This document shows positions 1 to 64,000 of a DNA stretch of 64,000 nt, piece after piece. Position 1 is the stretch's first letter. The number at the start of each line of letters is the position of its first letter. The translations under genes were made by a program, and so were the position numbers. The stretch lies in assembly GCF_900112605.1 (NCBI RefSeq), contig NZ_FOMJ01000004.1, positions 62,001 through 126,000 on the forward strand. The letters run 5' to 3'. This stretch comes from Thiohalospira halophila DSM 15071 (GTDB lineage: Bacteria; Pseudomonadota; Gammaproteobacteria; Thiohalospirales; Thiohalospiraceae). The notes below the pieces were generated by a model, which ran no database searches, had not been told where the DNA came from, and worked only from the letters and a program-made list of their open reading frames with translations.

Positions 1-1
1 C

Positions 2-778
2 GCCGAGTTGTCCACGGCTGCCACTGAACTGGATGAGCGCCGCGGGGAGCTTCGAACCCTCCTCCAGGAAGGGGGTCGGGGTCGCCGACTGGCCGAGGGG
101 GCAACGGTGGTCCTGGCAGGCCCGCCCAATGCGGGGAAATCCAGCCTGATGAACGCCCTGGCCCGTCGGGACAGCGCCATCGTCACCGATCTCCCCGGGA
201 CCACCCGGGACCTGTTGCGCGAGCGCCTGGCCATCGGGGGGATTCCGGTGGAGCTGGTGGATACCGCCGGCCTCCACGCCGGGGGCGACGCCATTGAGCA
301 GGAGGGGATGCGCCGGGCGCGCGAGGCCCTGGCCACGGCCGATCTGGTACTCTGGCTGGCGAATGCCGCCGACCCCGAGGCGCCGGAGGGCCCGGAGGAG
401 CGGCCCGGTGCGCCGCTGGTGCTGCTGCACACCCAGGCCGATCGGAGTGGCCGGGAGGCCGGTGAGCAGGCGGACGGCTCCGTGGTCCTCTCCGCGGTGA
501 CCGGCGCGGGCCTGGACGCGCTGGAGGCCGTCATCGTTCACCACCTGGGCGGCGAAGCCCCGCCGGAGGGCGGCTTTACCGCCCGTCGACGCCACCTGGA
601 GGCGCTGGAGAGCGCGCTCACGGCCCTCGACGCCGCTCCGGATCCCGCCGAAGGCGAACTGGAGCTGGTGGCCGCCGAGCTGGCCCGGGCCCATGCCGCT
701 CTGGGCCGGATCACCGGCGCGACCGGGACCGAGGACCTCCTGGGTCGGATCTTCTCCACCTTCTGCATCGGCAAGTAG
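2..778 (+). CDS. mnmE: tRNA modification GTPase MnmE, C-terminal part
   Basis: Partial gene: the 5' part lies outside the window and the frame is open from base 2. With MnmG, MnmE modifies C5 of the wobble uridine U34 in several tRNAs. The remaining part carries the G domain: P-loop GPPNAGKS (bases 119-142), switch motif TTRD and G3 motif DTAG. The C-terminal helical part ends in CIGK, the family's CxGK signature, whose cysteine is needed for activity. The G4 box, normally NKxD, reads TQAD here, which is unusual. mnmG starts 14 bases downstream, the normal pairing. Identity is very secure. Confidence 0.97.
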
Positions 779-792
779 GTAGCCCCAAGACC

Positions 793-2670
793 ATGCTCAA
801 CACCTCACCCGACTACCGGGTCATCGTCATCGGCGGCGGCCACGCCGGCACCGAGGCCGCGCTGGCTGCCGCACGCACCGGGGCGCCGACCCTGCTCGTC
901 ACCCAGAACCTGGACACCATCGGCCAGATGAGCTGCAACCCGGCCATCGGCGGCATCGGCAAGGGCCACCTGGTGCGCGAGATCGACGCCCTGGGCGGCG
1001 CCATGGGCCGCGCGGCCGATGCCGCCGGGATCCAGTTCCGCGTGCTCAACCGGCGCAAGGGGCCGGCGGTCCGGGCGACCCGCGCCCAGACCGATCGCGC
1101 CCTCTATCGCCACGCCATCCGGGCCGCCGTGGAGGCGGAGCCGAACCTGACCTGTTTCCAGGATGGTGTTGCCGACCTCCAGGTGGAAGGCGGCCGGGCC
1201 ACCGGGGTTGTAACCACCCTGGGGCTCACCCTCTCCGCCCCGACCGTGGTCCTGGCCACCGGCACCTTCCTGGGGGGACGGATCCACGTGGGCGAGGCCC
1301 GGCGCGAGGGCGGGCGCGCCGGGGATGCCCCGGCCAACGCCCTGGCCGCTCGCCTGCGCGAGCTGGGCCTGGCCGCGGATCGCCTGAAGACCGGCACGCC
1401 CCCGCGCATCGACGGCCGGACCATCGACTTCGCCCGGCTCACCCCCCAGCCGGGTGACGAGCCCCGACCGGTCTTCTCCTTCATGGGCGACCCCTCGGAC
1501 CATCCCCGCCAGGTGCCGTGCCACATCGCCACCACGACGCCGGCGACCCATGAGCTCATCCGCGCGAACCTGGAACGCTCGCCCATGTTCAGCGGCGCCA
1601 TCGAGAGCAACGGACCGCGCTACTGCCCCTCCATCGAGGACAAGGTGGTCCGCTTCGCCGACCGCGATGCCCACCAGATCTTCGTGGAACCCGAGGGGCT
1701 GGATACCCACGAGGTCTATCCCAACGGGATCTCCACCAGCCTCCCCTTCGACGTCCAGCAGGCCCTGGTGCAGACCCTCCCCGGCTTCGAGGCCGCCCGG
1801 ATCACCCGGCCGGGTTACGCCATCGAGTACGACTTTCTGGATCCCCGCGGCCTGCGCCCCTCCCTGGAGTCGCGGGAGCTCCCGGGCCTCTACCTGGCCG
1901 GCCAGATCAACGGCACTACCGGCTACGAGGAGGCCGGCGCCCAGGGCCTGCTGGCCGGCCTCAATGCCGCCCGGGCCGCCGCCGACCTCCCCGCCTGGAC
2001 GCCGGGCCGCGACGAGGCCTACCTCGGCGTCATGGTGGATGACCTCATTACCCGGGGGACCCGCGAGCCCTACCGCATGTTCACCAGCCGGGCCGAGTAC
2101 CGCCTGCTTCTGCGCGAGGACAATGCCGACCTGCGCCTGACCCCCGTCGGCCGGGAGCTGGGCCTGGTGGATGACCACCGCTTCGCCGCCTTCCAGGTGC
2201 GCCAGAACACCATCGAGGCGGAGCAGAACCGGCTGGCGACCACCACCATCCGGGCTGGCGAGGTGGGGGACGAGCTCGCCCGGGAGGTCCTGGGCCAGCC
2301 CCTGGATCGGAATCAGCACCTTGCTGACCTCCTGCGCCGGCCGGAGACCGAGTACTACGCCCTCCATCGCCTCCCCGGCGCGGGAGAGCCGACGGCGCGG
2401 GCCGACGTCGCCGAGCAGGTCACCGTCCAGGCCCGGTATGCCGGCTACATCGAGCGCCAGCTGGCCGAGAATGCCCGCCAGGAGCGCCACGCCCACCGTT
2501 CCATCCCCGACGAGCTCGATTTCCGCGCCGTGCCCGGCCTCTCCACCGAGGTGGCGGAGAAGCTCGGTCGCCACCGCCCCTCCACCCTGGGTCAGGCGGG
2601 TCGGATCGACGGCGTGACACCGGCGGCGCTGTCGCTGCTGCTGGTCCACCTCCATCGCTGGGGGGCGTGA
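793..2670 (+). CDS. mnmG: tRNA uridine 5-carboxymethylaminomethyl modification enzyme MnmG
   Basis: FAD-dependent partner of MnmE in wobble-uridine modification, using methylene-tetrahydrofolate. The 625-residue product has the usual family length. The N-terminal dinucleotide-binding motif [10 protein letters not shown] begins near residue 14. The conserved [14 protein letters not shown] stretch and the [10 protein letters not shown] stretch of the FAD domain follow, and the helical C-terminal domain is complete. The start ATG lies shortly after the mnmE stop and directly before the conserved N terminus. rsmG begins one base after its stop, so mnmE-mnmG-rsmG are probably co-transcribed. This gidAB block is commonly found close to the replication origin. 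Confidence 0.98.
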
Positions 2671-2671
2671 C

Positions 2672-3310
2672 ATGTCCAAGGGCCAACCGGCAGGTTACAA
2701 TAGAGCGGAGGAACTCCGGCGCGGCCTGGCAGCACTGGGGCAGGAACTGCCGGAACTAGCGCAAGAGCGGTTACTTACTTACCTCGACCTGCTGGCGCGC
2801 TGGAACCGGGTCCACAACCTGACGGCGGTGCGGGATCCGGAGGCTATGGTGGCCTACCACCTGCTGGACTCCCTGGCCGGTCGGCCCTGGTTGCCAGAGG
2901 GGCCGCTGGTGGATCTCGGCACCGGCGCCGGCCTTCCCGGCCTGGTCCTGGCCATCGCCGAGCCGGACCGGCCCGTCACCCTGGTGGACAGCGCCGCCAA
3001 GCGGACGCGCTTCCTCCACCAGGTGGTGGGGGCCCTGGGGCTGGAGCGGGTCGAGGTCTTCCAGGCGCGCATGGAGGCCTGGCGACCCGCCGAGCCCGTG
3101 GAGGTGGTTACCGCCCGGGCCCTGACCTCCATGCCCGAGCTGGTCGAGCTGGCGGCGCCGCTGCTGACGCCCACCGGCCGCCTGGTGGCGTGGAAGGGCG
3201 TCTGGCCGGAGGCCGGGGCCGAGGGGGTCGCCGTGGAGGCGGTCCACCCGGTGACCGTCCCAGGCATCGACGGGGCGCGACATATCGTTGTCGCCCGCCC
3301 CGGTGTGTGA
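2672..3310 (+). CDS. rsmG: 16S rRNA (guanine527-N7)-methyltransferase RsmG
   Basis: SAM-dependent methylation of G527 in 16S rRNA. The 212-residue product has the family length. It contains LVDLGTGAGLPGLVLA, the SAM-binding glycine-rich loop, and the upstream LTAVRDPEAMVAYHLLDSL segment typical of GidB. The ATG at 2672 is one base after the mnmG stop, so translation is probably coupled. The 3' end overlaps the parAB promoter region. Confidence 0.96.
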   Translation: MSKGQPAGYNRAEELRRGLAALGQELPELAQERLLTYLDLLARWNRVHNLTAVRDPEAMVAYHLLDSLAGRPWLPEGPLVDLGTGAGLPGLVLAIAEPDRPVTLVDSAAKRTRFLHQVVGALGLERVEVFQARMEAWRPAEPVEVVTARALTSMPELVELAAPLLTPTGRLVAWKGVWPEAGAEGVAVEAVHPVTVPGIDGARHIVVARPGV

Positions 3311-3328
3311 TACTCAGGCGCTAGCGCC
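3288..3328 (+). promoter_or_regulatory. Candidate parAB promoter with a 12-bp palindrome
   Basis: An extended -10 (TGTGATACT, 3306-3314) follows TTGTCG at 3288-3293, with a short 15-base spacer. Right after the -10 lies the perfect palindrome GGCGCTAGCGCC (3317-3328), which sits between the promoter and the ribosome-binding site GGGAGGG. That is the position of an operator for ParA/ParB autoregulation. The promoter call rests on motif match only. The palindrome is seen directly. Confidence 0.4.
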
Positions 3329-3347
3329 CGGGGAGGGAACGAACGCC

Positions 3348-4133
3348 GTGACCAAGACCATTGCCGTGACCAATCAGAAGGGCGGGGTGGGCAAGACCAC
3401 CACCAGCGTCAACCTTGCCGCCTCCCTGGCGGCGACTCACCGGCAGGTCCTGCTCATCGACATGGATCCCCAGGGCAATGCCACCATGGGTTCGGGTGTG
3501 GACAAGCGCGCCATCCCGGCCTCTACTTACGATGTCCTGCTGGGCGAGACCGATCTGGCCGAGGCCCTCATCCCCAGCGACGCTGGATATGACCTCCTGC
3601 CGGCCAATGCCGATCTCACCGCCGCCGAGGTGGGCCTGCTGGAGACGGATGGTCGCGAACAGCGCCTGCGTACCGCCCTGGCGGCGGCAACGGACTACGA
3701 CTATATCCTGGTGGACTGCCCGCCGGCCCTGAACATGCTGACGGTGAACGCCCTGGTGGCGGCGGACACCGTCATGATCCCCATGCAGTGCGAGTACTAC
3801 GCCCTGGAGGGGCTGTCGGCGCTGCTGGATACCATCCGCCGGATCCAGGACCAGCTCAATCCCGACCTCGAGGTGGAGGGGCTGCTGCGGACCATGTTCG
3901 ACCCGCGCAACCGCCTGGCCACCGACGTGTCGCGCCAGCTCACCGATCACTTCGGCGGCAAGGTCTACCGGACCGTGATCCCGCGCAATGTCCGCCTGGC
4001 GGAGGCGCCCAGCCACGGCCTGCCGGTGCTCGCCTACGACAAGGGCTCGCGCGGGGCACAGTCCTACCTGGCCCTGGCCGGCGAGCTGTTGCGCAACGAA
4101 TCCGCCGGCAAGCCCGATCCGGCGCCGGCCTGA
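3348..4133 (+). CDS. parA: Chromosome partitioning ATPase ParA (Soj)
   Basis: Walker-type ATPase that moves ParB-parS complexes and segregates origins. The GTG at 3348 was chosen because it directly precedes the conserved N terminus (MTKTIAVTNQKGGVGKTT) and sits 10 bases after GGGAGGG. An in-frame start 60 bases upstream would add a non-conserved tail inside rsmG. The product has 261 residues. The deviant Walker A KGGVGKTT lies at about residues 11-18, with DMDPQGNAT and DCPPALNML after it. parB follows after 37 bases. The pair between rsmG and the atp operon is the classical chromosomal layout. Confidence 0.96.
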   Translation: MTKTIAVTNQKGGVGKTTTSVNLAASLAATHRQVLLIDMDPQGNATMGSGVDKRAIPASTYDVLLGETDLAEALIPSDAGYDLLPANADLTAAEVGLLETDGREQRLRTALAAATDYDYILVDCPPALNMLTVNALVAADTVMIPMQCEYYALEGLSALLDTIRRIQDQLNPDLEVEGLLRTMFDPRNRLATDVSRQLTDHFGGKVYRTVIPRNVRLAEAPSHGLPVLAYDKGSRGAQSYLALAGELLRNESAGKPDPAPA

Positions 4134-4170
4134 ACCCCCAGTCGATCCTTCACGGAGGAACCCCGTTTCC

Positions 4171-5049
4171 ATGAGCGCACGCAAGCGCGGCCTCGGCCGC
4201 GGACTCGACGCCCTCCTCTCCGACCCGGACGCCGCCGCGAGCCCCACGGTGGACCGCGCCGCCGGCGACCAGCTGGCGGAGGTCGCGGTGGAGCGGATCC
4301 GCCGCGGCCGCTATCAGCCGCGGCGGGACATGGACCCGGATGCCCTGGAGGAACTGGCCCACTCCATCCGCATGCAGGGGGTGGTCCAGCCCATCGTCGT
4401 CCGCGCCGTGGACGAGGAGGGGGACATCGATTACGAGATCATCGCCGGCGAGCGGCGCTGGCGGGCCGCGGGGATGGCGGAACTGGCCACCATCCCGGCG
4501 GTGATCCGCGAGGTCCCGGACCAGGCCGCCCTGGCCATCGCGCTCATCGAGAATATCCAGCGCGAGGAACTCAACCCCATCGAGGAGGCGCACGCCCTCC
4601 ACCGCCTCATCGAGGAGTTCGAGCTCACCCACCACCAGGTCGCCGAGGCGGTGGGCCGCTCCCGGGTGGCCGTCACCAATCTCCTGCGCCTCATGGGCCT
4701 GGAAGAGGGCGCCCGGGAGCTGGTGGAGATGGGCGCCCTGGAGATGGGTCACGCCCGCGCCCTCCTCGCCCTGGAGGGGGCGGAGCAGGTCCGCGCCGCC
4801 CGCGACGTGGCCGAGCGCGAGCTCACCGTGCGCGAGACCGAGAAGCTCGTCCGCCGCCTCCAGGAGGGGGCGACGGAGCCGGCCGAGCCCGCGCGCGAAG
4901 ACCCCGATGTCCGCCGCCTTCAGGAGGACCTCTCCGAGCGCCTGGGCGCCCCGGTCAAGGTGAGCCAGGGCAAGCAGGGCAAGGGGAAGGTCGAGATCCG
5001 CTACAACTCCCTGGACGAACTCGAGGGGATTCTGGCCCATATCAAGTAG
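4171..5049 (+). CDS. parB: Chromosome partitioning protein ParB (Spo0J)
   Basis: CTP-dependent DNA clamp that loads at parS sites and works with ParA. The 292-residue product starts at ATG 4171, behind the ribosome-binding site GGAGG near 4154. Features in order: a basic RKRGLGRGLDALL N-terminal box that contacts ParA, the ParB/Sulfiredoxin domain with GERRWRAA and ENIQREELNPIEEA, a helix-turn-helix around LTHHQVAEAVGRSRVAVTN, and a C-terminal dimerisation segment. An open frame starts further upstream inside parA, but only the chosen start gives the family N terminus. No parS-like 16-mer was seen in the window. Confidence 0.97.
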   Translation: MSARKRGLGRGLDALLSDPDAAASPTVDRAAGDQLAEVAVERIRRGRYQPRRDMDPDALEELAHSIRMQGVVQPIVVRAVDEEGDIDYEIIAGERRWRAAGMAELATIPAVIREVPDQAALAIALIENIQREELNPIEEAHALHRLIEEFELTHHQVAEAVGRSRVAVTNLLRLMGLEEGARELVEMGALEMGHARALLALEGAEQVRAARDVAERELTVRETEKLVRRLQEGATEPAEPAREDPDVRRLQEDLSERLGAPVKVSQGKQGKGKVEIRYNSLDELEGILAHIK

Positions 5050-5070
5050 GGGCTTTGCCCCGGCCCTTCG

Positions 5071-5099
5071 TTGACCCCCTGTGGGGGAGTCTTTATACT
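5071..5099 (+). promoter_or_regulatory. Sigma70 promoter of the atp operon
   Basis: TTGACC at 5071-5076, a 17-base spacer and TATACT at 5094-5099, lying in the 112-base gap between parB and atpI. Both hexamers are one or two mismatches from consensus and the spacing is optimal. It is one of the two best sigma70-like promoters in the window and would start the nine-gene ATP synthase transcript. Confidence 0.75.
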
Positions 5100-5161
5100 C
5101 CGCGCCTCAATAACGGTCCGGCTCCCGTGCGGCACGGGTCCGGACGGGTCGACAGGGGTCC

Positions 5162-5557
5162 ATGAAGTTCGCAACCACCGTCCTCCAGCGCTCCCTCCTG
5201 AGTCTTCTGGGTGTACAGGCAGCGCTGACGGCGGCCGCCGCCGCGGTCTGGGCGTGGCAGGCCGGCCTCGAGCCGGCAATGGCCGCGCTCTACGGTGGCG
5301 GCATTACCCTGGCGGCCACCCTGATCAGCGGCTGGCGGCTGCTGCGCGCCACGGAGGCGCTGGGCAGCAGCACCAACCGCGGGCTGGCGGAGCTCTACAT
5401 CGGCTTCGCCGCCCGCTTCGTACTGGCCCTGGCGCTACTGGCGCTGGGCATGGGGGTCCTGGAACTGGACCCCCTCGGCATACTGACCGGCTTTGCGGTG
5501 GCCCAGATGGGTTATCTCTTCAATCGCGTAGAGACCGCGCCGCCGCGGGCCGACTGA
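5162..5557 (+). CDS. atpI: ATP synthase subunit I (AtpI)
   Basis: Small membrane protein encoded first in the operon and thought to help assemble the c ring. The 131-residue product is hydrophobic, with four likely membrane segments. These include LLGVQAALTAAAAAVWAW near the N terminus and FVLALALLALGMGVLEL in the C-terminal half. AtpI proteins vary in sequence, so the call rests on size, hydropathy, the AtpI-like YGGGITL and GLAELYIGFAARF segments, and the place just before atpB. Confidence 0.88.
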   Translation: MKFATTVLQRSLLSLLGVQAALTAAAAAVWAWQAGLEPAMAALYGGGITLAATLISGWRLLRATEALGSSTNRGLAELYIGFAARFVLALALLALGMGVLELDPLGILTGFAVAQMGYLFNRVETAPPRAD

Positions 5558-6385
<828 letters not shown>

Positions 6386-6443
6386 GGCGCCCCGGCGTAC
6401 CGCGATTTCGAACACCATCCATTCGCATCCAAGGAGAAGTCCC

Positions 6444-6698
6444 ATGAACGAAATCATCGCTTCCACCGCCATCGGTGTCGGCATCATCCTGGCCGCCGCC
6501 GGCCTGGGTTCCGCCCTCGGCTGGGGCATGATCTGCTCCAAGTACATCGAGGGCATTGCCCGCCAGCCCGAGATGCGCGCCCAGCTCATGGGTCAGATGC
6601 TCTTCACCGGCGGCCTCATGGAGGCCTTCCCGATGATCGTGCTCGGTCTGTCCATGTGGTTCATCTTCGCCAACCCCTTCGTTGCGGCCGTCGGCTGA
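6444..6698 (+). CDS. atpE: F0F1 ATP synthase subunit c
   Basis: Proton-carrying ring subunit: two transmembrane helices joined by the polar loop ARQPE. The 84-residue product carries its ion-binding carboxylate as glutamate, E60 in GLMEAFPMI, where E. coli has Asp61. On helix 1 the glycine-rich face reads GSALGWGMICSK. Trp27 sits where E. coli has Ile28 and where sodium-type rings have a glutamine ligand. The missing glutamine argues for proton rather than sodium coupling; this is inference from an alignment made by eye. Confidence 0.97.
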   Translation: MNEIIASTAIGVGIILAAAGLGSALGWGMICSKYIEGIARQPEMRAQLMGQMLFTGGLMEAFPMIVLGLSMWFIFANPFVAAVG

Positions 6699-6757
6699 GG
6701 TCGGACGAGACTGCTCGTTGACTCGCCGATAAACCCCCCAGCGGGAGGAGCAACGCC

Positions 6758-7228
6758 GTGAACGTTACTGCAACGCTATTTGCTCAGATCCTGGTCTTCG
6801 CCATCCTGATCTGGTTCGTGAACCGGTATCTTTGGGGACCGTTGACCAATGTGATGGAGCAGCGCCAGAAGCGCATCGCCGATGGCCTGGCTGCCGCCGA
6901 AAAGGGGCAGCACGAAAAGGAGCTGGCCGAGCAGCGCGCCAAGGAGGAGCTGGCCCAGGCCAAGGAACAGGCCGCCGAGATCATCGCCCAGGCCCAGAAG
7001 CGCTCCAACGAGATCGTGGAAGAGGCCAAGGACTCGGCGCGTGAAGAGGGTGACCGCCTGAAGGCCGCCGCTCAGGCGGAGATCGAGCAGGAGGTCAACC
7101 GGGCTCGGGAGCAGCTGCGCAGCCGCGTGGCCGAGCTCTCCACCCAGGGTGCGAGCCGGATCCTCAAGCGCGAGATCGACGCCAGCGCCCACGAGGATCT
7201 CATCTCGGACCTCGTCACCGAGATCTAG
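6758..7228 (+). CDS. atpF: F0F1 ATP synthase subunit b
   Basis: Peripheral stalk subunit linking the membrane sector to F1. The 156-residue product equals the E. coli length. One N-terminal membrane helix (about residues 5-25, [18 protein letters not shown]) is followed by a long charged coiled coil rich in Ala, Glu, Lys and Gln. GTG start at 6758 behind GGGAGGAG. Confidence 0.97.
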
Positions 7229-7237
7229 GGGCAGACC

Positions 7238-7774
7238 ATGGCCGAGAACATCACCATCGCCCGACCCTACGCCGAGGCGCTGCTGGAGCTGGCGCGTGAG
7301 AAGGGCGCGCTGGACCAGTGGTCCAGCATGCTCGACCTCATGAGCCAGGTCGCCAGTGCCCCGGAGATGGCGTCGCTGTTCGACAACCCCGGGGTGGAGC
7401 CCGACCAGCTCGTCGAGATCATCGGCGAGGTCGGCAAGGACACCCTGGATGACCACGCCCGCAATCTGCTGCGGCTACTCGCCGAACGGGATCGCCTCAG
7501 CATCCTCCCGGATATCGCGGCCCTCTATGAGCAGGAGCGCTCCCGCGCCGAGGGTGAGGTCGAGGCCGAGGTGGTGTCGGCCCGGCCGCTGGACGAGGCC
7601 CAGCAGGCGAAGCTCGCCGAGGCCCTCAAGAAGCGGCTCGGCCGTGAGGTGCGGCTGACCTGCCGGACCGACGAGGAGCTGCTGGGCGGCGCCGTGGTCC
7701 GGGCCGGCGACCTGGTCATCGACGGCTCGGCAGTGGGGCGCCTGGAGCGGCTCGCCGGGTCCCTGCGGCAGTAA
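7238..7774 (+). CDS. atpH: F0F1 ATP synthase subunit delta
   Basis: Connects the b-subunit stalk to the top of the alpha/beta hexamer. The 178-residue product is of normal size. It has the N-terminal ARPYAEALLELA motif and the C-terminal LLGGAVVRAGDLVIDGS signature of the OSCP/delta family. It lies 9 bases after atpF and 27 bases before atpA. Confidence 0.97.
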   Translation: MAENITIARPYAEALLELAREKGALDQWSSMLDLMSQVASAPEMASLFDNPGVEPDQLVEIIGEVGKDTLDDHARNLLRLLAERDRLSILPDIAALYEQERSRAEGEVEAEVVSARPLDEAQQAKLAEALKKRLGREVRLTCRTDEELLGGAVVRAGDLVIDGSAVGRLERLAGSLRQ

Positions 7775-7801
7775 CCGGACCGAATCGAGAGGAATGCAAG
7801 C

Positions 7802-9343
<1,542 letters not shown>

Positions 9344-9358
9344 CCCGGGGGCAGACCG

Positions 9359-11643
<2,285 letters not shown>

Positions 11644-11655
11644 GGGAGGCCGGAA

Positions 11656-12078
11656 ATGGCCATGACCATGCACGTCGACATCGTCAGCGCCGAGGAATCC
11701 ATCTACGCCGGTACGGTGGAGATGGTGACGGCGCCAGCAGACGGGGGGGACGTCGGCATCATGCCGCGCCACACCCCGCTGCTCACGCGGCTGCGGCCGG
11801 GCGAGGTCACCGTGGAGAAGGGGGGCGAAAAGCAGGCCTTCTTCGTCTCCGGCGGTGTCCTCGAGGTCCAGCCGCACGTCACCACCGTCCTGGCCGATTC
11901 GGCCGTCCGGGCCCGCGACCTCGACGAGGCCGAGGCCCAGAAGGCGAAGGATCGGGCCGAACGGGCCATGGCGGATCAGAAGGCGGAGCTGGACTACGCC
12001 TCGGCCCAGGCCGAACTGGCCGAAGCGGTGGCGAAGCTCCAGACCATTCAACGGCTGCGGCAGCGCACCGGCATCTAG
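11656..12078 (+). CDS. atpC: F0F1 ATP synthase subunit epsilon
   Basis: Small stalk subunit that couples gamma to the c ring and can inhibit hydrolysis. The 140-residue product has an N-terminal beta-sandwich ([26 protein letters not shown]) and a C-terminal helical hairpin ([14 protein letters not shown] onward). Last gene of the operon; an intrinsic terminator starts 26 bases after the stop. Confidence 0.97.
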
Positions 12079-12103
12079 ACGCGTATGCTGCAAGCAGATG
12101 GTC

Positions 12104-12133
12104 AGAACAAGGGCAGGTAACTGCCCTTGTTCT
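12104..12133 (+). terminator. Intrinsic terminator of the atp operon
   Basis: Perfect 13-bp stem, 12104-12116 with 12121-12133, and a four-base loop GTAA. It is followed by a short, imperfect T run (TCTGTTTCC). The length and perfection of the stem in the atpC-glmU gap make it the end of the atp transcript. Confidence 0.85.
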
Positions 12134-12188
12134 GTTTCCGGCCCCCGGAAATATTGCCCTCATCCCTCCGCTGGATTACAAACGCGGT

Positions 12189-13574
12189 ATGACCATGTCC
12201 CAGAAGCTCTCCGTAATCATTCTCGCTGCTGGCCAGGGTACCCGCATGCGGTCATCCTTGCCCAAGGTCCTCCACCCGGTGGGGCCGGCCTCCATGCTGG
12301 GCCATGCCATCGATGCTGCCGCCGGCCTGGATCCGGTCGGGATCCATGTCGTCCACGGCCACGGCGGGGAGGCGGTCCGGGAGGCCTTTGAAGGGCGCGA
12401 TATCAGCTGGGTCGAACAGGCCGAACAGCTGGGGACCGGCCATGCAGTCGGTTGCGCCCTGCCCGGGATCCCGGATGACCACACCGTCCTGGTCCTCTAC
12501 GGCGACGTGCCCCTGGTAACGGCGGCGACCCTGGAGCGGCTGGCCGGCGCGGCGGAGGGGCGGCTCGCCGTGCTCACCACCCAGCTCGCCCACCCCGGCG
12601 GCTACGGGCGGATCCTGCGGGATGACCACGGTGCGGTGGTCGGGGTCGTGGAGGAGAAGGACGCCACGGAGACCCAGCGCGCCATCGGTGAGGTGAATAC
12701 CGGCATGCTGGCCGGTCCGGCGGAGGCTCTCCGTCGTTGGCTCGCGGCGACCTCCCGGGACAACGCCCAGGGGGAGTACTACCTCACCGACGTGGTGGCG
12801 CTGGCTGCCGACGAGGGCCAGGCAGCGGCCGGGATCGTCACCCACGACCCGGACGAGGTGGCCGGGGTGAACAACCGGGTCCAGCTCGCGGCTGCCGAGG
12901 CGGCCTACCGGCGGCGGCGGGCCGAAGCCCTGATGCTTGCCGGGGTGACGCTGCGCGACCCCGCGCGGGTCGACATCCGGGGCGAGGTGACCACCCCGGG
13001 CGATGTCGAGATCGATATCGATGTTGTCCTCGAGGGAGAGGTGGCGCTGGGCCGGGATGTCTACATCGGGCCGGGGGCGGTGCTGCGGAACTGCCGTCTG
13101 GGCGATGGCGTTCGAGTCGAGCCCCATACCATTATCGAGGGGGCCAGCCTGGGGGCCGGGGCCAGTGTCGGCCCCTTCGCCCGCATCCGCCCGGGCAGCG
13201 AACTGGCCGAGGGCGCAAAAGTGGGCAACTTTGTCGAGACCAAGGCCAGCCGAATCGGGCGCGGCTCCAAGGTGAACCACCTCGCCTACATCGGGGATAC
13301 CGAGATGGGGGCGGGAGTGAATATTGGCGCCGGGACGATTACCTGCAACTACGACGGCGCCCACAAGCACACCACCACCATCGGCGACGACGCCTTCATC
13401 GGGTCGGACTGCCAGCTAGTGGCACCGGTCACCATCGGTGCCGGAGCGACCCTGGGTGCAGGGACCACCCTGACCCGGGATGCCCCGGCCGGGCAGCTCA
13501 CCATTACGCGGGTGCGCCAGCGGACCATCGAGGACTGGCGCCGCCCTTGCAAGGACGACGGCCGGGAGGGCTGA
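12189..13574 (+). CDS. glmU: Bifunctional UDP-GlcNAc pyrophosphorylase / glucosamine-1-phosphate acetyltransferase
   Basis: Makes UDP-GlcNAc for peptidoglycan and lipopolysaccharide. The N-terminal uridyltransferase has [18 protein letters not shown] and the substrate loop EQLGTGHAV. From about residue 250 a left-handed beta-helix acetyltransferase of hexapeptide repeats ends in the [10 protein letters not shown] active-site region. 461 residues, the family norm. A second ATG two codons in (12195) is an equally possible start. glmS follows after 4 bases, so precursor and product steps share a transcript. Confidence 0.97.
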
Positions 13575-13578
13575 ATCG

Positions 13579-15411
13579 ATGTGCGGGATCGTGGGTGCGG
13601 TAGCGGAGCGTGATGTGGTCTCCATCCTCATGGAGGGGCTCCGTAGGCTGGAATATCGCGGCTACGACTCCGCCGGGCTGGTCGCCCTGGACCGGGAGCA
13701 CGGCCTGGGCCGGCGGCGGGCCGTGGGCAAGGTCGCCGCCCTGGCCGAGCGTCTGGAGGACGAGCCCCTCACCGGTCATGTCGGGATTGCCCATACCCGC
13801 TGGGCGACCCACGGCGCCCCCTCCGAGGCCAACGCCCACCCGCATATCTGCGAGGGCCGGGTGGCGGTGGTCCACAACGGCATCATCGAGAACCACGCCG
13901 AACTCCGCCGGCAGCAGGAGGTGGACGGCTACCGGTTTACCTCCCAGACCGATACCGAGGTCATCGCCCACCAGGTCCATCGCCACCTGGCGGTCTGCAA
14001 CGACCTGGCCGAGGCGGTCCGTCGGACTACGGCGGACCTGGAGGGCGCCTACGCCCTGGGGGTGGTCAGCGCCGACGAGCCCGGCCGCCTGGTGGCCGCG
14101 CGGCGCGGCAGCCCCCTGGTCATCGGTGTCGGTATCGGCGAGCACTTCATCGCCTCCGACGTCGCCGCCCTGCTCCCGGTGACCCGCCGCTTCGTCTACC
14201 TCGAGGAGGGCGACCTCGCGGATATCACCCGGGAGGCCTATCGCCTCTTCGATGTCGAGGGCCAAGGGGTGAGCCGGCCGGAGCAGGAGTCGTCGCTGAC
14301 CCCTGGTGCCGTGGAGCGCGGCAACTACCGCCACTTCATGCTCAAGGAGATCTTCGAACAGCCCCGGGCGGTGGCCGACACCCTGGAGGGCCGCCTGGCC
14401 GGCGGCCGGGTGCTGGAGGAGGCCTTCGGCTACGGCGCGGCGGAGGTCCTCGACGGCGTGCGCGAGGTCCAGATCCTCGCCTGCGGTACCAGCTACCACG
14501 CCGGCATGGTCGCCCGGTACTGGCTGGAGGCGGTGGCCGGCGTGCCCTGCAGCGTGGAGGTAGCCAACGAGTTCCGCTACCGGCGGCCGGTGGTCCGGCC
14601 GGACACCCTGGTGGTGACCATCTCCCAGTCCGGGGAGACCGCCGACACCCTCGCCGCCCTGCGGGACATCAAGGCGCGGGTGGGAAGCCGGGCGCTGGCC
14701 ATCTGCAACGTCCCGGAGAGCTCCCTGGTACGGGAGTCGGAGCTGGTGCTCATGACCCGGGCGGGCCCGGAGATCGGCGTCGCCTCCACCAAGGCCTTCA
14801 CCACCCAGCTCACCGCCCTGCTCCTGCTGACCCTTGCCCTCGCCCGGCGCAACGGGCTACCGGCCGAGCGCGAGGCGGAGTACGTCGCCGCGCTGGAGGA
14901 GCTGCCGCGCCGGATCGAGCGGGCCCTGGAGCTCAACGACGCCATCGATGCCCTGGCCGCCGATTTCGCGGACAAGCACCACTCCCTCTTCCTGGGTCGC
15001 GGGCCGCTCTACCCGGTGGCCATGGAGGGGGCGCTGAAGCTCAAGGAGATCTCCTACATCCACGCCGAGGCCTACCCCGCCGGAGAGCTCAAGCACGGGC
15101 CCCTGGCCCTGGTGGACGGCGAGATGCCGGTCATTGCCATCGCCCCCAACGACGACCTGCTGGAGAAGCTCAAGTCCAACCTCCAGGAGGTCCGCGCCCG
15201 GGGCGGCCGGCTGGTGGTCTTCGCCGATACCGCCGCCGGCATGGATGATGGTGAGGGGGTGCGGACCTTCCCCCTGGAGCACAGCCACGAACTCATCGCC
15301 CCGGTGGTCTACACCGTGCCGCTGCAGCTGCTCGCCTACCACGTGGCGGTGATCAAGGGCACCGACGTGGATCAGCCGCGCAACCTGGCCAAGTCGGTCA
15401 CGGTGGAGTGA
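13579..15411 (+). CDS. glmS: Glutamine-fructose-6-phosphate aminotransferase GlmS
   Basis: First committed step of hexosamine synthesis. The ATG at 13579 was chosen because the N-terminal amidotransferase needs Cys2 as nucleophile (MCGIVGAV) and because GGGAGGG lies 10 bases upstream. An open frame beginning about 100 bases earlier would bury that cysteine. 610 residues, against 609 in E. coli. Two SIS sugar-isomerase domains follow ([26 protein letters not shown]) and the C-terminal tail ends [11 protein letters not shown]. No riboswitch-ribozyme leader is possible in the 4-base gap after glmU. Confidence 0.98.
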
Positions 15412-15679
15412 TCGCGGCCCGCAGATCCTGCAGCGCCGCGGCGACGGCATCGGCGTCGCCCTCCCGGGCCGCCCGTTCCAGCGCCCCCGCCGTCCGGCTC
15501 AACGCCTCCAGGCCGTAGGAGGCCCCGGAGCCCTTGAGTCGGTGGGCCTCGGCCCGGATCTCCCCTCGCGCGCCCTCCTCCCCAGCGGCCAGTCGGCGGG
15601 CTGCCTCCTCCAGCGCCGCTACCCGTCCGGGCAGGCGTGCCCGGTAGTCGGCCACCAGCGCCTCCAGCCGCTCACTCAT
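15398..15679 (-). CDS. Small HPt (histidine phosphotransfer) protein
   Basis: The 93-residue all-helical protein is essentially one HPt domain. The motif [14 protein letters not shown] carries the predicted phospho-accepting His46. HPt proteins relay phosphoryl groups between receiver domains in multistep phosphorelays. Its start overlaps the stop of the upstream response regulator by 8 bases, so the two are translationally coupled. Its 3' end overlaps the 3' end of glmS by 14 bases on the other strand. No histidine kinase is encoded next to it, so the phosphate source is unknown. Confidence 0.8.
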
Positions 15680-16034
15680 GGCCGGCCAGGTCCCGGAGCC
15701 GGTCGGCGAGCCCCATGGGGTCGAAGGGCTTGTCGATGATCCCGAGCACCCCCGGGCCGCTCAGGCGGTCGGTATCGCCGGTATTGGCGGTGAGGTAGAC
15801 CGCCCGCAGCCCCTCCAGGCCCGGGACCTCGCGCAGGGCCGCCAGGGTGCCGGGGCCATCGCCGTCGGGGAGCATGTCATCGAGAACCGCGAGGTCCGGC
15901 GCCGCCTCCCGGGCGACCTCCACCCCGGAACGGCCATCGGCAGCCACGGTGACCGCCAGGCCGCCGACCTCTTCCAGGGCCATGCGGGCGATGGCGGCGA
16001 TGTCCGGGTCGTCCTCCACCAGAAGGATGTGCAT
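15672..16034 (-). CDS. Stand-alone response regulator receiver domain
   Basis: Single CheY-like receiver of 120 residues without an output domain. The acidic pocket EDD is at residues 7-9. The phospho-acceptor is D52 (LAVLDDMLPD), followed by the conserved Thr (VYLTAN) and Lys (IIDKPFDP). I chose the ATG at 16034 because it precedes the conserved HILLVEDD strand. A longer frame from 16118 is open but would overlap the uvrD promoter region, and its tail is not receiver-like. Divergent from uvrD, operonic with the HPt gene. Target unknown. Confidence 0.82.
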   Translation of the reverse strand: MHILLVEDDPDIAAIARMALEEVGGLAVTVAADGRSGVEVAREAAPDLAVLDDMLPDGDGPGTLAALREVPGLEGLRAVYLTANTGDTDRLSGPGVLGIIDKPFDPMGLADRLRDLAGHE

Positions 16035-16124
16035 GCGCGTTTCGACGGGCCTCGGCAGGGTTGGCCGACCATTCTCGTCCGCCACCGGCGTGGCGGCAAG
16101 GCCGTTCTCCGGTATCATGCCGGC

Positions 16125-18287
16125 ATGGATGTAACCGCCCTACTCGACCCCCTCAACGACGCCCAGCGCGAGGCCGTGGGCGGCCCCCCGGGACATACCC
16201 TGGTGGTGGCCGGCGCCGGCAGCGGCAAGACCCGGGTGCTGGTCCACCGCATCGCCTGGCTCATCCAGGCGGAAGGGGTGAGCCCCTTCGGGATCCTGGC
16301 CGTCACCTTCACCAACAAGGCCGCCGGCGAGATGCGCGAGCGCATCGAGGCGCTGGTGGGCCTGCCGGCCACCGGGATGTGGGTGGGGACCTTCCACGGC
16401 CTCGCTCACCGCCTGCTACGCCAGCACCACGCCGAGGCGGACCTGCCGAAGAACTTCCAGATCCTGGATTCCGCCGACCAGCAGCGGCTGGTCAAGCGCG
16501 TCCTCCAGGAGCAGGGGCTGGACGAGTCCAGCTGGCCCGTCCGCCAGGTCCAGGGCTTCATCAACGCCCGTAAGGACGATGGCCAGCGCCCGGCGGATAT
16601 CGACCACCGCGGCGACCCCTACCACCGCACCCTCCTGGAGCTCTACCGCGCCTACGAGGAGGCCTGCCGGCGCGCCGGCGTGGTGGACTTCGCCGAGCTG
16701 CTGCTGCGTGCCTGGGAGCTCTGGCGCGACAACCCGGGGATCCTCGACCACTACCGGCGCCGCTTTCGCCACATCCTGGTGGACGAGTTCCAGGACACCA
16801 ACGCCATCCAGTACGCCTGGCTGCGGCTGCTCGCCGGCGACTCCGGCACCGTCTTCGCGGTGGGCGACGACGACCAGTCCATCTACGGCTGGCGCGGCGC
16901 CCGGGTGGAGAACATCCGCCGCTACAGCCAGGAGTTCCCGGACGTGGTCACCGTCCGCCTGGAGCAGAACTACCGCTCCACCGGCCATATCCTGGGCGCC
17001 TCCAACCAGCTCATCGCCCGCAATCCCGAGCGGCTGGGCAAGGAGCTGTGGACGGAGACCGGCCACGGCGAGCCGGTGCGGATCTACGACGCCTTCAACG
17101 AGAACGAGGAGGCGCGCTTCATCGGCCGCCGGATCCAGCAGTGGGTAGAGGGCGGCGGCCGCCGGGACGAGTGCGCCATCCTCTATCGCTCCAACGCCCT
17201 CTCCCGGGTGCTGGAGGAGGTCCTGGTCCACAGCGGGATCCCCTACCGCATCCACGGCGGGCCGCGCTTCTTCGAACGGGCCGAGATCAAGGACCTGCTC
17301 GCCTATCTGCGCCTGGTGGCCAGTCGCGACGACGACCCCTCCTTCGAGCGGGTGGTGAACACCCCCAGCCGCGGGATCGGCGAGCGCACCGTGGACAACC
17401 TGCGCCAGATCGCCCGGGAACGCGGCCTCACCCTCTGGGCCACGGCCTGGGAGGCCGCCGGCAACGGGCAGTTGGGCGCCCGGGCCACCAAGGCCATCCA
17501 GCGCTTCCTCACCACCATCGAGGAGCTGGAGCAGGCCATCGACGGCCTCTCCCTCGCCGAGCAGGTGGAGACCGCCCGCCAGCACAGCGGCCTGGCCGAT
17601 CACTACCTGCAGAAGGAGAAGGGCGAGCGCGGCCAGGCCCGGGTGGACAACCTGGACGAGCTGGTCAGCGCCGCCCGCGCCTTCGAACTGGACCCCGGGG
17701 ACGTGGACACCGAAGACCTGCTGGGCGCCTTCCTCACCCATGCCTCCCTGGAGGCCGGCGAGGCCCAGGCCGCCGCCGGGGAGGACTGCGTCCACCTCAT
17801 GACCCTCCACGGCGCCAAGGGGCTGGAGTTCCCGCTGGTCTTCATCGCCGGCATGGAGGAGGGGCTCTTCCCCCACCGCATGGCGCTGGAGGACGGTAAC
17901 CGTCTGGAGGAAGAGCGGCGCCTCTGCTACGTCGGCATGACCCGCGCCATGTCCGAACTCTACCTCACTCGGGCCGAGAGCCGCCGCCTCCACGGCCGCG
18001 AGGGCCATACCCGGCCGTCGCGCTTTCTCACCGAGCTGCCGGAGGAGCACGTGGAGTCGGTGCGCCCGGGGCGCGCCCCCAGCGCCCCGGCGGCCGCACC
18101 CGCGCCGGACACCGAGGTGGGCGAGGGCGTGACCCTGGGCCAGCGCGTCCACCATCCCACCTTCGGCGAGGGGGTGATCATCGACTGCGAGGGCGATGGC
18201 CCCCGGGCGCGCCTGCACGTGAACTTCGACGACGCCGGCCTGAAGTGGCTGGTGGCCAGCCATGCCAACCTCACCCCGGCGGGGTGA
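16125..18287 (+). CDS. uvrD: DNA helicase II, UvrD/PcrA type
   Basis: Superfamily 1A 3'-5' helicase of nucleotide excision and mismatch repair. The ATG at 16125 gives 720 residues, the E. coli length. Walker A AGAGSGKT ends near residue 36. Motif II is DEFQDT, motif III VGDDDQSIYGWRGA, motif IV LEQNYRS, motif V LHGAKGLEFP and motif VI VGMTRA. The C-terminal Tudor-like module (GQRVHHPTFGEGVI) that binds RNA polymerase in UvrD/PcrA is present. A frame open further upstream runs across the opposite-strand response regulator and is not used. Confidence 0.95.
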   Translation: MDVTALLDPLNDAQREAVGGPPGHTLVVAGAGSGKTRVLVHRIAWLIQAEGVSPFGILAVTFTNKAAGEMRERIEALVGLPATGMWVGTFHGLAHRLLRQHHAEADLPKNFQILDSADQQRLVKRVLQEQGLDESSWPVRQVQGFINARKDDGQRPADIDHRGDPYHRTLLELYRAYEEACRRAGVVDFAELLLRAWELWRDNPGILDHYRRRFRHILVDEFQDTNAIQYAWLRLLAGDSGTVFAVGDDDQSIYGWRGARVENIRRYSQEFPDVVTVRLEQNYRSTGHILGASNQLIARNPERLGKELWTETGHGEPVRIYDAFNENEEARFIGRRIQQWVEGGGRRDECAILYRSNALSRVLEEVLVHSGIPYRIHGGPRFFERAEIKDLLAYLRLVASRDDDPSFERVVNTPSRGIGERTVDNLRQIARERGLTLWATAWEAAGNGQLGARATKAIQRFLTTIEELEQAIDGLSLAEQVETARQHSGLADHYLQKEKGERGQARVDNLDELVSAARAFELDPGDVDTEDLLGAFLTHASLEAGEAQAAAGEDCVHLMTLHGAKGLEFPLVFIAGMEEGLFPHRMALEDGNRLEEERRLCYVGMTRAMSELYLTRAESRRLHGREGHTRPSRFLTELPEEHVESVRPGRAPSAPAAAPAPDTEVGEGVTLGQRVHHPTFGEGVIIDCEGDGPRARLHVNFDDAGLKWLVASHANLTPAG

Positions 18288-18310
18288 GTGACCACCAACG
18301 GAGAGGCACC

Positions 18311-19414
18311 ATGGATCGACGCGCATTCGTCCGCAATCTCGGGATCTCGGCCCTGGCCGGCGGCGGTCTCGCCGCCTGCGGCCGGGAGGAGCAGGGCAGC
18401 GCCGCCCCCGCGGCGCAGACCCGGCAGACCCACGAGTGGCGCATGGTCACTACCTGGCCGGAGAACTTCCCCGGCATGGGGACCGGGGCCGAACACCTGG
18501 CGCGCCGGATCCAGGAGATGAGCGGTGGCCGCATCCAGGTGACCGTCTACGCCGCCGGGGAGCTGGTCCCCGCCTTCGAGATCTTCGAGGCGGTCTCGAA
18601 TAATACCGCCCAGATGGGCCACGGCGCCGCCTACTACTGGAAGGGCAAGAGCGAGGCGGCCCAGTTCTTCTCCGCCGTCCCCTTCGGCTTCACCGCCCAG
18701 GAGATGAACGCCTGGCTCTACCACGGCGGCGGCATGGAGCTCTGGGAGGAGACCTACGCTCCCTTTGGCCTCGTCCCCATGGCGGCGGCGAACACCGGCG
18801 TCCAGATGGCCGGCTGGTTCAACCACCCCATCAACGACCTCTCCGACCTGAAGGGACTGAAGATGCGGATCCCCGGCCTCGGCGGCGAGGTCCTGGAGCG
18901 GGTGGGCGGCAGCCCGGTGAACCTCCCCGGCGGCGAGATCTTCACCGCCCTGCAGAGCGGGACCATCGACGCCACCGAATGGGTCGGCCCCTGGAACGAC
19001 CTCGCCTTCGGCCTGCACAAGGCCGCCGACTACTACTACTACCCCGGCTGGCACGAGCCGGGGACCACCCTGGAGGCCTTCGTGAACCAGGAGGCCTTCG
19101 CGGCGCTCTCCGACGACCTCAAGGCCATCGTCCGCGCCGCCTGCCAGGCGGCCAACCTGGATCTGCTCTCCGAGTTCACCGCGCGCAACCATCAGGCCCT
19201 GGAGACCCTGCGCGACGAGGGGGTGGATATCCGGCGCCTGCCCGACGACGCCCTGACGGCGCTGCGGCAGACCAGCGAGGAGGTGGTGGGGGATATCGCC
19301 GCCGCCAGCGACCTCGCCGGCCGGATCCACGACTCCTACCGCCAGTTCCGGGACCGGGTGGTGGCCTGGCACGACGTCTCCGAGCGCGCCTACCTCAACG
19401 CCCGTTCCGGCTGA
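18311..19414 (+). CDS. TRAP transporter substrate-binding protein, DctP/TakP type
   Basis: Periplasmic receptor of a tripartite ATP-independent transporter. The 367-residue product begins with a twin-arginine signal (DRRAFVRNLG) ending in a lipobox LAAC at about residues 20-23, so it may be a Tat-exported lipoprotein. The TRAP-binding signature LKGLKMRIPGLGGEVL includes the carboxylate-binding arginine, and ALQSGTIDATEWVGPWND matches the 2-oxoacid/monocarboxylate branch. The substrate is therefore probably a keto or hydroxy acid (inference). It starts 23 bases after uvrD. The permease genes dctQM lie convergently on the other strand, an uncommon split. Confidence 0.88.
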   Translation: MDRRAFVRNLGISALAGGGLAACGREEQGSAAPAAQTRQTHEWRMVTTWPENFPGMGTGAEHLARRIQEMSGGRIQVTVYAAGELVPAFEIFEAVSNNTAQMGHGAAYYWKGKSEAAQFFSAVPFGFTAQEMNAWLYHGGGMELWEETYAPFGLVPMAAANTGVQMAGWFNHPINDLSDLKGLKMRIPGLGGEVLERVGGSPVNLPGGEIFTALQSGTIDATEWVGPWNDLAFGLHKAADYYYYPGWHEPGTTLEAFVNQEAFAALSDDLKAIVRAACQAANLDLLSEFTARNHQALETLRDEGVDIRRLPDDALTALRQTSEEVVGDIAAASDLAGRIHDSYRQFRDRVVAWHDVSERAYLNARSG

Positions 19415-19454
19415 GGCGCCCGGGGCCTCAAAGACCCTTCCTGAACAGGCCCGG

Positions 19455-19562
19455 CGGACGGCCCGGCACCCTGCTGCCAGGTCGTCGGCAGCAGGGATGC
19501 TGCCGTCGAGCCGACAGGGATGTCTTCACGGCGTACCTGGCAGCAGGGTGCCGGGCCGTCCG
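19455..19562. repeat. Large nested palindrome, copy 1 (28-bp arms, 52-base core)
   Basis: Perfect 28-bp inverted arms at 19455-19482 and 19535-19562 surround a 52-base core. Inside the core is a second perfect hairpin (19486-19493 with 19498-19505, loop GGGA). The right part of the core (GGATGT, then TTCACGGC near 19518-19533) matches the core of the palindrome at 23638-23760 read on the other strand; the outer arms of the two do not match. It lies between the 3' ends of dctP and dctM, where it could stop transcription from both sides. It has no T run. Confidence 0.85.
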
Positions 19563-19589
19563 TCCCCTCTGGATTCCCGGGGCGGCGCC

Positions 19590-20948
19590 TCAGCCGTAGA
19601 TCTGCTCCGGGAGCCAGGTAGCCAGCTCCGGCCAGCCGGCGAGGATAGCCAGGGCAACGAGCTGCAGGGCGATGAAGGGCAGCGCCCCGCGGTAGAGGGC
19701 GCCGGTGGGCACCGACTCCGGCGCCACCCCGCGCAGGTAGAACAGGGCGAAGCCGAAGGGCGGCGTGAGGAACGAGGTCTGCAGGTTCATGGCGATGAGG
19801 ACCCCCAGCCAGACCGGGTCCACGCCCATCATGAGCAGGGCCGGCGCCACCACCGGGACCACCACGTAGGTGATCTCGATGAAATCCAGGATGAAGCCCA
19901 GCAGGAACATCACCACCATCACCAGCAGCACTGCCGTGGCCGTGCCGCCGGGGAGGTTGGTGAGGAAGGACTCCACCGCCTCGTCACCGCCCAGCCCCCG
20001 GAAGACCAGGGAGAAGACCGAGGCGGCGATGAAGATGAGGAAGACCATGGCGGTCACCTGCAGGGTGGAGCGTGCCGATCCCCGAAGGAGCTCGACCCCC
20101 AGCCGCCGCCGCGCCGCCGCCAGGATCAGCGCCCCGATGGCGCCTACCCCGGCCGCCTCGGTGGGGGTGGCGATGCCGCCGAGGATGGAGCCCAGGACGG
20201 CCACGATGAGCGCCAGCGGCGGCACCAGGACCCGTAGCACCCGGCCGATCCCCGGTCGCGCCTCGGAACCGGCGGCGGGCACCCGCTCCGGCCGGCGCCA
20301 CGCCAGCCACAGCACATAGCCGATATAGAGCCCCACCAGCAGCAGCCCCGGCAGCAGCGCGCCGGCGAACAGATCACCCACCGAGACCGTGTCGGGGCTG
20401 TAGTTGCCCTGGGCGAGCTGAGCCTTCTGGTAGGCCGAGCCCAGCACGTCCCCCAGCAGGACCAGGATGATGGAGGGCGGCAGGATCTGGCCCAGGGTGC
20501 CCGAGGCGCAGATGGTGCCGGTGGCGGTGCGCGGGTCGTGGCCGCGGTCGAGCATGGTGGGCAGGGCCAGCAGCCCCATGGTCACCACCGTGGCGCCGAT
20601 GATGCCGGTGCTCGCCCCCATGAGCGCCCCCACCAGGACTACCGCGATGGCCATGCCGCCGCGCAGGTTGCCGAACAATCCCGCCATGGTGTCCAGCAGG
20701 TCCTCGGCCAGGCGCGAGCGCTCCAGCACCACCCCCATGAAGACGAACAGCGGCACCGCCATGAGGGTCTGGTTGGTCATCACCCCGTAGATCCGGCTGG
20801 GCAGGGTATCCAGCAGGACGGGGTCGAAGTGGCCGGTGAGCGTGGCGATGCCGGCCACCAGCAGCGCCCCGCCGCCCAGGGCGAAGGCCACCGGGTAGCC
20901 GGTGAGCAGGATGGCGGCCACCGCCGCGAAGAGGACCAGCGCACCCAC
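19590..20948 (-). CDS. dctM: TRAP transporter large permease DctM
   Basis: Integral membrane transport subunit, 452 residues with about twelve or more hydrophobic segments. Family markers include VPLFVFMGVVLERS, GALMGASTGIIGATVVTMG, PPSIILVLLGD and GGIATPTEAAGVGA. The GTG start at 20948 lies 3 bases after the dctQ stop, so the two permease subunits are translationally coupled. It ends next to the nested palindrome, and its receptor gene dctP points toward it from the other side. Confidence 0.93.
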   Translation of the reverse strand: MGALVLFAAVAAILLTGYPVAFALGGGALLVAGIATLTGHFDPVLLDTLPSRIYGVMTNQTLMAVPLFVFMGVVLERSRLAEDLLDTMAGLFGNLRGGMAIAVVLVGALMGASTGIIGATVVTMGLLALPTMLDRGHDPRTATGTICASGTLGQILPPSIILVLLGDVLGSAYQKAQLAQGNYSPDTVSVGDLFAGALLPGLLLVGLYIGYVLWLAWRRPERVPAAGSEARPGIGRVLRVLVPPLALIVAVLGSILGGIATPTEAAGVGAIGALILAAARRRLGVELLRGSARSTLQVTAMVFLIFIAASVFSLVFRGLGGDEAVESFLTNLPGGTATAVLLVMVVMFLLGFILDFIEITYVVVPVVAPALLMMGVDPVWLGVLIAMNLQTSFLTPPFGFALFYLRGVAPESVPTGALYRGALPFIALQLVALAILAGWPELATWLPEQIYG

Positions 20949-20951
20949 GGC

Positions 20952-21515
20952 CTACAGCTCCCGCGGTGCCGGTTCGGCATCCGCCATCCGGCCGCCGGCC
21001 AGCAGGATGGCGCTGCGCAGGGCCAGGGCGGCCCCCTGCAGCAGCATCAGCAGCGCCATGGCGGGGATGGCCGATTTCAGGAGGAAGACCAGGGGCAGCC
21101 CGCCGGGTTCCGGGGAGCCCTCCAGCCGCGCCCAGCTACCGGCGGCGTAGCCCCAGGAGGCGATCAGGATGAAGCCCATGAGCGGCAGCAGCAGGAGCAG
21201 CGTCCCGCCCATTTCGACGGCGGCCCGGCCGCGCGGGGAGAGGCGGCGGTAGAAGATGTCCACGCGGACGTGGCCGTCGTGGCGCAGGGTGTAGGCGACC
21301 CCGAGCATGAAGGCGAAGGCGTGGAGGTAGAGGGCGGCCTCCTGCAGGGCGATGGAGCCGATATCGAAGCCGTAGCGCAGCGCCACCACCAGGACGACCA
21401 CGCCCACCAGGGCCACCAGCAGCCAGGCCACGGCCCGGCCCACGGCCTCGTTCACCGCCTCCAGGGCGGCGACCAGCCGCTCCGCCCGCGGGAAGTGTCG
21501 CCTCTCGCCGGTCAT
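20952..21515 (-). CDS. dctQ: TRAP transporter small permease DctQ
   Basis: Small membrane subunit with four hydrophobic segments, including AWLLVALVGVVVLVVALRYG near the N terminus. ATG 21515 gives 187 residues. An in-frame start 144 bases upstream would overlap thrB and add a low-complexity tail. The segment RHDGHVRVDIFYRRL is typical of DctQ. It pairs with DctM and sits 10 bases after thrB in one leftward operon. Confidence 0.9.
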   Translation of the reverse strand: MTGERRHFPRAERLVAALEAVNEAVGRAVAWLLVALVGVVVLVVALRYGFDIGSIALQEAALYLHAFAFMLGVAYTLRHDGHVRVDIFYRRLSPRGRAAVEMGGTLLLLLPLMGFILIASWGYAAGSWARLEGSPEPGGLPLVFLLKSAIPAMALLMLLQGAALALRSAILLAGGRMADAEPAPREL

Positions 21516-21525
21516 CGTGCCCCCT

Positions 21526-22491
21526 TCAGGCCCGCTTGGCCCCCGGCCAGAGGCGCCGCAGGGCGCGTTCCTCGCGGATCCGGCGCTGAAGGATGCGCTT
21601 GAAGGTGTCCGGGTCCTTGGTGTGGGTGAGCTCCCCCGCCCGCGGGAAGTGGAGGTCATTGAGGCGGGAGAGCCAGAAGCGTAGCGCCGCCGCCCGCAGC
21701 ATTACCGGCCAGGCGCCCCGCTCGATGGGGCTGAAGGGACGCTGCTCGCCGTAGGCCGTCAGCAGGGCCTCCACCCGCTCCGGGTCCAGGGCGCCCTCGC
21801 CGTCGGAGCACCAGTCATTCACGGTGATGGCGACGTCGTAGAGGAGGACGTCGCTGCAGGCGTAGTAGAAGTCGATGATCCCGGTGAGTTCGGTCCCCTC
21901 GAACAGGGCGTTGTCCCGGAAGAGATCGGCGTGGACGATGCCCGAGGGCATATCCTGGAAGCGGAACAGCGACTGGAAGTGGAGCTCCGCGTCCAGCAGC
22001 TGGCGATCCTCGTCGGAGAGCTTCCCCTCCAGGCGCCGCGAGGTCTCCCGCCACCAGTGGGGGCCGCGGGGATTGGGCCGCTCCCGGGGGAAGTCCCGCC
22101 CGGCGGTGTGGAGGTGGCCCAGGGCGGCGCCGATGGCGCGGCAGTGCTCTACGCCGGGGTGGTCGACGCTGGCCCCGTGGAGGCGCCGGACCAGGGCCGC
22201 CGGCCGGTCCTTGAAGCGCTGCAGCAGCGCCCCCTCGCGGTCGGCCAGGGGCGCCGGCGCCGGCACGCCGCGCCCGGCGAGGAAGTCCAGCAGCTCCAGG
22301 AACCAGGGCAGCTCCTCCTCCTCGAACTGCTCGAACAGCGTCAGCACCAGCTCCTGATGGCTGGTGGTCACGTAGTAGTTGGTGTTCTCGATGCCGGCGG
22401 AGATGCCGCGAAAATCCTCCAGCTCCCCGAGGTCGTAGCGCCCCAGGAATGCCGCCAGCTCTTCCGTTTCCACGCGGGTGTAGACCGACAT
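21526..22491 (-). CDS. thrB: Homoserine kinase, type II (ThrB, aminoglycoside-kinase fold)
   Basis: Phosphorylates homoserine on the way to threonine. The 321-residue product begins MSVYTRVETEELAAFLGRYD, the usual start of the Pseudomonas-type ThrB, which belongs to the choline/aminoglycoside kinase fold and not the GHMP fold. The catalytic HADLFRDNALF and metal-binding GIIDFYYACSDVLLYDVAI loops are intact. ATG 22491 is preferred over an upstream in-frame ATG. The order polA / DUF2782 / thrB is shared with Pseudomonas. Confidence 0.92.
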   Translation of the reverse strand: MSVYTRVETEELAAFLGRYDLGELEDFRGISAGIENTNYYVTTSHQELVLTLFEQFEEEELPWFLELLDFLAGRGVPAPAPLADREGALLQRFKDRPAALVRRLHGASVDHPGVEHCRAIGAALGHLHTAGRDFPRERPNPRGPHWWRETSRRLEGKLSDEDRQLLDAELHFQSLFRFQDMPSGIVHADLFRDNALFEGTELTGIIDFYYACSDVLLYDVAITVNDWCSDGEGALDPERVEALLTAYGEQRPFSPIERGAWPVMLRAAALRFWLSRLNDLHFPRAGELTHTKDPDTFKRILQRRIREERALRRLWPGAKRA

Positions 22492-22502
22492 GCCCTGCCC
22501 CT

Positions 22503-22817
22503 CTACCAGCGAAAGAGGATCCACTGGTTGATGTTGATGCCGTCCAGCTCGTTGCGCCGGGTATCCACGGCGCCGTCGCCGTCGTTGTCCAGGAGGTAGT
22601 ACGGGGGGCCGTTGCGCGGCACGATCCGGATCATCCGGACCTCCCCGCCCATACGGTACTCCTCCACCCGCGCGCCCTGCCCGTCCGGGGAGATGGTGAC
22701 CTCCGGCTCCGGTAGCGGCCCGGGTTCGACCCGGGGCATGGGCAGGGGGTCCTCCTCCTGTCCCGAGGCCGGCAGGGCGAGGCCGCCCAGCAGGAGTATG
22801 GCGAGGATGCGCAGCAT
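22503..22817 (-). CDS. DUF2782 periplasmic protein
   Basis: The 104-residue protein has a cleavable signal peptide (MLRILAILLLGGLALPASGQ) and a mature domain containing YRMGGEVRMIRIVPRNGPPYY and a C-terminal INQWILFRW. This is the DUF2782 family, which accompanies thrB and polA in many gammaproteobacteria. Function unknown; a small exported protein. ATG 22817 was chosen for the signal peptide. It lies 7 bases after the LOG-family gene and 11 before thrB. Confidence 0.82.
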   Translation of the reverse strand: MLRILAILLLGGLALPASGQEEDPLPMPRVEPGPLPEPEVTISPDGQGARVEEYRMGGEVRMIRIVPRNGPPYYLLDNDGDGAVDTRRNELDGININQWILFRW

Positions 22818-22824
22818 GGGATCC

Positions 22825-23556
22825 CTAGAGGTCCAGGAGCCGTTCGCGTTCTTCGGCCGAGGGCTCGAAGCCGCGGTGCTCGTAATGGGTGAAGATAGCA
22901 TCCACCACCTCCTCGGGCTTGTCCAGAACGTGCACCAGCTCCATGTCCTCGGGGTTGATCATCCCCTCCCCCACCAGGGTGGCGCGGAACCACTCCAGCA
23001 GCCCCTCCCAGAAGGGCCGATGGACCAGGATGATGGGGATGCGCCGGGTCTTGCCGGTCTGCACCAGGGTCAGGATCTCCGCCAGCTCGTCCAGGGTGCC
23101 GAAGCCGCCGGGCAGCACCACGTAGGCGGCGGCGTACTTCACGAACATCACCTTGCGCGAGAAGAAGTGGCGGAAGGAGAGGTTGATATCCTGATAGCCG
23201 TTGCCCGAGGGCTCGTGAGGCAGCTGGATGTTGAGCCCGATGGAGGGGGACTTGCCCTCGTAGGCGCCCTTGTTGGCCGCCTCCATGATCCCGGGTCCGC
23301 CGCCGCTGACCACGGAGAAGCCGGCCTGGGAGAGGGCGTGGGCGATGGCCTCCGCCGACTGGTAGTAGGGGTGATCGGTGCTCGCCCGGGCGGAGCCGAA
23401 GATGCTCACCGAGGGCTTGATCTGGGCCAGCCGCTCGAAGCCCTCCACGAACTCCGCCATGATCTGGAAGATCTTCCAGGACTCGCGGTTGAGCAGGGTA
23501 TCGTCCACCGGCGCCATGCCGGGGTGGGCCATCTTGTGGAGCTTGTCCGCCGCCAT
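22825..23556 (-). CDS. LOG-family nucleotide phosphoribohydrolase (TIGR00730 type)
   Basis: The 243-residue protein has the LOG motifs GGGPGIMEAANKGA and PGGFGTLDELAE, which bind and hydrolyse nucleoside monophosphates to base plus ribose 5-phosphate (cytokinin-activating enzymes in plants, nucleotide recycling in bacteria). ATG 23556 precedes the conserved region. The open frame extends about 280 bases further upstream, but that part crosses the palindrome and is not coding. First gene of the leftward LOG-DUF2782-thrB-dctQM run. Confidence 0.9.
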   Translation of the reverse strand: MAADKLHKMAHPGMAPVDDTLLNRESWKIFQIMAEFVEGFERLAQIKPSVSIFGSARASTDHPYYQSAEAIAHALSQAGFSVVSGGGPGIMEAANKGAYEGKSPSIGLNIQLPHEPSGNGYQDINLSFRHFFSRKVMFVKYAAAYVVLPGGFGTLDELAEILTLVQTGKTRRIPIILVHRPFWEGLLEWFRATLVGEGMINPEDMELVHVLDKPEEVVDAIFTHYEHRGFEPSAEERERLLDL

Positions 23557-23637
23557 CGTTCGGGTCCCTCGGTTCGGGCCCGCCATTCTGGCACAGGTGG
23601 GCCGGGCGGCGGTATCGGGGGGAGCGCTTCTGTCGGG

Positions 23638-23760
23638 GCTCGGCTGCGGTGGCGGGCAGGGGTGGGCCAGGGATGCCGTGAATACATCCGTGTAGGCTTG
23701 CGCGCGGCGTCCCTGCCGCGCGACACCTTGGCCCACCCCTGCCCGCCACCGCAGCCGAGC
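23638..23760. repeat. Large nested palindrome, copy 2 (32-bp arms, 59-base core)
   Basis: Perfect 32-bp arms at 23638-23669 and 23729-23760 enclose a 59-base core (23670-23728). The core holds an 8-bp hairpin (23701-23708 with 23715-23722) and, next to it, GCCGTGAATACATCC. Its reverse complement lines up with the core of the palindrome at 19455-19562 over most of its length: hairpin with loop AGGGAC or AGGGAT, then AGCC, GGATGT, TTCACGGC. It lies between the divergent LOG-family and polA genes. Confidence 0.87.
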
Positions 23761-23846
23761 GGGGATCCCGGGCCGAGATGGCAACCCCCGGCCCGTCGGC
23801 GGTATCCTCGCCGGGGAATCCCTCGAGTCCACCATCCGGAGTCGCC

Positions 23847-26567
23847 ATGGCCGCTAAGCCCCTCGTCCTCGTGGACGGGTCGTCCTATCTCTATCGCGCC
23901 TTCCACGCCATGCCGGCGCTGACCAGCTCCGCCGGCGAGCCCACCGGGGCCACCTACGGGGTCATCAACATGCTCCGGCGGCTGCTGCGTGAGTACGAGC
24001 CCGAGCGGATGGCCGTGGTCTTCGATGCCCCCGGGAAGACCTTCCGGGACGACCTCTACGCCGACTACAAGGCCAACCGGCCGCCCATGCCCGATGAACT
24101 CTCCCGCCAGGTGGAGGCCATCCACCAGCTGGTGGACGCCCTGGGTCTGCCCCGGCTGGTGGAAGACGGCGTGGAGGCCGACGACGTCATCGCCACCCTG
24201 GCGCGGCGGGCCGCGGCCAACGGCACCGAGGTGCTGATCTCCACCGGGGACAAGGACCTGGCCCAGCTGGTGAATGACCACATCACCCTGGTCAATACCA
24301 TGAACGACACCGTCCTCGACCGCGAGGCGGTGCTGGAGAAGTTCGGCGTGCCGCCGGAGCGCATCGTCGACTATCTCGCCCTGGTGGGGGATACCTCCGA
24401 CAACATCCCCGGCGTGGAGAAGGTCGGCCCCAAGACGGCGGTGAAGTGGCTCAACGAGTACGGTGACCTGGACGGCGTCATCGCCGCCGCCCCGGAGATG
24501 AAGGGCAAGATCGGCGAGAACCTGCGCGACGCCCTGGAGCGGCTGCCGCGCAATCGCGAGCTGGTCACCGTCCGGGATGACGTGGCGCTCGACCGCGCTC
24601 CCGCCGACCTGGAGCGCGCCAGCCCCGATCCCGATGCCCTGGAGAGCTGGTATCGCCGCCTGGAGTTCCAGGGCTGGCTCTCCGACCTGCTGAGCGGGCG
24701 CGGTCCGGAAGCCGACGGCGACGGTGATCCGGCCGGGGAGCCGGAGTCCGGGGAGCGGGCGGCGACCGAGGTGGTGCGCGACCGCGAGGCGCTGGATGCC
24801 TGGGTGGAACGGCTGCGGACCGCCCGGGTGGTGACCCTGGATACCGAGACCACCAGCCTGGAGGTCATGCGCGCGGCGCTGGTGGGGATCGCGGTGGCCG
24901 ACGGCGACGGCGCCGCCTACATCCCGGTGGCCCACGCCGACCCGGGCCCCGAGGGCCAGCTGGATCGGGCGACCGTCCTGGACGCCCTGCGCCCGGTGCT
25001 CACCGACCCGGACCGACCCAAGCTGGGCCACAACCTCAAGTACGACCTCTCCATCCTCGCCCGCGCCGGGGTGGAGCTCGCCGGCGTCGATCACGACACC
25101 ATGCTGGAGTCCTACGTCCTGGACAGCACCGGCAGTCGCCACGACCTGGACACCCTGGCGCTGAAGCACCTGGGGCGGCGGACCACCTCCTTCGAGGCGG
25201 TCGCCGGCAAGGGGGCGAAGCAGGTCACCTTCGACCAGGTGCCGCTGGAGACCGCCGCCCCCTACGCCGCCGAGGATGTGGAGGTTACCCGCGACCTCCA
25301 CGCCCGCCTGTGGCCGGAGCTCCAGGGGGATAAGGGGCTGGCGGCCCTCTACCGCGACATCGAGATGCCGCTGGTTCCGGTGCTCGCCCGCATGGAGCGC
25401 CGGGGGGTGCGCATCGACCGCGACCTGCTGGGGACCATCTCCGCCGAGCTGGCCGAGCGCATGGGCGAGCTGGAGCGTGCCGCCCACGACGCCGCCGGCC
25501 AGTCCTTCAACCTCGCCTCGCCCAAGCAGATCCAGACCATCCTGTTCGAGGAGCAGGGCCTGCCGGTGAAGCAGCGCACCCCCAAGGGGCAGCCCTCCAC
25601 CGCCGAGGCCGTGCTCCAGGAGCTGGCCGACGACGGCTGGGAGCTGCCGCGGCTCATCCTGGAGCACCGCGGCTACGCCAAGCTCAAGTCCACCTACACC
25701 GACAAGCTGCCGGAGCTCATCAATCCGGAGACCGGGCGGATCCACACCTCCCTGCACCAGGCCGTGACCGCCACCGGCCGCCTCTCCTCCGCCGACCCCA
25801 ACCTGCAGAACATCCCGGTGCGCTCCGAGACCGGCAAGCGCATCCGCCAGGCCTTCATCGCCGCGGAGGGCTGCCGCCTGGTGGCCGCCGATTACTCCCA
25901 GATCGAGCTGCGGATCATGGCCCACCTCTCCGGGGACGAGGGGCTCAAGCGCGCCTTCGCCGCCGGCGAGGACATCCACCGCGCCACCGCCGCCGAGGTC
26001 TTCGACACCCCCCCCGACCAGGTGGGCGAGGACCAGCGCCGCGCCGCCAAGGCCATCAACTTCGGCCTCATCTACGGCATGTCTGCCTGGGGGCTGGCGC
26101 GCCAGCTGGGGATCGAGCGCGACGAGGCGCAGTCCTACGTGGATCGCTACTTCGAGCGCTACCCCGGCGTCCGGACCTACATGGACGAGACCCGCGAGCG
26201 GGCGCGCAGCCAGGGCTGGGTGGAGACCGTCTTCGGCCGCCGCCTGCACCTGCCGGAGATCCACGCCGGCAACGCCCAGCGCCGCCAGTACGCCGAGCGC
26301 ACCGCCATCAACGCCCCCATGCAGGGCACCGCCGCTGACATCATCAAGCGCGCCATGATCGAGGTGGAGGCGTGGCTGCAGGGGCCCGATGCTCCCGTGG
26401 CCCGGATGGTCCTCCAGGTCCACGACGAACTCATCCTGGAGGTGGCCGAGGGCGCCGAGTCGGCGCTCACCGACGGTCTGCGCGAGCGCATGACCGCCGC
26501 CGCCGACCTGGCCGTTCCGCTGGAGGTGGAGGTGGGCATCGGCGCCAACTGGGGCGAGGCGCACTGA
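23847..26567 (+). CDS. polA: DNA polymerase I
   Basis: Repair and Okazaki-fragment polymerase, 906 residues (E. coli 928). Order: 5' nuclease domain (LVLVDGSSYLYRAFHA; DAPGKTFRDDLYADYKANR), proofreading 3'-5' exonuclease with D332 and E334 in LDTETTSLE, then the polymerase domain with D682 in VAADYSQIELR and D860 in VLQVHDELILEV. The O-helix RRAAKAINFGLIYG is intact. All three activities should therefore work. ATG 23847 directly precedes the conserved start; an earlier in-frame codon lies next to the palindrome and was rejected. Confidence 0.98.
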   Translation: MAAKPLVLVDGSSYLYRAFHAMPALTSSAGEPTGATYGVINMLRRLLREYEPERMAVVFDAPGKTFRDDLYADYKANRPPMPDELSRQVEAIHQLVDALGLPRLVEDGVEADDVIATLARRAAANGTEVLISTGDKDLAQLVNDHITLVNTMNDTVLDREAVLEKFGVPPERIVDYLALVGDTSDNIPGVEKVGPKTAVKWLNEYGDLDGVIAAAPEMKGKIGENLRDALERLPRNRELVTVRDDVALDRAPADLERASPDPDALESWYRRLEFQGWLSDLLSGRGPEADGDGDPAGEPESGERAATEVVRDREALDAWVERLRTARVVTLDTETTSLEVMRAALVGIAVADGDGAAYIPVAHADPGPEGQLDRATVLDALRPVLTDPDRPKLGHNLKYDLSILARAGVELAGVDHDTMLESYVLDSTGSRHDLDTLALKHLGRRTTSFEAVAGKGAKQVTFDQVPLETAAPYAAEDVEVTRDLHARLWPELQGDKGLAALYRDIEMPLVPVLARMERRGVRIDRDLLGTISAELAERMGELERAAHDAAGQSFNLASPKQIQTILFEEQGLPVKQRTPKGQPSTAEAVLQELADDGWELPRLILEHRGYAKLKSTYTDKLPELINPETGRIHTSLHQAVTATGRLSSADPNLQNIPVRSETGKRIRQAFIAAEGCRLVAADYSQIELRIMAHLSGDEGLKRAFAAGEDIHRATAAEVFDTPPDQVGEDQRRAAKAINFGLIYGMSAWGLARQLGIERDEAQSYVDRYFERYPGVRTYMDETRERARSQGWVETVFGRRLHLPEIHAGNAQRRQYAERTAINAPMQGTAADIIKRAMIEVEAWLQGPDAPVARMVLQVHDELILEVAEGAESALTDGLRERMTAAADLAVPLEVEVGIGANWGEAH

Positions 26568-26586
26568 TTCGCGGGTCCGCGGAACT

Positions 26587-26710
26587 CCCGTCACCGGCGG
26601 TGGTCCCACCCTGCAAGGTGGCAAGCACCGATGACGGGAAGTCCTCCCCACCGCCCCTGCGGGCGGTCCTTACCCCGCCTTCCTCCTCCCCGGAAGGCGG
26701 GGTTCTTTTT
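26587..26710 (+). ncRNA. Candidate structured small RNA at the Spot 42/ErsA position
   Basis: The polA-engB gap is filled with strong secondary structure. An outer stem pairs 26587-26597 with 26628-26638 (one mismatch) around a small hairpin (26606-26610 with 26617-26621). A 7-bp hairpin follows (26650-26656 with 26661-26667), then an 11-bp terminator with a T run ending at 26710. The roughly 125-base size and location match Spot 42 of E. coli and ErsA of Pseudomonas, both encoded between polA and engB. I see no clear promoter, and sequence homology to those RNAs is not established. A stand-alone HEARO/omega-type RNA is an alternative. Confidence 0.45.
26673..26710 (+). terminator. Intrinsic terminator downstream of polA
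   Basis: 11-bp perfect stem, 26673-26683 with 26692-26702, loop of eight bases, then TTCTTTTT. The T run is on the + strand only, so it ends polA and/or the small RNA candidate rather than the convergent engB. Confidence 0.88.
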
Positions 26711-26719
26711 GTCCGGCCC

Positions 26720-27337
26720 TCAGCCGCCGGGGGCGCGATCCATGTCCAGGTCCAGCCACTCCCCCACCGTCGCCCGGGCCTCCTCCGCGCCCAGGCCGTG
26801 GGTGGCGGAGAAGGGCAGCGCCATGGTCTCCGGCCAGTCCGCCAGGACCCGCTCCATGGCGGCGCGGGCCTGGCCCTGCTTGCCGCGGCCGAGCTTGTCC
26901 GCCTTGTTCAGTAGCACCAGTACGGGGAGTTCGGCGCCGGCGGCCCAGTCCAGGAGCTGGCGCTCCTCATCGGCCAGGTCGCGGCGGATATCCATGACCA
27001 GGACCAGGCCGACGAGGGAGGCTCGCTCCGCGAGATAGCGGCCCAGGGTCTGGTTCCAGTGGGCCCGGAGCTTCTCCGGCACCTTGGCGTAGCCGTAGCC
27101 GGGGAGGTCGGCCAGGCGCCGTTCGGGGTCCCAGGCGAAGATGTTGATCTGCTGGGTCCGCCCCGGCGCCTTGGAGACCCGGGCGATATCCCGGCGACCG
27201 GTGAGGCGATTGAGGGCGCTGGACTTGCCGGCATTGGAGCGCCCGGCCACCACCACCTCGTGGCCCTCGTCGGGGGGAAGCTGGTTCAGGCGGTGGGCGC
27301 TGACCACGAAGTGGAGCGGCTGCGGTGGCTGACTCAT
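26720..27337 (-). CDS. ysxC: Ribosome biogenesis GTPase YsxC/EngB
   Basis: GTPase needed for 50S subunit assembly. The 205-residue product has P-loop GRSNAGKSS (residues 32-40), switch II DLPGYGYA and G4 LLNKADKL, all intact. ATG 27337 gives the normal N terminus; an in-frame start 123 bases upstream adds an unconserved tail. Convergent with polA, divergent from the cytochrome c4 gene, as in Pseudomonas. Confidence 0.96.
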   Translation of the reverse strand: MSQPPQPLHFVVSAHRLNQLPPDEGHEVVVAGRSNAGKSSALNRLTGRRDIARVSKAPGRTQQINIFAWDPERRLADLPGYGYAKVPEKLRAHWNQTLGRYLAERASLVGLVLVMDIRRDLADEERQLLDWAAGAELPVLVLLNKADKLGRGKQGQARAAMERVLADWPETMALPFSATHGLGAEEARATVGEWLDLDMDRAPGG

Positions 27338-27386
27338 GGGGCGATTCTTCCCTTGCGCTGGATCAATTTCCACTCGGGGGGCTCGG

Positions 27387-27415
27387 TTGACCCGTTCCCG
27401 GGGGTGGGATAAGGT
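27387..27415 (+). promoter_or_regulatory. Possible promoter of the cytochrome c4 gene
   Basis: TTGACC at 27387-27392 and TAAGGT at 27410-27415 with a 17-base spacer, in the 194-base divergent gap between engB and the cytochrome gene. The -35 is good and the -10 matches consensus at only three positions. The remaining gap holds no other clear signal. Confidence 0.3.
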
Positions 27416-27531
27416 TTCGGCGGTTTTGACCCGCCCGGAGGAGTCGCGGCCGCCCATCATAGCCGGGCTGGTCCGTTGGCGGGAAGCGCTTCCGGGGTGC
27501 CGGGAACAGGTTTCAACGTTGGGGACAGATC

Positions 27532-28143
27532 ATGAAAAACACAGCGATTGCAGCACTCTTCCTCATGGGGGCCGCGACCAGCGCCCAGGCCATTGACGGC
27601 GACCCCGAGGCCGGCAAGGAGAAGTCCTCCACCTGTGTCGCCTGCCACCAGGCGGATGGCAACAGTGCCAGCGATCAGTATCCCAAGATCGCCGGCCAGC
27701 ATGCCGATTACCTCTACAAGCAGCTGAAGGAGTTCAAGGCGGGCGAGGTGCGGTACAACGCCCAGATGGCCGGCATGGTCGCCGGCCTGAACGACCAGGA
27801 CATGAAGGACCTGGCCGCCTACTTCTCCGGCAACGAGATGACCATCGGCGAGGCGGACGAGGAGCTGGTGGACCTCGGCCGGCAGATCTACCGCGCCGGC
27901 GCCGAGGCCGACGGCGTGCCCGCCTGCATGGCCTGCCACGGCCCGTCCGGCAAGGGCAACCCGGCGGCCAACTTCCCGCGCCTGGGCGGCCAGCACGCCG
28001 CCTACACCGTCACCCAGCTTCAGGACTTCAAGGCGGGTGAGCGGCGCAATGATGCCGGGCAGATGATGCGGAACATCGCCGACAAGATGTCCACCCAGCA
28101 GATGGAGGCCGTGGCCTCCTACATCGAGGGCCTGAGCGAATAG
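27532..28143 (+). CDS. Diheme cytochrome c4
   Basis: Periplasmic electron carrier to terminal oxidases. The 203-residue product begins with a signal peptide cleaved after AQA and has two homologous c-type domains. Heme sites are CVACH (C35-H39) and CMACH (C132-H136). Each domain repeats the pattern YPKIAGQHADYLYKQL / FPRLGGQHAAYTVTQL and MAGMV / MMRNIA, where Met ligands are expected. The first heme lies close after the signal peptide, as in c4 proteins. Its maturation would depend on the ResB/CcsA pair encoded next. Confidence 0.95.
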   Translation: MKNTAIAALFLMGAATSAQAIDGDPEAGKEKSSTCVACHQADGNSASDQYPKIAGQHADYLYKQLKEFKAGEVRYNAQMAGMVAGLNDQDMKDLAAYFSGNEMTIGEADEELVDLGRQIYRAGAEADGVPACMACHGPSGKGNPAANFPRLGGQHAAYTVTQLQDFKAGERRNDAGQMMRNIADKMSTQQMEAVASYIEGLSE

Positions 28144-28173
28144 GACCCTCGCTGCCGCACCGGTGGTAGGGAA

Positions 28174-28205
28174 AGGGGCGGCCCCGCTGGGGTCGCCCCT
28201 TTTTT
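28174..28205 (+). terminator. Intrinsic terminator after cytochrome c4
   Basis: Stem 28174-28185 with 28189-28200 (12 pairs, one of them G-U), three-base loop, then a run of six T. It separates the cytochrome gene from resB. Confidence 0.85.
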
Positions 28206-28290
28206 CGATCCCCTTCCCCCGGCGAATGCAACTCCGTATCGTCGGCACTGTCTGACGAGATCTGACACAAGAACCCAAACGGCTATCCGG

Positions 28291-30297
28291 ATGTCCTCGA
28301 CCAACCGACCCCGCAAGTCGCTCTCCACCGTCTGGCTGGAGTTCCTCGGCTCCATGAACCTCGCCGTTACCCTGCTCATGGTGGTGGCCATCGCCTCCGT
28401 GATCGGGACGGTGCTCCAGCAGGGTCAGCCCTGGCAGGACTATCAGATCAAGTTCGGCCCCTTCTGGTTCGACGTCTTCCGGGTGATGGGCCTCTACGAT
28501 GTCTACAGCTCCCTCTGGTTCCTGGCCATCATGGGCTTTTTGCTGGTCTCGGTGAGCGTCTGCGTCATCCGCAACGCCCCGCAGATGGTGCGCGACATGC
28601 GCAACTTCCGGATGGACGTCCAGGGCAAGTCCCTGCGGCTGATGCACAACAGCCGGACCTTTGACGAGGACGAGTCCCCCGAGGCGGTCACCGAGCGGGC
28701 CCGGGGAATCCTCCAGGCCTCCGGCTACCGGGCCCGGACCAAGGACCACGGCGACCACGTGGTGGTGGCCGCCATGCGCGGCTCCTGGAACCGGCTGGGC
28801 TACATCCTCTCCCACGTCTCCATCGTCATCATCTGCGTGGGCGCCCTGGTTGACGGCAACCTGCCCCTGAAGCTGGCCGACATGACCGGACGGGTGGAGC
28901 TGGAGACCCGGGATATCCCCGCCTCCCAGGTGCCGGATGCCGCCACCCTGGGGCCGGACAACCTCTCCTTCCGCGGCAACGTCACCATCCCCGAGGGGGC
29001 ATCGGCGGACCTGGTCTTCCTGAACATGCGCAACGGCTACTTCGTCCAGAAGCTGCCCTTTGACGTGGAGCTGGAGCAGTTCCGGGTGGAGCACTACGAG
29101 TCGGGCCAGCCCAAGGCCTTCGAGAGCGACCTGGTCCTCCACGACCCGGAGCTGGAGGAGCCCATCCGCAAGACCATCTCGGTGAACGACCCGCTCATCC
29201 ACAAGGGCTACGCCATCTACCAGTCGAGCTTCACCGACGGCGGCTCCCAACTGGAGCTGGACGGCTATCCGCTCATGGGGGGCGACGGCGAGCCCTTCGA
29301 CGTGAACGTGAAGGTCAACAATACTGCGACCATCACCGCCGGGGAGCAGCGGTGGACCCTGGAGGTCGACGACTTCTCCCTCTACAACGTGGAGCCGGCC
29401 CCCGAGGACAGCGACAGCAAGTTCCGCAACTTCGGGCCCAGCGTCACCTACCGCGTCCGCGATGAATCGGGCAATGCGCGGGAGTACGAGACCTACATGG
29501 CGCCGGCGGAATTCAACGGCCGCTCCTACTACATGACCGGGGTCCGCACCCGCGCCGGCGAGCCCATGCGCTGGCTCCACGTCCCGGTGGACCCCGAGAC
29601 CGGCGGCCTGGAGCGCTTCGTGGAGCTGCGCAACCGCCTCCAGGACGACCAGCGCGTGCGCGCCGCCGCCGAGACCTTCCTGGACCGGAACATGGGGGAT
29701 GCCCTGGGCGACCGGCGCGAGAACATCGTCCGCAGCACCGTGGGTATGGTCGACGCCTTCGTCCGTGGCGGCCTGGATGGGATGCTCGCCGACGTCGAGG
29801 AGATGGCCGGCAGCGAGGCGGAGGCGCGGCGCATGGGGCAGCTCTATCAGCGGGTCCTCGACGGTGTCGTCCGCGAGCTCTACAACGACCTCCTGGCGGA
29901 GCGGGGTCGCCCCACGCGCCAGGACATGACCGAGGCCGATGCCGCCTTCTACGCGGATGCCCTGGACGCCATGACCGCCCTGCCCTTCTTCGGCTCGCCC
30001 TTCCTGCTCAAGCTGGAGGACTTCGATCACCTACAGGCGTCCGGGTTGCAGATCGCGCGAAGCCCCGGCAAGAATACCGTCTATCTGGGCAGTGCGCTGC
30101 TGACCGCTGGTATCTTCCTGCTCTTCTACGTGGCCCATCGCCGCGTCTGGGTACGGGTGGAGGCCGCCGAGGGCGGTAGTCAGGTCACCGTGGCCGGCAG
30201 CACCAATCGAAACGCGCGGGACTTCACAGGGGAGTTCCGGCAACTGGCCGACCGGATCCAGGGGGTCGAGAACCCCGGATCCGACGACCGCACCTGA
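28291..30297 (+). CDS. resB: Cytochrome c biogenesis protein ResB (Ccs1)
   Basis: Membrane component of system II cytochrome c maturation that, with CcsA, delivers reduced heme to the CxxCH thiols outside the membrane. The 668-residue product has the ResB N terminus (FLGSMNLAVTLLMVVAIASVIGTVLQQ), several membrane helices in the first 200 residues, a large external domain, and a last helix near residues 595-615 (LGSALLTAGIFLLFYVAHRR). ATG 28291; ccsA follows after 11 bases. Confidence 0.93.
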   Translation: MSSTNRPRKSLSTVWLEFLGSMNLAVTLLMVVAIASVIGTVLQQGQPWQDYQIKFGPFWFDVFRVMGLYDVYSSLWFLAIMGFLLVSVSVCVIRNAPQMVRDMRNFRMDVQGKSLRLMHNSRTFDEDESPEAVTERARGILQASGYRARTKDHGDHVVVAAMRGSWNRLGYILSHVSIVIICVGALVDGNLPLKLADMTGRVELETRDIPASQVPDAATLGPDNLSFRGNVTIPEGASADLVFLNMRNGYFVQKLPFDVELEQFRVEHYESGQPKAFESDLVLHDPELEEPIRKTISVNDPLIHKGYAIYQSSFTDGGSQLELDGYPLMGGDGEPFDVNVKVNNTATITAGEQRWTLEVDDFSLYNVEPAPEDSDSKFRNFGPSVTYRVRDESGNAREYETYMAPAEFNGRSYYMTGVRTRAGEPMRWLHVPVDPETGGLERFVELRNRLQDDQRVRAAAETFLDRNMGDALGDRRENIVRSTVGMVDAFVRGGLDGMLADVEEMAGSEAEARRMGQLYQRVLDGVVRELYNDLLAERGRPTRQDMTEADAAFYADALDAMTALPFFGSPFLLKLEDFDHLQASGLQIARSPGKNTVYLGSALLTAGIFLLFYVAHRRVWVRVEAAEGGSQVTVAGSTNRNARDFTGEFRQLADRIQGVENPGSDDRT

Positions 30298-30308
30298 GGG
30301 GGCCAACC

Positions 30309-31487
30309 ATGTCCGTGAGCCAAGAAGCTGCCATCCACCCCGGCCGGGAGCCGTCGCCCTGGCGGCCCGAGGGCCTGTTCGACTGGGTCTGGCTGGCGCT
30401 GGTCATCGCCGGCGCCGTCACCGCCTTCTACGCGCTGGGCGAGTACATGAACGGCTACGAGGTGGCGATCCTCATCGGGACCGCCATCGCTCTGGTGCCG
30501 CTGGGCTGGTACTGGCCCGCCTTCGGCCTCCTGATGGTGGCGGTAGCCGCCCTCTCCTTGTCCGCCGTGGGACTCTACGGTCGCGACCTGGGGGCGGCGG
30601 AGGAGAACTTCTTCCTCGTCTACCTCATCAGCAGCCAGTCGGCCATCATGTGGATGAGCGCCCTCTACGTGCTGGCCACGGCGACCTACTTCATCGGGCT
30701 CTTTGCCAAGTCGCCCTTCACCGAGAAGACCGGCTCCGCCATGGTCTGGTCCGGCACCGCCATGGGCCTCACCGGCCTGATGGTGCGCTGGCGGGAGTCC
30801 CACCTCATGGGGCCGGACATCGGGTACATCCCGGTCTCCAACCTCTACGAGGTCTTCATCCTCTTTGCGGTGATCACCGCCATCATCTACCTGCACTACG
30901 AGCGGCGCTACGCCACCCGTGCCCTGGGCGGCTTCGTGATGCTGGTGGTCTCGGCGGCCATCGCCTTCCTGCTCTGGTACCACTTCGACAAGGGCGCCCA
31001 CGAGATCGAGCCGCTGGTGCCGGCCCTGCAGAGCTACTGGATGAAGATCCACGTGCCGGCGAACTTCATCGGCTACGGCGCCTTCGCCCTGGCGGCCATG
31101 GTGGGCGTGGCCTACCTCATCGTGGACAGTCTGCGCCAGCGCGGCGGGCAGGGGCCCATCCTCTCCCAGATGCCGTCGCTGGAGATGATGGACGACGTCA
31201 TGTACAAGTCCATCGCCCTGGGCTTCGCCTTCTTCACCATCGCCACCATCCTCGGCGCCGTCTGGGCGGCGGAAGCGTGGGGCGGCTACTGGTCGTGGGA
31301 CCCCAAGGAGACCTGGGCGCTCATCGTCTGGCTCAACTACGCCGCCTGGCTCCACATGCGCTTTACCAAGGGCTGGCGGGGCCGGCCGCTGGCGTGGTGG
31401 TCCATCATCGGCCTGTTCATCACCCTCTTCGCCTTCCTGGGAGTGAACATGTTCCTGGCCGGCCTCCACTCCTACGGCGAGCTGTAG
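30309..31487 (+). CDS. ccsA: Cytochrome c biogenesis protein CcsA/CcsB (ResC), heme handling
   Basis: Heme-handling membrane protein of system II. The 392-residue product has about eight membrane segments and the tryptophan-rich WWD motif GGYWSWDPKETWALIVWL, which contacts heme. Conserved histidines flank it (HVPANFIGYGAFA, WLHMRFTKGW). It is partnered with resB in one operon. Naming differs between fields (CcsA, ResC, CcsB); the function is the same. Confidence 0.93.
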   Translation: MSVSQEAAIHPGREPSPWRPEGLFDWVWLALVIAGAVTAFYALGEYMNGYEVAILIGTAIALVPLGWYWPAFGLLMVAVAALSLSAVGLYGRDLGAAEENFFLVYLISSQSAIMWMSALYVLATATYFIGLFAKSPFTEKTGSAMVWSGTAMGLTGLMVRWRESHLMGPDIGYIPVSNLYEVFILFAVITAIIYLHYERRYATRALGGFVMLVVSAAIAFLLWYHFDKGAHEIEPLVPALQSYWMKIHVPANFIGYGAFALAAMVGVAYLIVDSLRQRGGQGPILSQMPSLEMMDDVMYKSIALGFAFFTIATILGAVWAAEAWGGYWSWDPKETWALIVWLNYAAWLHMRFTKGWRGRPLAWWSIIGLFITLFAFLGVNMFLAGLHSYGEL

Positions 31488-31529
31488 CCCGGGCGGCGGG
31501 GCGGGCGCCCCGCCGCCGCTCGGGCCGCC

Positions 31530-32021
31530 TCAACGGCGGCCGATACCGTAGAAGTACTCGTTGAAGGTGGCGACGTCGGTGGAGACCTGGCGGAAGAGGT
31601 GGTCCAGGCTGACGATGGCGTGCTCCAGGAGGTTCACGGCGATGAAGGGGTGCTCCAGCCGCAGGCGGGAGTACATCACCCGGGGCAGGCGCAGCACGCG
31701 AGTCCCCTCGGCGCGAGCCTCCATGCGGATGGAGCGGGGCTGGCGGTCGAAGAAGGACATCTCCCCCATCATCTCGCCCTCGCCGATGCGGCCCACTTCG
31801 AAGCTCTCGGTCCCGGAGACGGAGAGCAGCGCCGCCTCGCCCTGGACGATGAAGTAGAGGGCCTCGCCCACCTCGCCGACGTCGGCGATGACCTCGTCCC
31901 GCTGCAGCGTCACCAGTTCGGTGTACTCCAGCAGCGTCTGGACCTCCTTGATGGTCATGGACTCGCACAGGGCCTGCTGGTTGAGGAACTCGGCGAGCTC
32001 CACGGGGTTCTGCTGGGTCAT
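31530..32021 (-). CDS. Single-domain cyclic nucleotide-binding protein
   Basis: The 163-residue protein is a cNMP-binding (CRP N-terminal) beta-roll with EALYFIVQGEAALL and GEGEMMGEMSFFDRQPRSIRMEA. The second is the phosphate-binding cassette, with an Arg in place. There is no helix-turn-helix or enzyme domain after it, only a C-terminal helix and a short tail ending YFYGIGRR. It may be a ligand-controlled regulator acting by protein contact; ligand and target are unknown. Divergent from dsbA. Confidence 0.75.
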   Translation of the reverse strand: MTQQNPVELAEFLNQQALCESMTIKEVQTLLEYTELVTLQRDEVIADVGEVGEALYFIVQGEAALLSVSGTESFEVGRIGEGEMMGEMSFFDRQPRSIRMEARAEGTRVLRLPRVMYSRLRLEHPFIAVNLLEHAIVSLDHLFRQVSTDVATFNEYFYGIGRR

Positions 32022-32155
32022 GGCGCCTCCGGCGGGTTAATGAACGGCGCTCAGCATACCCCACGCCGCGGGCGGAAAAAACGGCCGTGGAAACGCGACG
32101 CGAGCTGGGGCACCATGAAGCCGGCAGTCCGCGTCCACCCCGAGGAGGTTGTTGC

Positions 32156-32788
32156 ATGGAGTCATTCACCCGCATCGCCGCTACGCTGATCCTGGCGCTG
32201 GCCGGCCTGGTCCTTGCCCTGCCGGTGGCGGCCGAGCCCGCCGAGGGCATCGACTACGTCGTCCTGGACGAGCCGGTCACCGACGGTGGCGGCGAGCGCG
32301 TGGAGGTGCTGGAGCTCTTCTGGTACGGCTGCCCCCACTGCTACCACCTGGAGGAGCCGCTGCAGGCCTGGCTGGATCGCAAGGGCGAGGCCGTGCGCTT
32401 CGAGCGCATCCCCGCCCCCTTCAACGAGGAGTGGGCCCGCCACGCCCGCGCCTACTATGCCGCCGAGCTTTACGGCGTCGCGGACGAGGCCCACGCCGCC
32501 TTCTTCCGTCGCGTCCACGAGCAGGGGGATCACCTCCACGGGCGGGACGACCTCGCCGCCTTCTACGCCGATTACGGGGTGGAGCCGGCCGAGTTCCGGC
32601 GGACCATGGGGGGCTTCGGCGTGAACACCAAGATGCGCCGGGCCCAGCGCATTGCCCGGGGTTCCGGGGCCGACGGAGTCCCGGCCATCATCATCGATGG
32701 CCGCTACCGCACCAGCCCCTCGCGCGCCGGCAGCCGGGAGGCCATGCTGGAGGTGATGGACTACCTCATCGAGAAGAGTCGCCCGTAG
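32156..32788 (+). CDS. dsbA: Thiol:disulfide interchange protein DsbA
   Basis: Periplasmic disulfide-forming oxidase. ATG 32156 follows GAGGAGG. The 210-residue product has a signal peptide to about residue 24, the CPHC active site at residues 59-62 inside FWYGCPHCYHLEE, an inserted helical domain, and the cis-proline loop DGVPAIIIDGRY. Redox-active residues are complete. The position near cytochrome c4 and the EEP/diguanylate cyclase pair matches the Pseudomonas order. Confidence 0.94.
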   Translation: MESFTRIAATLILALAGLVLALPVAAEPAEGIDYVVLDEPVTDGGGERVEVLELFWYGCPHCYHLEEPLQAWLDRKGEAVRFERIPAPFNEEWARHARAYYAAELYGVADEAHAAFFRRVHEQGDHLHGRDDLAAFYADYGVEPAEFRRTMGGFGVNTKMRRAQRIARGSGADGVPAIIIDGRYRTSPSRAGSREAMLEVMDYLIEKSRP

Positions 32789-32807
32789 GGCGGGGAGGAA
32801 GGGAACC

Positions 32808-34439
32808 GTGAAGACCGCCGAGCTGTTCGTTCGCTGCCTCGAGAACGAGGGGGTCGAGTACATCTTCGGCCTCCCCGGCGAGGAGAACCTGGACGTCATG
32901 GACGCCCTGGTGGACTCCGACATCCAGTTCATCACCGTCCGCCACGAGCAGGGCGCGGCCTTCATGGCCGATGTGTACGGCCGGCTCACCGGTCGCGCCG
33001 GGGTCTGCCTGGCCACCCTGGGGCCGGGGGCTACCAACCTCATCACCGGTGTTGCCGACGCCAACATGGACCACGCGCCGCTGGTGGCCATTGCCGGCCA
33101 GGCCTCCACCAACCGGCTGCACAAGGAGTCCCACCAGGTCCTGGACCTCCAGAACCTCTTCCGCCCGGTCACCAAGTACAGCTCGCGGCTGCTAACCCCG
33201 GCCATTACCACCGAGGTGGTGCGCAAGGCCTTCAAGCTGGCCCAGTCGGAGAAGACCGGCGCCTGCTTCATCGAGTTCCCCGAGAACATTGCCGAGATGC
33301 CCATCGAGGACGAGCCCCTGACCGTGCGCCAGCCGGTGGCGCCGGAGCCGCCGGGGGACCGGGTGGAGGCCGCGGCGGCCGCCATCTCGGCGGCGAACAA
33401 TCCCATCATCCTGGCCGGCAACGGCGTCATCCGTTCCGGCGCCTGCGAGGCGCTGGCGGAGTTCGCCGAGGCCATGAACATCCCGGTGGCGAACACCTTC
33501 ATGGCCAAGGGGGCCATCCCCTTCAAGCACCCCATGGCGCTGGGCTCCGCCGGGCTGCAGGCCAAGGACTACGTCTCCTGCGGCTTCGACCAGGCTGATC
33601 TGGTGCTCTGCATCGGCTACGACCTGGTGGAGTACCACCCCTACCTGTGGAATCCCACGCGCAGCAACCGCCTCGTCCACATCGACAACACCCCGGCGGA
33701 GGTGGACGCCTTCTATTCCGTGGATGTCGGCGTGGTGGGCGATATCACCCACAGCCTCCAGCGCATCGCCGAGGCCGCCACGCCGCGTGCCGGCCAGTTC
33801 GCCCGCCCCCTGCGGCGCGCCCTCATCGAGGACATGAACGAGCACGCCGAGGACAGCCGTTTCCCGGTGAAACCGCAGAAAATCATCTGGGACCTGCGCA
33901 CCGCCATGCAGCTCGACGACATCGCCATCTGCGACGTCGGCGCCCACAAGATGTGGATGGCCCGGATGTTCCGCGCCGAGCGGCCCAATACCTGCCTCAT
34001 CTCCAACGGTTTCGCCGCCATGGGCATCGCCCTGCCCGGCGCCGTGGGGGCCCGCCTGGCCCGCCCCGGGGTCAACGTGGTGGCGGTCACCGGGGATGCC
34101 GGCTTCCTCATGAACGCCCAGGAGCTGGAGACCGCCGTGCGCCAGGGGATCTCCATGGTGGTCCTGGTCTGGAACGATGCCGGCTACGGCCTCATCGAGT
34201 GGAAGCAGCTGAACGCCTACGGTCGGACCTCGGCGGTGGACTTCAACAACCCGGATCTCGTCACCTTCGCCCAGTCCTTCGGCGCCCACGGCTACCGCAT
34301 CGAGCGCACCGAGGACCTGCTGCCCACCCTGCGCGAGGCCCTGGCGGATGGCGGCGTCAGCGTCATCGACTGCCCGGTGGACTACTCGGAGAACCTCAAG
34401 CTCACCGAGAAGCTCGGGGAGATGGTCTGCCCCCTCTAG
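32808..34439 (+). CDS. Acetolactate synthase-like thiamine diphosphate enzyme
   Basis: The 543-residue protein has all three TPP-enzyme domains. The N-terminal FGLPGEENLDVMDAL and RHEQGAAFMADVYGRLTG include the catalytic glutamate in HEQ. The C-terminal TPP site begins with GDAGFLMN and continues to NDAGYG. It resembles single-subunit catabolic AlsS and biosynthetic IlvB large chains. No regulatory small subunit gene is adjacent, which favours the stand-alone type. GTG start at 32808 behind GGGGAGGAAGG. Substrate beyond pyruvate cannot be read from sequence. Confidence 0.78.
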   Translation: MKTAELFVRCLENEGVEYIFGLPGEENLDVMDALVDSDIQFITVRHEQGAAFMADVYGRLTGRAGVCLATLGPGATNLITGVADANMDHAPLVAIAGQASTNRLHKESHQVLDLQNLFRPVTKYSSRLLTPAITTEVVRKAFKLAQSEKTGACFIEFPENIAEMPIEDEPLTVRQPVAPEPPGDRVEAAAAAISAANNPIILAGNGVIRSGACEALAEFAEAMNIPVANTFMAKGAIPFKHPMALGSAGLQAKDYVSCGFDQADLVLCIGYDLVEYHPYLWNPTRSNRLVHIDNTPAEVDAFYSVDVGVVGDITHSLQRIAEAATPRAGQFARPLRRALIEDMNEHAEDSRFPVKPQKIIWDLRTAMQLDDIAICDVGAHKMWMARMFRAERPNTCLISNGFAAMGIALPGAVGARLARPGVNVVAVTGDAGFLMNAQELETAVRQGISMVVLVWNDAGYGLIEWKQLNAYGRTSAVDFNNPDLVTFAQSFGAHGYRIERTEDLLPTLREALADGGVSVIDCPVDYSENLKLTEKLGEMVCPL

Positions 34440-34515
34440 CCCGATCGGGGCGCGATTCCCGTCTCCGGAAACCGGGTGTAGGATGGAGTGATATCCACGC
34501 GGGCACAGGGGCATC

Positions 34516-35328
34516 ATGAGCGACACCGCGGTCACGCTGGGCGGCGCGCGGGAGACGGCATCCGGTGGCAGCATCCTACGGCTGCTCTCCTACAACATCC
34601 AGGTGGGGATCCGGACGCGGCGCGCCCGGCAGTACCTGACCAACTCCTGGAAGCACGTCCTGCCCCACGCCAACCGGTTCGAGAACCTGGATCGGGTGGC
34701 GCAGGTGCTGCGCGGCTACGACATCGTCGGCCTCCAGGAGGTGGATGCCGGCAGCCTGCGGTCGAACTTCGTCAACCTCACCGAGTACCTGGCGACCCAG
34801 GCCGGCTTCCCCTACTGGCACCACCGCGTGAACCGTCGCATCGGCCGCTTCGCCCAGCACGCCTCCGGCCTCCTCTCCCGGGTCGCCCCCGCCGAGCTGC
34901 GCGAGTACGGCCTGCCCGGCCTCATCCCCGGGCGCGGGGTCACCCTGGCGCGCTACGGCCGGCGTGAGCACGCCCTGGTGGTCCTGAACATCCACCTCTC
35001 CCTCTCCCGGCGGGCGCGCCAGAGCCAGCTCGCCCGGGTGGCCGAGATCATCGCCGAGTATCCCCACGCCGTGGTCATGGGGGACATGAACTGCGCCCCG
35101 GACAGCCCGGAACTGCGCGAGCTCTTCCGGCGCACGAATCTGCGCGAGCCCCTGGAGGCCTTCGCCACCTTCCCCAGCTGGCAGCCCCAGCGCAATATCG
35201 ACCACATCCTCGTTACCGAGGAGCTGGCCGTAACCCGGGCCGAGGTTCTGAGTCATTCCTACTCCGACCACCTCCCCATCAGCATGGACGTGCGCGTCCC
35301 CGAAGAGATCGGACTGGTGAGCCTATGA
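34516..35328 (+). CDS. Endonuclease/exonuclease/phosphatase-fold hydrolase
   Basis: The 270-residue protein has the EEP-fold metal site: LSYNIQ, the Mg-binding Glu in IVGLQEVDAG, LNIHLSLS, GDMNCAPDS and the catalytic SDHLPI near the end. Such proteins cleave phosphodiesters or phosphomonoesters. No signal peptide, so it is cytosolic. Its stop overlaps the start of the diguanylate cyclase by 4 bases. The same pair stands near dsbA in Pseudomonas, suggesting a joint role, but its substrate is unknown. Confidence 0.83.
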   Translation: MSDTAVTLGGARETASGGSILRLLSYNIQVGIRTRRARQYLTNSWKHVLPHANRFENLDRVAQVLRGYDIVGLQEVDAGSLRSNFVNLTEYLATQAGFPYWHHRVNRRIGRFAQHASGLLSRVAPAELREYGLPGLIPGRGVTLARYGRREHALVVLNIHLSLSRRARQSQLARVAEIIAEYPHAVVMGDMNCAPDSPELRELFRRTNLREPLEAFATFPSWQPQRNIDHILVTEELAVTRAEVLSHSYSDHLPISMDVRVPEEIGLVSL

Positions 35329-36920
35329 GCGATGAGCGCCGCGCCGCCCCCGAGGAGCTGCCGGAGGATGTGCGCACCCTCCAGCAGCGCTACAGTCGCG
35401 CCCTGCAGCAGCTGGAGGCACAGGACGCGGAGCATGCCGAGACGGAAAAACAGCTGCGCCACGCCCTGGTCCGGCTGACCCACGCCGGCGATACGCGCCA
35501 CCCCGAGCTGGCCCGCCAGTTGGAACGGCTGCGCGGGGCGGTGCTCGACGGCACCGCACCGGAGGATCTCGAACCCATACTCAAGGAGATCGCCGGGGCC
35601 ATCACCGCTCTGGAGGATCTTCGCCGGGAGAACGCCACCATCCCGCTTCCCCTCCGGGCCCTGGAGCGCCTGTTGCGCGCCCTGGATCTCCCCAGCGGCC
35701 TGCGGCGTCGCGCGCGCAACGTGACCCGGCGGCTGGAGGAGGCCGGCCCGGAGGGGAACGTGGACGAACAGCTGGCGGAGCTGGTGGGGCTGCTGGACGA
35801 GATCGCCGCCGCCCTGGGGCAGGAGCGCGGGGGCTGGCTGCCCCGCCTGTTCCGCGGCCGTGATGCTGGAGACAACCAGGCCGTCCAGGAGGCCCTGAGC
35901 CGACTGGTGGCGGAACTCACCCTGCCGGCGGATCTGGCCCGGCGGGCCGCCAACCTCCAGGAGGACGTGGGCGAGGGATCGGTGGATGCCGCCGCCGTTC
36001 TGGAGGAGCTGGCCGACCTGGCCGCTACCGCCCGCGCCCGCCTCAGCGAGGAGCAGGAGGAGATGGCCGGCTTCCTCCAGGAGGTGAGCGACCACCTCCA
36101 GGAGCTGGACAGCCACATCCGCGAGGCGGCCGGGCGCGAGGAGGAGGCCGCTGCCGCCGAGCAGGAGCTGGACGCCGCCGTCTCCGACCGGGTCCGCCAG
36201 ATGCAGACCAGCGTCCAGGAGGCGGAAGACCTGCCGACCCTCAAGACCACCGTCAGCGACCAGCTCAGTGCCATCAATGACCATCTGGAGGAGTACCGAA
36301 GCCGCGCCGATGCGCGCCGCTCCGAGATGGAACGGGAGATGGAGCGGGTCCACGCCCGCATGGAGTCCCTGGAGGTGGTCACCGGGGTGCTGCGCGAGCG
36401 GCTGGCCAGCGAGCGCGAACAGGCCCTGCGGGATCCCCTCACCGGCGTCTACAACCGCCTGGCCTGGGACGAGCGGCTGAACCAGGAGCTCGCCCGCTTC
36501 CAGCGCCAGGGCCACGAGGTTGCCGTGGCGGTCTGGGACCTCGACAGCTTCAAGGCCATCAACGACACCTACGGCCACACCGCCGGCGACAAGGTCATTC
36601 GCGCCGTTGCCGATCTGCTGGTCCGGCGCCTGCGCGCCACCGATTTCGTGGCCCGCTACGGCGGTGAGGAGTTCGTGATCCTGATGCCCGATACGCCGCT
36701 GGCCGACGCCACCGACCTGGCCGAGGAACTGCGTCGGTCGGTGGCCGCCCTCCAGTTCGTCTACCGCGGCGAGCGGGTGCCCATCACCATCTCCGGCGGC
36801 CTCACCGCCCTGGCCACCGGGGATACCGCCGAGGCGGCCTTCCAGCGAGCGGATACCGTCCTCTACCGCGCCAAGGAAGCGGGACGGGATCGAGTGCTCG
36901 TGGCCGACCCCCCGGGGTAG
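35325..36920 (+). CDS. Diguanylate cyclase with long coiled-coil N terminus
   Basis: Makes cyclic di-GMP. The first 360 or so of 531 residues are helical, charged and coiled-coil-like with no membrane segment or known sensor. The C-terminal GGDEF domain has the metal Asp (VAVWDLDSFKAIND), the signature GGEEF at 446-450, and the product-inhibition I-site RATD five residues before it. All catalytic parts look intact. Translationally coupled (ATGA) to the EEP-fold gene. Confidence 0.9.
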   Translation: MSDERRAAPEELPEDVRTLQQRYSRALQQLEAQDAEHAETEKQLRHALVRLTHAGDTRHPELARQLERLRGAVLDGTAPEDLEPILKEIAGAITALEDLRRENATIPLPLRALERLLRALDLPSGLRRRARNVTRRLEEAGPEGNVDEQLAELVGLLDEIAAALGQERGGWLPRLFRGRDAGDNQAVQEALSRLVAELTLPADLARRAANLQEDVGEGSVDAAAVLEELADLAATARARLSEEQEEMAGFLQEVSDHLQELDSHIREAAGREEEAAAAEQELDAAVSDRVRQMQTSVQEAEDLPTLKTTVSDQLSAINDHLEEYRSRADARRSEMEREMERVHARMESLEVVTGVLRERLASEREQALRDPLTGVYNRLAWDERLNQELARFQRQGHEVAVAVWDLDSFKAINDTYGHTAGDKVIRAVADLLVRRLRATDFVARYGGEEFVILMPDTPLADATDLAEELRRSVAALQFVYRGERVPITISGGLTALATGDTAEAAFQRADTVLYRAKEAGRDRVLVADPPG

Positions 36921-36940
36921 CAGCGCGTTAACCCCCGGCC

Positions 36941-38392
36941 TCAGCGGCGCCAGAACCAGGGGGTGAAGAGGATCAGGAGGCTGAAGATCTCCAGCCGTCC
37001 CAGGACCATGGCGAAGGCCAGGATGAGCTTGGCAGTATCGCTAATGGAGCCGAAGTTGGCACTCACATCGCCCAGGCCGGGGCCAAGGTTGTTCAGCGTC
37101 GCCGCCACGGCGGAGAAGGCGGTGACCTGGTCCAGCCCCGTGGCCATGAGCGCGAGCATGATGAGGACGAAGCTGGCCACGTAGGCGGAGAAGAAGCCCC
37201 ACACCGCGTTGACCACCTGGGGTGAGACCCGCCGCCCGCCGAGCTTTACCGGGAGCTGGGCGTTGGGGTGGGCGAGCTGCTTGAGCTCCCGCATCCCCTG
37301 CACCAGCAGCAGCAGGAAGCGCATCACCTTCATGCCGCCGGCGGTGGAGCCGCCGCTGCCGCCGATGAAGCTGGCGAAGATGAGCAGCACCGGCAGGAAG
37401 CTCGGCCAGTAGGCGAAGTCGGCGGTGGCAAACCCGGCGGTGCTGCCGATGGAGACCGCCTGGAAGAGGCCGTGGTGGAAGGCGGCGAAGCCGCTGCCGA
37501 AGGTCCCGTCCAGGTAGAGGTAGCCGATGGTGATGGTCGCCAGCAGCCCCATGTAGCCCATGAAGCCGCGGAACTCCGGGTCCTGCAGGTAGCCTGCCGG
37601 CGACCGGCTGCGCCAGGCGGTGAAGTGGAGGGCGAAGTTCACCCCGGCCAGGAGCATGAAGACCACGGCGATGAGCTCGATGGCGGGGCTGTTGAAATAC
37701 CCGATGCTGGCGTCGTGGGTGGAGAAGCCGCCGATGGCGACGGTGGAGAAGCTGTGCGCCACGGCATCGAAGCCCGACATCCCGGCGGCCCAGTAGGCCA
37801 GCGCGCAGGCCACGGTGAGGCCCAGGTAGATGTACCACAGCGCCTTGGCCGTCTCGGTGATCCGCGGGGTGAGCTTGGTGTCCTTCATGGGACCGGGGAG
37901 CTCGGCGCGGTAGAGCTGCATCCCGCCGATGCCGAGCATGGGCAGGATGGCCACCGCCAGGACGATGATCCCCATGCCCCCCAGCCACTGGAGCTGCTGA
38001 CGATAGAAGAGCAGCGACAGCGCCAGGTCGTCCAGGCCGGTCAGGACCGTGGAGCCGGTGGTGGTCAGCCCCGAGGTGGCCTCGAAGATGGCGTCGGCCA
38101 CCGGGATGGCCGGCTCGTCCCAGAGGATGAAGGGGACGGCGCCGAAGAGCGACAGCACCAGCCAGAAGAGCGAGACCACCATGAAGCCGTCGCGAGTGCG
38201 CAGCTCCCGCCGCTGATGGCGTACCGGGAGCCAGAGGAGAATACCCAGCCCGAGGATGATGCCGAAGGAGGCGGCGAACGGCATGACCCCCCGGCCGCCG
38301 TCCAGTAACCCCACCGCCAGTGGCGGGAGCTGGGTGACGCTGAACAGGGCGACCAGCAGGCCCAGGATGCGCAGGATGGCGGGTAGCTGCAT
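36941..38392 (-). CDS. trkH: Trk potassium transporter membrane subunit TrkH
   Basis: Potassium uptake channel, 483 residues, the E. coli length. It has four pore loops of the K-channel type, seen as EATSGLTTTGSTVLTG, FSTVAIGGFSTHDAS, SIGSTAGFATADF and TLNNLGPGLGDVS. TrkA, the cytosolic gating subunit, is encoded 7 bases upstream. Last gene of the long leftward run that starts with def. It faces the diguanylate cyclase gene, with only 20 bases between their stops and no terminator visible. Confidence 0.96.
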   Translation of the reverse strand: MQLPAILRILGLLVALFSVTQLPPLAVGLLDGGRGVMPFAASFGIILGLGILLWLPVRHQRRELRTRDGFMVVSLFWLVLSLFGAVPFILWDEPAIPVADAIFEATSGLTTTGSTVLTGLDDLALSLLFYRQQLQWLGGMGIIVLAVAILPMLGIGGMQLYRAELPGPMKDTKLTPRITETAKALWYIYLGLTVACALAYWAAGMSGFDAVAHSFSTVAIGGFSTHDASIGYFNSPAIELIAVVFMLLAGVNFALHFTAWRSRSPAGYLQDPEFRGFMGYMGLLATITIGYLYLDGTFGSGFAAFHHGLFQAVSIGSTAGFATADFAYWPSFLPVLLIFASFIGGSGGSTAGGMKVMRFLLLLVQGMRELKQLAHPNAQLPVKLGGRRVSPQVVNAVWGFFSAYVASFVLIMLALMATGLDQVTAFSAVAATLNNLGPGLGDVSANFGSISDTAKLILAFAMVLGRLEIFSLLILFTPWFWRR

Positions 38393-38399
38393 GGCGGCG

Positions 38400-39773
38400 T
38401 CAGAGGAAGGTGACCGGGACCTGGAACATCCGCTCCACCTCGGGGATGTTGCGCTTGTCCACCAGGAAGAGGATGACGTGGTCGCCGGACTCGATGACGG
38501 TGTCGTGGTGGGCCACCAGGACCTGCTCCCCGCGGACCATGGCGCCGATGGTGGTCCCCGGCGGCAGCTTCAGCTCGCCCACCTGGCGGCCCACCACCTT
38601 GGAGGAGCGCGGGTCGCCGTGGGCGACCGCCTCGATGGCCTCCGCCGCGCCGCGCCGCAGGCTGTGGACCACCACCACGTCGCCGCGGCGCACATGGGCC
38701 AGAAGGCTGCCGATGGTCGCCTGCTGGGGAGAGATGGCGATGTCGATCTCGCCGGACTCCACCAGGTCGACGTAGGAGGCGCGGTTGATGAGCGCCATGA
38801 CCTTGCGTGCCCCCAGCCGCTTGGCGAGCATCGCCGAGAGGATGTTGGCCTCGTCGTCGTTGGTCAGGGCGCAGAAGACGTCGGTGTACTCGATGTTCTC
38901 CTCGAGCAGCAGCTCCTCGTCGGCGGCATCGCCCAGCAGGACGATGGAGCGGCCCAGCTCCTCGGCGAGGTCGCTGGAGCGGCGCCGATTGTGGTCGATG
39001 AGCTTGACCTGGTAGCGGTCCTCCAGCGCCCCGGCCAGCCGCCGGCCGATGTTGCCGCCTCCGGCGATGACCACCCGCTTGTTGGGCTTGTCCAGCCGGC
39101 GCATCTCCCCCATCACGGAGCGGATGTCGCCCCGGGCGGCGATGAAGAAGACCTCGTCGTCCGCCTCGATGACGGTGGTGCCCTCAGGGATGATGGGCTG
39201 CCCACGGCGGAAGATCGCCGCCACCCGGGTCTCCACGCCCGGCATGTGCTGCTTGAGGGTGGAGAGCTCGTGGCCCACCAGGGGGCCGCCGTAGTAGGCC
39301 TTCACCGCCACCAGCTGCACCTTGCCACCGGCGAAGTCCAGGACCTGCAGCGCCCCGGGGTGCTCGATGAGCCGCTGGACGTACTCGGTGACCAGCTGCT
39401 CGGGGCTGATCCGGACGTCGATGGGCAGGGCCTCGTTGCCGAAGAGGGCGGGGTGGGCGAGGTATTCCGCCTCGCGCACCCGGCCGATCTTGGTGGGGGT
39501 GCGGAAGAGGGTCCAGGTCACCTGGCAGGCGACCATGTTGGTCTCGTCGGAGTTGGTCACGGCGATGACCATGTCGGCATCCTCCGCCCCGGCGCGGCGC
39601 AGAACGTGGGGATGGGAGGCGCGGCCGATGATGGTCCGGATGTCCAGCCGGTCCTGGAGCTGGGCCAGCGCCAGGTCGTCGGTATCCACCACGGTGATGT
39701 CGTTGGCCTCGGAGGCCAGGTTCTGGGCCAGGGAGGAGCCGACCTGGCCGGCACCCAGGATGAGGATCTTCAT
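38400..39773 (-). CDS. trkA: Trk potassium transporter NAD-binding subunit TrkA
   Basis: Cytosolic regulator of TrkH with two tandem RCK halves. The 457-residue product begins [19 protein letters not shown] (first NAD fold), and the second half carries [19 protein letters not shown] 39773 is preferred over a start ten codons earlier because it opens the conserved strand. The trkA-trkH adjacency gives a self-contained K+ uptake system, important in salt adaptation. Confidence 0.96.
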
Positions 39774-39863
39774 GGTGCTCCGCCGCCTGCGAGGGGTGCG
39801 CAAATGGTACGCCGGGGGCGGGGGCTTGCAAAGGTTCGCCCGGCTCCGTCCACGAGCATGCGC

Positions 39864-41216
39864 CTATCCCTTGCGCGATCCTTGCAGCCCCAGGGCCCGA
39901 AGCTTGCGGTAGAGGTGGGTCCGCTCCAGGCCGGCCACCCGGGCCACCTCCCCCACGCGGCCCCCCTGCTGTTTCAGGTGGTGCTCCAGGTAGGCGCGCT
40001 CGAAGGCCTCCCGGGCGGCGCGCAGGGGCTGGTCGAAGTCGATGCCCGTCGGCGTATTCGTCTCGCCGCCCAGCGCGGCCTCCACCTCGGCGGCGGTAAC
40101 CGCCGTCTCGCCCCCGGCGATGGCCAGGCGCTGCACCAGGTTGCGCAGTTCGCGCAGGTTGCCCGGCCAGGGATGCTGGCGCAGCCGGTTCTGGGCGGCG
40201 ACATCGAATTCGCGGAAGGGCAGCCCCTCCACGGCGGCCATGTGGTCGGCGAAGAAGGCGGTGAGTTCCGGGAGGTCCTCGGCGCGTTCCCGCAGGGGCG
40301 GCAGATGGAGCGGCAGGCCGGCCAGGTGGTCGTAGAGGTCGCGGCGCAGGTAGCCCCCGCGGGCGAGGTCGTGTTCACCCAGCTGACTGCCGGCGATGAT
40401 CCGGACATTCAGGGGCTGTTCCCCCTGGCCGTCCACGCGGCGGAAACGGCCGGTCTCCAGCGCAGCCAGGAGCTGCGCCTGGGCGTCGGCGCTGAGTTCA
40501 TCCACGTGGGCCAGGAAGAGGGTGCCACCGGCGGCCCGTTCCAGGAGGCCGTAGTGCGGACCCTCCGCCGTCTCGCGGCCGAAGATGGTCTCCGCGGCCG
40601 TTGCCCCGCCCACCGTGGCCGCGGAGATCTCCACGAAGGGGCCCGCCGCTCGCGGTCCCTGGCCGTGGATGTAGCGCGCCAGGGTCCGCTTGCCGGTCCC
40701 CGGCTCGCCGGTGAGCAGGACCGGCGCCTCCACGGCCGCCACCCGGCGGCCCTCTTCCCGCAGGGCCTCACCGGCGGAGCCGCGCCCCACCGGCTCCTCC
40801 AGGGGCTCGCCGTAGCGGCGCAGGCGCTGGTTCTCGTGGCGCAGGCTCGCCGCCTCCAGGGCGCGCCGGACGGTGAGCAGGAGCTTGGCCAGGGAGAGGG
40901 GCTTTTCCAGGAAATCCCAGGCCCCCAGCCGGGTCGCCTCCACCGCCGACTCCACCGTGGCGTGGCCGGAGATCATGATCACCGGCGGCGGCTCCGCCTC
41001 CTCGGCGGCCCATTCCCGCAGCAGGGTGATGCCGTCAACATCGGGCATCCAGATGTCCAGCAGGATGAGCCCCGGTCGCCGGCGCTGGCGGCTGGCCCGG
41101 GCCTCGGCCCCGCTGGCGGCGGTGTTCACCTCGAAGCCCTCGTCGGTGAGGATGTCGCGGACGAGTTCGCGGATGTCGGGCTCGTCGTCCACCACCAGGA
41201 TGTAGGGGGTGCTCAT
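39864..41216 (-). CDS. ntrX: NtrX-type sigma54-family response regulator
   Basis: Partner of NtrY, 450 residues. The receiver has phospho-acceptor D54 (LILLDIWMPD). The AAA+ domain has Walker A GEPGTGKR but lacks the GAFTGA loop that engages sigma54: the region reads IFGRETAEGPHYGLLE. The Walker B acidic pair, normally DE after GGTLFL, is A236-H237, with a DE pair only three residues later. A Fis-type helix-turn-helix closes the protein (VGEVARVAGLERTHLYRKL). ATP hydrolysis and sigma54 activation may be lost, leaving phosphorylation-controlled DNA binding. Confidence 0.88.
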   Translation of the reverse strand: MSTPYILVVDDEPDIRELVRDILTDEGFEVNTAASGAEARASRQRRRPGLILLDIWMPDVDGITLLREWAAEEAEPPPVIMISGHATVESAVEATRLGAWDFLEKPLSLAKLLLTVRRALEAASLRHENQRLRRYGEPLEEPVGRGSAGEALREEGRRVAAVEAPVLLTGEPGTGKRTLARYIHGQGPRAAGPFVEISAATVGGATAAETIFGRETAEGPHYGLLERAAGGTLFLAHVDELSADAQAQLLAALETGRFRRVDGQGEQPLNVRIIAGSQLGEHDLARGGYLRRDLYDHLAGLPLHLPPLRERAEDLPELTAFFADHMAAVEGLPFREFDVAAQNRLRQHPWPGNLRELRNLVQRLAIAGGETAVTAAEVEAALGGETNTPTGIDFDQPLRAAREAFERAYLEHHLKQQGGRVGEVARVAGLERTHLYRKLRALGLQGSRKG

Positions 41217-43417
41217 GGGTTCTCATCCTCCGTAGCGGCGGAGGGCATGCCGCCGTCCGCCGGCAGGGTGACCACCACGCAGGCCCCGCCGAGGGGCGAG
41301 CCCTCCATGTGGATGCGCCCGCCGTTCTCCTCCACCAGCTTCTTGGCAATGGCCAGCCCCAGCCCGGTCCCGCCCTCGCGGCTGGTGTGGTAGGGCTCGA
41401 ACACCGCTACCCGGTCCTCGGCAGGGACGCCGGGGCCGCTGTCCTGGATACGCAACTCGACCTGGCGACAGCGGTCGGTGTCACTCAGGCAGCGGGTGGT
41501 TACTGACAGCCGGCGCAACCCCTCGGCGGTCTCCAGCGCCGTGCGGGCGTTCTCCAGGAGGTTGGTCAGCACCCGGCGCAGACGGTCGGGGTCGGCGTGG
41601 ACCCGGGGCCGACCGGGGTCGAGGTTGACCAGGACCTGGATCTCGCCGCCGCGGAAGAGCTCCAGGACCTCCCGGACCAGCTCGTTGAGATCCAGGGCCT
41701 GCGGGGCCAGCGGCGGCGTGCGGGCGTAGTCGGCGAAGGCGCGGACCATCTCCTCCAGCCCCTCCACCTGATGGATGATGGTACTGGCCGAGCGCTCCAC
41801 CAGTTCCGCCTGGGGCCCCTCGGCGCACTTCATCCGCAGCCGGTCGGCGGCCAGCCGGATGGGGGTGAGGGGATTCTTGATCTCGTGGGCCAGGCGGCGG
41901 GCCACCTCGCCCCAGGCCGCCTCCTTCTGGGCCTGGACCAGGGCGGTGACGTCGTCGAAGACCAGGATGTGGCCGGGGGTTTCCGTGGGCGCCGGCAGCC
42001 GGCTGCCGTGGAGGGTGAGGATGCGCCGGCCCCGCGGCGTGAACAGCGTGACCGCGTCCGACCACTCGTCCCGGTCGCCGGCGAGGATGGCCGCCAGCCG
42101 TTCGGCCAGCGGCTCCAGATGGGGATGGCGGCCGGCGATGGCGGTGATGGTCTGCCCCCGGGCGGGGCGGAGGGCGGTCTCCAGCAGGTTGGTGGCGGCC
42201 CGGTTGGCGGTGAGCAGCCGGCCCTCGCGATCCAGGGTGATGACGCCGGAGGAGAGCCGCCCGAGGACCGCCTCCAGGTAGGCGCGCTCGGTCTCCGCCC
42301 GCCGCTGGCTGCGCCGGGCGCTGTCCCGGGACTCCGCTACCCGGTGGGTCATCTCGTTGAAGGACTCCACCAGGCCGGCGATCTCGTCGCCGTGGCGGGG
42401 GATGGGCAGCTGCTTGGTGTAGTCCCCGGCGGCTACCGCGCGCGTCCCCGCGGCCAGGTCGCGAATGGGGGCCACCAGCCGCCGCGCCAGCAGCAGGGCC
42501 GCCCAGAGGGCGGCCAGCCCCGCCAGGAGGACCACCAGGGTCAGGGTCGTGACGAAGCTGGTGCGCAGGGGCTCCCGCAGGAAGGTCGCCCCGCGGTAGT
42601 GGCGCCACGCCGTCTGGACCCGGTCGGCCAGCTCCCCCAGACGGCCGGAGAGGGGGAAGAGCGCCTGGAGGACCTCCTCCCCCGGACCCGGCAGTGCGTG
42701 GACCAGCCGGACCTGCAGACCCCCGCCACTGCGCGGCTCCAGCGCCAGGTAGGGGATCCCCGCGCGGGCCTGGGCGGCCGCACCCCGGGGGATCGGTTCC
42801 GGGTAGAGGCCGTCCCGCGCGGGCAGGGCGACAGCGGCCAGGCGGCCGTCCCCGGCGAGCAGGGAGAGCTCCCGCGCGCGCATGCGGCGGCGCAGTTCAT
42901 CCAGGCGCTGGGCGCGCCGGGCGCCGGGGGTCAGGGCCAGGATCCGTGCGGCGCGGTTGCCGGCACGCAGATGGCGCGCGGTGCGGGCGGTGAGCGCCGC
43001 GCGGGAGACGTCCAGCGCCTCCTCGAGGGCGGTATCCACCCGCGGCTCCATCCAGCTGCCCAGGGCGCGGTCGATGAATCCCAAGGAGAAGAAGAAGACC
43101 ACCACCACCGGGGTAACCGCCAGCAGGCCCAGCAGGGCAGCCAGGCGCAGGGTGAGCCGGGAGCCGGGCTCGCCCCGGCGGACGTGGAGTACCAGTCGGG
43201 TCGCACCGGCGGTCAGTACCGCCAGCAGGACCACCGCGGCCAGGGCGTTGACCGCCAGTAGCAGGGCGCTGAGCCGATCCGGGTGGGCGCCCTCCCCGGT
43301 GTGCCGGGCGACCAGCAGCAGCGCCCCCAGGGAGAGGAGCAGGGCGAGCGCGATGATCAGCGGCGGCGAGAGGAGCCGCCGCAGCGGGGTCAGGTCCCGA
43401 TGGGCCAGTGATACCAT
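41213..43417 (-). CDS. ntrY: NtrY-type membrane sensor histidine kinase
   Basis: The 734-residue kinase starts at ATG 43417; an upstream open stretch of about 300 bases overlaps the DUF4390 gene and is not used. Order: three N-terminal membrane helices, an external domain of roughly 160 residues, a fourth helix, HAMP (PIRDLAAGTRAVAAGDYTKQ), a PAS domain (VITLDREGRLLTANRAATN), the phospho-accepting H511 in RRLAHEIKNPLTPI, and the ATPase with N-box LLENAR, DSGPGVP and GTGLGLAI. Its stop overlaps ntrX by 4 bases. Signal sensed: unknown, nitrogen or redox in relatives. Confidence 0.9.
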   Translation of the reverse strand: MVSLAHRDLTPLRRLLSPPLIIALALLLSLGALLLVARHTGEGAHPDRLSALLLAVNALAAVVLLAVLTAGATRLVLHVRRGEPGSRLTLRLAALLGLLAVTPVVVVFFFSLGFIDRALGSWMEPRVDTALEEALDVSRAALTARTARHLRAGNRAARILALTPGARRAQRLDELRRRMRARELSLLAGDGRLAAVALPARDGLYPEPIPRGAAAQARAGIPYLALEPRSGGGLQVRLVHALPGPGEEVLQALFPLSGRLGELADRVQTAWRHYRGATFLREPLRTSFVTTLTLVVLLAGLAALWAALLLARRLVAPIRDLAAGTRAVAAGDYTKQLPIPRHGDEIAGLVESFNEMTHRVAESRDSARRSQRRAETERAYLEAVLGRLSSGVITLDREGRLLTANRAATNLLETALRPARGQTITAIAGRHPHLEPLAERLAAILAGDRDEWSDAVTLFTPRGRRILTLHGSRLPAPTETPGHILVFDDVTALVQAQKEAAWGEVARRLAHEIKNPLTPIRLAADRLRMKCAEGPQAELVERSASTIIHQVEGLEEMVRAFADYARTPPLAPQALDLNELVREVLELFRGGEIQVLVNLDPGRPRVHADPDRLRRVLTNLLENARTALETAEGLRRLSVTTRCLSDTDRCRQVELRIQDSGPGVPAEDRVAVFEPYHTSREGGTGLGLAIAKKLVEENGGRIHMEGSPLGGACVVVTLPADGGMPSAATEDENP

Positions 43418-43959
43418 GGGCTCTCGATGCGCCAGTGGTCGGTGAACCAGTGGACCGGCTGCAGCAGCAGGGGGACCGAGGCCACGCCGAGCTGCACCCG
43501 GAGCCGGCCGTAGCAGGGGTCGCAGTCGGCCAGCAGGGCGTGGTCGAGGAGCGGAAGGCGCTGCAGGCGGCCCAGGGCGCGCAGGGCATCCTCCAGGTCG
43601 GCGTAGCTGCGCCGGATGCCGCTGTTGTGCGCCGTGGTGACCACCCGGCGCGTGAGGGGGTGATAGCGCAGGGTGTAGCGCTGGGTCAGCTCCGCCACGG
43701 CGCTGTCCGGCCACCAGCCGCGCTCCTGGTAGACCTCGATGGCGAGCCGCAGCTCCAGGCGGGCCCCGTTGTCCACGGCCTGGCGCATGGTCTTCGACGG
43801 GACCAGGTGGAGGTCCGCATCCAGCAGCCAGACGCCCCCCTCCAGTTCCGCGTGCGCCTCCTCGACCCCGACCAGGGGCTCGGCGAGCACGGCCGGGGGC
43901 GCCAGCGAGAGCAGCGCGGCCAGTAGCAGCCTACCCAGGGGTGTGTTCGATAACCGCAT
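43390..43959 (-). CDS. DUF4390 exported protein
   Basis: The 189-residue protein has a signal peptide ([19 protein letters not shown]) and a beta-rich mature part containing DADLHLVPSKTMRQAVDNG and RYTLRYHPLTRRVV. I assign it to DUF4390, which typically lies between rsmB and ntrY. ATG 43959 was chosen for the signal peptide. The gene overlaps the 3' end of rsmB by 29 bases and the 5' end of ntrY by 28, implying translational coupling and a possible role with the kinase's external domain (inference). Confidence 0.78.
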   Translation of the reverse strand: MRLSNTPLGRLLLAALLSLAPPAVLAEPLVGVEEAHAELEGGVWLLDADLHLVPSKTMRQAVDNGARLELRLAIEVYQERGWWPDSAVAELTQRYTLRYHPLTRRVVTTAHNSGIRRSYADLEDALRALGRLQRLPLLDHALLADCDPCYGRLRVQLGVASVPLLLQPVHWFTDHWRIESPWYHWPIGT

Positions 43960-45235
43960 AGTAGAACCCGTCCATGTCCGCCTCGCCGGGGCGGATGCGG
44001 CGCCCGGCCACCGCGGTTTCCCCCCAGGCGGCCGCCGGGGTTGCCTCCCGCGCCTCGGGATGGGCCGCCAGGAAGGCCGAGACGCGGTCGCTGTTCTCCT
44101 GGGTGAGCACCGAACAGGTGGCGTAGACCAGCCTGCCACCGGGACGGAGCAGGGGCCAGAGGCCGGCCAGGAGGGCCTCCTGGCGCGCGGCCAGAGTGGC
44201 GATGTCGGTCTCCCGGCGCAGGAGCTTGATGTCCGGGTGGCGGCGGATGACGCCGGTGCCGGAGCAGGGGGCGTCGATGAGGATGGTGTCGAAGGGGGTG
44301 CCGTCCCACCAGGCGCCCGGGTCGGCGCCGTCGCCCACGCGGGTCTCCGCGGTCAGGCCCAGCCGTGCCAGCCCCTCGGGGACGCGCTCCAGGCGCTCGG
44401 CGTGCTGGTCCAGCGCCAGTACTTCGGCCTCCGGGCAGCGCTCCAGCAGGTGGGCGGTCTTGCCGCCGGGGGCGGCGCAGGCATCCAGGATCCGCTGCCC
44501 GGGCTGCGGGTCCACCAGGTCGGCGGCGAGCTGGGGAGCGGCATCCTGGACCGAGAGGCGGCCCTCGGTGAAGCCGGGGAGATCGGTGACCTCCGCCGGC
44601 TCTGCCAGGACCAGGGCATCCGCGGCATGGGGATGCGGGCTGGTGGCGAAGCCGGCGGCGTCCAGCTCGGCGGCGCAGGTGTCACGGTCGGTGCGCCGGC
44701 GGTTCACCCGCAGGGTCATGGGCGCCGGGGTGTTGTTGGCGGCGATGACCGCCGCGGCCGCCTCCCCCCAGTCCCGGTTGAAGCGATCCAGCAGCCAGGC
44801 GGGGTGGAGGCTGGCGGCCTCGCGATCGGCGGCGGCCGCCGCCTCCAGCTCGCCCCGTTCGCGCTGGAAGCGGCGCAGGATGGCGTTGACCAGGCCCCGG
44901 CTGCGGGCCCGGCCCAGGGGCTTTACCGCCGCGACGGTGGCGCCCACGGCGGCGTGGTCGGGGATGCGCATGTGGGCGATCTGGTAGAGGCCGGCCAGAA
45001 GCAGGCCGTCCACGTCGGCCTCCTTGCGGCGCAGGGGTTTGTCCAGCAGCCGATCGCGGTAGAGGGCCAGCTCCGGGTAGTGGCGCAGGGCGCCGTAGGC
45101 GATGGCGCGGGCCAGGCCGCGGTCCCGGGGATCCGCCGGCAGGGCCTCGGGGGCCGCCAGGGCGTCGTCCAGGGAGCGGCCGTGGTGGATCACCGCGGCG
45201 ATGGCGCGGGCCGCTGCCGCCCGCGCATCCTTCAT
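43931..45235 (-). CDS. rsmB: 16S rRNA (cytosine967-C5)-methyltransferase RsmB
   Basis: The 434-residue enzyme has an N-terminal NusB-like RNA-binding domain ([23 protein letters not shown]) and a C-terminal SAM methyltransferase with [30 protein letters not shown] and [11 protein letters not shown]. The two cysteines of the last motifs are the release and nucleophile residues. Its ATG overlaps the fmt stop by 4 bases. Confidence 0.95.
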
Positions 45236-46176
45236 GAGGCCCCCAGGCGGCTGCCGTGGGGGACCAGCTCCCGCCGGCCGTTGAGGAAGTCGGCCGCGGC
45301 CATGGGTCGGGCGCCGGCGGCCTGGAGCCGGGTCAGGCGCAGCACGCCGTCGCCGGTGGCCACATCGATCCCCTCCGGGCCGACGGCGAGGACGGTCCCC
45401 GGTTCCGCCGTGGTCGCCTCGGCCACCGGCTCGGCGGCGTGGACCTTGAGGGAGGAGCCGTCGGTGGCGGTGGTCCGGGCCACCGGCCAGGGGTGGAAGG
45501 CGCGCACCAGCCGGTCCAGCTCGACGGCGGGGCGCTGCCAGTCCAGGGTCGCCTGGCCGGGGTCGATGCGCTCGGCGTAGGTGACCCCCGCCTCCGGCTG
45601 GGGCATCGCCGCCAGGCGGCCGGCGGCCAGGTCGTCCAGGTGGGTGCGCAGCAGTTCGGCGCCGGCGGCGGCCAGGCGGTCGTGGAGCTCGCCGCCGGTC
45701 TCCCGGGGGCCGATGGGCAGGACGGTCTCCGCCAGGACCGGGCCGGTGTCCAGGCCCGGGCCCATCTGCATGAGGTCCACCCCGGTCTCGCGGTCGCCGG
45801 CGAGGATGGCGCGCTGGATGGGGGCGGCCCCGCGCCAGCGCGGCAGGCGCGAGGCGTGGAGGTTCACCCAGCCCAGGGGCAGGAGTTCCAGCACCGCGCG
45901 CGGCAGGATCAGGCCGTAGGCGGCCACCACGCCGAGGTCGGCGCCCAGCTCGGCCAGTCGTTGCTGCTCGTCGGCATCGCGCAGGCTCTCGGGCTGGTGG
46001 ACCGGGAGCCCCGCCTCTTCGGCGCGGACCTTCACCGGCGGCGGTGTCGGCCGCCGGCCGCGGCCGGCGGGGCGATCCGGCTGGGTGTAGACCGCCACCA
46101 CCTCGTGGTCGCTGGCGAGCAGGGCGTCCAGGGCGGCGACGGCGAAGTCGGGGGTTCCGGCGAAGAGGATGCGCAT
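45232..46176 (-). CDS. fmt: Methionyl-tRNA formyltransferase
   Basis: Formylates initiator Met-tRNA. The 314-residue product begins [20 protein letters not shown]. It has the catalytic [20 protein letters not shown] and [15 protein letters not shown] segments plus the C-terminal OB-like domain. Three bases after def, the classical pairing: def removes what fmt adds. Confidence 0.97.
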
Positions 46177-46179
46177 CGG

Positions 46180-46683
46180 CTAGAGCGTCTGCCGGGCGTG
46201 CTTCTCGAGCTTCTTGCGGATGCGGTTGCGCTTGAGTTCGGAGAGGTAGTCGACGAAGAGCTTCCCCTCCAGGTGGTCCATCTCGTGCTGGAGACAGACC
46301 GCCGTCAGCCCCTCCAGGTCCTCCTCCCGGGTCTGGCCGTCGCGATCCAGGGTGCGCACGCGCACGTGGTCGGCCCGCTCCACCTTCTCGTAGATCCCCG
46401 GTACGGAGAGGCAGCCCTCCTCCATGGTTTCGATACCGTCGCGCTGGATGATCTCGGGATTGATGAAGGCCTTCGGGTCATCCCGGCTCTCGGAGGTATC
46501 GATGACCAGGACCCGCTTGTGGACATCCACCTGGGTGGCCGCCAGGCCGATCCCGGGGGCCTCGTACATGGTCTCGAAGAGGTCGTCGATGAGCTGGCGG
46601 ATGGCGTCATCCACCTCCGTCACGGGTTCAGCGACCGTGCGCAGGCGGGGATCGGGGAAGTGGAGTACGGGTAACAGGGCCAT
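46180..46683 (-). CDS. def: Peptide deformylase
   Basis: Metalloenzyme removing the N-formyl group from nascent proteins. The 167-residue product has all three motifs: [16 protein letters not shown] (metal Cys) and HEMDHLEG (two metal His and the catalytic Glu). ATG 46683 was chosen over one 21 bases upstream because [14 protein letters not shown] is the usual N terminus. First gene of the leftward def-fmt-rsmB-DUF4390-ntrYX-trkAH run; divergent from the LysM gene. Confidence 0.96.
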
Positions 46684-46708
46684 GAGTGCGTTGCGTTGAG
46701 CCACCGGG

Positions 46709-46739
46709 TTGCGATATGAGTATTGGTCCCGATCATACT
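46709..46739 (+). promoter_or_regulatory. Possible promoter of lysM-dprA-smg
   Basis: TTGCGA (46709-46714) and CATACT (46734-46739), separated by 19 bases, in the 102-base divergent gap between def and the LysM gene. The spacer is long, so this is only a reasonable guess. Confidence 0.3.
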
Positions 46740-46785
46740 GGATTCAAGCCAACCGCGGCCACTGCCGCGGGGTCACGGAGGACCC

Positions 46786-47859
46786 ATGGCGCCCCTTTCT
46801 ACCCCCCTTCTCGGCCTGCTGGCCGCCCTTCTGCTGACTGCCTGCGGCCACACGCCGCCCGACCCGGACGCCGGAGCCGACCCCGAGCCGTCGACGGACG
46901 TCACCGGGAAGAGTTCGCCGCGACCGGCGGCCGATGCGCCCCGGCGCTATACCGTTCGTCGGGGCGACACCCTCTGGGACATCGCCAGCCGCTTCTTCGA
47001 GGATCCCTGGCGCTGGCCCGGGATCTGGGCGAAGAACGAGCAGGTCGCCAACCCCCACCTCATCTTTCCCGGGGATACGCTGGTCCTGCGCGACGGCCAG
47101 CTGGCGATCGAGCGCGGACTGCCGGTGACCCGGCTCTCGCCTCGCGTGCGAGAGGAGCCGCTGCCGGCGGCCATCCCGGCGGTGGACCCCGACCGCCTCG
47201 AGCCCTTCCTCCGCCACGCCCGCCTGGTGCGCCCGGACGAGTGGGCCCGTGCCCCCCGGGTCGTGGCCACGGAGGGCGAGCGGCTCATGGTCGGGACGCC
47301 GGGCCAGCGGGTCTTCGTCCGCGGCGGGACGCCGGCCGGTCGCCTCCGTCTGGCCGCACGCGGCCAGGCGGTGACCCATCCGGGGAGCGACCGGACCCTG
47401 GCCCACTGGCTCCAGCCGGTGGCGGAGGGCCGGCGGGTAGCCGACGGCGATCCGGCCACCGTGCGCCTGAACCGGGTCCGGCGCCCGGTGCGGGGTGGCG
47501 AGCGGGTGCTGGCGGTCACCGAGCCGGAGCCCCCACGCCGTCTGCGCGCTGCCCCGGCCGGCGCCGATTTTACGGTGGTCGCCATTCCGGGCCGGCTGGC
47601 CCACGCGGGGACTCACGATACGGTGGTTCTCCACGGCGAGGGGGCGCGTCGAGGTTCGATCTACCGCCTCCGCCGCGAGGGCGGAACGACGCGGGACCCG
47701 GAGAGTGGCGAGGAGGTGGTGCTGCCCGGGCGTTCCATCGCCTGGGCGGTGGTCTACCGGACCGACGAGGACCTCGCCCTGGCCCTGCTGGTCCGGGCCG
47801 AGGAGGCGGTGGTCGCCGGCGATCGCGCGGTGGCCCCCGCACGGGGCGCGGACTCATGA
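46786..47859 (+). CDS. LysM-domain lipoprotein
   Basis: The 357-residue protein has a lipoprotein signal with lipobox LTAC near residue 18, a proline/aspartate-rich linker, and one LysM peptidoglycan-binding motif (YTVRRGDTLWDIASRFF ... NPHLIFPGDTLVL, about residues 54-100). The remaining 250 residues are a beta-rich domain of unknown role. Orthologs sit beside dprA and opposite def-fmt in many gammaproteobacteria. ATG 46786 lies behind CACGGAGG. An earlier in-frame start would put extra sequence before the signal. Confidence 0.87.
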   Translation: MAPLSTPLLGLLAALLLTACGHTPPDPDAGADPEPSTDVTGKSSPRPAADAPRRYTVRRGDTLWDIASRFFEDPWRWPGIWAKNEQVANPHLIFPGDTLVLRDGQLAIERGLPVTRLSPRVREEPLPAAIPAVDPDRLEPFLRHARLVRPDEWARAPRVVATEGERLMVGTPGQRVFVRGGTPAGRLRLAARGQAVTHPGSDRTLAHWLQPVAEGRRVADGDPATVRLNRVRRPVRGGERVLAVTEPEPPRRLRAAPAGADFTVVAIPGRLAHAGTHDTVVLHGEGARRGSIYRLRREGGTTRDPESGEEVVLPGRSIAWAVVYRTDEDLALALLVRAEEAVVAGDRAVAPARGADS

Positions 47860-48980
47860 ACGCCGGGGCCTGGCTGGAACTGGCCCTGCGCCCGGCGGCC
47901 GGGCCCGGCACGGTGATGGCGATGGTACGGGAGCTGGGCTCGCCGACGGCGGCGGCCGGGGCCGATATCCCCACCCTCATGGAGGCCGGTCTCTCCCGGC
48001 ACCGGGCCCAGCGCTTCGTGGAGCCGGTCCCCCTGGAGCTGCGCCAGCGGACGGAGGCGTGGCTGGAGCGCTCCGACCACCTCGTGGTGACCCCGGCGGA
48101 CGATGTCTATCCCCCGGCCCTGCTTCAGACCACCGACCCGCCCCTGGCGCTCTTCGTCGTCGGCGACCCCGATTATCTCGCCTGGCCCGGGGTGGCCGTC
48201 GTGGGCAGTCGCCGTCCCTCGCCGTCGGGGCGGGAGCTGGCCGAGGAACTCGGCCGGGAGCTGGCCCGGGCGGGGCTGGTGGTGGTCTCCGGCCTGGCCC
48301 TGGGGACCGACGGCGCCGCCCACCGCGGGGCCGTGGCCGCCGGCGGGCCCACCGTCGGCGTCCTGGGCTGCGGGCCCGATCGGATCTACCCCCGCCGCAA
48401 TGTCGAGCTGGCGGAGGCGGTGGCCGGCGCCGGGGCGGTGATCACCGAATTCCCGCCCGGGACCGGGGTGGCGCGGGGCCACTTTCCCCGGCGCAATCGC
48501 ATCATCGCCGGCATGACCCTGGGCACCACGGTGGTGGAGGCGGCGACTCGCAGCGGCTCGCTCATCACCGCCCGCCTGGCGGCGGAGGCCGGCCGCGAGG
48601 TGCTGGCGGTCCCCGGGCCGGTGCGCAGCCCCACCAGCCGCGGCTGCCACCGCCTCATCCGCGAGGGGGCCCGGCTGGTGGAGGGGGTGGAGGACATCCT
48701 GGAGGAGGTCGCCCCGGGGGTGGCGGCCGCGCGGCCGACCAGCGGGGCTGCCGAGCCGACGAGCGCCGCCGAGGCCGAACCGGAGGGGCTGGAGCCGGAG
48801 GCCCGGAAGTTGCTGGGCTGCCTCGGTTTCGAGCCGGAATCGGTGGATAACCTCGTGGAACGGTCCGGTTTGACGGCCGATACGGTTTCCGCCATGCTAA
48901 TTCGACTTGAACTCCAGGGCGTGGTGGAGTCGGCCCCTGGCGGGCGCTTCAGCCGCGTCGCCACCGGTGCGAGGCCATGA
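47856..48980 (+). CDS. dprA: DNA-processing protein DprA (Smf)
   Basis: Loads RecA on incoming single-stranded DNA during natural transformation. ATG 47856 overlaps the previous stop (ATGA) and gives 374 residues, the E. coli length. The Rossmann core is intact: VAVVGSRRPSPSG, VVSGLALGTDGAAHRGA, GPDRIYPRRN, FPRRNRIIAG and SGSLITARLA. A C-terminal winged-helix domain (DNLVERSGLTADTVSAMLIR) is present. With comM at 54848-56362 it suggests competence for DNA uptake. Confidence 0.95.
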   Translation: MNAGAWLELALRPAAGPGTVMAMVRELGSPTAAAGADIPTLMEAGLSRHRAQRFVEPVPLELRQRTEAWLERSDHLVVTPADDVYPPALLQTTDPPLALFVVGDPDYLAWPGVAVVGSRRPSPSGRELAEELGRELARAGLVVVSGLALGTDGAAHRGAVAAGGPTVGVLGCGPDRIYPRRNVELAEAVAGAGAVITEFPPGTGVARGHFPRRNRIIAGMTLGTTVVEAATRSGSLITARLAAEAGREVLAVPGPVRSPTSRGCHRLIREGARLVEGVEDILEEVAPGVAAARPTSGAAEPTSAAEAEPEGLEPEARKLLGCLGFEPESVDNLVERSGLTADTVSAMLIRLELQGVVESAPGGRFSRVATGARP

Positions 48981-49453
48981 AAGAGAACGTGCTTGACGTC
49001 CTCATGTATCTGTTCGAGAACTACCTCTACGACGAAGAGATGGAGGTGGAGCCGGACGAGGACTCCCTGCGCACCGAGCTCAGTGCCGCCGGTTTCCGGC
49101 GCGCCGAGATCGACAAGGCGCTCTCCTGGCTGGAGGGGCTGGTGGATCTCCAGGACAACCTGGGGGACCAGCCGCGCCACCAGAGCATCCGGCTGTTCAC
49201 CGAGGCGGAGTGCGAGAAGCTGGATACCGAGGCGCGCGGCTTCCTCCTCTACCTGGAGCAGGCCGGCGTCCTGGACCAGGCCTCCCGGGAGATGGTCATC
49301 GACCGGGTGATGGCGCTGGACGCGGGGGAGATCGATCTGGACCAGCTCAAGTGGGTGGTCCTCATGGTCCTGTTCAACCTCCCCGGCCAGGAGGCCGCCT
49401 TCGCCTGGATGGAGGACCTGGTCTTCAACGAGATGGCGGGCAGCCTCCACTAG
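48977..49453 (+). CDS. smg: Smg family protein (DUF494)
   Basis: The 158-residue acidic protein begins MKENVLDVLMYLFENYLYDE, typical of Smg. Its ATG overlaps the dprA stop. It is conserved between dprA and topA in many gammaproteobacteria. Function is not established; no catalytic motif is visible. Confidence 0.92.
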   Translation: MKENVLDVLMYLFENYLYDEEMEVEPDEDSLRTELSAAGFRRAEIDKALSWLEGLVDLQDNLGDQPRHQSIRLFTEAECEKLDTEARGFLLYLEQAGVLDQASREMVIDRVMALDAGEIDLDQLKWVVLMVLFNLPGQEAAFAWMEDLVFNEMAGSLH

Positions 49454-49498
49454 GAGTGCCGGCCGGCCTCGCAGGAACCCGTCGAGTTATCCAGACCC

Positions 49499-49526
49499 GC
49501 CCGCGCTCGCGCGGGCTTCGTTTTTT
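49499..49526 (+). terminator. Intrinsic terminator between smg and topA
   Basis: 7-bp GC stem (49499-49505 with 49510-49516), loop CTCG, then TTCG and six T. The T run ends only 12 bases before the topA ATG, leaving almost no room for a separate topA promoter. Confidence 0.75.
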
Positions 49527-49538
49527 CCGGGGTTGCCC

Positions 49539-51848
49539 ATGCCGAACAACGTCGTGGTGGTGGAGTCGCCGGCCAAGGCGAAGACCATCGAGAAATACCT
49601 GGGGGGGGACTACAAGGTCCTCGCCTCCTACGGCCACGTGCGTGACCTCCGGCCCAAGGAGGGCGCGGTGGACCCCGATGCCGACTTCTCGATGCACTAC
49701 GAGGCCATCGAGCGGAACCACCGGCATGTGGACGCCATCGCCAAGGCGCTGAAGAAGGCGGACAACCTCTACCTCGCCACTGACCCCGACCGCGAGGGGG
49801 AGGCCATCTCCTGGCACCTCTACGAGCTGCTGCAGGAGCGCGGCGCCCTGGAGGGCAAGCACGTGGGCCGGGTGGTCTTCCACGAGATCACCAAGGGCGC
49901 CATCCAGGAGGCCATCGCCGAGCCGCGGACCCTCTCCGACGACCTGGTCCATGCCCAGCAGGCGCGCCGCGCCCTGGACTACCTGGTGGGCTTCAACCTC
50001 TCCCCGCTGCTGTGGAAGAAGATCCGCCGCGGCCTCTCCGCCGGTCGGGTCCAGTCGCCGGCGCTGCGGCTCATCGTCGAGCGCGAGGAGGCCATCGAGG
50101 CCTTCCAGCCCCGGGAGTACTGGAGCGTCGAGGCCGATCTCACCGCCCAGGAGCAGGGCATCGCCGCGCGGCTGACCCACTTCGCCGGGGAGAAGCTGGA
50201 GCAGTTCTCCATCACCGACGAGGCGCGCGCCACCGAGGTCCGCGAGACGCTGGAGAAGGCCGCCAGCGGCCAGCTTACCGTCCACCAGGTGGAGAAGAAG
50301 CAGCGCCGGCGCAACCCCTCGGCGCCCTTTACCACCTCCACCCTGCAGCAGGAGGCCTCGCGCAAGCTCGGCTTCTCCGCCTCCAAGACCATGACCGTCG
50401 CCCAGCAGCTCTACGAGGGCGTGGACATCGGCGGCGAGACGGTGGGCCTGATCACCTACATGCGGACCGACTCGGTGAACCTCGCCGACGAGGCGGTGGG
50501 GGAGCTGCGCTCGACCATCGAGCAGCGCTACGGCAAGGACAAGGTCCCGGGCAAGCCGCGTAGCTTCAAGACCAAGTCCAAGAACGCCCAGGAGGCCCAC
50601 GAGGCCATCCGCCCCACCGGCGCCGAGCGGGCGCCGGATACCCTGCAGGGGCTGACCAAGGACCAGCAGCGCCTTTACGACCTCATCTGGAAGCGGGCCG
50701 TGGCCTCCCAGATGACCCACGCCACCATTAACACCGTGGCGGTGGACCTCATCCCTGACGGGGAGCCGGGCCACACCTTCCGCGCCACCGGCTCCACCAT
50801 CGAGGACCCCGGTTTCATGGCGGTCTACCGCGAGGGCCAGGACGATGGCGAGGACAAGGATGCCGAACGCATCCTCCCGCCGCTGGCGGAGGGGGAGACG
50901 GTGACCCTGGACGCGGTGCGCCCCGAGCAGCACTTCACCGAGCCGCCGCCGCGCTACACCGAGGCGACCCTGGTGCGGACCCTGGAGGAGCACGGCATCG
51001 GCCGCCCCTCCACCTACGCCAGCATCATCGCCACCCTGCAGCAGCGCGAGTACGTGGAGATGGACCGCAAGCGTTTCATCCCCACCGACGTCGGCCGGGT
51101 GGTGAATCGCTTCCTCACCAACCACTTCCCCCAGTACGTGGACTACGACTTCACCGCGCGCCTGGAGGACGAGCTCGACGAGATCGCCCGGGGCGAGCGC
51201 GACTGGGTGCCGGTGATGCGGGAGTTCTGGGAGCCCTTCCACCAGCAGGTGGAGGAGAAGGAGCAGAGCGTCTCCCGATCCGAGGTGACCCAGGAGGACA
51301 TCGGCGAGGCCTGCCCCGAGTGCGGCAAGCCCCTGGTCAAGCGGCTGGGTCGGCGCGGCGCCTTCATCGGCTGCACCGGCTACCCCGAGTGCCGGTATAC
51401 CCGCAACGTCGACGAGGATCCCAACGCCCCCCGGGAGCCGGAGAAGGTGGAGGGCCGCTCCTGCCCCGAGTGCGGCGGCGACCTCATCATCCGCCAGGGC
51501 CGCTACGGCAAGTTCATCGGCTGTAACAACTACCCCGAGTGCCGCCACGTGGAGCCGCTGGAGAAGCCGGAGCCCACCGGCGTGACCTGCCCCGAGTGCG
51601 GCGAGGGGGAGCTGAACAAGCGCAAGTCGCGCGCCGGCAAGACCTTCTACTCCTGCTCGCGCTACCCCGACTGCAAGTACGCGGTCTTCGACCCGCCCAT
51701 CCAGGAACCCTGCCCGCGCTGTGAATGGCCCATCCTCACGGTGAAGACCACTAAGAAGCGGGGCCGCGAGAAGGCCTGTCCGCGCAAGGAGTGTCGCTAC
51801 AGCGAGCCCTACCCCGAGGAGGAGGGCGAGGAGGAGACCGGGGAGTAG
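49539..51848 (+). CDS. topA: DNA topoisomerase I
   Basis: Type IA enzyme that relaxes negative supercoils. ATG 49539 opens MPNNVVVVESPAKAKTIEKYLG; a TTG two codons earlier is unlikely. 769 residues. The Toprim acidic motif DPDREGEAISWHL and the catalytic tyrosine in LITYMRTDSVN are intact. Four C-terminal zinc-ribbon-like units follow (CPECGKP, CPECGGD, CPECGEG, CPRCEW). An acidic tail EEEGEEETGE closes the protein. No strong ribosome-binding site is visible. Confidence 0.97.
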   Translation: MPNNVVVVESPAKAKTIEKYLGGDYKVLASYGHVRDLRPKEGAVDPDADFSMHYEAIERNHRHVDAIAKALKKADNLYLATDPDREGEAISWHLYELLQERGALEGKHVGRVVFHEITKGAIQEAIAEPRTLSDDLVHAQQARRALDYLVGFNLSPLLWKKIRRGLSAGRVQSPALRLIVEREEAIEAFQPREYWSVEADLTAQEQGIAARLTHFAGEKLEQFSITDEARATEVRETLEKAASGQLTVHQVEKKQRRRNPSAPFTTSTLQQEASRKLGFSASKTMTVAQQLYEGVDIGGETVGLITYMRTDSVNLADEAVGELRSTIEQRYGKDKVPGKPRSFKTKSKNAQEAHEAIRPTGAERAPDTLQGLTKDQQRLYDLIWKRAVASQMTHATINTVAVDLIPDGEPGHTFRATGSTIEDPGFMAVYREGQDDGEDKDAERILPPLAEGETVTLDAVRPEQHFTEPPPRYTEATLVRTLEEHGIGRPSTYASIIATLQQREYVEMDRKRFIPTDVGRVVNRFLTNHFPQYVDYDFTARLEDELDEIARGERDWVPVMREFWEPFHQQVEEKEQSVSRSEVTQEDIGEACPECGKPLVKRLGRRGAFIGCTGYPECRYTRNVDEDPNAPREPEKVEGRSCPECGGDLIIRQGRYGKFIGCNNYPECRHVEPLEKPEPTGVTCPECGEGELNKRKSRAGKTFYSCSRYPDCKYAVFDPPIQEPCPRCEWPILTVKTTKKRGREKACPRKECRYSEPYPEEEGEEETGE

Positions 51849-51852
51849 GGCC

Positions 51853-52431
51853 ATGACCCGGACCATTCCCCGACCCCGTTCCACTCCCTTCGCTGCCCCG
51901 GTGGCCGCCGCCCGCGCCCTGAGAGCCGGCGGCGTGGTCGCCTACCCCACCGAGGGGGTCTGGGGCCTGGGCTGCGATCCGCGTAACCGGGCGGCCATGG
52001 AGCGGCTGCTGGCGCTCAAGCGGCGCGATCCGGCCAAGGGGGTCATCCTCCTGGCCGCCGACCTCGATCAGCTCACCCCCTTCGTCCGCCTCACCGCCGA
52101 GCAGCGCGCCTACCTGGGCCAGCGCTGGCCGGGGCCGGAGACCTGGGTCGTCCCCGCCCGGCTCGGTACGCCGCGCTGGCTGCGCGGTGCCCACCCCACC
52201 CTGGCGGTGCGGGTGAGCGCCCACCCCCCGGCCGCCGCCCTGGCCCGCGCCTTCGGCGGGCCGGTGGTCTCCACCTCCGCCAACCGCAGCGGCCGCCCGC
52301 CCCTGCCGGATGCCCGCGCCGTGCGCCGCGCCTTCGGCCCCGCCGTCCACGTCCTCCCCGGCGAAACCGGCGGCCGCGAACGGCCTACCCCCATCCGGGA
52401 TCTGGCCAGCGGGCGGCAGCTACGACCGTGA
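51853..52431 (+). CDS. tsaC: Threonylcarbamoyl-AMP synthase TsaC (YrdC/Sua5 family)
   Basis: First step of t6A37 tRNA modification: threonine, bicarbonate and ATP to threonylcarbamoyl-AMP. The 192-residue product has VVAYPTEGVWGLGCDP, the KRRDPAKGVIL loop and VVSTSANRSG. It has the short YrdC form without the Sua5 extension. Four bases after topA; the tsaC-like gene next to dprA/hemF is also seen in Pseudomonas. Confidence 0.93.
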   Translation: MTRTIPRPRSTPFAAPVAAARALRAGGVVAYPTEGVWGLGCDPRNRAAMERLLALKRRDPAKGVILLAADLDQLTPFVRLTAEQRAYLGQRWPGPETWVVPARLGTPRWLRGAHPTLAVRVSAHPPAAALARAFGGPVVSTSANRSGRPPLPDARAVRRAFGPAVHVLPGETGGRERPTPIRDLASGRQLRP

Positions 52432-52466
52432 GGGACCCGCGGGATGAGCCAGGGAGGTGGCGGGGA

Positions 52467-52862
52467 GTGGGTACGAGCGAACGGATCCGACTGCACCGCG
52501 TCTATGACGATGACTCTGCCGACGACCCGGGGACGCGCGTCCTCGTCGACCGCGTCTGGCCGCGCGGCATCCGCAAGGCGGACGCCCGGCTGGATCACTG
52601 GTACAAGGAGCTTGCCCCCTCCACCGAGCTGCGCAAGTGGTTCGGCCACGACCCCGAGCGGTGGGACGCCTTCCGCGAGCGCTATCGGGCGGAGCTACAG
52701 GCCCCGGAGTCGCAGGCCCGGCTCGACGAACTGGCCGCCATCGCCCGGCAAGGACCCCTCACCCTCCTCTTCGGGGCGAAGGACACCGAGCACAACCAGG
52801 CCGTGGTCCTGCGGGAGCTGCTGCGGGAGCGGCTCCAGGAGCGGCTCGGCCAGGGGGGCTAG
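52467..52862 (+). CDS. DUF488 family protein
   Basis: The 131-residue protein has IRLHRVYDDD, VLVDRVWPRGIRKADARLDHW, ELAPSTELRKWFGHDPERW and LTLLFGAKDTEHNQAVVL, a typical small DUF488 protein. Function unknown. I prefer GTG 52467, because GGAGG stands just upstream and the conserved part starts right after it. GTG 52428, which overlaps the tsaC stop, is the alternative. Confidence 0.85.
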   Translation: MGTSERIRLHRVYDDDSADDPGTRVLVDRVWPRGIRKADARLDHWYKELAPSTELRKWFGHDPERWDAFRERYRAELQAPESQARLDELAAIARQGPLTLLFGAKDTEHNQAVVLRELLRERLQERLGQGG

Positions 52863-52875
52863 CCGGCGGCTGCCC

Positions 52876-53073
52876 TCAGTCGGGCCAGACGCGGCGGGAG
52901 GGCATGCGCGGCAGCGGTTCCTCTTCCCGGCTCTTCTTCGGGACCTCTTTCTTCGTCGCTTCCGTGGAATCCTCGGTGGTCGTGACCTCCGCCGGTTCCT
53001 CGGCCTGTTCGGTGCCCTGGCTTCCCTTGGCCTGGCGCACGCTGTTGGTCAGTTTCGATGCGGTTCGACTCAT
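52876..53073 (-). CDS. Small disordered partner protein of the ParA ATPase (McdB-like candidate)
   Basis: The 65-residue, low-complexity protein is rich in Ser, Thr, Glu and Lys. A basic N terminus (SRTASKLTNSVRQAK) is followed by an acidic middle and a basic end, RMPSRRVWPD. The only tryptophan is two residues from the C terminus. Its ATG overlaps the stop of the ParA-type gene (ATGA), so the two are co-translated. McdB proteins, which recruit McdA ATPases to carboxysomes, are small, disordered and carry an invariant C-terminal tryptophan. The resemblance is by features only; no homology was tested and no carboxysome gene is in the window. Confidence 0.72.
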   Translation of the reverse strand: MSRTASKLTNSVRQAKGSQGTEQAEEPAEVTTTEDSTEATKKEVPKKSREEEPLPRMPSRRVWPD

Positions 53074-53708
53074 GATGGGAACACCTCCCCGATGAGGTTC
53101 GTGATTTCCGCGCGGGCGGTTTCACCCTGCCTGCCCAGGCAGAAGACGCTTCGGCCCTCCATGGCCGCATTCCGGTAGACGGCACGGCGGCGGATGTTGC
53201 TCTCCAGCGCCGGGATGTCGAACTCCGCCAGGGCCGACTGCATGGCCCGGGAGAGGGCGCTGCGCGGTTCGAGCTGATTCACGACGAAGTACGCCTCGAG
53301 CCCTGGCCGCTGCTGCTGGATGGAGGCCACGGTGTCGGCCAGGTTCATGCTGGCCCAGAGGTCCACGGGCGAGGGCAGCACCGGGATCAGTACCGTGTCC
53401 GAGGCGAGCATGGCCTTGTGGGTGTGATCGGTCTCCAGTGAGGGCGGACAGTCGATGAGGATGTAGTCGTAGTCCGCGCGGAAGTGCTCGACCTCCCGGC
53501 CGGGGTGGCCGCCCACCGCGATGACCGGCACCGGGAAGGGCCGGCTCTCCGGGGCCAGGCCGCTCCACTGCACCGCCGAGCCCTGGGGGTCGGCGTCGAT
53601 GACCAGGGTCCGCCCGCGCTGGCCCAGGCCGGCGGCCAGGTTCATGGTGAGCGTGGTCTTGCCGCTGCCGCCCTTCTGGTTGGCAATGGCGAATACGGTC
53701 GCTGTCAT
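53070..53708 (-). CDS. Orphan ParA/McdA-type ATPase
   Basis: The 212-residue protein consists of little more than the ATPase core. It has the deviant Walker A NQKGGSGKTT (residues 10-19), DADPQGSAVQW, and DYILIDCPPSLET for Walker B. It has no N-terminal helix-turn-helix, unlike plasmid ParA of type Ia. It is separate from the chromosomal parA at 3348-4133 and has no parB next to it, only the 65-residue partner. Such short ParA proteins position cargos such as carboxysomes or chemotaxis clusters. ATG 53708 opens the conserved strand, behind GAGGAAAAGG. Confidence 0.9.
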   Translation of the reverse strand: MTATVFAIANQKGGSGKTTLTMNLAAGLGQRGRTLVIDADPQGSAVQWSGLAPESRPFPVPVIAVGGHPGREVEHFRADYDYILIDCPPSLETDHTHKAMLASDTVLIPVLPSPVDLWASMNLADTVASIQQQRPGLEAYFVVNQLEPRSALSRAMQSALAEFDIPALESNIRRRAVYRNAAMEGRSVFCLGRQGETARAEITNLIGEVFPS

Positions 53709-53878
53709 GGTCCTTTTCCTCACCCCGCTCCCCGTACCGGGAGCCTATCGGAAGGTCGCTGCCGGTTCCCGACCGGCACCTTAGGTCATGGTAGCGCGAC
53801 CGGGCCGCCAAGGGGGAATCTTCCGGGGCCGCCTGCAACCCTGGGTTCCTTCTGGTTACCGGCCCCGGCCCGCCGGCC

Positions 53879-54841
<963 letters not shown>

Positions 54842-54847
54842 CGGTCC

Positions 54848-56362
54848 TCAGTCCACCGGCCGGTCGAGCTGGCGGTAGCCCAGCGCCTCGGTGAGGTGGG
54901 CGGCGGTGACCGCCTCCGCTCCGGCCAGGTCGGCGGCGGTGCGCGCCATGCGCAGGATCCGGTGGTAGCCGCGGGTGGAGAGGTCCAGCCGGCGGATGGC
55001 CTGCTCCAGTAGCTGCCGGCCCGCGGTGTCCAGCCGGCAGGCGGCCTCAACCTCCCCCGGCTCCAGCTCGGCGTTCACCCGGCCGGCGCGCCGGCGCTGA
55101 CGCTCCCGCGCCGCCTCCACCCGCTCCCGGGCGGCCGGGGTTTCCGGCTCCGGCGCGGGCTGCTCGGCGGTGAGGGTATCCACCGGCACCGGCGGCACCT
55201 CCAGGTGGAGGTCGATGCGGTCCAGCAGCGGCCCGGAGAGCTTGGCGCGGTAGCGCCGGATCTGGTCCGGCGTGCAGTGGCAGCGGCCGGAGGGGTCGCC
55301 CAGGTAGCCGCAGGGGCAGGGGTTCATGGCGGCGATTAGCTGGAAGGTCGCCGGGAACTCGGTGCGCCGGGTCGCCCGGGCGATGGCGACCTTCCCCGTC
55401 TCCAGCGGCTCGCGCAGGACCTCCAGTACCCGGCGATCGAACTCGGGCAGTTCATCGAGGAAGAGGACCCCGCGGTGGGCCAGGGAGATCTCCCCGGGCC
55501 GGGGGTGGCTGCCGCCGCCCACCAGCGCGGCGGCGGAGGCGGTGTGGTGGGGCGAGCGGAAGGCGCGACGGTACCACGCCTCGGTGGACTCCTCCGCCCC
55601 GCCGGCCACCGAGCGGATGGCGGCGGCCTCCAGCGCCTCGTCCTCGTCCAGGGGCGGGAGCAGGTCGGGGAGCCGGCGGGCGAGCATGGACTTGCCGGTC
55701 CCCGGCGGGCCCAGCAGCAGGAGGCTGTGGCCGCCGGCGGCGGCCAGCTCCAGGGCGCGCTTGGCCTGGTGCTGGCCGCGCACCTCGGCGAGATCGGCGG
55801 TAATGGCTGGTGGGCCGGGGTCCTCCGGCGGGGCGATCCGGTCCAGCGGGGCGTTGCCGGCCAGGGCGGCGCAGACCCCGGCAAGGTCGTCGGCGGCGAG
55901 GATCCGGGCGTCGCGCACTCGGGCGGCCTCGGCGGCGTTGGCCCGGGGCAGGATCAGGGTGCGCCCGGCGGCCGCCGCCTTCACCGCTGCCGGTAGCGCC
56001 CCGCGTACCGGGCGGAGGCCGCCGCCCAGGGCCAGCTCGCCCAGGAATTCGTAGTGCGGGAGTTCGTCGGCCGGGAGCTGTTCCGAGGCGGCCAGCAGTC
56101 CCACGGCGATGGGCAGATCGAAGCGGCCGCCCTCCTTGGGCAGGTCCGCCGGGGCGAGGTTGATGGTGATCCGCCGGGCGGGGAACTCCAGCCCGGTGGT
56201 GGCGATGGCCCCGCGGACGCGGTCCTTGCTCTCGCGGACCCCGGCCTCGGGCAGGCCCACCACCGAGAGCGAGGGCAGGCCGTTGCCCAGATGGACCTCC
56301 ACCTCCACGGGTGGGGCGGTAACGCCCTCCTGGGCGCGGCTGTGAACGGTCGCCAGTGACAT
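54848..56362 (-). CDS. comM: Competence-related AAA+ helicase ComM (YifB, Mg-chelatase-like)
   Basis: Helps branch migration of incoming DNA during natural transformation. The 504-residue product has an N-terminal Lon-like domain (VVGLPEAGVRESKDRVRGAI), Walker A GPPGTGKSML, Walker B LFLDELPEF, and a zinc-binding-like segment CPCGYLGDPSGRCHC. Convergent with hemF. Together with dprA it makes transformability likely (inference). Confidence 0.94.
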   Translation of the reverse strand: MSLATVHSRAQEGVTAPPVEVEVHLGNGLPSLSVVGLPEAGVRESKDRVRGAIATTGLEFPARRITINLAPADLPKEGGRFDLPIAVGLLAASEQLPADELPHYEFLGELALGGGLRPVRGALPAAVKAAAAGRTLILPRANAAEAARVRDARILAADDLAGVCAALAGNAPLDRIAPPEDPGPPAITADLAEVRGQHQAKRALELAAAGGHSLLLLGPPGTGKSMLARRLPDLLPPLDEDEALEAAAIRSVAGGAEESTEAWYRRAFRSPHHTASAAALVGGGSHPRPGEISLAHRGVLFLDELPEFDRRVLEVLREPLETGKVAIARATRRTEFPATFQLIAAMNPCPCGYLGDPSGRCHCTPDQIRRYRAKLSGPLLDRIDLHLEVPPVPVDTLTAEQPAPEPETPAARERVEAARERQRRRAGRVNAELEPGEVEAACRLDTAGRQLLEQAIRRLDLSTRGYHRILRMARTAADLAGAEAVTAAHLTEALGYRQLDRPVD

Positions 56363-56432
56363 TGCCCCTCCCTGGGCCTGTGGTTCCGCGGCGCGCTCCC
56401 TGCGCGCCGATTCCTGTCTCTCCGGCCCCGGC

Positions 56433-56699
56433 CTACCGGGCCGGGTCGGCCTCGTCGGAGCCCGTGCCCTCCAGCTCCGCCACGCGCCGCTCCAGCTCTT
56501 CCAGCTTGGCGCGGGTGCGGGCGAGGACCTCCGCCTGGGCGTCGAACTCCTCCCGGGTCACCAGCTCCATGCGCTCGAAGGCGGTGTCGAGGACGCCGCG
56601 CAGGTTGCGCTCGGCATCGTCGCGCAGGGTGCGGGCGGAGTCCGGCAGGGCGGCGGCCAGCCGGCGGCTGAGATCCTGGATGAAGTCGCGGTTTTCCAT
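56433..56699 (-). CDS. ubiK: Ubiquinone biosynthesis accessory factor UbiK (YqiC family)
   Basis: The 88-residue helical protein has NRDFIQDLSRRLAAALP at the N terminus and a C-terminal coiled coil (ELVTREEFDAQAEVLARTRAKL). UbiK binds UbiJ and the Ubi complex in aerobic ubiquinone synthesis. ATG 56699; the open frame continues upstream through the regulatory region but without conservation. Neighbour of comM and glnK, as in Pseudomonas. Confidence 0.88.
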   Translation of the reverse strand: MENRDFIQDLSRRLAAALPDSARTLRDDAERNLRGVLDTAFERMELVTREEFDAQAEVLARTRAKLEELERRVAELEGTGSDEADPAR

Positions 56700-56742
56700 G
56701 AGGGGCCTCCCGGCGCCGGAACGGTGTCGGGCGCCATTGTAG

Positions 56743-56759
56743 TGCACCGACCCGGATGG
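56743..56759. promoter_or_regulatory. Upstream, weaker NtrC site
   Basis: Half-conserved site: TGCACC, five bases, GGATGG. Its centre lies about 141 bases upstream of the predicted sigma54 start, matching the distal NtrC site of E. coli glnA. Confidence 0.45.
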
Positions 56760-56774
56760 GGGCAGGGGGCGGCC

Positions 56775-56791
56775 TGCACCGGGTTGGTGCA
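56775..56791. promoter_or_regulatory. NtrC enhancer site
   Basis: Perfect dyad TGCACC-GGGTT-GGTGCA, equal to the NtrC consensus core. Centre about 109 bases upstream of the predicted sigma54 transcription start of torF-glnK-amtB. Confidence 0.8.
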
Positions 56792-56834
56792 CGCATTCGG
56801 TGGATGGAGCCGTGCCGGCTCGATGGATGGGTCG

Positions 56835-56847
56835 CAACTTATTGTTT
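56835..56847 (-). promoter_or_regulatory. IHF site candidate
   Basis: AAACAATAAGTTG on the minus strand matches the IHF consensus WATCAANNNNTTR with one mismatch. It lies in an AT-rich patch between enhancer and promoter, where IHF bends DNA for NtrC contact. Confidence 0.5.
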
Positions 56848-56866
56848 TTTCGATGTTTGAAGAAAG

Positions 56867-56882
56867 TGGCACGGCTTCTGCT
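56867..56882 (+). promoter_or_regulatory. Sigma54 promoter of torF-glnK-amtB
   Basis: TGGCACGGCTTCTGCT has the invariant GG (56868-56869) and GC (56880-56881) exactly ten bases apart and a full TGGCAC -24 box. Expected start near 56892, 45 bases before the porin ATG. Confidence 0.82.
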
Positions 56883-56936
56883 GTAACGGGGGTGCAGGCA
56901 GTTGCTGACAACGACCCACGTAACGGAGAACGCACC

Positions 56937-58083
<1,147 letters not shown>

Positions 58084-58121
58084 GCCGGAACCCACTCGGT
58101 GCAATAAGCGAGGACACAACG

Positions 58122-59381
58122 ATGGAAGCCATCGATCAGGTCACCCAGGTCGCCTACGCCCTGGATACGTTCTACTTCCTCATGGCCGGCGTGCTGGTCA
58201 TGTGGATGGCGGCCGGCTTCGCCATGCTCGAGGCGGGGCTGGTCCGCTCCAAGAACACCGTGGAGATCCTCACCAAGAACGTCGCGCTCTTCGCCGTCGC
58301 CTCGGTGATGTATCTCCTGGTGGGTTACAACATCATGTACGAGGGCTCCTCCAGCTCGGTGATCCCGGGCCTGGCCTTCCTGCTGGGGCCGGACAACAGC
58401 GTGGAGTCGGTCCTCGCCGGCGGTGAGGGCGCACCCTACTACTCCGGGATCTCCGACTTCTTCTTCCAGCTGGTCTTTGCCGGCGCGGCGATGTCCATCG
58501 TCTCCGGTGCCGTGGCCGAGCGGATGAAGCTGTGGGCCTTCCTCGCCTTCGCGGTGGTGATGACGGCCGTCATCTACCCGGTGCAGGGCTACTGGAGCTG
58601 GGGGGGCGGTTTCCTGGCGGAGATCGGCTACTCCGACTACGCCGGTTCCGGCATCGTCCACATGACCGGTGCCGTCGCCGCCCTGGCCGGCGTCCTCCTG
58701 CTGGGCCCCCGCAAGGGCAAGTACGGCAAGAACGGTGAGGTGAACGCCCTCCCCGGTGCCAACATGCCCCTGGCCGCCCTGGGTACCTTCATCCTCTGGA
58801 TGGGCTGGTTCGGCTTCAACGGCGGTTCGGAGCTGAAGGTCGCCGATATCGCCTCCGCCAACAACGTCGCCGCGGTGTTCGTGAACACCAACATGGGGGC
58901 GGCCGGCGGGGTCATCGCCGCGCTCATCACCTCCAAGGTGCTCTTCGGCAAGGCCGACCTCTCCATGGCCCTCAACGGCGCCATCGCGGGCCTGGTCTCT
59001 GTCACGGCGGATCCGCTCTCCCCCAGCGCCGGTCTGGCGGTCCTGGTCGGCGGTATCGGCGGGGTCATCGTGGTCTTCTCCATCGTCGGCCTGGACAAGC
59101 TGAAGATCGACGACCCGGTGGGCGCCATCTCGGCCCACGGTGTCGGCGGCATCTGGGGTGTGCTGGCGGTCCTGCTCTCCAACCCGGATGCCACCCTGGT
59201 GGGGCAGCTCGCCGGCCTGGTCGCCATCTTCGCCTGGGTCTTCCTGGCCAGCCTGGCGGTCTGGGGCATCCTCAAGGTGGTGATGGGGATCCGCGTGGAC
59301 GAGGAGGCCGAGTACGAGGGCCTGGACTACGTCGACTGCGGCATGGAGGCCTATCCGGAGTTCACCGGCTCCAAGAAGTAG
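58122..59381 (+). CDS. amtB: Ammonium transporter AmtB
   Basis: Ammonium channel, 419 residues with eleven membrane helices. It has the AMT motifs FAMLEAGLVRSKN near the N terminus and FGFNGGSELKV, and the two pore histidines lie in VHMTGAVAAL and SAHGVGGIWG. Unlike E. coli AmtB it has no obvious cleaved signal peptide; the start MEAIDQVTQVAYALDTFYFL leads straight into helix 1. Last gene of the nitrogen operon. Confidence 0.95.
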   Translation: MEAIDQVTQVAYALDTFYFLMAGVLVMWMAAGFAMLEAGLVRSKNTVEILTKNVALFAVASVMYLLVGYNIMYEGSSSSVIPGLAFLLGPDNSVESVLAGGEGAPYYSGISDFFFQLVFAGAAMSIVSGAVAERMKLWAFLAFAVVMTAVIYPVQGYWSWGGGFLAEIGYSDYAGSGIVHMTGAVAALAGVLLLGPRKGKYGKNGEVNALPGANMPLAALGTFILWMGWFGFNGGSELKVADIASANNVAAVFVNTNMGAAGGVIAALITSKVLFGKADLSMALNGAIAGLVSVTADPLSPSAGLAVLVGGIGGVIVVFSIVGLDKLKIDDPVGAISAHGVGGIWGVLAVLLSNPDATLVGQLAGLVAIFAWVFLASLAVWGILKVVMGIRVDEEAEYEGLDYVDCGMEAYPEFTGSKK

Positions 59382-59390
59382 CCACTGACC

Positions 59391-59408
59391 GGGCCCCGCA
59401 CGGGGCCC
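59391..59408 (+). terminator. First hairpin after amtB
   Basis: Perfect 7-bp stem (59391-59397 with 59402-59408), loop of four, nine bases after the stop. No T run; it may assist the following terminator. Confidence 0.45.
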
Positions 59409-59417
59409 TCCCACCGG

Positions 59418-59449
59418 CGGGGCCGGTCCTTCGGGGCCGGCCCCGTTTT
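59418..59449 (+). terminator. Intrinsic terminator of torF-glnK-amtB
   Basis: 9-bp GC stem (59418-59426 with 59437-59445) and a run of four T. Stops just before the convergent PAS-GGDEF-EAL gene. Confidence 0.8.
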
Positions 59450-59457
59450 CTTGGGTG

Positions 59458-61548
59458 TCAGTGCCTGGCCTGGGTCCGGATCCGGCCCCCGTCGGCCAGC
59501 AGCTCGCCGAAGGCCTCGGCCGTCAGGGGGCGGGCGAAGAGGAAGCCCTGCAGGGCGCGGCAGCCGTGGTGCTCCAGGAAGTCCGCCTGGTCCGCCTCCT
59601 CGACCCCCTCGGCCACCGTCTCCACGCCCAGGCTCTCCCCCAGACCGAGGATGGCCCGGATGAGGGCACCGCCGCCGTTGCCCAGGTCGTTGATGAAGGC
59701 GCGGTCGATCTTCAGGCAGTCCATGGGGAACTGGCGCAGATAGGCCAGGGAGGAGTAGCCGGTGCCGAAGTCGTCCAGGGCCAGCTTGATGCCCATCTCC
59801 CGGAACTGGCCCAGGGTGCGGATAACGCCGGGGATGTCGGTCATGAGCATGCGCTCGGTGACTTCCAGCTCCAGGTCGCCGGCGGCCAGGCCGGTCTCGG
59901 CGAGGACCGATTCCAGGGTGGCGGCCATGGCCGGGTCGTGGAACTGGGGGGCGGCCAGGTTCACCGCCATGCGGACCGGCGGCAGCCCCGCCTCCTGCCA
60001 GGACCGGCACTGGGCGCAGGCGGTGGCGAGGATCCAGCGGCCCAGCTCGGCGATGAGGCCGGTCTGCTCCAGGGCGGGGATGAAGGTCGCCGGGGAGTGG
60101 ATCTCGCCGTCGCCGTCCTGCCAGCGCAGCAGCGCCTCGGCGCCCAGGATGCGGCCGGTGCCGGCCTCCACCTTGGGCTGGTAGTGGAGGAAGAAGCCCT
60201 CCCGGTTCATTACCGCTCGGCGCAGCTTGCCCTCCAGGGCGACCCGGCTGCGGGCGCGCTCGTTCATCTCCTCGGCGTGGTAGCGCACGCCGTTGCCGCC
60301 CTCGGCCTTGCATTGCGCCATGGCCGCCGCGGCGCGCTGGAGCAGGCCGTCGGCCTCGTCGGCGTCCCGTGGATAGAGGGCGACTCCGGCGGAGGCGGGC
60401 AGGAAGAACTCCCCGCCTTCCTGCTGGAAGAGTTCCCGGAAGGGGGCCAGCAGTCGTTCGGTGGTGGCCGTGATCCCGGCCTCACCCTCTTCGGCAGTGG
60501 CCAGGACGGCGAACTCGTCGCCCCCCACCCGGGCCAGGTACTCCCCGCCCTGCAGGCTGTTCTCCAGTCGCCGGGCCGCCTGCTGGAGCAGGGCATCGCC
60601 GGTGGCGTGGCCCAGGCCCTCGTTGACGCTGCGGAAGCGGTCCAGCCCCAGGTGGATGACCGCCCAGACCTTGTCCGCGCCCTCTTCGATGGTGGTGATC
60701 AGTCGTTCGCGCAGGGCGTTGCGGTTGGGCAGCTCGGTGAGGGCATCGTGGTGGGCGAGATGGTCCAGGGCCTGCTCGGCGCGGCGGCGCTCGGTGATGT
60801 CCAGGACCGTGCCGACCATGCGCAGGGGACGGCCCTCGGCATCGAAATCCACGGTCCCGCGCTGGTAGACGTGGCGCACCTCGCCGTCGGGGCGGACGAT
60901 GCGGTGCTCGATGTCGTAGCGCGGCCCGCCGGGGTCGAGCGCGGTCTCCACCGCCCGCTGGACCCGTTCCCGATCCTCGGGGTGCACGGCCTGCATGAAG
61001 GCCTCGTGGGTGGCCCCCCACTCGTCCCGCTGCAGGCCGAAGATCCGGTAGACCTCGTCGGACCAGCGGATCTCGTCGGCCACGAAGTCGGAGGTCCAGC
61101 TCCCCAGGTGGGCGATGCGCTGCGCCTCGGCCAGCTCCGCCTCGCTCTTCTCCAGCGCCTCCCGGGCGGCGCGGCGCTCGGTGACGTCGGCGCCGACGCT
61201 CTGCAGGTGGGTGAGCCGGTCGTCGGCGTCGAACAGCGCGCGGGTGGTCCACTCGATCCAGCGCGGGTCGCCGTTGGCATCCACCGCCGGGTTCTCGATG
61301 GTGCGGACCGGCGCCTCCGGCCTGTAGGTGGCCAGCTCCCGGCGGTTGGTCGCCCGATCCTCCTCGGGGAGGTAGTCCAGCCACCGCTGACCCTCCAGCT
61401 CGCTCCCGAAGAACTCCCGGGCCGTGGTGTTGGCGAACAGGATGGTGCTGTCCGGCAGGTAGCAGACCACCAGGTAGGGGTGGTTCTCCACCAGGTCGCG
61501 GTAGTGGATGGCGATACCTGCCGCCTCGTCGCCGCCAGCCCTCTCCAT
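59458..61548 (-). CDS. PAS-PAS-GGDEF-EAL cyclic di-GMP protein
   Basis: Soluble 696-residue protein with two PAS domains (about residues 10-130 and 140-255), a GGDEF domain (signature VGGDEF, 342-346) and an EAL domain (E471-A472-L473). The EAL side has all catalytic parts: EALLRW, MAVNLAAPQF, LEVTERM, LALDDFGTGYSSL, LKIDRAF, TVAEGVEE and LQGFLFARP, so phosphodiesterase activity is likely. The cyclase side has lost the first metal Asp (HLGLDRF instead of DLD) and ND is NE; no RxxD I-site. It probably degrades cyclic di-GMP. Confidence 0.9.
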   Translation of the reverse strand: MERAGGDEAAGIAIHYRDLVENHPYLVVCYLPDSTILFANTTAREFFGSELEGQRWLDYLPEEDRATNRRELATYRPEAPVRTIENPAVDANGDPRWIEWTTRALFDADDRLTHLQSVGADVTERRAAREALEKSEAELAEAQRIAHLGSWTSDFVADEIRWSDEVYRIFGLQRDEWGATHEAFMQAVHPEDRERVQRAVETALDPGGPRYDIEHRIVRPDGEVRHVYQRGTVDFDAEGRPLRMVGTVLDITERRRAEQALDHLAHHDALTELPNRNALRERLITTIEEGADKVWAVIHLGLDRFRSVNEGLGHATGDALLQQAARRLENSLQGGEYLARVGGDEFAVLATAEEGEAGITATTERLLAPFRELFQQEGGEFFLPASAGVALYPRDADEADGLLQRAAAAMAQCKAEGGNGVRYHAEEMNERARSRVALEGKLRRAVMNREGFFLHYQPKVEAGTGRILGAEALLRWQDGDGEIHSPATFIPALEQTGLIAELGRWILATACAQCRSWQEAGLPPVRMAVNLAAPQFHDPAMAATLESVLAETGLAAGDLELEVTERMLMTDIPGVIRTLGQFREMGIKLALDDFGTGYSSLAYLRQFPMDCLKIDRAFINDLGNGGGALIRAILGLGESLGVETVAEGVEEADQADFLEHHGCRALQGFLFARPLTAEAFGELLADGGRIRTQARH

Positions 61549-61686
61549 CCTGCCTCCGTCCCGGCAGTGCCGGTCCTGAAAATGCCGGTGTTGAGTGTGG
61601 CAAAGCCCCCCGGCTTCGGCAACTCGGGAGAGGGCCGCGCCGGTGAGTGCCGGCCGGGGAACGCTTCCCGGCTGGGGCCGGCCCTT

Positions 61687-61695
61687 TGCTATACT
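61687..61695 (+). promoter_or_regulatory. Extended -10 promoter of argH
   Basis: TGCTATACT, a near-perfect extended -10, 26 bases before the argH ATG. The -35 region is GC-rich without a clear hexamer, which extended -10 promoters tolerate. Confidence 0.6.
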
Positions 61696-61721
61696 CCGCG
61701 CTCACGCCAAGGGGGCCGACC

Positions 61722-63122
61722 ATGACCGACGAGACCGCCAAGCCCTGGGGAGGGCGCTTCGACGAGCCCACCGATGCCTTCGTGGAGGCCTTTACCGCCT
61801 CCGTGGGCTTCGACCGGCGCCTCTACCGCGAGGACATCGCCGGCTCCATCGCCCATGCGCGCATGCTCGCTGACCAGGGCGTCATCGCCGCCGACGAGGC
61901 GGAGACCATCGTCGGCGGCCTGGAGGCCATCCGCGAGCGCATCGAGGCCGGCGAGTTCGAGTGGCGGGTGGACCTGGAAGATGTCCACATGAACATCGAG
62001 GCGGCGCTCACCCAGGAGGTGGGGGACGTCGGCAAGAAGCTCCATACCGGCCGTTCGCGCAACGACCAGGTGGCCACCGATCTGCGGCTGTGGCTGCGCG
62101 GCCAGGTGGACGCCATCGCCGGCGAGCTGGCCCGGCTCCAGCGCGGCCTCATCGAGGTGGCCGAGCGCGAGGCGGAGACCATCCTCCCCGGCTTCACCCA
62201 CCTGCAGTCGGCCCAGCCGGTGACCTTCGGCCACCACATGCTGGCCTGGTTCGAGATGCTCCACCGCGACCACCAGCGGCTGCTGGACGCCCGGGAGCGG
62301 CTCAACGTCTCGCCCCTGGGCGTTGCGGCGCTGGCGGGGACCACCTACCCGGTGGACCGCGAGGCGACGGCCCGCGCCCTGGGCTTCGACGGCGTGGCGG
62401 CCAACTCCCTGGACGCCGTCTCGGATCGCGACTTCGCCCTGGAGTTCTGCTCCGTGGCCGCCATCTGCATGACCCATCTCTCCCGCATGGCCGAGGAGAT
62501 GGTCCTGTGGAGCTCCGCCCAGTTCGACTTCGTCGACCTCGGCGACGCCTTCTGCACCGGCTCCTCCATCATGCCGCAGAAGAAGAACCCCGATGTCCCC
62601 GAGCTGGTGCGCGGCAAGACCGGCCGGGTCAACGGCCACCTCTTCGCCCTGCTCACCCTGATGAAGTCCCAGCCGCTGGCCTACAACAAGGACAACCAGG
62701 AGGACAAGGAGCCGCTGTTCGACGCCGTGGACACCCTGGCCGGCAGCCTGCGCGCCTTCGCCGACCTGGTTCCGCGCATGACCGTGAAGGCGGAGAACAT
62801 GCGCGAGGCGGCCCGGCGCGGCTACGCCACCGCCACCGACCTGGCCGACTACCTGGTCCGCAAGGGGGTCGCCTTCCGCGACGCCCACGAGGTGGTGGGC
62901 CGCGCCGTCCGCCACGGGATCAGTACCGGCCGGGACCTCGGCGAGATGGAGCTCACCGAGCTGCAGCAGTTCTCCGATGCCATCGGCGCCGACGTCTTCG
63001 AGGTCCTCACCCTGGAGGGCTCGGTGGCGGCCCGGGACCACATCGGCGGGACGGCCCCGGCGCGGGTGCGCACCGCCGCTGGCGAGGCGCGGCAGCGGCT
63101 GGAGCGGCTCACTGACGGCTGA
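61722..63122 (+). CDS. argH: Argininosuccinate lyase
   Basis: Last step of arginine synthesis. ATG 61722 opens [20 protein letters not shown]. 466 residues. The superfamily signature [15 protein letters not shown] begins at residue 280, with the catalytic serine in the flexible loop; [19 protein letters not shown] is also present. Stands alone with its own promoter. Confidence 0.97.
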
Positions 63123-63227
63123 GGACTTCCCCCCGCCGGTGAACCCGGCCGGCGCCCGGGTTGTTGGAGGAGTCGCTTGCGCTACGAGCCCGGGGCAGGG
63201 ACCGCGGACCGGCTGACCTGCTACGGT

Positions 63228-63255
63228 TTGAATCATATTCATGTATCGGTATATC
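63228..63255 (+). promoter_or_regulatory. AT-rich promoter with palindromic operator candidate before the efflux adaptor
   Basis: TTGAAT (63228-63233), 16 bases, TATATC (63250-63255) in the most AT-rich patch of the window. The perfect dyad TGAAT-CAT-ATTCA (63229-63241) overlaps the -35 box, a usual site for a TetR- or MarR-type repressor of efflux genes. No regulator gene is visible in the window. Confidence 0.5.
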
Positions 63256-63307
63256 CTTAAATAAATGGCGCCGACCCGCGCTCCGGGACCATCCGAGGAG
63301 GAACCCC

Positions 63308-64000
63308 ATGCCGTCACGCCTCCTGCCCCTGCTCGCCCTCTTCGCCCTGCTCCCCGTCGCCTGCGGCGGCGAGGGCCAGGAGACGCCCGCCGACGGGGGA
63401 AGCGAAGAGAAGACCGAAGCGGCGGCGGATGAGTCCCCGCGGGTGGTTCGGACCGTCACTGTGGAGGCCGGCGAACGGGCGGTCTGGTCGCTGGTGGGCA
63501 CCGTCCATGCGCGCCACGAGGCCGAGCGCGGCTTCCGCGTCGGCGGCGAACTCGCCGAGCGGCCGGCCGACGCCGGTGACCGCGTGGCGGCGGGCGAGGT
63601 CCTGGCCCGGCTGGACGACCGTGACCTGCAGCGCGAGTACGACGCGGCCGCCGCACGGGTCGCCGAGGCCGAGGCGCGAGCACTCTTCGCCCGCTCGGAG
63701 GTGGCGCGGCTGGCGGATCTCGTCGCCGACGAGAATGTCTCCCAGCGGGAGTACGACCGCGCCGAGTCCGAGGCCGAGGCCGCCCATCGGGCCGTCGAGG
63801 CCGCCCGGGCCGAGCGGGCGCTGGCGGAGAACCGCCTGGACTACGCCACCCTGCGCGCCCCGGCCGACGGCACCGTCATGGAGGTCCTGGCCGAGCCGGG
63901 CGAGGTGCTGGGCACCGGTGAGCCGGTGGTCCGGTTCGCCCGCGGCCCGCGCGAGGTGGAGGTGGCCATCCCCGCCGGCCGCCGGGAGGCCGCGCTGGAA
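63308..64000 (+). CDS. RND efflux periplasmic adaptor (membrane fusion lipoprotein), N-terminal part
   Basis: Partial gene running off the right edge; 231 codons visible. Lipoprotein signal MPSRLLPLLALFALLPVAC with lipobox VACG, then an acidic linker and the adaptor fold. The first half-motif of the lipoyl domain is GDRVAAGEVLARLDDRDLQ. A long coiled-coil hairpin follows (YDAAAARVAEAEARALFARS to AERALAENRLDYATL). The second lipoyl half is LRAPADGTVMEVLAEPGEVL, and the beta-barrel starts after it. HlyD/AcrA family; an RND pump gene is expected next. ATG 63308 follows GAGGAGGAA. Confidence 0.9.
   Translation, partial: MPSRLLPLLALFALLPVACGGEGQETPADGGSEEKTEAAADESPRVVRTVTVEAGERAVWSLVGTVHARHEAERGFRVGGELAERPADAGDRVAAGEVLARLDDRDLQREYDAAAARVAEAEARALFARSEVARLADLVADENVSQREYDRAESEAEAAHRAVEAARAERALAENRLDYATLRAPADGTVMEVLAEPGEVLGTGEPVVRFARGPREVEVAIPAGRREAALE

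Follow-up and report, generated by a model that had tools for sequence, protein, structure and literature searches.

What occupies the gap between polA and engB in Thiohalospira halophila? In the stretch of 64,000 nucleotides analysed here (the window), the gene for DNA polymerase I (polA, 23847-26567, forward strand, stop codon at 26565-26567) converges on that for the engB/ysxC GTPase (26720-27337, reverse strand), leaving 152 bases between them. A c-type cytochrome gene comes next after engB. A sequence-only reading had placed a structured RNA between polA and engB, and the gene ends agree with this placement. The view that the gap is home to an unannotated, free-standing gene for a small RNA (sRNA), here a predicted one, is well supported by the results described below. 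On the other side of polA, a long inverted repeat with arms of about 35 bases (GGCTCGGCTGCGGTGGCGGGCAGGGGTGGGCC...) at 23632-23762 separates polA from the gene upstream.

The predicted sRNA is about 96 nucleotides long (~26614-26710, forward strand), as judged from the promoter position, the terminator and a match to the Rfam model of ErsA (26608-26718). Its start was set 5-7 nucleotides past the -10 box and its end was placed in the T tract. The fold begins with a 5' hairpin (SL0, GGUG-GCAAG-CACC, 26617-26629, forward strand); small 5' hairpins are likewise placed in most relatives. A C-rich linker, AGUCCUCCCC (26640-26649, forward strand), is unpaired in the predicted fold and is presumed to be a target-binding site; in the sister genus it is conserved as the block AAGUCC(C)UCCCC. 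The 7-bp hairpin that follows (SL2, ACCGCCC-CUGC-GGGCGGU, 26650-26667, forward strand) is the one that had been noted from the sequence. Relatives have a hairpin at this position with compensatory changes, although in most of them, unlike in the window, it carries a C-rich loop. The last element is an intrinsic terminator (SL3, 26672-26710, forward strand), whose stem (26672-26703) has 12 bp rather than the 11 first counted, and whose T run was correctly recognised (tail UUCUUUUU, a U tract in the RNA). Its C-rich loop, UCCUCCCC at 26684-26691, is a presumed second binding site, and such a loop is also found in the third-genus loci L012 and L013, in ErsA and in others. SL3 is the sole full terminator of the region (0 expected in shuffles).

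The interval 26587-26712 folds with -66.5 kcal/mol (z -5.2 compared with shuffles, 0/200 shuffles being as good). For the RNA part alone (26610-26711) z is -3.9, and this strength comes mostly from the terminator and the 7-bp hairpin. The earlier description of nested stems filling the gap is correct for the hairpins and the terminator but not for the 5' nested stems (26587-26638). These overlap a sigmaE-type promoter, using bases 26587-26609, which lie between and within the -35 and -10 boxes, and for this reason we have placed the RNA at ~26614-26710. No equivalent of the outer stem was seen in any relative examined. Transcription most likely starts near 26614, and the interval given earlier would comprise the promoter together with the RNA.

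The putative sigmaE/AlgU-type promoter (26581-26608, forward strand) consists of a -35 box GGAACT (26581-26586), an N17 spacer and a -10 box TCCCA (26604-26608). The pattern GGAACYY-N15..17-TCNNA has this single match in the 64-kb window but, since 0.67 matches are expected by chance, the site is weak and not significant by itself. Its layout and place are identical in all same-family genomes read, and the promoter is about 100-fold enriched in related gaps and loci. The window -35 region reads GGAACTC, not GGAACTT. This is not odd since three of the four units of a tandem array discussed below (L158) also read GGAACTC; these three end in GGTCTGA. The genome has genes for both RpoE (307.7 bits) and Hfq (101 bits). 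The pattern GGAAYT-N16..17-TCCCA occurs four times in this genome, one occurrence being at the polA-engB gap and another (GGAATT-N16-TCCCA) 87 bases 5' of the rpoE match. The latter is only suggestive because the pattern was picked after viewing the region upstream of rpoE and a control pattern also gave four matches.

Same-family counterparts were located using the window EngB. At four sister-genus loci (L006, L007, L008 and L011) engB has beside it an RNA in which the block AAGUCCCUCCCC is joined by a hairpin and a terminator, and GGAACTT-N16-TCNNA lies just 5' of each RNA. A search with a pattern for the RNA only (AAGTCCCTCCCCRRG, from which the promoter is absent) retrieved six sister-genus copies, and GAACTT-N16-TCNNA is directly upstream of all six. 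Two of these six have been relocated with their promoter, one (L162) being flanked by a ubiD-like gene and the gene for an M48 peptidase, the other (L152) lying next to an antiporter gene. The unit thus takes its own promoter along when it moves and is more than a polA terminator. In a third genus (L012 and L013) the RNA is again located in the polA-engB gap, and the promoters, identified by eye, read GGAACCT-N16-TCACA and GGAACAA-N16-TCCCA, the latter sharing the window -10 box. Sister-genus stems show double changes at three positions with pairing preserved. Loss of the stems in relatives that keep both flanking genes would have spoken against the sequence-only reading; the stems are conserved.

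Other repeats were encountered in these genomes. An imperfect palindrome of about 230 bases (CGTGTGGGTRAAATGGTAAATCATCCTTGACAGG ... reverse complement), MITE-like, is present in whole or in part near this locus in the sister genus, in the gaps of L008 and L009 and at the 3' end of L162. At L014 (G010:C220), on the engB side, a short tandem repeat with a unit of about 20 bases (GCACAAGTACCCATAGAACGG) is found where the gap was expected.

Across the Gammaproteobacteria, a PolA search provided 80 named loci, including 36 gaps with a convergent engB. The strict promoter pattern GAACTT-N15..17-TCNNA is present on the polA strand in 14 of these 36 gaps, compared with 0 on the other strand and 0.1 expected in shuffles. 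The gaps concerned include those of Methylothermaceae, Sedimenticola, Methylococcaceae, Porticoccaceae, Piscirickettsiaceae and Pseudomonas; that of Thiodiazotropha has a somewhat looser site. A typical RNA of the class has three hairpins (a small one at the 5' end, one with the loop UUCCUCCCU and one with a CCCC loop) and a terminator whose loop is often C-rich. Hairpin arms pair at 98-100% within species, a value obtained partly by construction because the arms were picked from folds, and at about 50% when swapped across species; the sequence change between species is unaffected by this choice. Unpaired C-rich blocks number 56 in 30 RNAs, which were selected by eye and hence with bias, compared with 20.3 in shuffles (maximum 31). 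In one gap (L074, Porticoccaceae) two successive promoter and RNA units occur, whose RNA sequences are clearly different.

MAFFT alignment of the widest set misplaced stem arms, and existing Rfam models were therefore used as independent probes instead of a covariance model of our own; an N-padded structural alignment was also broken up. At gathering scores, Rfam gave no match in the window and none in 20 relatives. With the ErsA model (RF01719), the best match in the 2.69-Mb genome is the polA-engB gap, with 30.9 bits (next best 21 bits). Its E-value is 4e-4 genome-wide and 5e-4 for the region, and the score is below the gathering score of 50 bits. The window RNA also shares the position of ErsA, in the polA-engB gap and on the strand of polA. 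It obtains 23.1 bits with the sX13 model (RF02232, threshold 50 bits) and does not have the three stem-loops with C-rich loops of that family, its C-rich parts being the terminator loop and the linker only. With anti-hemB (RF02837, threshold 49.5 bits) it obtains 21.3 bits. A search with the Spot 42 (RF00021, threshold 80 bits) and HEARO models had been proposed as a check: the former has no match in the window at E-values up to 10 and the latter does not match it. We have used 'polA-locus C-rich sRNA' as a working group, characterised by position, a sigmaE-type promoter, unpaired C-rich blocks and a terminator. Judged by its sequence, the window RNA has all of these. The best anti-hemB match in the window's genome (C4:52458, between fbp and gyrB) was rejected as generic, being a terminator without a promoter.

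At low thresholds, the anti-hemB model matches polA-engB gaps of the class (L105 above gathering; 33.3 bits for the sister-genus L011), the ErsA model matches L040 and the sX13 model L036. The anti-hemB model was run over 369 class genomes. The raw count (202/369) is not taken as evidence because 4/14 control genomes also matched, and the 30 best loci were analysed. Twenty-three of these flank polA and/or engB. The strict promoter occurs at -50 to -61 in 12 of the 30, compared with 3 of 752 background windows, and this represents an independent test because the model contains no promoter information. In several genomes (G181, G093 and G243) a single RNA is matched by both the anti-hemB and sX13 models, and an sX13-like RNA (L182, 49.5 bits) adjoins polA and has a sigmaE-type promoter. 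At the true sX13 loci (L179-L181) no GAACTT-type promoter was found; TTATAG is present there instead, hinting at a possible promoter rewiring in the Xanthomonadaceae. The name anti-hemB presumably reflects a hemB neighbour, and a locus where the RNA is flanked by hemB and engB (L130) suggests how it may have arisen. Tandem units follow polA in two genomes (four in L158, G181:C33:9500-17500, and five in L157, G272:C3:214000-222000). Nearly all have their own sigmaE-type promoter and terminator and form a multicopy sibling array. Anti-hemB-like C-rich RNAs were also seen at other loci with AAACTT-type promoters (L126, L131 and L121); those of L126 and L131 adjoin ratA/smpB-like genes, and tandem copies occur in G160 and G271.

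How does the window RNA compare with the known systems? ErsA of Pseudomonas occupies the same gap and strand (as in L095, L099 and L109), has a sigmaE/sigma22-type promoter and carries a CCUCCCC terminator loop. It is longer (about 130 compared with about 96 nucleotides) and differs in its 5' half. sX13 of the Xanthomonadaceae is always downstream of polA and its C-rich loops bind G-rich mRNA sites (PMC3771888), but it has three C-rich-loop hairpins and its true loci are without the GAACTT-type promoter. Anti-hemB of Burkholderia shares a C-rich hairpin and terminator and its model finds the polA-engB RNAs of the class, although it scores the window copy poorly. The window RNA would act in the manner of ErsA and is probably related to it by position and promoter. 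From the rank with the ErsA model, the same-family conservation, the promoter counts in the class and the anti-hemB loci we have assigned it to the polA-locus C-rich kind: on its sequence it is a new, diverged member of this kind and not Spot 42. The proposal of a syntenic sRNA has thus held up, supported by the conserved promoter and architecture, by the location of the relatives' RNAs in this same gap and by the rank of the gap with the ErsA model. Of the two RNAs for which the gap had been called home, the resemblance is to ErsA (and sX13) and not to Spot 42.

Other explanations must be weighed against this assignment. Instead of a separate RNA gene, the gap might simply hold a strong terminator that ends polA transcription and doubles as a buffer against engB; of the conserved elements, the strongest is, after all, an intrinsic terminator just past polA. 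We consider this improbable, since a sigmaE-type promoter is conserved upstream, the unit is retained at sites away from polA in two sister genomes (L162 and L152), tandem copies carry both promoter and terminator, and the counterparts in Pseudomonas and Xanthomonas are established sRNAs. It is also possible to imagine a longer RNA beginning at 26587 or earlier, or an sRNA cut from the 3' UTR of the polA mRNA, in which the nested 5' stem would be real. The good fit of the outer stem (CCCGUCA/UGACGGG) and the z of -5.2 given above for the whole interval speak for this, but the stem covers the conserved promoter boxes and is absent from the relatives read, which makes such an RNA improbable as well.

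An orthologue of Spot 42 is hardly conceivable. Spot 42 of enterobacteria and vibrios is CRP-controlled, acts in carbon metabolism and is not C-rich. It shares the genomic position (true Spot 42 is present in this gap in L067 and L091), but its model does not match the window, and both the type of promoter and the C-rich single-stranded parts of the window RNA are ErsA-like.

Our preferred reading, a gene for a trans-acting sRNA of the ErsA/sX13-like C-rich kind, driven by RpoE and acting on ribosome-binding sites, appears highly likely from the sequence. The promoter-like site, the structure, the conservation and the presence of rpoE and hfq can be read directly; transcription, RpoE dependence, targets and the direction of regulation are what we infer. 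Envelope stress would free RpoE (sigmaE/AlgU), and RpoE-polymerase would initiate at the promoter at 26581-26608 to give an RNA of about 96 nucleotides ending at the terminator. The unpaired UCCUCCCC stretches in the linker and terminator loop resemble an anti-Shine-Dalgarno sequence and might pair with GGGGAGGA-like ribosome-binding sites, resulting in less translation of selected mRNAs, perhaps with the involvement of Hfq. For sX13, repression occurs when the C-rich loops pair with G-rich sites close to start codons, and Hfq is not needed (PMC3771888). When 9-mer and 11-mer complements were sought 5' of ATG codons, the matches were mostly in-gene sites and included no convincing target. The probable role of the window RNA is to mask G-rich ribosome-binding sites when the envelope is under stress.

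ErsA, sX13 and anti-hemB, three sRNAs so far described separately, appear to belong to a single family that is widespread and often driven by sigmaE. Among the papers searched, none names sX13 together with ErsA. The sequences lead us to think it fairly likely that the three form one ancient family, found in the Gammaproteobacteria (with the Burkholderiales counted among them) and originally under sigmaE control beside polA/engB, which has been amplified in tandem in some lineages (four and five copies), moved in others and, in Xanthomonas, rewired in its promoter, and of which the window RNA would be a compact, diverged branch. The sigmaE-type promoter is common to much of the class, while in the literature we have found it reported for ErsA only, which is strictly sigma22-dependent (PMC7565897). 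If this is right, many non-model bacteria would possess a predictable C-rich sRNA arm in their response to envelope stress, and the position of the sRNA, its start site and its seed sequences could be read from the genome.
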